Shown here: positions 1-35,521 of the stretch, in pieces
How the letters are laid out: each line of letters starts with the position of its first letter
Numbering within the stretch: the first letter of the stretch is position 1
DNA from: a virus
Reading direction: 5' to 3' (one strand)
Virus record (IMG/VR): IMGVR_UViG_3300043595_000059
Coordinates: 1-35,521 of that record
Length of the DNA stretch: 35,521 nucleotides
Program-made: the position numbers and the translations under genes
Notes under the pieces: model-generated
What the model was told of the DNA's origin: nothing
The model's input: only the letters and a program-made list of their open reading frames with translations
The model's database searches: none

Positions 1-198
1 TGCGGCCCACGCTGCGTCCCACGCTGCGTCCCCCGCTGCGTCCCTCGCTGCGTCCCTCGCTGCGTCCCCCGCTGCGACCCTCGCTGCGTCCCCCGCTGCG
101 TCCCTCGCTGCGTCCCCCGCTGCGTCCCCCGCTGCGTCCCCCGCTGCGACCCCCGCTGCGACCCACGCTGCGTCCCACGCTGCGACCCCCGCTGCGGC
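1..198. repeat. 12-bp in-frame tandem repeat, left end
   Basis: Sixteen head-to-tail units of the form TGCGNCCCNCGC (N variable) plus a partial unit. Variation is confined to two positions. On the minus strand these choose Asp, Val or Ala (GAC, GTC, GCC) and Gly, Arg or Trp (GGG, AGG, TGG). The unit is a multiple of three, so a change in copy number changes protein length without breaking the frame. Confidence 0.95.
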
Positions 199-564
199 CA
201 GGTCCTTCGCCTGCACCGGGGTCATGGCGGCGACCGTGCGGACCACAGCGACGGTCGCCCGCCACTGCGGCCCGAACGTCAGCTCCAACTCGGCGTCGGT
301 GACATCGACCCCGCCGGCGATCCAGGCACGAACGTCGGCTTCGGTGGTGTCGGAGTCATCGTTCCAGGAGGTGCCGTGCCCTCGACGCTGGTCGACTTGT
401 TCGACGAGGTAGGCGTCACCCGGAACGGCTTGGCAAAGCCGGACGGCACCCTCGTAGCAGACCGCGGCGTCGGGCTGGTCGTTGCCGTAAGCGCCCTTGC
501 GCCAGCCTCGCCGGTCGAGCACCGCGATCAGCTGATCGCCGGGAATGTGGATGATCGTGGGCAT
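1..564 (-). CDS. DUF6197-like protein with long (G/R/W)(D/V/A)AA repeat, 5' part (cut by window edge)
   Basis: ATG at 564, preceded by GGAGG nine bases upstream. The frame stays open for exactly 188 codons to position 1 with no stop. Residues 1-120 form an ordinary globular domain with the pattern GWRKGAYG, then AVCYEGAVRL, then a SWND motif. This resembles DUF6197, a small actinobacterial and phage domain of unknown function (my recognition, not searched). From about residue 122 the chain is pure four-residue repeat (Gly/Arg/Trp, Asp/Val/Ala, Ala, Ala). The frame continues at the other end of the window in the same phase (35521 to 35183), so this is one gene split by linearisation, about 300 residues as drawn. 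It follows the sigma-factor gene by 31 bases and is the last early gene before the small membrane protein. Function unknown; the repeat is predicted to be helical and Ala-rich. Confidence 0.75.
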   Translation of the reverse strand, partial: MPTIIHIPGDQLIAVLDRRGWRKGAYGNDQPDAAVCYEGAVRLCQAVPGDAYLVEQVDQRRGHGTSWNDDSDTTEADVRAWIAGGVDVTDAELELTFGPQWRATVAVVRTVAAMTPVQAKDLAAAGVAAWDAAWVAAGVAAGDAAGDAAGDAARDAAGDAARVAAGDAARDAARDAAGDAAWDAAWAA

Positions 565-595
565 GTTCAGGTTCCTCCATTGGTCGGTTTGGGGG

Positions 596-1399
596 TCAGA
601 TGTGGAGCCGGTCGGGCCACGGTCGTGCGGCACGGATCGCGGCGGCGTAGCGGTCCTGGCGCCGTTCGACGCGGCCCACCGGCCGCCGGGTGGGCCGGGC
701 CACGTACTGGGCGTTGATCCCGTCGCGGAGCATCACGATCGCCTCGGTGTAGAGCTGGCAGACCCGCGACGGGGTCACACCCATCCGGGCGGCCAGAGCG
801 GTCTGGGAACGGCCGCCGGCGAACATGCCGATGATCACCGCCCGGTGCTTCGGGGCAAGCTCGGCGACGGCGTCGTTCAGGGTGGAGTGGAGCTCGGCCT
901 GTGCGAGCTCGTCGGCCGGGCCGAGGGTGGTCTCGTCGGCGACGACGTCGGCCAGGGTCAGGTCCTCGTCGCTGTCGGCCGTCTTGTACTCGAGGGCGAG
1001 AACGACCGAACGGGACATGCGTTCCTGGAGCGTGGCGAGCGCCTCGGCCGTCATGTCCAGGGCGGCGGCGGTCTCCGAACGTGTTGGGGCCCGGCCGAGG
1101 TCGGTGGCGAGCCGCTGCTGGGCCGATTCGAGCCGGCGGGCGCCACGGCGTACCGACCTGGGCGCCCAGTCGGCGGCCCGGACGTTGTCGAGGATCGCTC
1201 CCCGGATCCGTCGGGAGGCGTACCGCTCGAACGGCACTCCGAGGGCCGGGTTGAACCGGTGGGCGGCGTCGACCAGGCCGAGGCGGCCGGCGGCGGCGAG
1301 CTCGCCACGGTCGACGTGGCTGGGGAACCCGCCGGCCACCTGGTGCACCACCGAGGTGACGAGCGGCAGGTGCGCCTCGATGAGGTGATGGTTGGTCAC
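596..1399 (-). CDS. Sigma-70 family factor, FliA/WhiG type
   Basis: 267 residues from GTG 1399, which overlaps the stop of the SWIM gene as GTGA, with GGAGG eight bases upstream. A longer frame reaches 1615, but its extra 72 residues are a shadow of the SWIM gene. Region 2 spans about residues 5-80, with the GLVDAAHRFNP core-binding segment and the ASRRIRGAILDNVRAADW melting segment. A region 3 helix bundle spans about 88-150. Region 4 spans about 172-228, with LAPKHRAVIIGMF and the helix-turn-helix SQTALAARMGVTPSRVCQL. All three parts are present, so it should bind core polymerase and promoters. The family includes FliA, WhiG and stress sigmas. Its neighbours are a WhiB-like factor and a SWIM protein, suggesting redirection of host polymerase to phage middle or late promoters (inference). 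Confidence 0.85.
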   Translation of the reverse strand: MTNHHLIEAHLPLVTSVVHQVAGGFPSHVDRGELAAAGRLGLVDAAHRFNPALGVPFERYASRRIRGAILDNVRAADWAPRSVRRGARRLESAQQRLATDLGRAPTRSETAAALDMTAEALATLQERMSRSVVLALEYKTADSDEDLTLADVVADETTLGPADELAQAELHSTLNDAVAELAPKHRAVIIGMFAGGRSQTALAARMGVTPSRVCQLYTEAIVMLRDGINAQYVARPTRRPVGRVERRQDRYAAAIRAARPWPDRLHI

Positions 1400-1653
1400 C
1401 AGTCGTCCTCCGGTGGTGGGCGGGCGGTGGGTGCGAGGTCGACGGCGACGACCAGACGGACGGCGAGCAGGTGGGCGCACTGGTCGGTGCGGGCAGGGCA
1501 CGTGCACGACCAGACGTGCTGGGCGTAGGCGATCTGGTAGACGGTCCCGTCGCCCCGGCAGGCGGCGACCACCCGCAGCGGGTCGACCCGGGACAGGACG
1601 ACCCGGCCCTCGCACAGGTACCGGCGGGCCTTCGCAGCGGCGTTCTCCCTCAC
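1396..1653 (-). CDS. SWIM zinc-finger protein
   Basis: 85 residues from GTG 1653, in the same 4-base GTGA overlap with the WhiB stop that this operon uses throughout; an ATG at 1692 in the same frame is the alternative. The SWIM motif is complete: C50-x-C52-x6-C59-x-H61 in WSCTCPARTDQCAH, preceded by the usual strand VYQIAYAQHVWSC. SWIM domains bind one zinc and mediate DNA or protein contacts. Stand-alone SWIM proteins are common in actinobacteria, but few have a known role. The acidic Pro-rich C-terminus ends at the start of the sigma gene. A regulatory or DNA-transaction role is inferred from position only. Confidence 0.75.
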   Translation of the reverse strand: MRENAAAKARRYLCEGRVVLSRVDPLRVVAACRGDGTVYQIAYAQHVWSCTCPARTDQCAHLLAVRLVVAVDLAPTARPPPEDDW

Positions 1654-2048
1654 GTCACGACCGCCGGGGCGAGCCGCATCGGTGACCCCCACGAGCGGCG
1701 CACCATCACCGCCCCCTCGCGTTCGAGCAGCTTGACCTGACGACGGACCTGGACGTCGGACATGCCGAGCCGGTCCACCACCTGACGCACCGTCGTCGCG
1801 CCGTGCTCGATCTCGACCAGCACGAACTCGCGGTCAGTTTCCTCGACGCCGAGCCGCCCGGAGTGCCGTTCCCCCGGTGTCCGGCCACCCCACACCCCCA
1901 TCGGTTCGCCACGGGCGACGGCGTCGTCGAGGCACACCTGGCGGACCGTGCAGGCACGGCAGATCAGCCGGGCGCGGGGGAGGAGATGCGGGTCGTAGAA
2001 GATCGCGGCGTCCTGGCCACGGCACGCACCCTCCGCTTTCCAGCTCAT
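1650..2048 (-). CDS. WhiB-family iron-sulfur regulator fused to a winged helix
   Basis: 132 residues, with ATG 2048 overlapping the resolvase stop as ATGA. The WhiB signature is complete: Cys9, Cys30-x2-Cys33-x5-Cys39 for a [4Fe-4S] cluster, followed by the GVWGG turn at 51-55. Residues about 70-118 then form a second domain that looks like a winged helix-turn-helix (REFVLVEIEHGATTVRQVV, then DRLGMSDVQVRRQVKLLERE). Ordinary WhiB proteins end soon after GVWGG in a short basic tail and act by binding sigma region 4; here an added DNA-binding domain is likely. The sigma factor two genes downstream is a natural partner (inference). Phage WhiB proteins can repress host whiB genes and contribute to superinfection exclusion (known for mycobacteriophage TM4 WhiBTM4). 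Confidence 0.88.
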   Translation of the reverse strand: MSWKAEGACRGQDAAIFYDPHLLPRARLICRACTVRQVCLDDAVARGEPMGVWGGRTPGERHSGRLGVEETDREFVLVEIEHGATTVRQVVDRLGMSDVQVRRQVKLLEREGAVMVRRSWGSPMRLAPAVVT

Positions 2049-2500
2049 CGGAGCGCCCGGTACAGGGCGGCCTTCCCGGCGACGTCCCAGGCGGAGCGGG
2101 CGTGGCGGGCGTGGCCGGCGCCGAGCTTCTCCCGGGCGCCGACGAGCCTCGACGGATAGGAGCCGAGCGGCCCGGCACCGTTGTCACCCGGTGGGACGAC
2201 GACGGCGTCGGGGTACCAGCCCATGACGGCGCCGAGGACGACGGCGGTGTCGAGGAGCCCCTGGAGGCTGATGGTGCCCATGTGCGGGGTCGGGGTCACC
2301 AGCCCCTCGACGGCGACGGTGAACGACTCCTCCGGCCATTTGCACGTCACCGCGTCGAAGATCGCCGCTTGCACCTCGGCGAGATACGGCGCCATGTCCC
2401 CGTCGCGGGTCACCACCGCGGCCCACACGGCGGCGTCGACCTGGCGGGCCACGATCCCGCAGTAACGCCCCCCGGGATCGACCCCGACCACGCCGGTCAC
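2045..2500 (-). CDS. RuvC-like Holliday-junction resolvase
   Basis: 151 residues from GTG 2500, which overlaps the previous stop as GTGA. RNase H-like fold markers are in order: GVDPGGRYCGI with Asp8, VAVEGL with Glu65, and a C-terminal HARSAWDVAGKAA with His133 and Asp139. These fit the four metal ligands of RuvC. The length is close to RuvC (about 170). The enzyme would cut branched DNA arising from replication or ERF-mediated recombination, to give packageable duplex. It sits between the clamp-like gene and WhiB in the early operon. A RuvC-fold nuclease with another substrate is possible. Confidence 0.75.
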   Translation of the reverse strand: MTGVVGVDPGGRYCGIVARQVDAAVWAAVVTRDGDMAPYLAEVQAAIFDAVTCKWPEESFTVAVEGLVTPTPHMGTISLQGLLDTAVVLGAVMGWYPDAVVVPPGDNGAGPLGSYPSRLVGAREKLGAGHARHARSAWDVAGKAALYRALR

Positions 2501-3162
2501 TGGACCCGGCAGGTCATGAGGAGCCCGAGGATCGACGGCTCGCAGTCGATCTCGAACTGGGCGCTCCCGTCCGGGCCGGCCAGATGGAAGACGACCGGAT
2601 GGACCAGGTCGCGGAGCTTGCCGAACCGGCCGAGCATCGCCGGCGAGAACGCCACCCTCTGGGTCGGGGTGAGGTTCCGGCCGGCGAACAGCTGCTGCCA
2701 GTCGACGTACGGGCCGCCGTACAGGTCGAGGTCGAGCTGCTCCCGGTCCGACCCGACCACCATCACCTGCCGGTCGAGGTCCGAGGACAAGGTCGGCATC
2801 GACGGACGCTCACCGGAACGGACCTCGACGGTCACCTGCGTCGGGGGTATCCCGTTCTTGTCCGCTGCGACCGCGTCGCGCAGCACCCACGACATCAGGT
2901 TCCGCATCCGGCCGTCGTGGTCGATCACGACATGGGTCTCGCCGGCCACCGCGGCGTCGGCGACGTCGAGGTCGTCCTCGTCGACCTTCACGGTCGAGGT
3001 GAGCAGCATCACCCCGTCGGCGGCGACCAGCCGGACCGCCCGGTCGAACACCTCGACGAGCAGGGTCCGGTACAGCTGAGGGCGATGCTCGTCGGTGCCG
3101 GAAGCGAGCGACGTGTTCAGCCACGCCGTGGCGAACCCGCGGGCGGGCAACATCATCTTCAC
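2497..3162 (-). CDS. Sliding-clamp-like protein (DnaN fold), short
   Basis: 221 residues from ATG 3162. The N-terminal half reads like a clamp domain: LPARGFATAWL, then LYRTLLVEVFDRAVRLVAADG followed by MLLTSTV. The C-terminus reads like the last clamp domain: FSPAMLGRFGKLRDL, a PVVFHLAGPDG strand and a final GLLMTCRV in the place of the bacterial terminal MPMRL-type strand. Bacterial beta clamps have about 370-400 residues in three domains, so this would hold only two. It could trimerise as PCNA does, or act as a decoy that binds host polymerase or clamp-loader (inference). The fold call rests on pattern similarity; a structure prediction would decide. Confidence 0.5.
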   Translation of the reverse strand: MKMMLPARGFATAWLNTSLASGTDEHRPQLYRTLLVEVFDRAVRLVAADGVMLLTSTVKVDEDDLDVADAAVAGETHVVIDHDGRMRNLMSWVLRDAVAADKNGIPPTQVTVEVRSGERPSMPTLSSDLDRQVMVVGSDREQLDLDLYGGPYVDWQQLFAGRNLTPTQRVAFSPAMLGRFGKLRDLVHPVVFHLAGPDGSAQFEIDCEPSILGLLMTCRVQ

Positions 3163-3569
3163 GGCTGGACCTCCGGTTGTTGCTCGGTGAGGAACGTCTG
3201 CATGGCAGCGAGGTGCCGGCCGGCCGAGTAGCCGGCGGTGTACTCCCGGCCGGATTTCGGTGGGATCTTCGTCTCGACCCCGCCGGGCCTGGAGGCGTCA
3301 CCGATCGTCTGGGTGAACCCGCGGTACCCGTCGAGCCACCCCTCGGCCAGCTCGATCGACGGCTTCGCCTTCAGGTCCTCGAGGTAGCCGTCGAGCTCGT
3401 CGAGCCGGTGCAGGATCGCCGAGGCGACCCGGTGCAGGGTCAGGTCGGCCAGCAGCGTGTCCCGGCCCGTCGTGATCCCGACGGCGACCTCGGCGCACAG
3501 CACGTCGTTCACCCACACCCGGCCGGACTCCTCGACCAGCACGGCCACATCGTCACGGCGGCGGCTCAC
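3159..3569 (-). CDS. Early protein of unknown function
   Basis: 136 residues from GTG 3569, which overlaps the previous stop as GTGA; the frame extends to 3707, but the added part is Arg/Pro-rich shadow. Not recognised. It has an N-terminal beta-type stretch (DDVAVLVEESGRVWVNDVL), a helical middle (LHRVASAILHRLDELDGYLE) and a C-terminus with an HLAAMQTFLTEQQ helix. No cysteine cluster or signal peptide. Its place between a DUF3846-like gene and the clamp-like gene suggests a replication-associated accessory role. Confidence 0.65.
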   Translation of the reverse strand: MSRRRDDVAVLVEESGRVWVNDVLCAEVAVGITTGRDTLLADLTLHRVASAILHRLDELDGYLEDLKAKPSIELAEGWLDGYRGFTQTIGDASRPGGVETKIPPKSGREYTAGYSAGRHLAAMQTFLTEQQPEVQP

Positions 3570-3895
3570 GACGCCATCTCCTGAGCGAACGACACCAAGG
3601 TGCGCACATGGTCGGTCAGGTCGGCGCTGACGCCGTGCAAGTCGGGTGGGCCGACGATCACGACATGGCCACGCAGCACACCAACGTCCCGGTGACCCAG
3701 AGCACACACCAACGTCGCCAACCTGTTGACCGGTAGACCGTGCACCATGCCCTCCTCGTTGACGTACATCGGCGACCCGTCGCTCAGCCCAACCGCCTCG
3801 ATGGAGCCGCCGACGATCGCCTGGTAGTCGGCGAGGTCACCGATGTCCCGGTACGTGACCTCACCCTCGGCCGTGATGATCACCCCGGCGGTCAT
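3566..3895 (-). CDS. DUF3846-like protein
   Basis: 109 residues from ATG 3895 (ATGA overlap with the gene before). The chain shows the family pattern: IVGGSIEAVGL, then MYVNEEGMVHGLPVNRLAT, then a HVVIVGPPD strand near the end. DUF3846 proteins are small, common in phages and mobile elements, and of unknown function. The Asn/Glu-rich loop followed by GLPxNR is the most conserved part and is intact. Confidence 0.7.
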   Translation of the reverse strand: MTAGVIITAEGEVTYRDIGDLADYQAIVGGSIEAVGLSDGSPMYVNEEGMVHGLPVNRLATLVCALGHRDVGVLRGHVVIVGPPDLHGVSADLTDHVRTLVSFAQEMAS

Positions 3896-4044
3896 GACGC
3901 CTCCCGGTCGGGGTCGGGGGTGAGCGGCCGCTCGTTGTCCGAGCCACACACCCGGCAGTTCGTCAGCAGCCGCGGCGGGTCCTCACGGCGCAACAGGACC
4001 TCCTGCGCCTCCCACGGATGCGAACACCAATGCTCAGCGGTCAT
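3892..4044 (-). CDS. 50-residue putative zinc-ribbon protein
   Basis: ATG 4044 overlaps the previous stop as ATGA, with AAGGAG seven bases upstream, and the stop overlaps the DUF3846 start. The chain has a CSHPW near the start and CRVCG in the middle. This C/H...CxxC pattern fits a single small zinc site. No family recognised. Gene spacing and the Shine-Dalgarno site make it a real gene. Confidence 0.6.
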   Translation of the reverse strand: MTAEHWCSHPWEAQEVLLRREDPPRLLTNCRVCGSDNERPLTPDPDREAS

Positions 4045-4352
4045 CGGGGCTCCTTCGGGCGGTGCAGAGCGAGGAGCCGATCCACCGTCTCGGTGTGGTC
4101 CATCGGCACCCACCGCTTCGACACCGGCGCCGGTGGCCGCGACGAGGCGTCACGGAGCGCCTCCACCAGCAGCGCCCGCTCGGTCATGGCCCGGCCGAGA
4201 CGCCGGTCGTCGACGAGGCGGCGCACACCACGGGCCCGCCGGTACGGCAACCGCCGCGCGAGCCGCAGCAGCGCCCGGTCGACGCCGGTGTCGGCGACGT
4301 CGGTGACGAACAGCCGGTCGAGGACGCTCACCCGACGGCGACGGCGGCTCAT
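4041..4352 (-). CDS. Small very basic protein, unknown
   Basis: 103 residues from ATG 4352 in an ATGA overlap with the ERF stop. It starts MSRRRRRVS and is rich in Arg and Leu throughout, suggesting nucleic-acid binding, but no domain is recognised. Its place directly after ERF puts it in the recombination block. Confidence 0.55.
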   Translation of the reverse strand: MSRRRRRVSVLDRLFVTDVADTGVDRALLRLARRLPYRRARGVRRLVDDRRLGRAMTERALLVEALRDASSRPPAPVSKRWVPMDHTETVDRLLALHRPKEPR

Positions 4353-4999
4353 CCGACCGGCTCCGATTCCTGCTGCTCCGCGGTGAGCTCGATCCGGGAC
4401 TGCCACTCATCAGCCAGATCCGCGGTGAGCGACCCTCGCTTGATCCCCTCTTCCTGAACCCACTCGATGATGAGCCCGGGATCGGCCAGCGCCTTCGTCG
4501 CCGCACGGAGCTCGTCGAAGCGGGCCGACAGCGGCGTAGGTGCCGCGACGTACGAGGCCGGCGCACGCTCGTAGGTCTCAGCGTCGGGGTCCGGTTCGTT
4601 CGTCGGCAGCGTGAGCGCCTGGATCAACGCCGTCCGGAACGCCACCGACATCGCCTTCGACACGGCCTTGTCACCGGAGTCAAAGGCCTCGGCCGGAACC
4701 ACGGCGTCGACGCTCGACCCGTCCGGCGCCATGAACCGGTACCGGACCCGCACCGACACATGCGCCATCGGCGTCCGGTTCTTCCCCACCTCCACCGTCC
4801 CGATATCGACCTCCTCCACCATCGGGACCACGACCACCCGGTGGGTGCGCAACGCCGGGCCGACCGCGTTCATCACCCCGTCGATCCCCCGGAACGAAAA
4901 CTGCTGCGCCTTGTTCATCCCGTCCTTCGGGACGGCCCGGACGTCGGCCATGACCGCGGCCAGGGCGGCGTAGATCCCCGGCGTGTCATCGTCGCTCAT
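4349..4999 (-). CDS. erf: ERF-family single-strand annealing protein
   Basis: 216 residues, ATG 4999, ATGA overlap with the Gam-like gene. The core is typical of ERF: IYAALAAVMADVRAVPKDG, the FSFRGIDGVMNAVGPALRTH segment and the diagnostic GDKAVSKAMSVAFRTALIQAL at about 109-129. The C-terminal 70 residues are a variable acidic tail, as in other ERF proteins. ERF anneals complementary single strands and supports phage genome circularisation and recombination-dependent replication. Its partners here would be the Gam-like protein upstream and the RuvC-like resolvase downstream; no phage exonuclease is evident nearby. Confidence 0.88.
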   Translation of the reverse strand: MSDDDTPGIYAALAAVMADVRAVPKDGMNKAQQFSFRGIDGVMNAVGPALRTHRVVVVPMVEEVDIGTVEVGKNRTPMAHVSVRVRYRFMAPDGSSVDAVVPAEAFDSGDKAVSKAMSVAFRTALIQALTLPTNEPDPDAETYERAPASYVAAPTPLSARFDELRAATKALADPGLIIEWVQEEGIKRGSLTADLADEWQSRIELTAEQQESEPVG

Positions 5000-5625
5000 C
5001 GGACCTTCACCCCGTAGGCGACAGGGCCCTGCGACACCTGCACGCCGGGGACGAGCTCCCCGGTCGTCGTGTCGACGAGCGCACCCTCGGCGGTCGGGGT
5101 GAACCGGTCCGACTTGAGCGGGGACGTCAACGGCTTCAACGCGACGGCCTCCGGTGCGTTGGCCAACGCCCAGGCGGTGAACGCCTCGGAGTCGGTGACC
5201 GTCGACCGGACCCGGCCGGCCCGCCGGGTGATGTCCCCACCCGGCAGCCTGTACGTCGCCGGCAGGTCCGGGTTCTCGTCCTCCAGCCGGCGCCGGTACT
5301 CCACCAACTTCGCCTCGAAGAACCCGACCGTCCGAGCCAGCGGCGACGACACCTCATCCAGCCACTGGCGGATCCCGGCGATCTCGTACTCGGCCACCTG
5401 CTCGACCCGCAGCAGCTCACGGTTCGCCCGCCCGATCTTGCGCATCGCCCAACAGGCCGCGTCGTCCGACTCCACCATCCACAGCGGTGCGTCGTCATCG
5501 AGCGGGTCCGGGGCACCATCCGGCGCCGGGACATGCGCCTCCTCGAGGATCTCGGCCCGGTGACCGGACACGGCGGCCCGGTTCGACGCCCAGTCCTCCA
5601 CCGGGTCCTCACTGGCGAGGCTCAT
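4996..5625 (-). CDS. Gam-like host-nuclease inhibitor
   Basis: 209 residues from ATG 5625. A helical N-terminal half with RANRELLRVEQVAEYEIAGI, then WLDEVSSPLARTVGFFEAKL leads into the short motif LPGGDITRRAGRVRS. This layout of two long helices, then a Pro-Gly strand and an Arg, is that of Mu Gam-like proteins, which bind double-strand ends and block host RecBCD or AddAB. Position directly before ERF supports the call, since Gam-annealase pairs are common. The acidic first 50 residues are specific to this protein. A Gp157-type helical protein is the main alternative. Confidence 0.55.
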   Translation of the reverse strand: MSLASEDPVEDWASNRAAVSGHRAEILEEAHVPAPDGAPDPLDDDAPLWMVESDDAACWAMRKIGRANRELLRVEQVAEYEIAGIRQWLDEVSSPLARTVGFFEAKLVEYRRRLEDENPDLPATYRLPGGDITRRAGRVRSTVTDSEAFTAWALANAPEAVALKPLTSPLKSDRFTPTAEGALVDTTTGELVPGVQVSQGPVAYGVKVR

Positions 5626-5969
5626 GACTCCACCTCCTGCGACTCGGTGGCAGCGGGGTCACCTGCGCGGCGCGACAGGTACACCTCGAGCGAGGCCGTC
5701 CCGAAGTACTTGCGCACCGACCGGTGATGCTCGCCCTCGTCCCATGCGACCGGGCCGTCGGCGGCCAGGAGGGCGCTGTATCGCTCGAACTCCTCGGCAG
5801 ACGAGACCATCACCGAGTAGAGGCCGGCGGTGAACAGGTCGGGCTCCGGGATCGGGAACGCCGTGCGGACCAGCACCCACTTGCACAGCAGGCTGAGGTC
5901 CTGGACGTGTAGACGCACATCCTCCTTGAACTGGCGGCGGGCATCAGCCGCCTCGATCGCATCGCTCAT
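5622..5969 (-). CDS. Early protein of unknown function
   Basis: 115 residues, with ATG 5969 overlapping the stop of the winged-helix gene as ATGA. It has an N-terminal helix (ADARRQFKEDVRLHVQDLSLL) and a C-terminal stretch VRKYFGTASLEVYLSRRAG. Not recognised. It travels with the recombination genes. Confidence 0.6.
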   Translation of the reverse strand: MSDAIEAADARRQFKEDVRLHVQDLSLLCKWVLVRTAFPIPEPDLFTAGLYSVMVSSAEEFERYSALLAADGPVAWDEGEHHRSVRKYFGTASLEVYLSRRAGDPAATESQEVES

Positions 5970-6586
5970 GACCGACCACCCCCGGAGGCCCGGTCACGGA
6001 GCCGGTCCTGCGAAACCTCCACCGGCCCGTGCTGCCCGGCCGCCTCCCACCCCGACAAGGTGAGCGTCACCGACGACGTCCGCCGCCCGTCCGTCTTCGC
6101 CATCACCAGACCCTTCGACTTCAAGCGGAACAGCGCGTTCGACACCTGGATGTTCGACAGGCCGGTCAGGCCCGCGATCTTCCCGTGGACCCCCTCGCCG
6201 TCGGACAGTTCCCCACCGGCGTCGGCCAGCAGGGCCAGCACCTCGTTCGTCGGGCCACCCTGGCCCGCGCCAACCTCCGGCTCGGCCGGCCCATCAACCG
6301 AGAACGTCACCGGCTCCCCGGCCGCCGGCTCGACCACCGGCTCCGGTGGCGGATCCGGCTCCTCCACCGGTGGCGGCTCCGGCTCCGGAGGGTCAGCCAC
6401 CACGACCGGGATCAGCCTCACCATCTCGAGGAACGGCAGGTACAGGTGCTGGCTCTGCGAACCGAGCGCCAGATCGATCCGCAGATCACACCCAGCCGAC
6501 ATCAGCTCGAACAGCACCGTCCCACGACCATCACTGGCCGCAACAGCATCAGCAGGCACACCCCTCAGGGCAGTCGCTTCATTCAC
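5966..6586 (-). CDS. Winged-helix protein with Pro/Glu-rich linker
   Basis: 206 residues from GTG 6586, chosen because GGAGG lies seven bases upstream; the frame continues to 6775 without a usable signal. Three parts are visible: a globular N-terminal domain (about 1-70), a Pro/Glu linker with PPEPEPPPVEEPDPPPEP, and a C-terminal winged helix (about 125-190) with GKIAGLTGLSNIQVSNALFRL and a basic wing. It looks like a DNA-binding regulator or replication factor. The Shine-Dalgarno sits inside a perfect inverted repeat (6590-6605), which could allow self-control. It is the first gene after a 115-base gap, so a promoter may lie just upstream. Confidence 0.65.
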   Translation of the reverse strand: MNEATALRGVPADAVAASDGRGTVLFELMSAGCDLRIDLALGSQSQHLYLPFLEMVRLIPVVVADPPEPEPPPVEEPDPPPEPVVEPAAGEPVTFSVDGPAEPEVGAGQGGPTNEVLALLADAGGELSDGEGVHGKIAGLTGLSNIQVSNALFRLKSKGLVMAKTDGRRTSSVTLTLSGWEAAGQHGPVEVSQDRLRDRASGGGRS

Positions 6587-6701
6587 GAAATCACCTCCAG
6601 GTGATAGTGGGGATAGGTGGTCGGCCGAGGTCGCACATCCCTGGCGACACGCTCGAGGAGGAACCATCAACCCCTTGCGCTCGGACTCGGCCGACCAGAA
6701 C
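6587..6701 (-). other. Intergenic gap upstream of the winged-helix gene
   Basis: 115 bases between the stop at 6702 and the GTG at 6586. Apart from the inverted repeat at 6590-6605 there is no obvious promoter matching the actinobacterial consensus. It is one of few gaps in the early operon and a plausible place for an internal promoter. Confidence 0.4.
6590..6605 (-). promoter_or_regulatory. Perfect inverted repeat over a ribosome binding site
   Basis: ATCACCT, two bases, AGGTGAT: seven-base arms that match exactly. It includes the GGAGGTGA Shine-Dalgarno of the winged-helix gene starting at 6586. It is either an operator for that protein or an RNA fold that hides the binding site; the two-base centre favours a DNA operator. 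Confidence 0.5.
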
Positions 6702-7169
6702 TCAGAACTCGAAGTCGCCGAAGTGGCGCGTTCCCCGCGCCTGCATCTCCTCGGCGAAGAACTCCGCCGCGTCACAGGTCTCGTTCCGCGTCACGAACTC
6801 CGTCGCTGCGGCCTTGCGCTCGTAGTTGGCGAAGTCGACCAGGTCGCCCGGCGTGAGGGCACGGAGCGCGATGCGCCACTCCTTCGAGATGGACACCGGA
6901 TACGACATCGCGTCCATCCAGTCCCACTCGAGCGGAGGCTGCTTCGTCTTCCACATGTCGCGGATCAAACGGTTCGCAGTCGTCGTCGCCTTGGCCTCAC
7001 GGTCACGCACCAGCTTCTCGGCGTGGAGGATCCGCATCTCGGCCTCAGGGATGTCGGGCGCGATCGCCGCGACGACCGGATCCATCCACGACCTGTCCGC
7101 CGTCTCGTACCGGTCAGGTCGGTGCTCGATCAGCAGGCGATCGATGCGGGAGCTCAGCTCGTCGGTCAC
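6702..7169 (-). CDS. Conserved-looking early protein, unknown
   Basis: 155 residues from GTG 7169 (GTGA overlap with the parB-like stop). Helical, with MDPVVAAIAPDIPEAEMRIL, then TTANRLIRDMWKTKQPPLEW and a C-terminal DLVDFANYERKAAATEFVTR. Rich in Trp and charged residues. No domain recognised. Coupling to the ParB-like gene suggests they act together. Confidence 0.65.
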   Translation of the reverse strand: MTDELSSRIDRLLIEHRPDRYETADRSWMDPVVAAIAPDIPEAEMRILHAEKLVRDREAKATTTANRLIRDMWKTKQPPLEWDWMDAMSYPVSISKEWRIALRALTPGDLVDFANYERKAAATEFVTRNETCDAAEFFAEEMQARGTRHFGDFEF

Positions 7170-7996
7170 TTCGTGGTCCTCTTCCGGTTGGCCGCCGCGT
7201 GTTCCGCCTCGCCTTGCATGACCGCGTTGCGGTCGGCGTCGTCGAGCCCGGCGAGGATCTCCTCGCGGTCCGGGTTGGTGGCCAGGTGGCACAAGGTGAA
7301 TCGGCCTCGCACGTACAGCCGAAGCCGCTCCTGGTCCCGGTGGACGGCCTGCTTGTGGTCGTCCTCCCGCTGACGGAGCAGCGTCAACGCCTCCCCGAAC
7401 GAGACCTGCTCCTCCGCGACCCGGGCCGCAAGGTCGGGGGCCTCGGCCAGGAGCCGGGCCATCTGCGCCTCGGTGTCATCGGCCGCCCGCTTGCGGTCCC
7501 GGGCGACCTTGTACGCCTCGTCGAGCGACGTCGCCCCGGTCACCACCGCGTCGGCCAGATCAGGGGCGTGGTCAAGCACCGTCGAGGCGTTGGCGATGCG
7601 GGTAGAGGTGACGCCGGTCGCCTTGGCCATCGAGCGAACCGACTGTTCCGAAACGGAACGGGCTCGGGCTACGACCATCGCCTGCTGGCCCTTGGTCATG
7701 TGCCGGCGGGTGATGTTCACGGCCAGCGCGTACCCGTCGGGATCGTCGCCCTCGTAGTCGACGAACGTCGGCTTCACGCCGGCCTGCCAGCACGCCCGGC
7801 ACCGATTCCGACCGTCGAGGATCCGGCCCTCGGCATCGAGCACGATCGGCTGCAACAGACCCCGCTCCGTGATGTCCGCCGCCAGGTCGGCGAGCTCGTC
7901 ATCGGGCAGGAGCGGGAACAGGTCGGCCACCGGATGGACCGTGACAACTTCACCGGTGACCTCATCGACGAGCGTGGCCGTCACCTCGGCGGCCAT
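7166..7996 (-). CDS. ParB-like nuclease/CTPase-fold DNA-binding protein
   Basis: 276 residues, ATG 7996, start overlapping the previous stop as TGATG. The ParB N-terminal fold is clear at about 20-110: LPDDELADLAADITERGLLQPIV, then ILDGRNRCRAC in place of the usual GERR box, then NITRRHMTKGQQAM. A helix-turn-helix follows (VRSMAKATGVTSTRIANAS, about 120-138). The C-terminus is a long charged helix. No ParA is encoded in the window, so a partition role is doubtful; phage orphan ParB proteins can act as regulators or nucleases. The Arg-rich CTP pocket is altered (DGRNR). It is near the front of the early operon. Confidence 0.8.
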   Translation of the reverse strand: MAAEVTATLVDEVTGEVVTVHPVADLFPLLPDDELADLAADITERGLLQPIVLDAEGRILDGRNRCRACWQAGVKPTFVDYEGDDPDGYALAVNITRRHMTKGQQAMVVARARSVSEQSVRSMAKATGVTSTRIANASTVLDHAPDLADAVVTGATSLDEAYKVARDRKRAADDTEAQMARLLAEAPDLAARVAEEQVSFGEALTLLRQREDDHKQAVHRDQERLRLYVRGRFTLCHLATNPDREEILAGLDDADRNAVMQGEAEHAAANRKRTTK

Positions 7997-8427
7997 CACA
8001 ACCGCCACACGATGCACGGCGACTGGTCGGGTGACGGGCGCCGCCGTCCGGTGTCGATGGCGTGCAGCTCCTGGCGACGCTTGGCCACCGACGGCTTGCG
8101 CCGGTCGGGCAGCCCGAGCCGTTCGGTGAGCTCCCAGTCGGTGCCGGGGTGGCGTCGCAGCTCGGTCTCGACCCGAGCCCGCAGCGTCACTCGCTCAACG
8201 CCAGCAGCGGCCCTCGACGTGAGCGGATCGGTGCGCCTCACGTTCGCCGGGAACAACGACGGCTGGGTCCAGGTCGGCGCAGTGGCCGGGGGCTGACGGT
8301 TCGATCGTGTCCCGGCTAGAGGAGCAGCCCTTTCACCGGGGGGGGGGGCTTGTCTCAGCGGGTTGCGGGGCGCGTCAGGATCTCCCGATCCGAGATCGGG
8401 AGACTCGACGCGGTGAGCGTCGGCCAT
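7996..8427 (-). CDS. Small DNA-binding-like protein with homopolymer in its N-terminal tail
   Basis: 143 residues from ATG 8427 with AAGGTGA about nine bases upstream. The C-terminal 80 residues look folded and winged-helix-like (TDPLTSRAAAGVERVTLRAR, then RLGLPDRRKPSVAKRRQEL, then DTGRRRPSPD). The first 60 are Pro-rich low complexity and carry an 11-C run on the coding strand. A GTG at about residue 64 (before RRTDPLTS) could be an alternative start lacking a Shine-Dalgarno; in that case the homopolymer would be in the leader. The family is common in actinophages but not named. Confidence 0.6.
   Translation of the reverse strand: MADAHRVESPDLGSGDPDAPRNPLRQAPPPGERAAPLAGTRSNRQPPATAPTWTQPSLFPANVRRTDPLTSRAAAGVERVTLRARVETELRRHPGTDWELTERLGLPDRRKPSVAKRRQELHAIDTGRRRPSPDQSPCIVWRL
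8338..8348. repeat. Run of 11 G (11 C in the coding strand)
   Basis: Eleven consecutive G on the plus strand, lying within the N-terminal tail of the 7996-8427 gene, with a second run of eight G at 8429-8436 just upstream of its start. Mononucleotide runs of this length are prone to slippage both in cells and in sequencing. Confidence 0.9.
8381..8403. promoter_or_regulatory. 10-bp perfect inverted repeat, 3-base centre
   Basis: TCTCCCGATC, CGA, GATCGGGAGA. Ten-base arms match exactly. As annotated it lies in the coding sequence for the Pro-rich tail of the 7996-8427 gene; if that gene starts later, it lies in a leader. No T-run follows on either strand, so it is an operator candidate rather than a terminator. 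Confidence 0.5.
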
Positions 8428-8565
8428 TGGGGGGGGTCACCTTCTCGTTCCGCCGGCTGTCGACTGAACGTGGTTGAGCGTCCACTTTGTGCCCATTTGG
8501 GCGGGTTCCACAAGGCGGACGACGGGAATTCTCGGAATGATCCGCGTTTTGCCAGGTCGGATCGG
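8428..8565 (-). other. Intergenic segment between excisionase-like gene and next early gene
   Basis: 138 bases without a credible gene. It holds a near-palindrome GCCCATTTGGGC at 8491-8502, a run of eight G at 8429-8436, and locally lower G+C around 8521-8560. It may carry a second early promoter or regulator site; no clear -10/-35 pair is seen. Confidence 0.4.
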
Positions 8566-8730
8566 CTATTGCGCCTCGAGCCATTCGGTCAGCTGGGCTC
8601 GCGGGTACAGCAACTTGCGTCCGACCTTGATCGCCGGGGGGCCGGTTCCCTCCATGCGCCACCGGTACAACGTGGTCTTCGGGGTGCGGAGGATCTCGGC
8701 CGTTTCCTCGCTGGTCAGGTAGTCGGGCAC
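8566..8730 (-). CDS. Excisionase-like helix-turn-helix protein
   Basis: 54 residues from GTG 8730 with GGAG six bases upstream. The chain starts MPDYLTSEETAEIL and has the MerR-type winged motif TPKTTLYRWRMEGTGPP followed by KVGRKLLYPRAQLTEWLEAQ. This is the HTH_17 family, which includes excisionases and small DNA-binding regulators. It is the first gene on the minus strand of the divergent switch, opposite the repressor-integrase pair. That is the expected place for a xis/cro-type gene, which would favour excision and lytic growth. Confidence 0.82.
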   Translation of the reverse strand: MPDYLTSEETAEILRTPKTTLYRWRMEGTGPPAIKVGRKLLYPRAQLTEWLEAQ

Positions 8731-8769
8731 CGTCGTCTCCGGTTCGGGGAACTGGTGAGTGTGTGATTG

Positions 8770-8805
8770 TGCGATGCCGATAAAGTAAGTTGTCTATCGC
8801 CATCG
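8770..8805. promoter_or_regulatory. Operator: inverted 12-bp arms
   Basis: Left arm GCGATGCCGATA (8770-8781) and the reverse complement of the right arm, GCGATGGCGATA (8794-8805), match at 11 of 12 positions, separated by 12 bases. Flanking TTG bases extend the similarity. It is the most likely binding site of the XRE repressor, placed to block the early promoter and tune its own. Confidence 0.6.
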
Positions 8806-8808
8806 CGC
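8781..8808 (-). promoter_or_regulatory. Early (lytic) promoter, minus strand
   Basis: On the minus strand TTGCGC (8808-8803), a 17-base spacer and TACTTT (8786-8781). The -10 fits the actinobacterial TANNNT rule and the spacing is ideal. Transcription would run into the excisionase-like gene and the early operon. Operator arms overlap the -35 and touch the -10. Confidence 0.55.
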
Positions 8809-8820
8809 AACTGATTCCTG

Positions 8821-8826
8821 TAGATT
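8821..8826 (+). promoter_or_regulatory. -10 box of a leaderless repressor promoter
   Basis: TAGATT lies seven bases before the ATG at 8834, so the transcript would begin at the start codon. No Shine-Dalgarno is present before this ATG. Leaderless messages of this geometry are common in actinobacteria and for phage repressors such as lambda cI. No good -35 is visible. Confidence 0.55.
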
Positions 8827-8833
8827 CTCTAGA

Positions 8834-9310
8834 ATGGACACAGGCGCAGCGATGGCCGAGCGGGTGGCGACGAACCTCCGGTACCTCAGACAGGCCAGGG
8901 GGATCACCCTGGCGAAGCTCAGCGAGACGCTCACCCGGCAGGGTCGACCGATGGGGATCAGTGCCCTGTCGAAGGTCGAGCTCGGCCAGCGAGGGATCGA
9001 CGTCGACGACCTCGTCGCGTTCGCCGTTGCGCTCGGGACGTCGGTCAGCGACCTGCTCGGCAACCCGGCCGCTCGTGGCCAGGAGCAGGCGTACGACCTC
9101 GTGGCCGATCTGCGGGCCCGGCTCTCGCTGAATGAGCACGTCCGTCGGCAGCACGAAATCGCCAGAGCAGAGAAGTGGTCGGCGATCGTCGACTTCGCCG
9201 GCGAGGGACCGGCCGAGTTCGAGGCTGCCTGCCTCAACCTGCGGGAGCAGTTCAAGGACCAGGCGGCCGAGCTCGTCGAGCAGCTCCTCGCCGACGTGAA
9301 GGAGACCTGA
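8834..9310 (+). CDS. XRE-family repressor (immunity candidate)
   Basis: 158 residues, ATG 8834. The N-terminal helix-turn-helix (about 8-76) reads RVATNLRYLRQARGITLAKL, then ISALSKVELGQRGIDVDDLV and an LGTSVSDLL end, as in XRE/Cro-C1 proteins. The C-terminal half is helical and could dimerise (RRQHEIARAEKWSAI, then EAACLNLREQFKDQAAELVEQLL). There is no LexA-type Ser-Lys protease domain, so induction is not by RecA self-cleavage. The stop overlaps the integrase ATG (TGATG), so repressor and integrase are co-expressed in lysogeny. Confidence 0.82.
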   Translation: MDTGAAMAERVATNLRYLRQARGITLAKLSETLTRQGRPMGISALSKVELGQRGIDVDDLVAFAVALGTSVSDLLGNPAARGQEQAYDLVADLRARLSLNEHVRRQHEIARAEKWSAIVDFAGEGPAEFEAACLNLREQFKDQAAELVEQLLADVKET

Positions 9311-10404
9311 TGGCCAGCATCGACAAGCGACCCAACGGCAAGTACCTCGCCCGGTGGCGCGAGTTCCCCGGCGGCCCCCAGAAGTACAAGCAGTTCGACC
9401 TCAAGGGGAAGGCGGCCGACTTCCTCAAGACGGTCGACTACCAGCTCCTCACCGGCGTGTACGTGGCGCCCGAGGGCGGGGTCATCACGCTCGAGGAGTT
9501 CTCCAAGGAGTGGACCAGCCGCCGGCGGCGCAAGTGGGAACCGGCGACCAAGGACCGCATCGCCCGTGAGCTGAAGCTCCACATCCTCCCGGAGTTCGGC
9601 GACTGGGCCATCGGCAACATCCGCAAGCCGCACATTGAGGAGTGGGCGAGCGGTCTGGACCTGGCGCCGTCGACCGTGCGGAACGTGCACCGGACCCTGT
9701 CGGCTCTGCTGGAGACCGCGGTCGACGACGGCCGCCTGGCCCGCAACCACGCGACGAAGGCCGAGCTGCCGAAGATCAGCAAGGCGCCGTTCGTTCCGCT
9801 GACGACCGATCAGGTCCTCGCCCTGGCGAGGGTGGCGCAGCCCCACATGAGGGCGGCCGTCGTGGTCGCGGCCGGCACCGGGCTCCGGCAGGGCGAGCTG
9901 TTCGGCCTGTCGGTCGACCGGGTCGACTTCCTGCGCAGGACGCTACGGGTCGACCGGCAACTGTTCACGCCGGAGCACGGGCGCCCGTACCTGAAGACGG
10001 TCAAGGCTGACGGCAACAGCTACCGCACCATCGGCCTCAGCACGGTCATCGTCGACACGCTCGCCGCGCACCTCGCCGAGTTCGGCTCGGGCGACGAGGG
10101 CGTCATCTTCACCAACACCCTCGGCGGGTGGAACGGCCGGTCGGTCGCCGGGAGGCAGATGCGGGAGGCGGTCGAGCGGGCCGGCATTGAAGCCACCTGG
10201 CACGACTTCCGCCATCACCACGCCAGCCTCCTGCTCTCCCGGAAGGTCAATCCGATCGCGGTGGCTGAGCGCATCGGCGACACCCTCACCACGCTGAACC
10301 GGATCTACGCCCACGTCATGCCGAGCGACAAGGCCGCCATCGACCAGGCCGTCGACGAGGCCATGGGAATCTCGGCTGAGTACTGGCTGAGTACTGGGAC
10401 GTGA
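9310..10404 (+). CDS. int: Tyrosine integrase
   Basis: 364 residues, with ATG 9310 overlapping the repressor stop and AAGGAG just upstream. An N-terminal arm-binding region (1-55) is followed by a SAM-like core-binding domain (about 60-150) and the catalytic domain (160-345). Active-site residues: Arg193 in GTGLRQGEL, a Lys at 229 or 232, His298 and Arg301 in HDFRHHH, and nucleophile Tyr333 in IYAHV. The position that is normally His in the LGH box is Asp324 (RIGDTLTT). The DNA coding for the last residues includes one copy of the 11-mer direct repeats of the putative attP, so attachment site and gene end overlap. Confidence 0.92.
   Translation: MASIDKRPNGKYLARWREFPGGPQKYKQFDLKGKAADFLKTVDYQLLTGVYVAPEGGVITLEEFSKEWTSRRRRKWEPATKDRIARELKLHILPEFGDWAIGNIRKPHIEEWASGLDLAPSTVRNVHRTLSALLETAVDDGRLARNHATKAELPKISKAPFVPLTTDQVLALARVAQPHMRAAVVVAAGTGLRQGELFGLSVDRVDFLRRTLRVDRQLFTPEHGRPYLKTVKADGNSYRTIGLSTVIVDTLAAHLAEFGSGDEGVIFTNTLGGWNGRSVAGRQMREAVERAGIEATWHDFRHHHASLLLSRKVNPIAVAERIGDTLTTLNRIYAHVMPSDKAAIDQAVDEAMGISAEYWLSTGT
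10375..10394. repeat. Direct repeat copy 1 near attP
   Basis: A 20-base sequence made of GCTGAGTACTG followed by GCTGAGTAC, found again exactly at 10619-10638. It lies inside the last codons of the integrase gene. Confidence 0.9.
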
Positions 10405-10431
10405 CTTGCCCGGCTTGAGGCCGGATGGATC

Positions 10432-10451
10432 CTGACCTTTGCGCAGGTCAG
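10432..10451 (+). terminator. Hairpin after integrase
   Basis: CTGACCT, six bases, AGGTCAG: seven perfect pairs, 28 bases after the integrase stop. No T-run follows, which is usual for high-GC phages. It may end the repressor-integrase message or be part of attP. Confidence 0.4.
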
Positions 10452-10618
10452 ACGGCGGAACGAGGGATCCGGCCGGCGCCGGTCGCCCACTTGGTGCTGC
10501 AGTGGAAGGGGGTCATCGGTCACCAGCAGGTTCGTCCTGATTTGACCGACTTTGTCCAGCCCAAATGCACTCATTGCATCGCAACCGAATCCGACGTCCA
10601 GCATCACATTCCGATAGT

Positions 10619-10638
10619 GCTGAGTACTGGCTGAGTAC
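10619..10638. repeat. Direct repeat copy 2 near attP
   Basis: Exact second copy of the 20-base sequence at 10375-10394, so four GCTGAGTAC half-units flank the noncoding segment. They are candidate integrase arm sites or part of the attachment core. Confidence 0.9.
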
Positions 10639-10658
10639 CAGCCCTACGCTCGCCGGCC

Positions 10659-10859
10659 ATGCAGCGTCCGGAGGATTGGATCGGGAGGCCGGGGATCAAC
10701 GACGTGTACGACCTGGCGGTCGATGACCCGGCCCGGTGTCCGGCGGTGCGTGGGGTGCTGGTGTGCAATCGGCCGGCGGGGCATGACGCCGCCGGGTTCG
10801 GGCACTTCGACGCCGGCTCGGAGACGGTGTGGTGGCCGGACGAGGGCGCCCTCCAGTAG
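10659..10859 (+). CDS. Small Cys/His/Trp protein, plus strand
   Basis: 66 residues, ATG 10659. No Shine-Dalgarno; TACGCT eight bases upstream could make a leaderless start. The chain has CPAVRGVLVCNRPAGHD, then GFGHFDAGSETVWWPDEG. The C...CxRPxGH pattern recurs in the minus-strand gene at 11586-11876, so it is probably a relative. It lies beyond attP and converges with the minus-strand operon 11 bases away. Function unknown. Confidence 0.5.
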   Translation: MQRPEDWIGRPGINDVYDLAVDDPARCPAVRGVLVCNRPAGHDAAGFGHFDAGSETVWWPDEGALQ

Positions 10860-10870
10860 CTATTGGATCG

Positions 10871-11540
10871 TCACGACCAGCAGCAGTGCTTGGCCTTGGT
10901 CCCGGATCCGCACGGGCACGGCCGGTTGCGGGGCGGTGGCGTCAGGGCCGGCGTCGCGAGGGCGATCCCGAGGGTCGACGCGATGGTGGCGGGGTTGAGT
11001 GCTGGGCCGGGCCGCTTGGCCTGGAGTACGAAGCCCTGACGGAGGCTCGAGACCATCGCCCCGCCGGCCGTCTCAAGGGGTTCGCCGTCGCCGCCGTGCC
11101 ACACCACGGTGCGGCCCTTGTAGTCGTAGCGGGCCTGGATGGCGCTCGTGTCGCCGGCTCGGCCGACCAGTACGAGCTGGAGGCATTCGTAGACGGCTTC
11201 GTCGCCCGCCGCGAAGCGTCGGGCGAGCTCGCCGAGTTCGAGGTCGGGTGGCGCGTTGTCGGCGTCGGTCGTCCAGCAGTACGCCTCGATGGTGAGGACG
11301 GGCTTGGTCGGCGTCGCTCGCCATCACCAGTCTCCGGAGGAGGCGCAGGACCCGATCCCGCTCGCCGTCGAGGATGGCTACGGCCAGGATGATCCCCTCT
11401 CGTCGGAGCTCGAGCATCGGAGGGAGGTCGGTGCCGACGCCTTCTCGTCGCACGGTCCGCTCCTTCTGCGCCTTCATGTTGTCGAGGGTGGGCCCGAGCT
11501 CGTGCCCGGTGCCACCCGCCCAGCCGTAGCCGTCGGTCAT
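10871..11540 (-). CDS. SEC-C motif protein interrupted by a one-base frameshift
   Basis: Frame 1 starts at ATG 11540 (GGAGGAG upstream) and reads sensibly to about 11305 (LELRREGIILAVAILDGERD, ending MASDADQ), then turns to Arg/Pro nonsense. From about 11300 the +1 frame reads VLTIEAYCWTTDADNAPPDL, then ELARRFAAGDEAVYECLQLV and ends in a SEC-C zinc motif (RNRPCPCGSGTKAKHCCWS) with stop at 10871. That second frame has a TGA at 11324-11326 and no start codon until GTG 11107, so it must be entered from frame 1. Removing one C near 11307 gives an unbroken chain of about 222 residues. Options are a sequencing or real insertion, or +1 programmed shifting. SEC-C binds zinc, as in SecA. Function unknown. 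Confidence 0.65.
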
Positions 11541-11585
11541 CGGTAGTGGTTTCTCCTCCTCAGATGAGGCTTGACGTAAGTCGGA

Positions 11586-11876
11586 TTACCGGCCCGGCTC
11601 GGCGGGCCACTCGAAGTCGGTGGGCCACGTGAAGGAGCTGCCTGCTTCGTTGTCGGTGACCTGGCGATGCCTCGTGCCGGGTTCGGGATGGTGGTCGGTG
11701 TGGCCCCGGGGTCGGTCGCAGACGAACCGGCGGGCGACCCCGTCGTTGGTCTTCTCGGCGGGGATGTCGAGCACGGCACCGCACGCTGGCGCCTCGACCG
11801 GGAGGAACCAGGGTGGTGGGAGCCGGAACCCGACGTGGAAGCACGACTCGAGTGCCATCGGTGGGAGGTCGGTCAT
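11586..11876 (-). CDS. Small Cys/His protein, cargo cassette
   Basis: 96 residues from ATG 11876 (ATGA overlap). It contains CGAVLDIPAEKTNDGVARRF then VCDRPRGHTDHH, the same CxRPxGH theme as the 10659 gene, and a Trp/Pro-rich C-terminus (TWPTDFEWPAEPGR). A small zinc site is possible. Not recognised. Confidence 0.6.
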   Translation of the reverse strand: MTDLPPMALESCFHVGFRLPPPWFLPVEAPACGAVLDIPAEKTNDGVARRFVCDRPRGHTDHHPEPGTRHRQVTDNEAGSSFTWPTDFEWPAEPGR

Positions 11877-12115
11877 GGGCCCGGCTCGTGGGTGTCGTTG
11901 GCGTGCCAAGCGAGGTTCTCGTTGTGCTGTTCGGTGAACCGCATCCGGCCCCGGGAGTCGCAGTGGAAGTTGCCGGACCAGTTGGCGTCGCCCTTGTCGA
12001 TGCCGATCCACCAGCACCGGTCGTTCATCTGTTCGACGTGGACGGTGCAGTCGTGGATGACGATCTCGTCGATGTCGCCGTCGTCGCCGGGGTTCCACAG
12101 GATCCGGTCGGTCAC
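11873..12115 (-). CDS. Small Trp/Asp-rich protein, cargo cassette
   Basis: 80 residues from GTG 12115 (GTGA overlap with the gene before). Beta-rich: DEIVIHDCTVHVEQMNDRCW, then WIGIDKGDANWSGNFHCDSR. It looks like a compact single-domain fold with weak similarity in style to the 12318-12644 protein. Function unknown. Confidence 0.6.
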   Translation of the reverse strand: MTDRILWNPGDDGDIDEIVIHDCTVHVEQMNDRCWWIGIDKGDANWSGNFHCDSRGRMRFTEQHNENLAWHANDTHEPGP

Positions 12116-12321
12116 CGGTCGTCCTCGTGGTCGGCTTCCAGCTTCAGCCACACTGCGGCCGGGACCCCGGTGGAGGTCTCGAGGGCGGCGGCCATCCCCT
12201 CGTCGATCGGGCGCCAGTCGAGGAACACGCCGTAGACCTTCCGGCCGAGCTCGGCCGCCTGTTCGTCGGATCGGGGCGCGTTGAAGCTGGGGCCGAGGTC
12301 GTCGGCCCGGGCGTCGTTCAC
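12112..12321 (-). CDS. Small protein with a HigA-like tail
   Basis: 69 residues from GTG 12321 (GTGA overlap). The C-terminus GMAAALETSTGVPAAVWLKL then EADHE resembles the last helices of HigA/VapI-type antitoxins, where Thr-Gly-Val-Pro is followed by a Trp-Leu helix. The helix-turn-helix part of such proteins is absent or unrecognisable. It could be a degenerate or minimal antitoxin or a coincidental match; no toxin is recognised beside it. Confidence 0.5.
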   Translation of the reverse strand: MNDARADDLGPSFNAPRSDEQAAELGRKVYGVFLDWRPIDEGMAAALETSTGVPAAVWLKLEADHEDDR

Positions 12322-12644
12322 CAGTGGATGTACTCCTGCTCGGGGTCGCCGTCGTGGCGTCGCCGGCCGGTGTCGTCGAGGGCCCGGAACCAGCCGGCCG
12401 GTTCGACGGTGTCGTCGTAGTCGACGATCCAGCAGATGATGGCGGCGGTCACGGCGTCGTAGCTGTCGTAGTGCCAGGACCGGTCGTACCGGCCGGAGTC
12501 GGCTGGTCCGATGGAGAGCTGCCAGTTGCCGAACAGGAGCGGCTGGAGCGTCCACTGCTGGCCGTCGGGGAACATGCCGGTGACGAGCACGTTGAGCATG
12601 CCGGGGTCGAACGGTCCGAGCGGGCCGCGATGCGACGGGTTCAC
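12318..12644 (-). CDS. Cargo-cassette protein, unknown
   Basis: 108 residues from GTG 12644 (GTGA overlap). Contains MFPDGQQWTLQPLLFGNWQL, then YDSYDAVTAAIICWIVDYDD and WFRALDDTGRRRHDGD. The style is that of small phage proteins with a domain that reads like an internal Trp-anchored beta sheet. Not recognised. Confidence 0.6.
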   Translation of the reverse strand: MNPSHRGPLGPFDPGMLNVLVTGMFPDGQQWTLQPLLFGNWQLSIGPADSGRYDRSWHYDSYDAVTAAIICWIVDYDDTVEPAGWFRALDDTGRRRHDGDPEQEYIHW

Positions 12645-13093
12645 CGGAGGGCGTGGAGCTGGGCGGCGAGCCGACCGGTCTCGGCGGTGACGTAGCCGAG
12701 GTCGCGGTACACCGACCCGGGGAACCGCCTGCAGCCCTGGCGCTCGAGGAGCGGGACGACGTCGTAGCAATGGCCGCAGTCGAACCCGAACCACCACATG
12801 TCGTCGGGCTGGCCGGCCGGTGGGATGTGGCAGACGCCGCCCTCGGGGTCGCCGTCGCAGCCGGCGGCGTAGGTGAGCCCGCCGTGGACGGAGACGTCGG
12901 GGTCGTCGTAGCCGGCGCCGTGGCACGGGTGCGACGGTGGCACGGCGCAATACCCGCACCAGGCCCCGGTGGTGTAGCTACGCAGGACGATGCACGGCAG
13001 GCCGGTGGCCGGGTCGGTCCAGGGGACCCGGTCGGGTTCGTCGTCCCAGGGGCCGGGCGGCCACGTCTGTTCGGGCATCGGGTGGTTGGTCAC
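12641..13093 (-). CDS. Conserved phage protein with Cys/His-rich HGGLTYA motif
   Basis: 150 residues from GTG 13093 with GAGGA seven bases upstream. Motifs in order: WCGYCAVPPSHPCHGAGYDD, VHGGLTYAAGCD, VCHIPPAGQPDDMWWFGFDC then GHCYD, and a final YRDLGYVTAETGRLAAQL. I recognise this arrangement as a family widespread in actinophages and their hosts but without known function. Many Cys and His suggest metal binding. First gene of the cargo cassette after a 67-base gap. Confidence 0.75.
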   Translation of the reverse strand: MTNHPMPEQTWPPGPWDDEPDRVPWTDPATGLPCIVLRSYTTGAWCGYCAVPPSHPCHGAGYDDPDVSVHGGLTYAAGCDGDPEGGVCHIPPAGQPDDMWWFGFDCGHCYDVVPLLERQGCRRFPGSVYRDLGYVTAETGRLAAQLHALR

Positions 13094-13118
13094 GGTGCGG
13101 TCCTCGCCAAAGGGGGTC

Positions 13119-13135
13119 GTACGTGGTGGGTACGT
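13119..13135 (-). promoter_or_regulatory. Paired GTACGT sites upstream of cargo cassette
   Basis: GTACGT at 13119-13124 and 13130-13135, 11 bases apart (one helical turn), in the gap before the GTG at 13093. They look like a regulator site or part of a promoter for the 13.1-10.9 kb genes. No clear -10/-35 accompanies them. Confidence 0.35.
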
Positions 13136-13160
13136 TCTAGGCGATTTCGCACGGTGCTGC

Positions 13161-13277
13161 TCAGGGTGTCCGGTGGCGGCGGTCTCGGCGGGCTTCGTGG
13201 CGCCAGGCGATCCAGAGGACGGCGAGCGCGGCGGTGATGACGGCGGCGAGGATGACGGCGTCGACGATGGTGGTCAT
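13161..13277 (-). CDS. 38-residue single-pass membrane protein
   Basis: ATG 13277 with GGAG nine bases upstream and an ATGA overlap with the gene before. One hydrophobic segment (VDAVILAAVITAALAVLWIA) then a basic tail WRHEARRDRRHRTP, giving an N-out/C-in topology. Lying next to the lysis genes, it may be a second holin or holin regulator. Confidence 0.6.
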   Translation of the reverse strand: MTTIVDAVILAAVITAALAVLWIAWRHEARRDRRHRTP

Positions 13278-13366
13278 GGTGGTGGTCTCCTGGTGATCCA
13301 GGCGGAGGCGAACAGGCCGGTGGCGATGGCGAGGACGACGATGGTGAGGGCGTCGATGGGGGCCAT
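13274..13366 (-). CDS. 30-residue single-pass membrane protein
   Basis: ATG 13366. The chain is almost only a membrane helix (MAPIDALTIVVLAIATGLFA then SAWITRRPPP). Its stop overlaps the start of the 38-residue protein (ATGA), so the two are a translation pair. The Shine-Dalgarno is weak. Possible lysis accessory. Confidence 0.5.
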   Translation of the reverse strand: MAPIDALTIVVLAIATGLFASAWITRRPPP

Positions 13367-13410
13367 GGGGCGGTGACGGTAGACGGTGACCGTGACCGGC
13401 CGGTGTGGGG

Positions 13411-14379
13411 TCAGCGGACATTGGTGAGCGCGTTGGCGACGGCGATGACCATGATGATCAGCGACACGCCGGCGGCGATCCAGCCCCATGCGGCCTGCCC
13501 GCCGCTGCTGTGTCCTTCGGTCTTGTCGAGCCGTTCCTTCTGGGCCCGCACCAGTTCCTCGAGGGCACCGATCCGGGCGGTCGCGACCTTGAGCGACACG
13601 ATGTCCTCGGCGAGCGTGGCGAGCCGGGAGATGGCGGAGTCGTAGCGGGTGGTCGACGCCTTCCCCTCAGCCGATGATGCGATCTTGGCGGCCTCGGCGA
13701 CCTGGGCGAGTTCGGAGCGTGGCGCGGCGGCGTCGGCGCGTTCCTTGACGGAGCGGATCAGTTCTTCGAGCGACCCGATCCGTGAGTGGCCGGCCTTGAG
13801 GGCGACGACGTCGTCGGACAGTGCGGTGATCCGGGGGGTGTTGGCGTCCCAGCGGGCGAGGGCCTGGGCGCGGAACCCGTCGATGGCGGCGGCGTTCGCT
13901 TCGGCCTGGCGGAGGACCTCGTCGCGGGTGACGCAGGTGTCGAGCCGGGACCCGATGGCGAACACCTTCTCCGACAGCGACGAGGCGATGGCGTCGACCT
14001 CGCGGCGTTGGGAGAACTGGCCGGCCTGTTCCTGGAGGAGGTTGGCGCCGCGGGTGACCGCTTCGAATCGTTTCTCGGTGGCGACCTCGGCTTTGGAGAT
14101 GGCCTTGTCGGAGGCGAGCATGGCGGCCTGGGTCTCCTCGCGGACCTGGCGCATCCGTTCGACCATCTCTTTGTTGACGCCGACGAGGGCGAGGCGGACG
14201 GCGTCTTCCTGGGAGGCCCAGCGTTGTTCGTAGCGGCGGTCGCGTTCGTCGAGGAGCCGTTCGACGAGCGCCACTTCGGCGAGCCGGGCTTCGTGTTGGA
14301 GTTCGAGCTGGCGGGTGAGGTGGGCTTTGAGCGAGTCGAGGGTCCAGCCGAACGGGGCACCCTCGGTTTCGCCGCTCAC
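13411..14379 (-). CDS. Long coiled-coil protein with C-terminal membrane anchor
   Basis: 322 residues from GTG 14379 (GTGA overlap). Residues about 15-290 are heptad-rich helix. Residues about 210-240 and 255-285 are an internal duplication (ALSDDVVALKAGHSRIGSLE against TLAEDIVSLKVATARIGALE). The C-terminus is one membrane helix (AAWGWIAAGVSLIIMVIAVA) with a short tail. It sits in the lysis cassette beside the endolysin. The form recalls a spanin-like or envelope-spanning tether, or a structural holin partner, but the role is not known for this family. Confidence 0.65.
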   Translation of the reverse strand: MSGETEGAPFGWTLDSLKAHLTRQLELQHEARLAEVALVERLLDERDRRYEQRWASQEDAVRLALVGVNKEMVERMRQVREETQAAMLASDKAISKAEVATEKRFEAVTRGANLLQEQAGQFSQRREVDAIASSLSEKVFAIGSRLDTCVTRDEVLRQAEANAAAIDGFRAQALARWDANTPRITALSDDVVALKAGHSRIGSLEELIRSVKERADAAAPRSELAQVAEAAKIASSAEGKASTTRYDSAISRLATLAEDIVSLKVATARIGALEELVRAQKERLDKTEGHSSGGQAAWGWIAAGVSLIIMVIAVANALTNVR

Positions 14380-14621
14380 CGGCGTGCGGCCCGGCGTGCG
14401 GAGCGGCGCCGGCTCATCGTCTCGTTCATGGCCGCGGCCCGGTCCCGGAGGTCGGCGTTGCGGCACGGCTCGGAGCAGTACTGGCGGGGCCAGCGGGGCC
14501 GGCTCCCGGTGTGGGCGAACCCGGTGCGGGCGGCGACGTCGACCAGGAACCGGGCGAGGACCACCTCGGGGTCGAACGGTTCGGTGCAGCGCCGGCAGCG
14601 GGGTTCGACCCGGCCGGTCAT
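14376..14621 (-). CDS. Small zinc-finger-like protein
   Basis: 81 residues, with ATG 14621 overlapping the endolysin stop (ATGA). CRRC at 9-12 and YCSEPCRNA at 48-56 form a likely CxxC...CxxxC zinc site, followed by an Arg-rich tail (MSRRRSARRAARR). The CS..C element resembles those of the FCS/MYM-like fingers and CGNR proteins. Unknown function. Confidence 0.6.
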   Translation of the reverse strand: MTGRVEPRCRRCTEPFDPEVVLARFLVDVAARTGFAHTGSRPRWPRQYCSEPCRNADLRDRAAAMNETMSRRRSARRAARR

Positions 14622-15346
14622 TTGTCGGCGATGATCGTCACCGCTGCCTTCGGGACCCCGTACTGGCGGAGGATCTCACGGAGCCGCTGGGCGTTGTCAC
14701 CACCGAGCAGTTCGCTGCGCAGGTAGGTGGTGTTCAACAGGATCGACCCGTCGCGGTTCGAGTCGTCGGTGCCGTGAACGGCGCCCGAGATGACGTCGAG
14801 TTGCGCCTTCGTCTTCCACACGTCGGCGCGGACCTCGTTGATGGCCTTCATGATCTCTTCGTACTGGCCCACGGTGAGCTCCAAACGGTAGGCGGTGATG
14901 GCGCCGCTGAGGGCGGCGCTTTTGGCTACGGCCGCGGGGAGCGAGCCGAGCCATTCGAAGTGCATCGCGTCTTTCTTGGCGCCGCCGTAGTTGCCGCCCC
15001 AGTTGAGCCCGTGCGCGGTGGCGCATTCGACGACCCAGCGGGGCATGTCGGTGACGAGCCGGCCGTCGAAGGTCATCGGGTTGGTGAGCGAGTTGATGTC
15101 GACGGCGAGACCCCAGCTGTGGTTGCTCGGGGTGCGGGTTCCGGCGATGGCCCGGCAGGCGAAGGACCAGTCGTCGAGTTGGCCGGCGCTGATCCGGTAG
15201 CCGCGGCCGACGATCTCGTCGATGAAGTGGGCGAAGATCGGGGCGACTTCGCGGCGTAGTGTCCAGCGTCGGCCGCCGGCGGAGACGGTGACGAGCCTGC
15301 CGGTCTGGCAGTTCGGCCAGCCCGGCCCCCAGCTCGAGTGGGCCAT
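14618..15346 (-). CDS. Endolysin, M15 (VanY/L-Ala-D-Glu) peptidase
   Basis: 242 residues, ATG 15346 in TGATG overlap with the holin stop. The zinc-peptidase motif SNHSWGLAVDIN (His76, Asp83) and the later MHFEW (His129) are the ligands of the D-Ala-D-Ala carboxypeptidase/L-Ala-D-Glu peptidase family. The remaining 100 residues form a helical C-terminal segment that probably binds the wall. No signal peptide, so release depends on the holin upstream. It cuts peptidoglycan stem peptides at the end of the lytic cycle. Confidence 0.88.
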   Translation of the reverse strand: MAHSSWGPGWPNCQTGRLVTVSAGGRRWTLRREVAPIFAHFIDEIVGRGYRISAGQLDDWSFACRAIAGTRTPSNHSWGLAVDINSLTNPMTFDGRLVTDMPRWVVECATAHGLNWGGNYGGAKKDAMHFEWLGSLPAAVAKSAALSGAITAYRLELTVGQYEEIMKAINEVRADVWKTKAQLDVISGAVHGTDDSNRDGSILLNTTYLRSELLGGDNAQRLREILRQYGVPKAAVTIIADK

Positions 15347-15723
15347 CAGCCGGTGCCGGTACCGGTGCCGGTACCGGTGCCGGTACCGGTGCGCTGGGTC
15401 GGTGGCCCGAACAGGGCGGGAACGGCGGCGGTGTCCTGGCCGTCGATCGCCTTCTTCAGGTCGAACACCGCGGAGGCGGACGAGCCGAGACCGAGGGCGA
15501 ACAGGATGATCGCCGGGGTGGACAGCTCACCGAAGGTGACGCCGACGACGCCGATGGTGGAGAACGGTTCGGCGTCGCGGGCGAGGAGCGCGACGGCGAC
15601 CGCTGCGCCCCACACCGACAGCTGGGTGACCGCTGCGTTCCAGTCCCGGTTGGTCAGGTACTTGAGGAAGTCGACGACCTTCCAGATGATCGCGACGAGC
15701 GCGGCGAGTCCTACGGTTTCCAT
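15346..15723 (-). CDS. Holin with Gly-Thr repeat tail
   Basis: 125 residues from ATG 15723 with AAGGAG nine bases upstream; an ATG at 15753 would add ten residues but lacks a better signal. Three hydrophobic segments (about 4-20, 41-58, 74-94) and charged loops fit a small holin. The tail is a run of Gly-Thr pairs coded by a 12-bp DNA repeat. The stop overlaps the endolysin start, the usual holin-lysin order. Confidence 0.72.
   Translation of the reverse strand: METVGLAALVAIIWKVVDFLKYLTNRDWNAAVTQLSVWGAAVAVALLARDAEPFSTIGVVGVTFGELSTPAIILFALGLGSSASAVFDLKKAIDGQDTAAVPALFGPPTQRTGTGTGTGTGTGTG
15350..15393. repeat. 12-bp tandem repeat in holin tail
   Basis: CCGGTGCCGGTA repeated nearly four times. 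On the minus strand it codes for alternating Gly and Thr. As at the window ends, the unit is a multiple of three, so copy-number change keeps the frame. The KpnI-type palindrome GGTACC recurs in each unit. Confidence 0.85.
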
Positions 15724-15758
15724 GTGGTGGTGCTCCTTCGGATAGAGGGGCATGGGGG

Positions 15759-16343
15759 TCACGCTTCGCCGGGGATGAACAGGGCCTCGGTGGTGGTGAC
15801 GAACCGGACCCAGAACGACCTGGGATCCACCATCACGGGGCCGGCGTCGTGGCTGGCGGCGAGACGCCACGCCATGACGCTCGACTGGTCGGCCCAGGCG
15901 ATCACGGATCCGGACAGAATCGTCACGTCGCCGGGGGCCCTGTCGACGGTGAGCACCTCGAGCGAGAACCCGTAGGAGGAGGCGATGGCGAGGCTGCGCT
16001 GGCCCGCCTCGGTGCCGTCCTCGTAGAACACGACGGTCCCACCGAACTCGTAGTAGCCGGGGATCAGGATGGTGAACGCGGCGGTGTCGAGGTCGGTGTG
16101 GATGTGGCGGGTCGGGTCGATGACCGCCCGGTTGATCGCAGGCCAGTCGAACGGGGTGAGGACTCCGTCGGCGAGCGGCCTTCCGCCGCCGGTGACCATG
16201 GCGAATGGGGTGTCGTAGACGGTGGGGGTGACGGCGGCGGTGTCGCGGCGGACCCGGTCGAGCATCCGTTCGAGGTCGGACACCCGCTTCTTGAGGGTGG
16301 AGATCTCGCGACCGGTGTCGGGGGGGAGGTGCTTGCCGGTCAC
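15759..16343 (-). CDS. Accessory tail or appendage protein
   Basis: 194 residues from GTG 16343 (GTGA overlap with the LamG protein). The N-terminal 40 residues are a coiled coil (ISTLKKRVSDLERMLDRVRR), then a beta-rich domain with FTILIPGYYEFGGTVVFYED and a C-terminal SFWVRFVTTTEALFIPGEA. The pattern of coiled-coil trimer stalk plus C1q-like beta sandwich is common in tail-tip and capsid-decoration proteins. Function in host adsorption is inferred. Confidence 0.6.
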   Translation of the reverse strand: MTGKHLPPDTGREISTLKKRVSDLERMLDRVRRDTAAVTPTVYDTPFAMVTGGGRPLADGVLTPFDWPAINRAVIDPTRHIHTDLDTAAFTILIPGYYEFGGTVVFYEDGTEAGQRSLAIASSYGFSLEVLTVDRAPGDVTILSGSVIAWADQSSVMAWRLAASHDAGPVMVDPRSFWVRFVTTTEALFIPGEA

Positions 16344-18883
16344 GTCTCGTCCCGTCGGTTGAGGGTGAGGTCGAGCGTGCCGGCCTCGGTGATGGTGAGG
16401 GCAACGACCCGGTAGGTGGCCTCGACGTGCAGGGCGCCGGCGTGGAGGCGGACGGGGACGGTGTCACCGCACTCGAGGACCCCGACCGGGTCGGGCTGGC
16501 CGGGCTGGGGGGAGGTGAGCGTGACCGACAGGAGGTCGGGATCGATCGTGATGGCGAGCTGTTCGATGGCGACGTTGTCGAGCGAGTCGATCGGGGTCCC
16601 GGTCGGGGCCGAGTAGACGGTCTCGAGGGTGAGCCCACCGGAGTAGGTGGAGGTGTCGGAGGCGGAGGTCTCCTCGCGGGCGGACCCGTCGCCGGTGCCG
16701 AGCACGATGACCGTCGAGGCGGCGTTCTCGCCGTCCGCGGTCCAGCCGAGGTCGGCGGTGTTGCGGCCGAGCTCGATGGTGAACTCGGGGCGGTGCACCC
16801 CCCTGGCCGGGTGGTGGCTGCGGATGGTTCGGGTGGTGGCGGTGTAGGCGACCGACCAATCGAACCCGTCGTCGAGGGTGGTGAACTCGGCGAGGCAGTC
16901 GGCGCCGACCGGGTGCTCGTGGTGCAGCCACGTCCGGTCCCGGAGCACTCCGGTCGCGGGCATGTCGGTGGCGAGGTTCAGCGGGGACTTGTCGTATGCC
17001 TCGTCCTGGAGGTGGGCGATGAGCGACGCCGCGATGTCGGCCTGGTCCTCGCCGTAGTGCCGCTCGCCCTCGTCGAGCGAGAGCGCCACCCGGTCCCAGT
17101 AGATGACCCCGTCCGGGCAGCCGAGGGTGACCGACACGAACTCGGGGTCACCGGTGACCGGGGAGCGCAGCGTCGCCTCGAGCGGGAGCCACACGTCGCG
17201 GGGCGTGTTCTCGTCGATCGCCGCCGACACCGACTCGATCGGCGCGGGGAGCACCTCGACCGGGCCGCCACCCTCCGGCTGGGTCTCGACGGTGTTCACG
17301 GTGGAGTACCGGTCGAGCTGCAGCCCGATCCCTGACGGGGGCGGGCCGCGCCAGTCGGCCGACGGGATGTAGTAGCGGCCGACGAGGGACCACTGGTCGC
17401 CCTCGACGTCGGCGGGGTCGACCGTCCAGATCAGGAACTGGGTGGCCGACACCCCGTACTTCGGTGTCCCGCTGTCGGGCTGTTCGAGGCGCAGCGCGTG
17501 GGTGCCGGTGAGGACCCGGTCGGTCGGCGTCGTCGCTGACCAGTAGGCGCCGTCGCGGGTGGCGAGCGGTTCGAACGGGTCGAGGGCCCCGACGCGCCAG
17601 TCGGTGGTGCCGTTCTCGAAGTCCCCGTTGGTCACCATGTTCGTCCGGCTGGCCTTGCCGACGGTGCGCCGACCGAGGTACCAGGCCGCCCCGACACAGG
17701 ACACGGCGAGCGTGTTCTTGTCCGCCGCCGGGCGGACCATCGGACCCCAGGCAAGGAGCTGGTCGCCTCGCCACACCTGCACCTCCCGGAACCGTTCGGC
17801 CAGGACGAGCGGCGCCTTCGGGTCCGTCAACGGGAGCACGAAGCTGAACGTCTCCGGTTCGTTCAGCGTGTAGGAGATGGCGCCGACGGTGGCGTTGTCG
17901 AGCTCCCCGTACGGGGTCCCCCAGATGTCGACCACGACCAGGCGCCGGCGGACCCCGACCGGCCGCACCACCACATCCAACGTCGCCGTCGCGGTGAAGG
18001 CGACGGCGGCGACAGCCGGGACGACCTCCACCGTCCCCGGCGCCGTCACCGACAAGGTCGCCGTGGCGGTGAACGAGACCGCGGCGAGCGTCGGGTCCGG
18101 TTCGGCCGTGACCGACAGGGAGGCGGTGGCGGTGAACGCCACCGCGGCGACGATGGGGTCCGGTTCGGCGGTGACCGACAGGGTCGCGGTAGCGGTGAAC
18201 GAGACCGCGCCTTGCTCCGGACCGACGTCGAACAGGGCGTCGTAGTGTGCCGCTACCCGCTCGGGAGACATCTCCGACAGGTACATGGCGGCACCGGCGA
18301 TGGCGCCGTTCCAGAAAGTGCCGCCGTCGTACTTGCAACCGAGCCGCCAGCCGCTGTTCGAGTCGGTCGGTGGATAGGAAGTGGATCCGACCGCTACGCC
18401 GTCGACGTAGAGACGTGCGGTGTCATCAGCGCCGTAGGTGAAGGCCAGGTGGTGGAAGTCACCGGCAGTCCACGTGCCACCTTGGATGATCGTCCAGTTG
18501 TAGAAGCCGTAGGTGCCAGCGGTGATCTGATTGCCCGCACCTTGACCGGCGACATGCAAACCGATCGTCGCCTGGATCCGGTCGGGATCGTAGATCTCGC
18601 TGAACACCTCGGCCTGTTCAACGATGACGTCTGCCCGTGCGACCACTTCGATGGTGAACGGGCCGCCGGACGTGCTGATTGGCGGGATCAGGACGTAGTC
18701 GTTGGAGCCGTCGAAGTCGGGGGCGGTGAGCCCGGCGACCGTGGTGGCGGCCAGCGCCGGGGACCCGTTGTAGGTGCCGTGGTTGGCATTGCCGGAGCTG
18801 TCGACGGCGGTGGTGCCGGAGGTCTCGTCAAGGAGCCAGAACCCGACGGGGGAGTCGGCGAGGACCTCGTCGGCGTAGCCCAT
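16340..18883 (-). CDS. Tail hub/minor tail protein with N-terminal LamG domain
   Basis: 847 residues from ATG 18883. Residues 1-225 are a concanavalin/LamG sugar-binding domain (VGFWLLDETSGTTAVDSSGN near the start, then FDGSNDYVLIP and HHLAFTYGADDTARLYVDGV). Residues about 225-315 are four tandem beta repeats with the core VSFTATATLSVTAEPDP. From about 320 the chain matches the phage Gp37-like/tail hub family (LVVVDIWGTPYGELDNATVG, then SYTLNEPETFSFVLPLTDP), including a jelly-roll carbohydrate module (NMVTNGDFENGTTDW). It probably forms the tail tip and recognises cell-wall sugars. Position between tail fibre and lysis genes agrees. Confidence 0.75.
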   Translation of the reverse strand: MGYADEVLADSPVGFWLLDETSGTTAVDSSGNANHGTYNGSPALAATTVAGLTAPDFDGSNDYVLIPPISTSGGPFTIEVVARADVIVEQAEVFSEIYDPDRIQATIGLHVAGQGAGNQITAGTYGFYNWTIIQGGTWTAGDFHHLAFTYGADDTARLYVDGVAVGSTSYPPTDSNSGWRLGCKYDGGTFWNGAIAGAAMYLSEMSPERVAAHYDALFDVGPEQGAVSFTATATLSVTAEPDPIVAAVAFTATASLSVTAEPDPTLAAVSFTATATLSVTAPGTVEVVPAVAAVAFTATATLDVVVRPVGVRRRLVVVDIWGTPYGELDNATVGAISYTLNEPETFSFVLPLTDPKAPLVLAERFREVQVWRGDQLLAWGPMVRPAADKNTLAVSCVGAAWYLGRRTVGKASRTNMVTNGDFENGTTDWRVGALDPFEPLATRDGAYWSATTPTDRVLTGTHALRLEQPDSGTPKYGVSATQFLIWTVDPADVEGDQWSLVGRYYIPSADWRGPPPSGIGLQLDRYSTVNTVETQPEGGGPVEVLPAPIESVSAAIDENTPRDVWLPLEATLRSPVTGDPEFVSVTLGCPDGVIYWDRVALSLDEGERHYGEDQADIAASLIAHLQDEAYDKSPLNLATDMPATGVLRDRTWLHHEHPVGADCLAEFTTLDDGFDWSVAYTATTRTIRSHHPARGVHRPEFTIELGRNTADLGWTADGENAASTVIVLGTGDGSAREETSASDTSTYSGGLTLETVYSAPTGTPIDSLDNVAIEQLAITIDPDLLSVTLTSPQPGQPDPVGVLECGDTVPVRLHAGALHVEATYRVVALTITEAGTLDLTLNRRDET

Positions 18884-18884
18884 G

Positions 18885-19265
18885 TCAGGCGAACGTGGCG
18901 GTGATGTCCCCGGCGGGGAACACGAGATCAGCCGCCGCCGCCACCGTCTTCGGGGCCGACAGCGCACCGTGGAGCAGCACGTTGCCGCCCGATGCGGCGT
19001 CCATGATCGCCGCCCACCCGACCGTCACCCCCGGCATCGCCGTGAACGTCACATCCGCCGACGACACCGCCACGGCGGTGGCGCCCGGGTCGAAGTCGAC
19101 GACCTGCCGGGCGTAGGACCCGCCCGACACCTCGGTCCCACCACCGGCGTCGGACGTGGCGGTCGTGAACAGGGCGAGGTAGACGGCGGCCGGTGCCGTG
19201 TACGGGTCGGCGAGAAGGACGTGGCCACGCACCGCGTCCTCGAGGTAGTCGGTCATCGAAGCCAT
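18885..19265 (-). CDS. Tail fibre-like protein
   Basis: 126 residues from ATG 19265; an ATG at 19256 is a close alternative. The pattern VYLALFTTATSDAGGGTEVS then GGSYARQVVDFDPG and VGWAAIMDAASGGNVLLHGA fits a small phage tail fibre family seen in many siphoviruses. It would form part of the tail tip. It lies between distal tail protein and LamG hub, separated by eight and one bases. Confidence 0.65.
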   Translation of the reverse strand: MASMTDYLEDAVRGHVLLADPYTAPAAVYLALFTTATSDAGGGTEVSGGSYARQVVDFDPGATAVAVSSADVTFTAMPGVTVGWAAIMDAASGGNVLLHGALSAPKTVAAAADLVFPAGDITATFA

Positions 19266-19273
19266 CAGGGGTC

Positions 19274-20041
19274 CTAGCGGTAGGCGGGTCGGTACACGAG
19301 GGTCCCGGTCGCCCCGGTCAGGGTGACGGGGGTGGAGCCGGGGGTGAGGATCGGCCAGCCGGATCCGGGGGTGAGCGCCGGGTACAGGTCGGCGCCGAGC
19401 GCGTCGACGATCGTCCGGGCCCGACCGTCGATCAGGACCTCGCCGTCGCCGGACCACTCGACCGTCAACGGAGGCTCGGTCCCCCCGGCCGAGAACGTGG
19501 TCGGTGACGCGGTCACGTCGGCGGTCAGGGTCCACCGGTCCGACGGTGCCGTCCCCGGGTTCACGAGAGGGGTCTCACCGTCCACCAGAGCGACCTCGAC
19601 CGGATCGCCGTAGCCGTACGGGTCGAGCGCCTCGAACGTGCACAGGGCGTCAATGTGACCGAGCCGCAGGAGGGTGACGTCGGCGTCGACCCCGCGGGGC
19701 CGGCCGTACCAGCGACGGTTCGCCGCGTCGAACCCGGGGAGCCGGAGATCGAACGGGACATCGACCGGGGTTGTCGCCCACGCCGCCTTCAGTTGGTCGA
19801 ACAGCGCCCACACCGAGGCCGCGGTCTCGTCGGGTGCGTCGATGGAGACCTGGACGGTGAGGACCCGGCGGGCGTCCACGTCCTGACCGCCGACGTCACC
19901 GGGCGACAGGCCCCGCTCGAGGTCAGCGGTGCGCGGCGCGGGGAGTCCGAGCCCGGTCATCGGACCGGAGAACTCGTACGGTGTCCCGGCCCCGACGGTG
20001 ACCCCGGCGAGCTCGGCCTGCCAGTCGGCGGTGATGGTCAT
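19274..20041 (-). CDS. Distal tail protein (Dit)
   Basis: 255 residues, with ATG 20041 overlapping the tape-measure stop (ATGA). It has the phage tail (Dit) N-terminal ring domain (GTPYEFSGPMTGLGLPAPRT, then RRVLTVQVSIDAPDETAAS) and the FDLRLPGFDAANRRWYGRPR segment followed by a C-terminal galectin-like beta part. It would cap the tail tube and dock the hub. Order directly after tape measure is diagnostic. Confidence 0.75.
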   Translation of the reverse strand: MTITADWQAELAGVTVGAGTPYEFSGPMTGLGLPAPRTADLERGLSPGDVGGQDVDARRVLTVQVSIDAPDETAASVWALFDQLKAAWATTPVDVPFDLRLPGFDAANRRWYGRPRGVDADVTLLRLGHIDALCTFEALDPYGYGDPVEVALVDGETPLVNPGTAPSDRWTLTADVTASPTTFSAGGTEPPLTVEWSGDGEVLIDGRARTIVDALGADLYPALTPGSGWPILTPGSTPVTLTGATGTLVYRPAYR

Positions 20042-22710
20042 CGGTCGCGCCTCGTCGTGTGCGCCCAGCCGAGCTTCGCGTTGATCGCGCCGACGACCTC
20101 GTCGGCGTTGGCGTTGGCCACGGCGGTCACCTCGAGGTGCTGGATCGTGTAGCCGCCGGTGCCGGTCGGTGACAGTCCGGCGTTCATCCGGGCCAGGTCC
20201 CGGGTCCCCCACTTCTTGACGGCGGACTTCTGGAAGTAGAACTCACCGGGGGTGGCCATGACGGGGACGGTGTCGCGGTTCCCGGTGCCGGGGATGATCC
20301 CGCCACCGGCCCGACGCATCCCGCCCTCGACCGCGAGGCCACCCGTGCCGCGGTCGGTGTTGTTCGTCGATTCCTTCTTCGCCTCGTCACCCCATTTGCG
20401 TGCCGCCTCGGCGCCCTTCTCCATCTGTTCAGCGATGCTGTCGAGCTGCAATTTCCGGGCGACCTGGGCGGCCAGGTCCAACAGATCGGCCACCATGTCG
20501 CCGACGGTCTGCAGCACCTTGGCCATGATCCCCGGGAGCAGATCGAACGCCGTCTTGGCGGCAGCGACCATCCCGTCCCAGATCGGCGACACCTTGTCGC
20601 GGACGAAGTCGATGACCTTCTGCAGGATCGGCTCGACGAACTCCCACGCCCCGGTCACCGCGTCCTTCACCCCCTGGAAGGCGCCGGCCACGACCCCCCA
20701 CAGTTCGTTGAAGATCGGGATGAGGATCTCGTTGAAGAACAAGGTGAGCCGGTCGAAGATCGGCTTGATCCCGATCTCCCAGGCGTCCTTGATGACCGCC
20801 ACGATGATCGGGAACACGATGTCGACGATGATGTTTTTGAGGAACATGAACACCGGGATCAGCACCCCGGTGATGAACCCGGAGATGAATCCGAAGATCG
20901 GCAGGAGGACGGTCTCCCAGACCGACTGGACGATCCCTTGGATGAACCCGAAGGCGTCTCGCACCGCCGGCCACAGGGTCTCCATGAAGAACCCGGCCAG
21001 CGCCGTGATGGCCGGGAGGAGGGTGTCGTTCCAGAAGTCGACGAGCCGCCGGAAGATCGCCATGGCGACGTCACGGATGAACCCGACGACGGTGTCGACG
21101 ACGTTGCGGAACGTCTCGAACTTCTTGTAGGCGAAGACCAGCAGGAGCGGTATGGCGGCGATCGGCGCCACGATGGCGAGGAGGATGAACTTGAACCGGA
21201 AGGCGATCGCGATCACGCCCTTGATGACGTCGAACGTCTTGGCGATGACCTTCCGGAAGAACTCCGACTTCTGGTACGCCCAGATGAACCCGCCGGCGAG
21301 CAGGATGAGCGGGGCGAGCGGCAGGAGGATCACCGTCGCCAGGCCGATCAGGATCGGTTTCACGTAATCCTTGATGAACCCGGTCACCTCTTTGATGACC
21401 GGGAGCACGTCGTCCTGGAACACCTTCGCGGCGGCGGCGGCGCCCTCGCCGAGGTCGGTGAAGAACGACCCCTCACCGCCCTCACCCTTGAGCCCGGCGA
21501 CGAACGACCCGATCACCTCCTGAATCCCAGGGATGGCGACGTCCTTGACGTAGTCGTACGCGGACCGGGCGGTGTCTCCGAAGGCACCGAAGAACCCGGT
21601 GCTGTCCTCGCCGGTGAACCCGCCGATGAGACCGTCGATCGCTTCGGTGACCCTGGGGATCAGGGTGTCGGTCACGAACGCGGCGAGGTCTCGGCCGACG
21701 TCGAGGACGTTGCTGAGGAACCCGACGACCGGTTCGAGCCGGACCCGGAGGTCGCTGAACGCCTCGCCGGCGCGGTCGACGAACCCGGGGAGGTGGTCGC
21801 CCAGCCAGGTGGCGACCTTGTCGACGACCGGTAGCAGCTTCTCGCCGAGCTTCTCCTGGAGGTCACCGACGACCACCTTCAGCCGGTCCATCGGGGTCGC
21901 CGCCGCAGCGGCGGCGCCACCGAACTGGTCGCCGACCTCGCCCAGGATGATCTTCTGAGCGCCGAGCACATCCCCGGATTCGGTGAGCACCCGGATCTGT
22001 TCCTTCTGCTGCTCGGTGAACGACACACCGACCCGCGACAGCGCCCCGACACCCTTGATCGGGTCGTTGAGCGCCTTGCCGAGCTGCATCGACGACGACG
22101 CCATGTCCTGGCCGAGCGCCACCGACATGTCGTTGGCGAGGCCGAGGGTCTGGGTGAACACGTCGTTGCCTTCGCCGGTCTCGTCCTTCAGGTTCTTGAA
22201 GGTGAGGAGCAGGTTGGCGCCGGACTGGATGACCTCGTCATCGACGCCGGTCTTCTTCGCCAGAGCGCCGGCCATGTCACCGATCTGTTCGGCCGACAAC
22301 TTGGCGGCGCCACCGGTGGTCTTGATGACCTGCTCGGTGAGCGCGGCGATCTTGCGGGACTCCGCGGCGGCGGCGAACACGTCCTTGACCTGACCGAGGA
22401 TGAGGGCGCCGGCGGCGACCGGGGCGACGAGACTCCCGGCCCGACCGAACGCGGACGAGAACCCGGACCCGGCCCGCTTGCCGGCCTGGTCCCCGATGTG
22501 CCCGGCCTCCTTGACGAACCGGCCCTTCGCGTCTCGGAGCTTCCCGGCGGCGTCACGCTTGAGCCCGTCGGCCAGTCCTTCACCGAGGACCTGGCCGCCG
22601 TGCCGTCCGGCCTTGTCGACGATCTCGCCGAGCTCACGTGAGATCGCGGACGCCCCACCTTTGAACGACGGGACCAGGCTGATGTACGCGGTCGCCAGCT
22701 CGGTCGCCAT
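20038..22710 (-). CDS. Tape measure protein
   Basis: 890 residues, ATG 22710 with AGGAGGTGA four bases before the start. The N-terminus LATAYISLVPSFKGGASAIS is the usual actinophage tape-measure opening. It continues as a helical chain with a phage-tail TP901-type segment and several hydrophobic stretches in the middle (about 440-560: IGLATVILLPLAPLILLAGG, then FKFILLAIVAPIAAIPLLLV). It ends in a Gly-rich segment typical for the family. The length sets tail length; about 890 residues suggests roughly 130 nm. Longest gene in the window. Confidence 0.92.
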   Translation of the reverse strand: MATELATAYISLVPSFKGGASAISRELGEIVDKAGRHGGQVLGEGLADGLKRDAAGKLRDAKGRFVKEAGHIGDQAGKRAGSGFSSAFGRAGSLVAPVAAGALILGQVKDVFAAAAESRKIAALTEQVIKTTGGAAKLSAEQIGDMAGALAKKTGVDDEVIQSGANLLLTFKNLKDETGEGNDVFTQTLGLANDMSVALGQDMASSSMQLGKALNDPIKGVGALSRVGVSFTEQQKEQIRVLTESGDVLGAQKIILGEVGDQFGGAAAAAATPMDRLKVVVGDLQEKLGEKLLPVVDKVATWLGDHLPGFVDRAGEAFSDLRVRLEPVVGFLSNVLDVGRDLAAFVTDTLIPRVTEAIDGLIGGFTGEDSTGFFGAFGDTARSAYDYVKDVAIPGIQEVIGSFVAGLKGEGGEGSFFTDLGEGAAAAAKVFQDDVLPVIKEVTGFIKDYVKPILIGLATVILLPLAPLILLAGGFIWAYQKSEFFRKVIAKTFDVIKGVIAIAFRFKFILLAIVAPIAAIPLLLVFAYKKFETFRNVVDTVVGFIRDVAMAIFRRLVDFWNDTLLPAITALAGFFMETLWPAVRDAFGFIQGIVQSVWETVLLPIFGFISGFITGVLIPVFMFLKNIIVDIVFPIIVAVIKDAWEIGIKPIFDRLTLFFNEILIPIFNELWGVVAGAFQGVKDAVTGAWEFVEPILQKVIDFVRDKVSPIWDGMVAAAKTAFDLLPGIMAKVLQTVGDMVADLLDLAAQVARKLQLDSIAEQMEKGAEAARKWGDEAKKESTNNTDRGTGGLAVEGGMRRAGGGIIPGTGNRDTVPVMATPGEFYFQKSAVKKWGTRDLARMNAGLSPTGTGGYTIQHLEVTAVANANADEVVGAINAKLGWAHTTRRDR

Positions 22711-22732
22711 CGGTCACCTCCTCAGGAAGGGT

Positions 22733-23457
22733 TCAGGTGCGGGGCTTGCGGGCGTCGATCAACGCACGGGCCTGGGTGGGAGTGACCTTTGAGACGTCAC
22801 CGGTGCGGGTCACGGCGGACTTCACGCCGGGCCGTGGGATCGGCTTCGGGCGGTCCTTGCGCTTCCCACCGCCGCGCTGCCAGTTCGCCAACGCCAACTG
22901 GTCGACGGTGAGCGCGGCGAGGTGCCGGTCCATCGTCCACACCGCCTCGGCACCGTTCAGGGACCGCCACGTCGCGGCGTCTTCGGGGAGCTGGCGGAGC
23001 AGCCGGCCGAGCCGACCCCACGGGAGCCGGGGGCCCTCGAGATCGGCGAACAGGTTGAGCCCGTAGAACCGTTGCAGGTCGGCCTCGACGGCCTCCTCGT
23101 GCTCGGTCAGGAACTCGAGGAGGCCCCGGATTCCCCCGGGTCGGCACCTTGCGCCGACGCGGCCTTGCCCCGTTCCTTGGCTGCCTCACCGATGATCGAC
23201 AGGAGCAGGATGGCGGACCCGCCGGCGTCGACGAACTCGTCGTAGTCGTCGCCCATCAGCATCCGGGCCTGGTCGACGATCTGCTCCGGGGACTGCTCGA
23301 GCTTGATGAACTCGGAGTAGACGTCGTCGGACATCATCTCCGGGGGGAGGATCACGAACGTCTTCGTGCCGGCCTCGATCCGGACGGCGCCCTCCTCGGC
23401 CTTCTTCGCCTTGAAGTCGGTGAGATTGACCGGCGGCATCTTGTAACGCTGCGACAT
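22733..23457 (-). CDS. Tail assembly chaperone, frameshift product (gpG-T type)
   Basis: Fusion of the 116-residue frame (23457-23107) with the -1 frame down to 22733, about 241 residues. The -1 frame is open with strong coding bias (LLEFLTEHEEAVEADLQRFY, then LNGAEAVWTMDRHLAALTVD), has no good start of its own before the join, and crosses GGGGGAA just before the zero-frame stop. The G/G-T pair lies between major tail protein and tape measure, as in lambda and nearly all siphoviruses. It guides tail-tube polymerisation on the tape measure and is absent from mature virions. Confidence 0.85.
23107..23457 (-). CDS. Tail assembly chaperone, zero-frame product (gpG type)
   Basis: 116 residues, ATG 23457 (AAGGA 11 bases upstream; ATG 23439 is a second option). 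It has the small acidic helical form common to gpG proteins (NLTDFKAKKAEEGAVRIEAG, then SEFIKLEQSPEQIVDQARML) and a short Ser-rich tail after the slip site. Made in excess over the fusion protein. Confidence 0.85.
   Translation of the reverse strand: MSQRYKMPPVNLTDFKAKKAEEGAVRIEAGTKTFVILPPEMMSDDVYSEFIKLEQSPEQIVDQARMLMGDDYDEFVDAGGSAILLLSIIGEAAKERGKAASAQGADPGESGASSSS
23131..23137 (-). promoter_or_regulatory. -1 frameshift slippery site GGGGGAA
   Basis: In the zero frame this reads CCG GGG GAA. A shift of one base back lets the Gly tRNA re-pair perfectly on GGG. It precedes the zero-frame stop at 23107 by 22 bases. It is a mild variant of the GGGAAAG and GGGGAAA sites known from lambda and mycobacteriophages. 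Confidence 0.7.
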
Positions 23458-23547
23458 GGGATCGGGTGTCCTTGTGGGTGAGCGGGTTGGGTGGAACACG
23501 GGGGTGGGCCGGTCACCCGCTCGGGGCCGGTCCACCCCCGCGACTAG

Positions 23548-24111
23548 CTACGGGCCGACGGGGAGCCCGTCGAGCACGGAGTAGGTCTTGTTGGCGATCA
23601 CACCGTCGACACCCGGGTACGCGGTGATGCTGAGGGAGTACGAGACGGCGGCGTCGTTGACGTAGTTGATCTCGCCCCGTTCGGTGACCTCACCGAGGCC
23701 GACGGTCCAGCGGACGAACTTGTCGCCGTCGATCACGTCGAACCCGAAGGCGCGTCGTCCACCGGTCGGGCCCTTGATCGCGATCGTCGCGGGGCCGTCA
23801 CCGGTGCCGGTCACCTCGGACCCGGGGTAGTACAGGCCGAGCCCGGCCACTGTCGTCTCCAGCAGGGTGATGCTGTAGACGGTCTTGGAGCCGGTGATCA
23901 TCTCGCGGACGGTGTCGCCGTTCTGCCACGCCTTGATCTCGGACCGTTCGTCGTTGGGTGCCTCGACGATCCCGGACTCATCCAGGTAGCCGAGGTCGAC
24001 CCAGGCGGCGGCCCACGCAACTTCGGCGTCGACGGGTGGTGCCGTCCCGACAGGGGCGACGTAGACCGCACCGGTCAGAGCGACCAGGACGTTTTCAGAG
24101 TTCAGTGCCAT
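23548..24111 (-). CDS. Major tail protein
   Basis: 187 residues, ATG 24111 with TAGGAG five bases upstream. Beta-rich tube protein: NSENVLVALTGAVYVAPVGT, then WVDLGYLDESGIVEAPNDER and KAWQNGDTVREMITGSKTVY with a C-terminal YSLSITAYPG. This pattern is that of siphovirus tube proteins. A stem-loop precedes it. Confidence 0.85.
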   Translation of the reverse strand: MALNSENVLVALTGAVYVAPVGTAPPVDAEVAWAAAWVDLGYLDESGIVEAPNDERSEIKAWQNGDTVREMITGSKTVYSITLLETTVAGLGLYYPGSEVTGTGDGPATIAIKGPTGGRRAFGFDVIDGDKFVRWTVGLGEVTERGEINYVNDAAVSYSLSITAYPGVDGVIANKTYSVLDGLPVGP

Positions 24112-24130
24112 GTCCGCTCCTACGCGGTTA

Positions 24131-24151
24131 AGCCACCCCGTCGGGGTGGCT
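24131..24151 (-). terminator. Stem-loop upstream of major tail gene
   Basis: AGCCACCCC, three bases, GGGGTGGCT: nine perfect G/C-rich pairs in the 94-base gap between tail terminator and major tail genes. No T-run. It may partly end upstream transcripts or protect the 5' end of the highly expressed tail message. Confidence 0.5.
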
Positions 24152-24205
24152 GGTGGGTGTGTGAGCGGGTTGGGGCGACCGGAGGTGAGGGCCGGTCGGG
24201 GAGAC

Positions 24206-24625
24206 TTAGGGGCGCCGGATCCGGACGAGGAGCTCGGCGGTGAACGTCACCCGCGACTGGGTGGAGACCGGGTCGGGGAGATCAACGGGGGCGCCGGCCT
24301 CGACCACCCGGTACACCTGGACGCCGCCGTGGACGGCGCCCTGGGCGGCGTGGAGACAGGCCCGTGCGTTCTGGGCGAGGTCGTGGGCGGCGGCGACGTT
24401 CCCGGCCCACGCCTCCACCGCGATGCTGGCGCGGTCAGTGACGGGAAGGGCGGGGTCACGGCCAGGGCCACCGAGCAGCCGGACGGTCACGAACGACGCC
24501 GGCCGGGGACTGGGGACGGCGCGGTGGACGGGAACGGCGGTCTGGTCCGGGATCGTGGGGAGCTGGGTGCGGAGCCAGACGCAGACGAGGGCGACGACGT
24601 CGGGGGCGACGAGCAGCTCGGCCAT
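24206..24625 (-). CDS. Tail terminator protein
   Basis: 139 residues, ATG 24625 (TGATG overlap). LLVAPDVVALVCVWLRTQLP opening, middle SFVTVRLLGGPGRD and TDRASIAVEAWAGNVAAAHD, and a C-terminal TQSRVTFTAELLVRIR strand fit the tail-terminator (gpU-like) proteins of actinophages. Position between neck and major tail protein agrees. Confidence 0.7.
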   Translation of the reverse strand: MAELLVAPDVVALVCVWLRTQLPTIPDQTAVPVHRAVPSPRPASFVTVRLLGGPGRDPALPVTDRASIAVEAWAGNVAAAHDLAQNARACLHAAQGAVHGGVQVYRVVEAGAPVDLPDPVSTQSRVTFTAELLVRIRRP

Positions 24626-24870
24626 CAGGCACCGGCCCGCAACGACGACGACAGGCGCCGGGTGGTGGCTTCGGCGTGCTTCGCCTCGTAGGTGGCGGTG
24701 ATCACCGACGCCCGGGCCCGGGTCCGGCCGACCATCGACGAGGCTTCCATACCGGGACCGGCGGCCTTGGCGATCCGCTGCGCACGGGCCAGCAGGTCGG
24801 CCTGGACCTTGGGTGACTTCAAGATGGCGTCGATCATTCGGGACACCTCGACCGACACGTTCTTCGCCAT
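24625..24870 (-). CDS. HK97 gp10-like neck protein (small)
   Basis: 81 residues, ATG 24870 (TGATG overlap). A helical start (SRMIDAILKSPKVQADLLAR) and the ATYEAKHAEATTRRLSSSL end resemble the HK97 gp10 family of head-tail joining proteins, though shorter than usual (about 110). Called mainly by position. Confidence 0.55.
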   Translation of the reverse strand: MAKNVSVEVSRMIDAILKSPKVQADLLARAQRIAKAAGPGMEASSMVGRTRARASVITATYEAKHAEATTRRLSSSLRAGA

Positions 24871-25199
24871 CAGCCGGTGACCTCCTCGAGCGGTGCGACG
24901 ACACCCTTGGTGGTCGCCGAGTACGGGTTGGTCCACACCGCGGGGACGCCGCCGACGGTGAACGTCCGGCCCCGGATCACGACCCGGTCGGTCGCGTTCA
25001 GGTCGGCGCCAGGAGGCAGGTACAGGGTGGGTCGGGTGATGACGGCGGTGCGCCCGTCGAGCACCTCGGAGGTGCCGCCCGGGTCGAACGCGGCGCCCCG
25101 GATCCGGTGTGTCACAGACGTGCCGTACACCCACTCGTCGTTGCCGTAGCGGTCGGTGACAACGGTGGGTCGGATCACCCCGACGGTCTCGCCGATCAT
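24870..25199 (-). CDS. Head-tail stopper
   Basis: 109 residues, ATG 25199 (ATGA overlap). A small beta protein with GVIRPTVVTDRYGNDEWVYG, then RTAVITRPTLYLPPGADLNA and VVIRGRTFTVGGVPAVW, typical of SPP1 gp16-like head closure proteins. It seals the portal channel and joins the tail. Confidence 0.7.
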   Translation of the reverse strand: MIGETVGVIRPTVVTDRYGNDEWVYGTSVTHRIRGAAFDPGGTSEVLDGRTAVITRPTLYLPPGADLNATDRVVIRGRTFTVGGVPAVWTNPYSATTKGVVAPLEEVTG

Positions 25200-25672
25200 G
25201 GCGCGACCTCGTCCGGGCCGATCTCCCACAACGGGAACCCGGCGATGTCCGCACCGCACGAGCAGTAGTTCGCCCCGAACACCAGCGAACAGACGTCGGC
25301 GTGCATCGCCCAGAACCCGAAGACGGTGTCGACGTGGAACGCACCCGACGGGGCCGAGGCGCACAGTTTCTTCAGGTCGTCGAGCTCGGCACCGGTGAAC
25401 ATGCCGCGCCGGGCGACCCGGGTATCGACCGTCGCCGAGAACGGCCCGGTCAGCTCCTGAGTGAACGCCCCCGACCCGACGTCGTTCCAGCGCAGGATCG
25501 CCGCCCGGATGATCGCCTTCGCCGCCGCCGCGTGCACGAACGTGTCCTCGAGGATGCAGGGGGCGTACAACGCTGCCGTCGCCATCGCGTCGTCGATCAT
25601 CGCTTGGGCCTTCATCGGTTCGATGCAGGCGAACGGGGTCAGATCGTCGATGGTGAAGGCGACGGCAGGCAT
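25196..25672 (-). CDS. Head-tail connector/adaptor
   Basis: 158 residues, ATG 25672 with AGGGAG seven bases upstream. An N-terminal helical domain (FTIDDLTPFACIEPMKAQAM then ILRWNDVGSGAFTQELTGPF) fits gp6/gp15-type adaptors. Odd feature: the C-terminal third is rich in Cys (CSLVFGANYCSCGADIAG), which may bind metal or stabilise the ring; the rest is as expected for an adaptor. Confidence 0.65.
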   Translation of the reverse strand: MPAVAFTIDDLTPFACIEPMKAQAMIDDAMATAALYAPCILEDTFVHAAAAKAIIRAAILRWNDVGSGAFTQELTGPFSATVDTRVARRGMFTGAELDDLKKLCASAPSGAFHVDTVFGFWAMHADVCSLVFGANYCSCGADIAGFPLWEIGPDEVAP

Positions 25673-25685
25673 TGGACGACTCCCT

Positions 25686-25862
25686 CTACTTCTTGCCGGA
25701 CTTGCCGGCGGACTTGCCGGGCGAGGACGGCACCGGTTCGGTGTCGTCGGCCTTGCTGCTGGCCGGTGCCTTCCCGGTGGTGTAGCCGCGGGCGGTGAGC
25801 GCCGCGACCTTGCCGTCGTCGACGGACACCACGGCACCGTTGGGTGCGGTCAGGCGGGCCAT
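25686..25862 (-). CDS. 58-residue head-associated protein
   Basis: ATG 25862 overlaps the capsid stop (TGATG); stop TAG at 25686. N-terminal fold ARLTAPNGAVVSVDDGKVAA then LTARGYTT, then a Lys/Ser/Pro-rich tail ending GKSAGKSGKK. Small proteins of this type directly follow the capsid gene in many actinophages; role unknown. Confidence 0.65.
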   Translation of the reverse strand: MARLTAPNGAVVSVDDGKVAALTARGYTTGKAPASSKADDTEPVPSSPGKSAGKSGKK

Positions 25863-26755
25863 CAGACGGCGTCGACGATCTTGGCGAAGGCGTTGAGGTT
25901 GGCGATGCCCCAGCCGTAGACGACCTCGGCCCGGAACGCGACCTGGTTGTTGCGCTTCAGGTCACCCTGGCCGTCGGGGTCGCCGTAGTCGATGCGGTGC
26001 AGCCCGATGTTGCGCTGGATCCCCCAGCGGACGGCGGAGAAGTCACCGACGAACGCCTTGATGTCGGTGTCCACGGCGGCGACACCGACGGCGCCGACGG
26101 TCCGGTTGACCGACGCACGGTGACCGTCGAGATCCGAGACGGAGTTGGTGAGCCGGAAGTCCGGGTACACCTTCATCTCGGTGGTCTCGTTCCGGAACGA
26201 CGAGAACGCCGACGCGAACGACGGGTCGAGCGCGGCGTCGGACGGGACGAACCCGTCGGCGAGGATGAGCCCGTCGGCGGTGTCGAGGTAGGTGTACGGG
26301 GCGGCGGCGGCGACCTCGACCGAGTTGGTGGTGTCGGACAGAGACGTGGCCATCGCGGCGACGGCGGCGCCACCGGTCGGGTTGATCCCGTGGAACACCC
26401 CGTAGTCCAGGGCCCGCGACAGGGCCGGCTGGATCAGGTCGAGGATCGACTGGACGACACCCATCTGGTAGTCGGCGTCGGCCCACAGGACCTCTTCGGT
26501 GAACCGGACGGTCTTGTGGAACTTGAACGGGGTCACCGTCTGCGCGGTCTGCGTGTACTCGGTCGGGCCCTTGTTGGCGCCCTCACCGACGTACTCGGCC
26601 TCACCGATGTCGAACGTCATCGACGTCCCGGCACCGAACTTCATGGGGATTGCGGCGGACAGGAGGGCAACGGACGAACCGTCGGCCACCCGACCCAGCC
26701 ACGGATCGAGGATCTGAGCAGGAAGGTTCAGATCGCCAGTGTCGAGAACAGCCAT
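25862..26755 (-). CDS. Major capsid protein, HK97 fold
   Basis: 297 residues, ATG 26755 with AAGGAG six bases upstream. LPAQILDPWLGRVADGSSVA opening, E-loop region around YVGEGANKGPTEY, then the long spine helix (LDLIQPALSRALDYGVFHGI) and P-domain with FRNETTEMKVYPDFRLTNSV and a final NNQVAFRAEVVYGWGIAN. This is the standard order of HK97-fold capsids. No long N-terminal delta domain, consistent with the separate scaffold protein just upstream. Confidence 0.9.
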   Translation of the reverse strand: MAVLDTGDLNLPAQILDPWLGRVADGSSVALLSAAIPMKFGAGTSMTFDIGEAEYVGEGANKGPTEYTQTAQTVTPFKFHKTVRFTEEVLWADADYQMGVVQSILDLIQPALSRALDYGVFHGINPTGGAAVAAMATSLSDTTNSVEVAAAAPYTYLDTADGLILADGFVPSDAALDPSFASAFSSFRNETTEMKVYPDFRLTNSVSDLDGHRASVNRTVGAVGVAAVDTDIKAFVGDFSAVRWGIQRNIGLHRIDYGDPDGQGDLKRNNQVAFRAEVVYGWGIANLNAFAKIVDAV

Positions 26756-26770
26756 AACGGCTCCTTGGAG

Positions 26771-27253
26771 TTATGCCCGGGGGGCGAACAGATGCTCCGT
26801 GAACTCACGGAGCCCGTCGCCCTGGGCGGGTGCGGTGGATGTCCCCTCGCGGGGAACGTGGTTGCCGGCCTTCTTCTTCTCGGCGGTCCGGTCGGTGAGC
26901 CGTTTCGCCTGTCGGGTCAACGTCTCTTCGTCGGTCCCGGTGAGGAACAGGTCGGCGTCCTCTTCGGACACCTCGAACTTGGCGGCGATCTTGAACCGGA
27001 GCGCGTCGGCGCGGGCCATGGTGGCTTCACGTTCGAGCGCGGACAGCCGTTCGGCTGCCTTCTCCGCTTCGGTCTTGTTCGCGGCCTCGATCACGGCGAG
27101 CTGCTCGGCGGCCTTGGCGTTCGCCTTGGCTTCCGTGCGGTACTTCGCGGCCTCGGCCCGGAGCTTCTTGACGTAGTCGACGTCGAAGGTTTCCGGGGTG
27201 TCGGTGCCCTCCTGGGGTGCCGGATCGGGTTCGGGGGTGTTCGTGTCGGACAT
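26771..27253 (-). CDS. Scaffolding protein
   Basis: 160 residues, ATG 27253 with AGGAGG upstream. Acidic Pro-rich start, then a long coiled coil (VDYVKKLRAEAAKYRTEAKA, then AAEQLAVIEAANKTEAEKAA) and a short basic C-terminus. It lies directly before the capsid gene. Typical of phage scaffolds that guide procapsid assembly and leave. Confidence 0.8.
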   Translation of the reverse strand: MSDTNTPEPDPAPQEGTDTPETFDVDYVKKLRAEAAKYRTEAKANAKAAEQLAVIEAANKTEAEKAAERLSALEREATMARADALRFKIAAKFEVSEEDADLFLTGTDEETLTRQAKRLTDRTAEKKKAGNHVPREGTSTAPAQGDGLREFTEHLFAPRA

Positions 27254-27306
27254 GGGTGGTGCACCCTCCTGGGGTTGATTGCACCCGCCATCGGGGCGGG
27301 AGGAGA

Positions 27307-27864
27307 TCAGTCGAACCGGGGCGCTGCGACGCACAGGCAGTGGTCGTGGCTCCCGAAGTCGGGGCCGGTGTGTTCACCGGCCAGGTCCTGGCAGAAGTCG
27401 CAGCTGCCACCGGAGACGACCCGTTCCCAACCTGGGGAACGGCGGTCCTCGGTGGACGACTGGGTGATCGTGTACCGGTCGGCGTCAGCAATGATCCGGG
27501 TCAGGCCCCCGGCGGTGTTCGAGAACGCCGACCGGAAGTCCGGGTCGGCGGCGAACAGGGCACCGACCCCCCAGCGGACCAGGATGTCGGCACGTTCCTC
27601 GCCCGGGAGCTCTGCGGGGATGGCGGTGAACCGTGGCCCACGGAGCCCTTCGGCGTCTCGGAGGTCGTCGTACCAGTCGGCAGCCAGGGTCGCGGCCGCG
27701 GAGCCGTAGGCGGCGATCAGGGCAGGCATGACGGCCAGCAGGGCGTCCCGGGCGGACTCGGGGTCGGTGTAGCGGTCGAACAGCACCTGGAGGTCGCGTT
27801 GGGCGAGCCGGACCAGTTCTTTGAGGTCACGGCGGTGCGCTACCGCCTGGGTCCTAGACGCCAC
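27307..27864 (-). CDS. MuF-like minor head protein (VG15 type)
   Basis: 185 residues from GTG 27864, which overlaps the portal stop by 11 bases; no better start is present. An N-terminal helical domain (DLKELVRLAQRDLQVLFDRY) and the diagnostic C-terminal motif CDFCQDLAGEHTGPDFGSHD then HCLCVAAPRF. The Cys/His pattern fits the MuF/VG15 family, proteins injected with or lining the portal in many phages. A metal site is likely. Confidence 0.75.
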   Translation of the reverse strand: MASRTQAVAHRRDLKELVRLAQRDLQVLFDRYTDPESARDALLAVMPALIAAYGSAAATLAADWYDDLRDAEGLRGPRFTAIPAELPGEERADILVRWGVGALFAADPDFRSAFSNTAGGLTRIIADADRYTITQSSTEDRRSPGWERVVSGGSCDFCQDLAGEHTGPDFGSHDHCLCVAAPRFD

Positions 27865-29245
27865 CGGCGGCTTCGGTGATGGCCCGCAACGCAGCCGACC
27901 CGGACAGGCGTCGACGTTCGGCCATCGCCCGGCGGATCTGCTGATCGTCCAAGCCGAGGAGCTCCAGGCCGACCTCGGTGTCAGCCAGCCACGGCACCGC
28001 CGACAGCTGCTTCGTACCGGCGTCGGCGGCGGCGGCACGGGACAGGTAGATCGGGCTGCGCCACTTCGGGGCGATCGACGCCCACTCCGCCGGTGTGCCG
28101 TCCGTCCCGTTCGCGATCGCCAACAACCGGGTCACCGTCCGGGACAGCGCGGGGCCCCAATCGTCGGTCGCGCCCTCCGCCTCGGCGATCAGGTCCTCAC
28201 GCGACGCAATGTACGAGTCGGCCGAGGTGGGGTTCGACATGTCCGAGACGCCGAGCGAGGTGAGCGGGATCGACGTCTCACCGGAGAACAACTGGGCCTG
28301 CTGCTTCAGCTGGTCGATGTGCGGCTGCGGCGACGACGCCGAGAACTGCTTCACCTCGGCGCGTGGCACGGCGGCGTCGTCATCATCCGGGATCGCCTTC
28401 AGGCGGCCCAGCATCACCTGCCACACCGCCTTCTGCGACCCGTCGACGTTCTTGAACAACGACTCGTCCGCACCCAACAGCCACATCTCCGGGAACGAAT
28501 ACACGTCCGCGTGGCCCTCCATGCGGATCACCGTCCGGATCGCCTGGTCGTGCAGCGACATCACCGTCCGGGAGATCCGGGGGAGACCGAACGGGCGGCC
28601 CGGCCGGGGCCGATAGACGAGCGGCTCGGCCGGCACACCGAACCCGTGCGGCTGACGGTCAACGACCCGCCACCCGCCCTCGGCCTCACACGTCACCGTC
28701 TCCCCGTCGAGGTACAGGACCAGCTCCGTCGGATCCCCCGACACACAGTCACGGCGGGTCACCGACAGCAACGCGTCGAGGCGACGCAGCCGGGCATTCC
28801 ACAGGCCCGTCGCGTTCATCGCGTCCTTCACGTGCATCAACGCCGGCGGCTCACCCTCCCCGCCCTTCGTGGTCACCAGGAACGAGACGCCGTGGATGAG
28901 CGAGGAGATCATCGCCCCCGACACCTCGGTCTCGAGGTTGTTGTCGGTCGACACCTCCCCGATCCCCAGATCGGTGAGGTCACCGTCCGGCCACACGAAC
29001 CGGTCCAGGTTGCACCGCCGCGACAGCGTGTCGACGGCCTTCGCCGACCAGCCCAACACCAGACCGAGCCGGAAGTACTGCGGTGGGATGATCGACCCGA
29101 CCTGACGGATCGCCCGCTTCCCGTCGTAGTACCCGGCCCGCAGTAGGTTCCTCGGGGTCTTCTCCCGGAGCTGCGCGTCGAGCACGGACAGGACGTCCTG
29201 GTCGACGTCGTCGAGACCCTCGACGATGATCGGTTCGGAGTTCAA
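27854..29245 (-). CDS. Portal protein (SPP1 gp6-like)
   Basis: 463 residues from TTG 29245, which overlaps the terminase stop as TTGA; no ATG or GTG fits. Portal features: AQLREKTPRNLLRAGYYDGK, then YFRLGLVLGWSAKAVDTLSR, VYRPRPGRPFGLPRISRTVM and the C-terminal helix region with SNPTSADSYIASREDLIAEA. It forms the dodecameric DNA entry ring. Confidence 0.88.
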   Translation of the reverse strand: MNSEPIIVEGLDDVDQDVLSVLDAQLREKTPRNLLRAGYYDGKRAIRQVGSIIPPQYFRLGLVLGWSAKAVDTLSRRCNLDRFVWPDGDLTDLGIGEVSTDNNLETEVSGAMISSLIHGVSFLVTTKGGEGEPPALMHVKDAMNATGLWNARLRRLDALLSVTRRDCVSGDPTELVLYLDGETVTCEAEGGWRVVDRQPHGFGVPAEPLVYRPRPGRPFGLPRISRTVMSLHDQAIRTVIRMEGHADVYSFPEMWLLGADESLFKNVDGSQKAVWQVMLGRLKAIPDDDDAAVPRAEVKQFSASSPQPHIDQLKQQAQLFSGETSIPLTSLGVSDMSNPTSADSYIASREDLIAEAEGATDDWGPALSRTVTRLLAIANGTDGTPAEWASIAPKWRSPIYLSRAAAADAGTKQLSAVPWLADTEVGLELLGLDDQQIRRAMAERRRLSGSAALRAITEAAGGV

Positions 29246-30711
29246 AGGATCACCGCCCTTCTGGGTGTAGACGAACGTGCTGGTTTCTTCTTCGAGGTGA
29301 GCGCGTAGAGCGCCAACGTCACGGCCTTCAGGGGGGAGATGTCGGTCTTGCCGCCGGGCGGAGCTGTCCACACCCACGACTCACCGGCACGGCGTTTCCG
29401 GGCGGCACCGAGGGCGATGTTGAGGACCGGCTGGTTGGCGTGGTGGATGGTGCCGTCGGCAATCCCGTCGACGAACAGGCCGCAACCCTGCGCCGTCTCC
29501 CGGGTGGAGACCGAGACGAGCTTGACCTTCGCCCGGATCAGGTCCGGGATGAGCGAGGCGATCGGATCATCTGGGGAGACGGCGACCGCCAGCGGCGACC
29601 ACTCGGCGGCGAGCTCGGCGACCCGGGCGACGACCCAGTCGGTACCCCGACCGGACTGGACGACCTGGACCTGGCGGTGGTCGTCGGCCCGGAACCCGGC
29701 GACCGCGATGGTGGACCAGCGACGATCCGGGGAAGCAGCGACAGCGAACGCCACGGGGGCCGGTCGGGACGTGCCGAGGTCGGCGAGACCGGCCCAGCGC
29801 TCCATGTCGACGACGGTCTCGGAGCGGTCCCCGCCCTTGGGGACCCACTGGTTCAGGTAGGCCCGCCGGAAGTCGGCGAGGTTGTCGGCCATCTTGCGGA
29901 GCTCGGCGGCGATCTTCGCCTCGGTGATCGTGTGGCCGAGCGCCGGCATGCACGCCCACCAGGCGTCACGGTCATCCGGTTCGGCGTCGTCGGGAGCGGA
30001 CCACTCGAAGTAGCAGAGACCGGAACGGATCCGCATCTCGGTCTGGGCCCGGCCACGCTCGACCTTCGGCTGGAGGAACAGCGACTCGCCTTCCCAGCCG
30101 GCGGTGCTGAGCCACCACAGCTGGGTGTTGGAACGGGTGATCATGGCCGGGGAGAACGCCTGCTCGAGACGGCCGTCGATCTGGGCGAACGCCTCGTCGA
30201 TGTACGCCTCGTCGATCGTGCCGCCATGGCCGGCCTTCTCGGTGTTCGACTCGATACCGAACCTGGAGCGGTTCTTGAACCGGATGTGCTCGTCACCACC
30301 ACCGAGGTACGTCGACACCCGGGGGGCGAACGTCGATGACTGCTCGAGGTCGAGCACGAAGTCCTCCCGCCACTTCTGGCGGGCCTTCTGGCGGGTCTGC
30401 GCGGTGTAGACGAGCTGTTGGCGTGGACCGAAGAACGAGGTTGCCGTGCAGCGGTGCACGGCCTTGGCCAGGACGAGGCTCGTCTTTCCCGACTGACGCG
30501 GGACGGTGAGGCCGACCTCGTCGTAGGCGAGCTGGCCGGTGTCAGGGTCGATCTCCAGCGCCACGTCGGCCACGTACGCCTGCCACGGCATGAACGGCCT
30601 ACCGAGCCGGCGGGCCACCTCCGCCATCCTCGGGCCCAGCGTCTCCCGCTCCGGGCTCCTGGCCGTCCCGAACCGAGGTGGACAGCTCAACCTCGAGGTC
30701 GTCGTCGTCAT
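29242..30711 (-). CDS. terL: Terminase large subunit
   Basis: 489 residues from ATG 30711, which overlaps the small-subunit gene by 113 bases; the start is chosen because SCPPRFGTARSPERETLGP before the MPWQAYVADVALEIDPDTG segment is the usual TerL opening. Walker A VPRQSGKTS at 70-78, Walker B at about 165-175 (TIDEAYIDEAFAQ), and an RNase H-like nuclease domain after residue 330 (VAFAVAASPDRRWSTIAVAG, later DDPIASLIPDL). It packages DNA with ATP and cuts it. Confidence 0.92.
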   Translation of the reverse strand: MTTTTSRLSCPPRFGTARSPERETLGPRMAEVARRLGRPFMPWQAYVADVALEIDPDTGQLAYDEVGLTVPRQSGKTSLVLAKAVHRCTATSFFGPRQQLVYTAQTRQKARQKWREDFVLDLEQSSTFAPRVSTYLGGGDEHIRFKNRSRFGIESNTEKAGHGGTIDEAYIDEAFAQIDGRLEQAFSPAMITRSNTQLWWLSTAGWEGESLFLQPKVERGRAQTEMRIRSGLCYFEWSAPDDAEPDDRDAWWACMPALGHTITEAKIAAELRKMADNLADFRRAYLNQWVPKGGDRSETVVDMERWAGLADLGTSRPAPVAFAVAASPDRRWSTIAVAGFRADDHRQVQVVQSGRGTDWVVARVAELAAEWSPLAVAVSPDDPIASLIPDLIRAKVKLVSVSTRETAQGCGLFVDGIADGTIHHANQPVLNIALGAARKRRAGESWVWTAPPGGKTDISPLKAVTLALYALTSKKKPARSSTPRRAVIL

Positions 30712-30991
30712 CGAACACCATCCCGACGAGGTCATCCAGCGTGGCCCGAAGTTCCCTGGCCACCGCAGCGGCGGCCATCCCAGCCCCGTTGTCGAGGGTG
30801 CGGGCGAGGGTGAAGGCGATCTCGGCCAGGCCCTCACCCATCGGGTGCGATGTCACCAGCGCCTCGACGTCAGCACGGACCTTCGTCTCGACCGGTCCGG
30901 GGTCAGAGGAGCCGGAGCTGGTCGTTCGTTGCCCGGTCGCTCTTGCGGCAGTTGCAGAGGTGGTGGGCGCACTGGACGTTCTTCGGCTCAT
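30599..30991 (-). CDS. terS: Terminase small subunit
   Basis: 130 residues from ATG 30991, lying inside the 3' end of the HNH gene (89-base overlap); AAGGGCGG precedes it. The first 30 residues are Ser/Thr-rich and may not be folded. The helical core GEGLAEIAFTLARTLDNGAG then AAAVARELRATLDDLVGMVF matches actinophage TerS proteins and is followed by a very acidic tail. It recognises packaging sites and activates TerL. Confidence 0.7.
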   Translation of the reverse strand: MSRRTSSAPTTSATAARATGQRTTSSGSSDPGPVETKVRADVEALVTSHPMGEGLAEIAFTLARTLDNGAGMAAAAVARELRATLDDLVGMVFDDDDDLEVELSTSVRDGQEPGAGDAGPEDGGGGPPAR

Positions 30992-31913
30992 GGGTGCCGC
31001 CCTTCGCTAGCGGGATGATGTGGTCGAGCACCGGCGCCTTCGGATGCGGCACCTGCTTCGTTCTAGCCACAGGCTTCCGGCAGAGCTGGCATCGCCACCT
31101 GTCCCGCTCGAAGATCTGCTGGCGGCGGACGTCGGCGACATATCCGTCCCGCTTCCGGGCTCGGCGCCGGGCACGACCGTCGGCCGTGCCGCACTGCTTC
31201 GAGCAGTAACTGTTGGTCAGTTGGTCGATGATGACGAACGCCTTGTTGCAGCGGCGACAGCTGCCAGCCACGTAGGTCCGGCCGGACGTGGCGACCACCA
31301 TCTCGAAGACTCGACGCCGGCGAGGGCCGGTGTAGATCTCGACCGCTGCGGAGCGAGGCGGCGGGGCTGGAGGGACTGGAGGGGGTCCCGGTGACCACCC
31401 GTTCCGGTGTCGAAGTCCGCAGCTGACCGAGCAGTGGCTGGCCTTGCCGGTGGTCGAGAAGTCCTTCGAGCAGAACTCGCAGACGGCGAGGCGGCGCTTG
31501 TAGGTCCGGCCGAACTTGGCTCTTCGCCAGCTCGAATAGTGGGAGCCGCACATACCTCGCCCCCTGACGACCCCGTCGCAGCCATCCACGGAGCACTGTG
31601 GACGCTGGTCGGGAGGGAGCGCCTTCAGCGCTTGGAGGCGCCTCGTCGATTCGCCCGGCCGCCTCGTTTCGGGCATCAGGGAGCACGGCGGGCAGTAGAC
31701 CCGCGGACGTCCTCGCCGAAGTTGACGGGTGAACACCTCGCCGCAACGTCGACAGGCGACCGTCGCCGTCGAGGCAGGCGATCCGTTCCGACGGCGCTCC
31801 TTGTCGCGCCAGTAGATCCGGGCAGCTGTGTGGCATTCGGTGCAGGGGGTCTCGCCGGCCTTCTGGTGACGCATGTAGGCGGCGTACGTGCCACACGGGA
31901 ACGGAGATGGCAT
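30903..31913 (-). CDS. Multi-zinc-finger HNH endonuclease
   Basis: 336 residues, ATG 31913 with GGGAGGGGGG upstream. The N-terminus has CGTYAAYMRHQKAGETPCTE then CHTAARIYWRDKERRR, a frequent actinophage zinc motif. Several CxxC pairs follow (CRRCGEVF, CEFCSKDF, CRRCNKAF, YCSKQCG). The C-terminal HNH is complete: FERDRWRCQLCRKPV, LDHIIPLAKGGTHEPKNVQ and CAHHLCNCRKSD. HNH genes beside terminase are needed for packaging in HK97-like phages. The repeated finger array before the HNH is unusual and may direct DNA binding. Confidence 0.8.
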   Translation of the reverse strand: MPSPFPCGTYAAYMRHQKAGETPCTECHTAARIYWRDKERRRNGSPASTATVACRRCGEVFTRQLRRGRPRVYCPPCSLMPETRRPGESTRRLQALKALPPDQRPQCSVDGCDGVVRGRGMCGSHYSSWRRAKFGRTYKRRLAVCEFCSKDFSTTGKASHCSVSCGLRHRNGWSPGPPPVPPAPPPRSAAVEIYTGPRRRRVFEMVVATSGRTYVAGSCRRCNKAFVIIDQLTNSYCSKQCGTADGRARRRARKRDGYVADVRRQQIFERDRWRCQLCRKPVARTKQVPHPKAPVLDHIIPLAKGGTHEPKNVQCAHHLCNCRKSDRATNDQLRLL

Positions 31914-32078
31914 GCCGATCCCCCCTCCCGTGGGCGAAGGAGAACGCCCCCCTCACTCCCCGCGTTTTTCCTTGAAGCCTGCCGACGACGCTCCGTGGCC
32001 GAGTGACACGGGTCACTCCCCCACCCTTTGAAGTGGACCGAAGACTCTTCGTGACGTTTCGGTGCATCGTTGTGCGCC
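31914..32078 (-). other. Noncoding region before the terminase module
   Basis: 165 bases without a gene. It has a 7-bp inverted repeat GAGTGAC, four bases, GTCACTC at 32001-32018, an 11-base palindrome GAAGACTCTTC near 32040, and a G-rich run on the minus strand near 31920. Placement before HNH, TerS and TerL makes it a candidate for cos/pac or for the late promoter. Confidence 0.5.
32001..32018. promoter_or_regulatory. Inverted repeat upstream of terminase module
   Basis: GAGTGAC ACGG GTCACTC, seven exact pairs. Either an operator or binding site for terminase or late regulator, or a hairpin; no T-run. Confidence 0.4.
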
Positions 32079-32354
32079 TCACCAGGCCCATCCGGTGGTC
32101 GTGATGGTCCGGCGTGCCGTCAGCTCGGCTCGGGCGACGTGGACGGGGCGTACGCCTCGGATCCGGTTGCATTCGACGTGGGCGGCGGCGAGGTTGCGGA
32201 GGTCGTAGAGCGCTCCGCCGTGGGCGACGGGGGTGAGGTGGTCGGCGGTGTCCGCTCCGGGCTGGCCACAAAGGTGACAAACCCCGCCGTCTCGTCGGAT
32301 CACCCGGGCCTTGGTGCGGGTCCAGGGCCGGCCGGTGCGGCTAGCTGGGGCCAT
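32079..32354 (-). CDS. Small HNH endonuclease
   Basis: 91 residues from ATG 32354, which overlaps the preceding gene by 14 bases with AGG upstream. HNH motif: WTRTKARVIRRDGGVCHLCG, then DHLTPVAHGGALYDLRNLAA and HVECNRIRG. The frame is also open to ATG 32540 with a good GGGAGG site, which would add 62 Pro/Thr-rich residues; codon bias there favours the other frame, so the short form is preferred. Probably assists packaging or acts as a homing-type nuclease. Confidence 0.8.
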   Translation of the reverse strand: MAPASRTGRPWTRTKARVIRRDGGVCHLCGQPGADTADHLTPVAHGGALYDLRNLAAAHVECNRIRGVRPVHVARAELTARRTITTTGWAW

Positions 32355-32619
32355 CCTGCGTCTCGTGGCAGTCGCATTGGCAGGGGGCGAGGCAGTACTT
32401 GCAGGTGCGCCGGCAGCGGTCGTGGAGCCGGTGTTGGCAGGCGGTCGACGTGTAGGCGTGGCCCCGGGTGTCGGCGTCGGCGGTGTGGGCTTGGTGGAGG
32501 TCGTGGACGAGAGGTAGGCGGTGAGCTCGACAACCGGCATGCGCTCTACGCCTCCCTGAGCGCCGCAGCACCCGTTTCGGCCCGATGATGATGCCGGGAT
32601 CGGTGGTTCCGGGCTTCAC
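32341..32619 (-). CDS. Cys-rich small protein in overlapping frame
   Basis: The 3' part is clearly coding by third-position bias: TACQHRLHDRCRRTCKYCLA then PCQCDCHE, with seven Cys and four His, likely two zinc sites. It stops at 32341. The start is uncertain. GTG 32619 (in a GTGA context) gives 92 residues, and GTG 32571 gives 76. The N-terminal 40 residues are basic low complexity. It overlaps an open frame of the HNH gene. Unknown function. Confidence 0.5.
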   Translation of the reverse strand: MKPGTTDPGIIIGPKRVLRRSGRRRAHAGCRAHRLPLVHDLHQAHTADADTRGHAYTSTACQHRLHDRCRRTCKYCLAPCQCDCHETQDGPS

Positions 32620-32752
32620 GGAGCCGTCCAGTGCCGACTGGGACGGTTCCTGCCCGGATGGTTCGGGGTCACCCGCCCGGCGGCGACGAGGGACGGGTGA
32701 CCCGACCGGGCCGGTGGTCCCGTACGGGTCCTGGCCCGGCGACCGGCTGCCT
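32620..32752 (-). other. Ambiguous short stretch
   Basis: Between the coiled-coil gene stop and the Cys-rich gene start. Two frames stay open (one carrying GQDPYGTTGPVGSPVPRRRR) and neither has a clear start signal. It may be leader, or an unrecognised N-terminus. Confidence 0.3.
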
Positions 32753-33076
32753 CTACGGCTCGACGGGGGCCTCGGGATCGACCGGCGGGTCGACCGGCCC
32801 CTCGGCTGGGTCGGCGGCTGGGTCGGCGGCCAGCGCGTCGAGGGAGTCCCCGAAGGCGTGGAGTTGCGCGATCTCGGCGGAGATGTCGACGTCGGCGTCG
32901 GCCAGCTTGGCCTCGATCCGGGTGACGGCCTCGCCGAGGTCGGTGCCGAGCTCGGCGATGGCGGTGCGAAGGTCTTCGGTCTGTGACATGAGCTTCTCCA
33001 GGAGGTGGCAGATGGCGTCGCAGAGGTGCGGGCCGGGGAACAGCAGCTCGACGAGGGAGTGCCGGTGACGGGACAC
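32753..33076 (-). CDS. Coiled-coil phage protein
   Basis: 107 residues from GTG 33076 with GAGGAG five bases upstream. A second start ATG 32989 also has GGAGAAG upstream and would give a 78-residue form (MSQTEDLRTAIAELGTDLGE). Helical coiled coil (TRIEAKLADADVDISAEIAQ), then a Pro/Asp tail with PVDPPVDPEAPVEP. Could make two forms. Its function is not known; similar proteins often occur near replication or head genes. Confidence 0.65.
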   Translation of the reverse strand: MSRHRHSLVELLFPGPHLCDAICHLLEKLMSQTEDLRTAIAELGTDLGEAVTRIEAKLADADVDISAEIAQLHAFGDSLDALAADPAADPAEGPVDPPVDPEAPVEP

Positions 33077-33248
33077 GGTGGCTCCTCGGGTCGAAGGCTG
33101 GATGGGCCGGGTGGTTCACCCGGCGACGTTGGCGAGGCGACGTCGCCTACAGGAGCCAAGCGGGCGGTGGCCGGGCCCCTTGGGGTCCACACCGGCCCAT
33201 CCAACCGCTGAGAGTACACGGACGAACACACGACCAGGTGGGAGGGGG
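33077..33248 (-). other. Noncoding region with palindrome and TACTCT box
   Basis: 172 bases between two minus-strand genes. It contains a 14-bp perfect palindrome at 33135-33148 and, on the minus strand, TACTCT near 33211 that fits a -10 TANNNT. A promoter for the 33.0-31 kb genes is likely here. Confidence 0.45.
33135..33148. promoter_or_regulatory. 14-bp perfect palindrome
   Basis: AGGCGACGTCGCCT is its own reverse complement. It lies between the candidate -10 near 33211 and the gene start at 33076, suited to a dimeric regulator. Confidence 0.45.
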
Positions 33249-33911
33249 TCACCGGTTCGAGCCGTTCGAGCGGTGCTGGCCGATCTCCCGGTCGGGCGCC
33301 TGGGACGTCTTCGCGTGGTACTTCCGGATCTGCTCGGGGGTGGGGAGCTCACCCTTGTGCGCCTTCTTGAACCGGCCGCACCACCCGCACAGGTCGCTGT
33401 AGTACGGCGCCGTCCCCCCGGGGCGGGTCCCGATCGGTTCATGGCGGCGGTCGTCACGCCAGCAGGAGACGCACCAGCCGAGCGGCGCAGTGACCGACGA
33501 CGGGTCCGGCCGGTCGATCCCCGCGGTCATCGGTGACCACGCGGTGAGCTCGGTCGCGAGCGTCGCGGCCGCCGTGGCGACCCTGGCGACCGCGTCGTCG
33601 ACGACGGCGAGCGCCGTGGCGGCCCGGTCGGGTTCCATGGCCGCTTCCCCGGTCGGGTCCGACCCGGTCACCGGCGTGCCGCCACAGGCGAGCGCGTCGT
33701 GTTCGCAGCGCCGATGGTCCTGCTCGTGGACGAAGCACCACAGCCTGGCGGTCTGGTCGGTGTGACCGTCGTAGCGGGCGGCCAGGGGGTGCCCGGCGAG
33801 CGAGTCGACGAGCATGCCGGTGGCGGCGTCGTAGAGGCGCTGGGCGGCGATGACGTCGACGACGGCCTGGTCCAGCATGCGACGCCGGGTCGCGGCGGCG
33901 AGCGGCTTCAC
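33249..33911 (-). CDS. Phage protein with C-terminal zinc fingers
   Basis: 220 residues from GTG 33911 (GTGA overlap with the gene before). Helical N-terminal half (MLDQAVVDVIAAQRLYDAAT) and Cys/His-rich sections: LWCFVHEQDHRRCEHDALAC, then WCVSCWRDD and LCGWCGRFKKAHKGELPTPE, which give at least two zinc sites. The last one, with FKKAHKGELPT, is seen in many actinophage genes near replication. Role unknown; binding to DNA is likely. Confidence 0.65.
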   Translation of the reverse strand: MKPLAAATRRRMLDQAVVDVIAAQRLYDAATGMLVDSLAGHPLAARYDGHTDQTARLWCFVHEQDHRRCEHDALACGGTPVTGSDPTGEAAMEPDRAATALAVVDDAVARVATAAATLATELTAWSPMTAGIDRPDPSSVTAPLGWCVSCWRDDRRHEPIGTRPGGTAPYYSDLCGWCGRFKKAHKGELPTPEQIRKYHAKTSQAPDREIGQHRSNGSNR

Positions 33912-34396
33912 GCCTCACCCCCGTCCGAGGGGTTGGTGTTCGCAGCCTTGGCCGCGGCCAGGGCGGAGGCGTGCGTGGCCTTCGCGGCGGCGATCGCCGC
34001 TCGTGCCTCGGCGATGCACCGGTCCCGGGTCCCTTCGGGCAGCCAGTCGCTGGGCGCGTCGGCGTCGCGTTCCCGGCGGCGTTGCTCGGCCAGCTCGTAC
34101 GCGTTGGCGACAGCGCTCCTCGCCGGCACCGGGGGTGGTGGCGCCGGCGTGTCGAGCAGATCGGCGAGCATCTTCGCGGTGACCGTCACGGTCCCGTTGT
34201 GCTCGAGGTCAGCGGCCAGCAGCTTGTACGCCTCCTGGTCGTGGGCCCAGTGCAAGCTCCGGCGGGTCCGGCCCTTCCAGGCATGCACGTTCGACGGGGT
34301 GGCGATCAGCGTGAGGGCCCGGTCGATGAGGATCTCGACGGCGTCGTCGACGATCCCGACGAGCTCGGCCTCGGTCGCGTTGGGGATGCTGCTCAT
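33908..34396 (-). CDS. Unknown protein next to origin
   Basis: 162 residues from ATG 34396 with GGAG six bases upstream; the frame to 34522 lacks a signal. N-terminal AELVGIVDDAVEILIDRALT, then W-rich VHAWKGRTRRSLHWAHDQEA and a helical Ala-rich end. Not recognised. Directly downstream of the DnaA box, so it may take part in replication. Confidence 0.6.
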   Translation of the reverse strand: MSSIPNATEAELVGIVDDAVEILIDRALTLIATPSNVHAWKGRTRRSLHWAHDQEAYKLLAADLEHNGTVTVTAKMLADLLDTPAPPPPVPARSAVANAYELAEQRRRERDADAPSDWLPEGTRDRCIAEARAAIAAAKATHASALAAAKAANTNPSDGGEA

Positions 34397-34585
34397 GGGT
34401 CGCTCCGATCGGTGCGCCGGCGACGCCGGTTGTCCACAGGGCTGTGAATTCGCTCTTGGGTCACGCGGAAAACCAGGGGTTAAGGAACGGGTACGGGCCC
34501 GGGCCCGGGGAGTGCGTTTCAACGCCGTTCTGGACGCCGTCAGTCACGCCGTCACTGACGCGGTGCGTGACGCGTCTCGTAACGG
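34397..34585 (-). other. Candidate replication origin region
   Basis: About 190 bases holding a DnaA box, a short AT-richer stretch (about 34470-34495) and the iteron-like repeats at 34522-34593. Partly covered by a small coupled frame (34461-34589). Confidence 0.5.
34430..34438 (+). promoter_or_regulatory. DnaA box TTGTCCACA
   Basis: Exact match to the box preferred by high-GC actinobacterial DnaA. Noncoding, between the replication-like genes and near the 12-bp iterons. Only one perfect copy was found in the window. Confidence 0.6.
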
Positions 34586-34589
34586 TCAT
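34461..34589 (-). CDS. 42-residue coupled peptide, tail-like part of the initiator
   Basis: ATG 34589 overlaps the initiator stop (ATGA). Reads MTVTRRVTHRVSDGVTDGVQ then NGVETHSPGPGPYPFLNPWF. Such Val-Thr repeats followed by Pro/Gly are usual at the C-terminus of phage replication-initiator proteins, but here they are in the next frame. Either a separate peptide or the remnant of a longer initiator after a frame change. Confidence 0.45.
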   Translation of the reverse strand: MTVTRRVTHRVSDGVTDGVQNGVETHSPGPGPYPFLNPWFSA

Positions 34590-34593
34590 GTCG
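34522..34593. repeat. Six imperfect 12-bp iterons
   Basis: Units begin ACGCCG or ACGCG or ACGGT every 12 bases: ACGCCGTTCTGG, ACGCCGTCAGTC, ACGCCGTCACTG, ACGCGGTGCGTG, ACGCGTCTCGTA, ACGGTCATGTCG. A GTCAGT/ACTGAC inverted pair lies inside (34539-34559). On the minus strand they code for a Val-x-x-x type repeat, so origin and peptide functions may overlap. Confidence 0.6.
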
Positions 34594-34936
34594 AGGCGCC
34601 GTTGTGGGAGTTGGCCCGGTACCGGGCCTGCCGGGCAGCCGCCAGCTCGCGGTCGTGGAGGATCTTCTCCCTCGACGGCTGGTACTGCTCGTAGTCGTGG
34701 ATCAGGTACCCGTCCGGGTCGGGTTCCCACAGCACGACGTCGAGGAGCTCGGCGATCGCCTCGTCCGGGTCCTCGATCATCCCGACCGTCTTGGCCGCCC
34801 GGCGCGACACCTTCCCGCCGGTCGCGTTCTGGTTCGAGTAGCAGATTGACGCTACGAGCAGCCACCGGGCTGGCACGGAGACATCGACGAGCTTCCGGTG
34901 GGTGTACATGCCGTCGTCGAGGCGCACCCATGGCAT
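34586..34936 (-). CDS. Replication-initiator-like wHTH protein
   Basis: 116 residues, ATG 34936 (TGATG overlap). Reads MPWVRLDDGMYTHRKLVDVS, then ARWLLVASICYSNQNATGG, GMIEDPDEAIAELLDVVLW and YLIHDYEQYQPSREKIL. This fits the N-terminal domain of phage replisome organisers and DnaD-type proteins common in actinophages. It probably binds the nearby iterons or loads helicase. A DnaA box lies 150 bases downstream. Confidence 0.7.
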   Translation of the reverse strand: MPWVRLDDGMYTHRKLVDVSVPARWLLVASICYSNQNATGGKVSRRAAKTVGMIEDPDEAIAELLDVVLWEPDPDGYLIHDYEQYQPSREKILHDRELAAARQARYRANSHNGAST

Positions 34937-35217
34937 CAGGTGTGGTCCCCCTCTCGCAGCTGGTGCTCATGCCAGCCGAACGCGGCGGCACCGGAGGCGA
35001 CGGCGACGACGAGGAGCGCGAGCTGCGCCCAGGACACGGTCGGGGCGATGGTCTTGCCGACGATGAGCCCGATGGTGTTGGCGGCGACGGCGATCAGCAC
35101 GAACACCGGCCAGCGGCGTTCGGGGACACCGTCGACGGTGGGGGGTTCCATGAACGCCCGGAGCGCCTCGTCGGTGAGGACCTCATCCAAGCCGGGGTGG
35201 GTTTTCTTGTACGGCAT
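34936..35217 (-). CDS. Two-pass membrane protein
   Basis: 93 residues from ATG 35217 with GAAGGAG seven bases upstream. A polar start, then two membrane helices (about 36-56 and 62-82; VFVLIAVAANTIGLIVG and LALLVVAVASGAAAFGW). It follows the repeat protein with a 35-base overlap. Possible immunity or superinfection-exclusion function, inferred only from membrane location. Confidence 0.65.
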   Translation of the reverse strand: MPYKKTHPGLDEVLTDEALRAFMEPPTVDGVPERRWPVFVLIAVAANTIGLIVGKTIAPTVSWAQLALLVVAVASGAAAFGWHEHQLREGDHT

Positions 35218-35521
35218 CGAGATCTCCTTCGGGGGTGGGAGCGGTCGTCTGGGGGGCCCGGTCAAGGAGCCCGGGCAGATCGCCGAACACGGCCCGGAAC
35301 GGGCCGATGAGAAGGTCCCGGTGGGCGTAGGTGTACGGCCCGTCGGCGGTGGCGAGGTCCCACGTCGCTGCGGCCCTCGCTGCGGCCCTCGCTGCGGCCC
35401 CCGCTGCGTCCCTCGCTGCGTCCCCCGCTGCGTCCCCCGCTGCGTCCCCCGCTGCGTCCCCCGCTGCGTCCCCCGCTGCGTCCCTCGCTGCGTCCCCCGC
35501 TGCGGCCCTCGCTGCGTCCCT
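35183..35521 (-). CDS. 3' part of the repeat protein that starts at 564
   Basis: No start codon lies inside this piece. The frame enters from the window edge at 35521 already inside the repeat (13 units of four residues). It then leaves the repeat into a 60-residue C-terminal tail containing TWDLATADGPYTYAHRDLL and stops with TGA at 35183-35185. The phase matches the 5' part at 1-564. The end overlaps the start of the next gene (ATG 35217) by 35 bases, so translation is probably coupled. The tail is not recognised. A stand-alone gene is unlikely because no start is visible and both halves share the repeat. Confidence 0.75.
   Translation of the reverse strand, partial: RDAARAAAGDAARDAAGDAAGDAAGDAAGDAAGDAARDAAGAAARAAARAAATWDLATADGPYTYAHRDLLIGPFRAVFGDLPGLLDRAPQTTAPTPEGDLDAVQENPPRLG
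35366..35521. repeat. 12-bp in-frame tandem repeat, right end
   Basis: Thirteen exact-length units of the same 12-mer family as at 1-198, running up to the last base. If the ends are joined directly, three bases (one Ala codon) of the periodic pattern are missing but the frame is kept. The true copy number across the junction is therefore uncertain, as expected where an assembly collapses or trims a tandem repeat. Confidence 0.95.

Follow-up and report, generated by a model that had tools for sequence, protein, structure and literature searches.

Tweety gp54, described in 2007, is built around 12-bp units with invariant alanine codons and third positions, a pattern judged "consistent with selection for variation" (PMC2884959). 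Tweety mutants that escape the Phrann gp29/gp30 defence (and MichelleMyBell) carry more or fewer gp54 repeats, and in the model proposed for the protein, the repeat number sets the relative placement of its N- and C-terminal parts (PMC9262239, PMC8549241); the counter-defence role is taken here from these two reviews, written by the group that reported the gene (PMC2884959). Descriptions of gp54 have so far treated it as an isolated oddity among mycobacteriophage proteins. DUF6197, the family that the head of the protein studied here resembles, appears in the literature in one genome announcement only, and a literature search on the array peptide itself returned no match.

The window, by which we mean the whole 35,521-bp stretch analysed, is an IMG/VR virus record classed as linear. 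Tandem Repeats Finder places a 12-bp array at each of its ends, at positions 1-196 (16.3 copies, 91% matches, score 301) and 35366-35520 (12.9 copies, 93%, score 247). Read on the minus strand, the arrays contain 16 and 13 full units plus a partial unit of 9 nt at the contig edge. The left ORF opens with an ATG at 564, encodes a head of 121 residues and 16 units, and then runs off the contig; the right ORF, on the same strand and without a start, passes through 13 units and a tail of 60 residues to its end at 35183 (Table 1). All units except the first, a deviating LAAA (CTGGCCGCAGCG), follow the consensus [G/A/T]GGG[A/T/C]CGCAGCG, that is, (G/R/W)(D/V/A)AA, and in these 28 units, bases 2-4 and 6-12 are invariant, all variation being confined to base 1 (G/A/T) and base 5 (A/T/C), both of them replacement sites. 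An initial sequence-only reading was thus right in stating that the variable bases always change the amino acid and never create a stop; the lack of stops follows from the unit itself, because no stop codon has the form NGG or GNC. That reading placed the gene at 35183-35521 with about 29 repeats: the interval does hold 13 units and the tail but leaves out the head and 16 units at 1-564 on the minus strand, and the 29 units, while correctly counted as 16 and 13, are only a minimum copy number, because the assembler cannot count such units. Further tandem repeats lie elsewhere in the window, at 18042-18209 (63 bp x 2.7) and 15349-15392 (GCCGGT/CCGGTA-type).

Table 1. Features of the array gene and its surroundings in the 35,521-bp window
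Feature	Position	Strand	Basis
Shine-Dalgarno-like GGAGG, 9 nt ahead of the start codon	574..578	-	direct sequence reading
Start codon (562-564) and N-terminal head, DUF6197-like	202..564	-	Pfam PF19698; homologue heads
Array part one: 16 full 12-bp units (LAAA first) and 9-nt partial unit at contig edge	1..201	-	
Array part two: 13 full units	35366..35521	-	
C-terminal tail (TWDLATADGPYTYAHRDLLIGPFRAVFG...) and stop codon	35183..35365	-	match to conserved orthologue tail
Sigma-70 family factor, upstream	596..1408	-	Pfam Sigma70_r2/r3/r4
SWIM-like zinc protein, upstream	1396-1692		sequence only
WhiB-family regulator, upstream	1650..2048	-	Pfam Whib E 3e-16
Erf-like annealing protein, further upstream	4349-4999		
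Small protein with hydrophobic stretch, downstream, same strand	34936..35265	-	no family match
Phage replication initiation protein, downstream	34586..34936	-	phrog_2447 E 1.6e-25

The joining of the two halves into one gene is supported by orthologues, which have uninterrupted ORFs consisting of head, array and tail, with tails that match positions 35365-35186 of the window. The orthologue tails share the pattern (V/A)RDLIGxxGFTQxHYDxLTxPWxxVxG, and TWDLATADGPYTYAHRDLLIGPFRAVFG, from the window's right end, aligns with it. The most fitting interpretation of the contig is a circular or circularly permuted map, probably cut inside the repeat by the assembler: the homologues have the gene in one ORF, a second contig (IMGVR 3300044847_000031, containing our loci L054 and L071) likewise starts and ends within such an array, and among 76 loci, 17 have the array within 60 bp of a contig end, where about 1.1 would be expected. 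Metagenome assemblies often break within array genes, with the consequence that too few such genes are counted and the repeat numbers given for them cannot be relied on.

The sequence-only reading had called the head DUF6197-like, and this holds. Against Pfam PF19698 (DUF6197), the head in the window scores 22.8 bits (E 1.2e-4), just under the 24.6-bit cut-off, and its homologue SPI1_55 scores 42.5 bits, over the cut-off. We found eleven homologues, namely SPI1_55 of Skermania phage SPI1, a locus in a Mycobacterium metagenome-assembled genome (L224) and nine IMG/VR loci (L225-L233), one of which (L226) runs off its contig while two others (L229 and L230) are near-duplicates. Their heads are about 39-54% identical to that in the window, and they share a common plan of head, array and, where complete, tail in one ORF; the full plan is seen in L224, L225, L227-L233 and SPI1_55, the gene in the window being divided between the two contig ends. 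Variation at bases 1 and 5 occurs in all homologue arrays, and the pair of alanine codons is fixed in each of them and differs among them (GCCGCA, GCCGCT, GCTGCT, GCCGCC or GCTGCC, compared with GCAGCG in the window). The only phrog match of the protein in the window is phrog_8332, over the array. A search for a close relative of the phage itself found none, sequence searches against solved structures gave only chance or low-complexity alanine matches, and a plasmid search returned two weak head matches. At 3053-3925, the Mycobacterium locus also has an apparent duplicate of the array gene, broken in frame and lying immediately upstream of the intact copy.

The gene had been described as the last in the early operon. 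This impression is an artefact of the contig cut, and genes on the same strand follow it, including that for the replication initiation protein. In relatives, too, array genes occupy early regions: with antirepressor or excise genes on one side and WhiB genes on the other in the relatives of Tweety, between a repressor-like gene and ERF in Pseudomonas phage AF, and between a repressor and RecT in Erwinia phage phiEt88. Such positions beside repressor, antirepressor, WhiB and recombination genes, and not in tail modules, lend no support to the host-binding stalk that had been among the suggested roles. In phiEt88 (FQ482085.1; locus L265, 2290-3022), the array gene lacks an annotation as such, and the antisense P88_00440 and the truncated P88_00430 are annotated over the locus. 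In the window, an HNH endonuclease gene at 30903-31913 on the minus strand has an N-terminus that weakly matches WhiB-like profiles (phrog_22267, E 6e-7), and a second HNH gene lies at 32079-32540.

The nature of the array becomes clearer when many arrays are compared. Pattern scans detected the same array type in at least 120 IMG/VR contigs; the pattern held bases 2-4 fixed, allowed A or C at base 5 and left bases 1, 6, 9 and 12 free, so that low diversity at bases 6, 9 and 12 is not built into the search. Across 84 arrays, the mean within-array diversity was 0.569 at base 1 and 0.496 at base 5, against 0.044, 0.039 and 0.032 at bases 6, 9 and 12, and among 83 arrays (1212 units) from many phages, Fst at bases 1 and 5 was 0.22 and 0.10, against 0.89, 0.94 and 0.96 at the same three sites. 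In these 83 arrays, third codon positions are in other words fixed within arrays and different between them, and almost all of the arrays are polymorphic at bases 1 and 5. The arginine codons tell the same story: 42 arrays use AGG only, 25 use CGG only and a single one mixes the two, when about 61 mixed arrays would be expected. As the two codons are almost never mixed, units spread by copying rather than by recurrent mutation. Judged by such sequence comparisons, the arrays are subject to concerted turnover, with selection keeping replacement diversity at two residues per unit: replacement alleles persist through a turnover that eliminates synonymous variants, as would be expected under selection for heterogeneity of these residues. 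The earlier proposal of selection on the two variable residues is thus strongly supported by the diversity and Fst values.

The limitation of variation to two bases per unit could also suggest targeted mutagenesis of bases 1 and 5, by a diversity-generating retroelement or something similar. With one arginine codon per array, indicating that alleles are copied and not made anew, we find this scarcely credible. A diversity-generating retroelement was rejected on the grounds that the record contains no reverse transcriptase (RVT_1) and that the adenine at base 9 is invariant, which excludes adenine mutagenesis. Neither do we give much credence to the array being an artefact or element of the DNA level, for instance a slippage-prone repeat or a site for packaging, replication or decoy, with a frame open by chance and an unselected peptide. 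The unit is indeed partly self-complementary (GCNGC), the repeats break assemblies and several reading frames are open through the array; nevertheless, synonymous bases differ between arrays (Fst about 0.9) and only replacement bases are polymorphic, the reverse of what a DNA motif would show, and the head, frame and tail are conserved in the homologues, making this explanation very improbable. For comparison, a scan in which the variable codons were not conditioned on found a third-position diversity of about 0.5-0.8 in ordinary alanine-rich phage proteins (e.g., L145, L155, L158, L194 and L210) and almost none in W/R/E-S-AA and T-(D/Y/R/S)-AA arrays; in several structural alanine-rich phage proteins, third positions vary freely.

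The turnover itself can be seen between close relatives. The 420-bp heads of Tweety, DeadP, Taj and KristaRAM are identical and are followed by 49, 39, 31 and 17 units, respectively, and as these are complete isolate genomes, the concern about assembly is in part avoided. In unit alignments of the Tweety relatives, almost all differences are gains or losses of whole units and the array ends are conserved; Mutaforma13 and Firehouse51 differ by only two unit losses and two unit gains. The copy numbers of the isolates, with which the published Tweety escape mutants agree, bear out the suggestion that length changes in whole units. Loci L008, L044 and L061 share 76-79% identity over about 500-700 bp, and the synonymous unit differs in each. 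The near-identical pair L012/L013 (IMGVR 3300043621_000083 and 3300043607_000025) has 4,539 bases in common and differs at only one of them, through an A-to-C substitution at base 5 of one array unit that turns Asp to Ala; this is suggestive, though a single case that could reflect a choice made in assembly. In two other near-identical pairs, L023/L025 and L039/L044, all differences fall outside the array, implying that its hypermutability would not extend to every time scale, and such metagenome pairs are too few to give a rate of change. Arrays may also sit side by side or in families. One contig (L035) carries adjacent homologous genes on the minus strand at 2253-3182 and 3548-4480, with (W/R/G)(D/A)AA units on CGCCGCA in one and (W/R/G)(E/A)AA units on AGCGGCC in the other, and from their different units, each array was renewed separately. 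Another (L092) has four minus-strand ORFs between 3486 and 11115 for paralogous array proteins with another type of head ("AWADLPNATHIDWVLASLKSDPQKW") and some third-position variation.

As for the shape of the protein, the AlphaFold2 model of one homologue (L227) has a head modelled with confidence (pLDDT around 90 and above), a helical array of low confidence (37-74) and a C-terminal helix, and that of an Imm5-like relative (L067) has a pair of long helices that turn midway along the array, the ends being confident and the middle not. Structure searches with two models found no match below E = 2 in the PDB; among viral predictions, they found one full-length uncharacterised phage protein (E 9e-4) and otherwise weak, short matches to the head only. 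On a helix of 3.6 residues per turn, a unit of four residues advances 400 degrees, and the resulting drift of about 40 degrees per unit makes the variable residues wind round the helix. The idea of one variable face is hence not upheld, the relatives' models being, at low confidence, a helix or a helical hairpin.

Alanine-rich helices are standard rigid linkers. The main rival to the reading we prefer is a spacer defined by composition only: a soluble helical or flexible rod or linker, in which the mix of W, R and G with D and A serves solubility and charge, and the order and number of units are unspecific. Unit order is almost without autocorrelation at lags 1-14, and no helical periodicity of W, R, G or D was detected along the arrays over these lags, a weak result in that metagenome assembly favours arrays without long exact repeats and so biases the assembled order, weakening any conclusion on it. 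L062 and L125, a pair of loci with 92% flank identity, are no closer in unit order than shuffled arrays would be (alignment z = 0.3), and across arrays the R fraction correlates with the D fraction (rho 0.36, p 0.002), a relation that charge balance predicts. Composition is, however, not tightly held, the W and D fractions varying among arrays at least as much as by chance (SD 0.16 and 0.18), and in Tweety, the repeat number alters which defence is escaped (PMC8549241). We thus consider a spacer of this unspecific kind possible but rather unlikely.

With guarded confidence, we favour the reading that the protein in the window is an accessory protein of the early region of an actinobacterial phage, a DUF6197-headed representative of the working kind of Tweety gp54. 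A conserved DUF6197-like head and an equally conserved C-terminal tail are joined by the alanine-rich (W/R/G)(D/V/A)AA array, of which, as the comparisons above indicate, whole 12-bp units are gained, lost and rearranged much faster than the flanks change; this turnover homogenises the synonymous sites of each array while selection at the protein level keeps two residues per unit polymorphic. The array is predicted to be mostly alpha-helical, and its length and residue mix may set a geometry or surface for the joint action of head and tail, which together could act on a variable defence encoded by the bacterium or a prophage. Slippage would then allow quick retuning of the phage population, as reported for the Tweety escape mutants. 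The counter-defence role of the window protein is inferred by analogy. Among the roles suggested earlier, spacer, decoy and stalk, a spacer fits best, in line with the published repeat-number model for gp54 (PMC9262239).

The same array is found behind other heads. Among 98 array proteins, 10 match DUF7666, 9 Imm5_like and 3 Imm5, and several have unnamed heads. The Imm5 matches, together with the long helical hairpin modelled for L067, might suggest an immunity-type protein that neutralises a bacterial toxin, with the array as an expanded helical core; given that the protein in the window matches neither the Imm5 nor the Imm5_like profile, and that the Imm5 families were named by prediction and not by test, this is improbable. 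Returning to the gp54-like reading, one may speculate that self-diversifying phage effectors are widespread, with a rapidly rearranging (W/R/G)(D/A)AA module placed behind DUF6197, phrog_3416, DUF7666, Imm5-like and other heads, and with the residue pattern and length of the array deciding which host or prophage defence is recognised; we regard this generalisation as doubtful. On the practical side, the codon signature of gp54 recurs in more than 80 arrays, including those of Pseudomonas, Burkholderia, Erwinia, Skermania and Mycobacterium phages. Genes with a "tunable array" are easily found at the DNA level, by fixed third positions and polymorphic replacement positions, and the signature supplies many candidate counter-defence genes.

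The systems known to us resemble the gene in the window to different degrees. One is VR2 of bbp36 in Bordetella phage BMP-1, a repeat that stays in frame, varies in copy number and lies in a non-essential gene, and which its authors likened to Tweety gp54 (PMC2884959); its unit is 24 bp. The Imm5/Imm5_like and DUF7666 array proteins have 12-bp (W/R/G)(D/A)AA arrays with array-specific fixed alanine codons, and so do those of proteobacterial phages (for example Pseudomonas phage AF_046, PPpW-3 ORF54 and Burkholderia Bcep176 gp36), but their heads and tails are unrelated, or of unproven relation, to those in the window. An array protein of Curvibacter phage P26059A (KY981271.1; locus L271, 2495-3082) with an AF_046-type head is annotated as a "tail fiber protein", perhaps from its alanine repeats, and its array has some linked third-position variation. 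Homologous in sequence is ORF55 of Skermania phage SPI1 (KR011061.1; phrog_762), in which both the head (39% identity, tblastn) and the tail are homologous, with an array between them, in an early region where it adjoins helicase and primase genes; it differs in that its array is partly of (W/A)(D/A)AA and DRAA type.

In Tweety gp54 (with Che8 gp57 and PMC gp51; phrog_3416), as in our protein, an array of alanine-alanine-x-x tetrapeptides is flanked by unique N- and C-terminal parts, the 12-bp units are invariant at third codon positions and vary only at replacement sites, and the gene has its place near WhiB genes in the early region of actinobacteriophages. The copy number of gp54 differs between close relatives. 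The variable residues are mainly G/W/Q and S/Y in gp54 but W/R/G and D/V/A in the window, and both head and tail differ: gp54 has a phrog_3416 head, a family that also includes the L008/L012-type heads, and against this profile, the DUF6197-like head of the window reached an hhalign probability of 22.5%, short of head homology. Both do carry Cys-x-x-(Gly/Glu)-Ala and a Trp-Asn-Asp motif. Given the weak match of the head profiles, the function of gp54 is carried over by architecture and not by proven descent of the head. The kind of array is already known from one described protein family, of which the gene in the window is most likely a new head variant; what is new is that arrays with several different heads, from phages infecting at least two bacterial phyla, have the DNA signature of Tweety gp54 in common.
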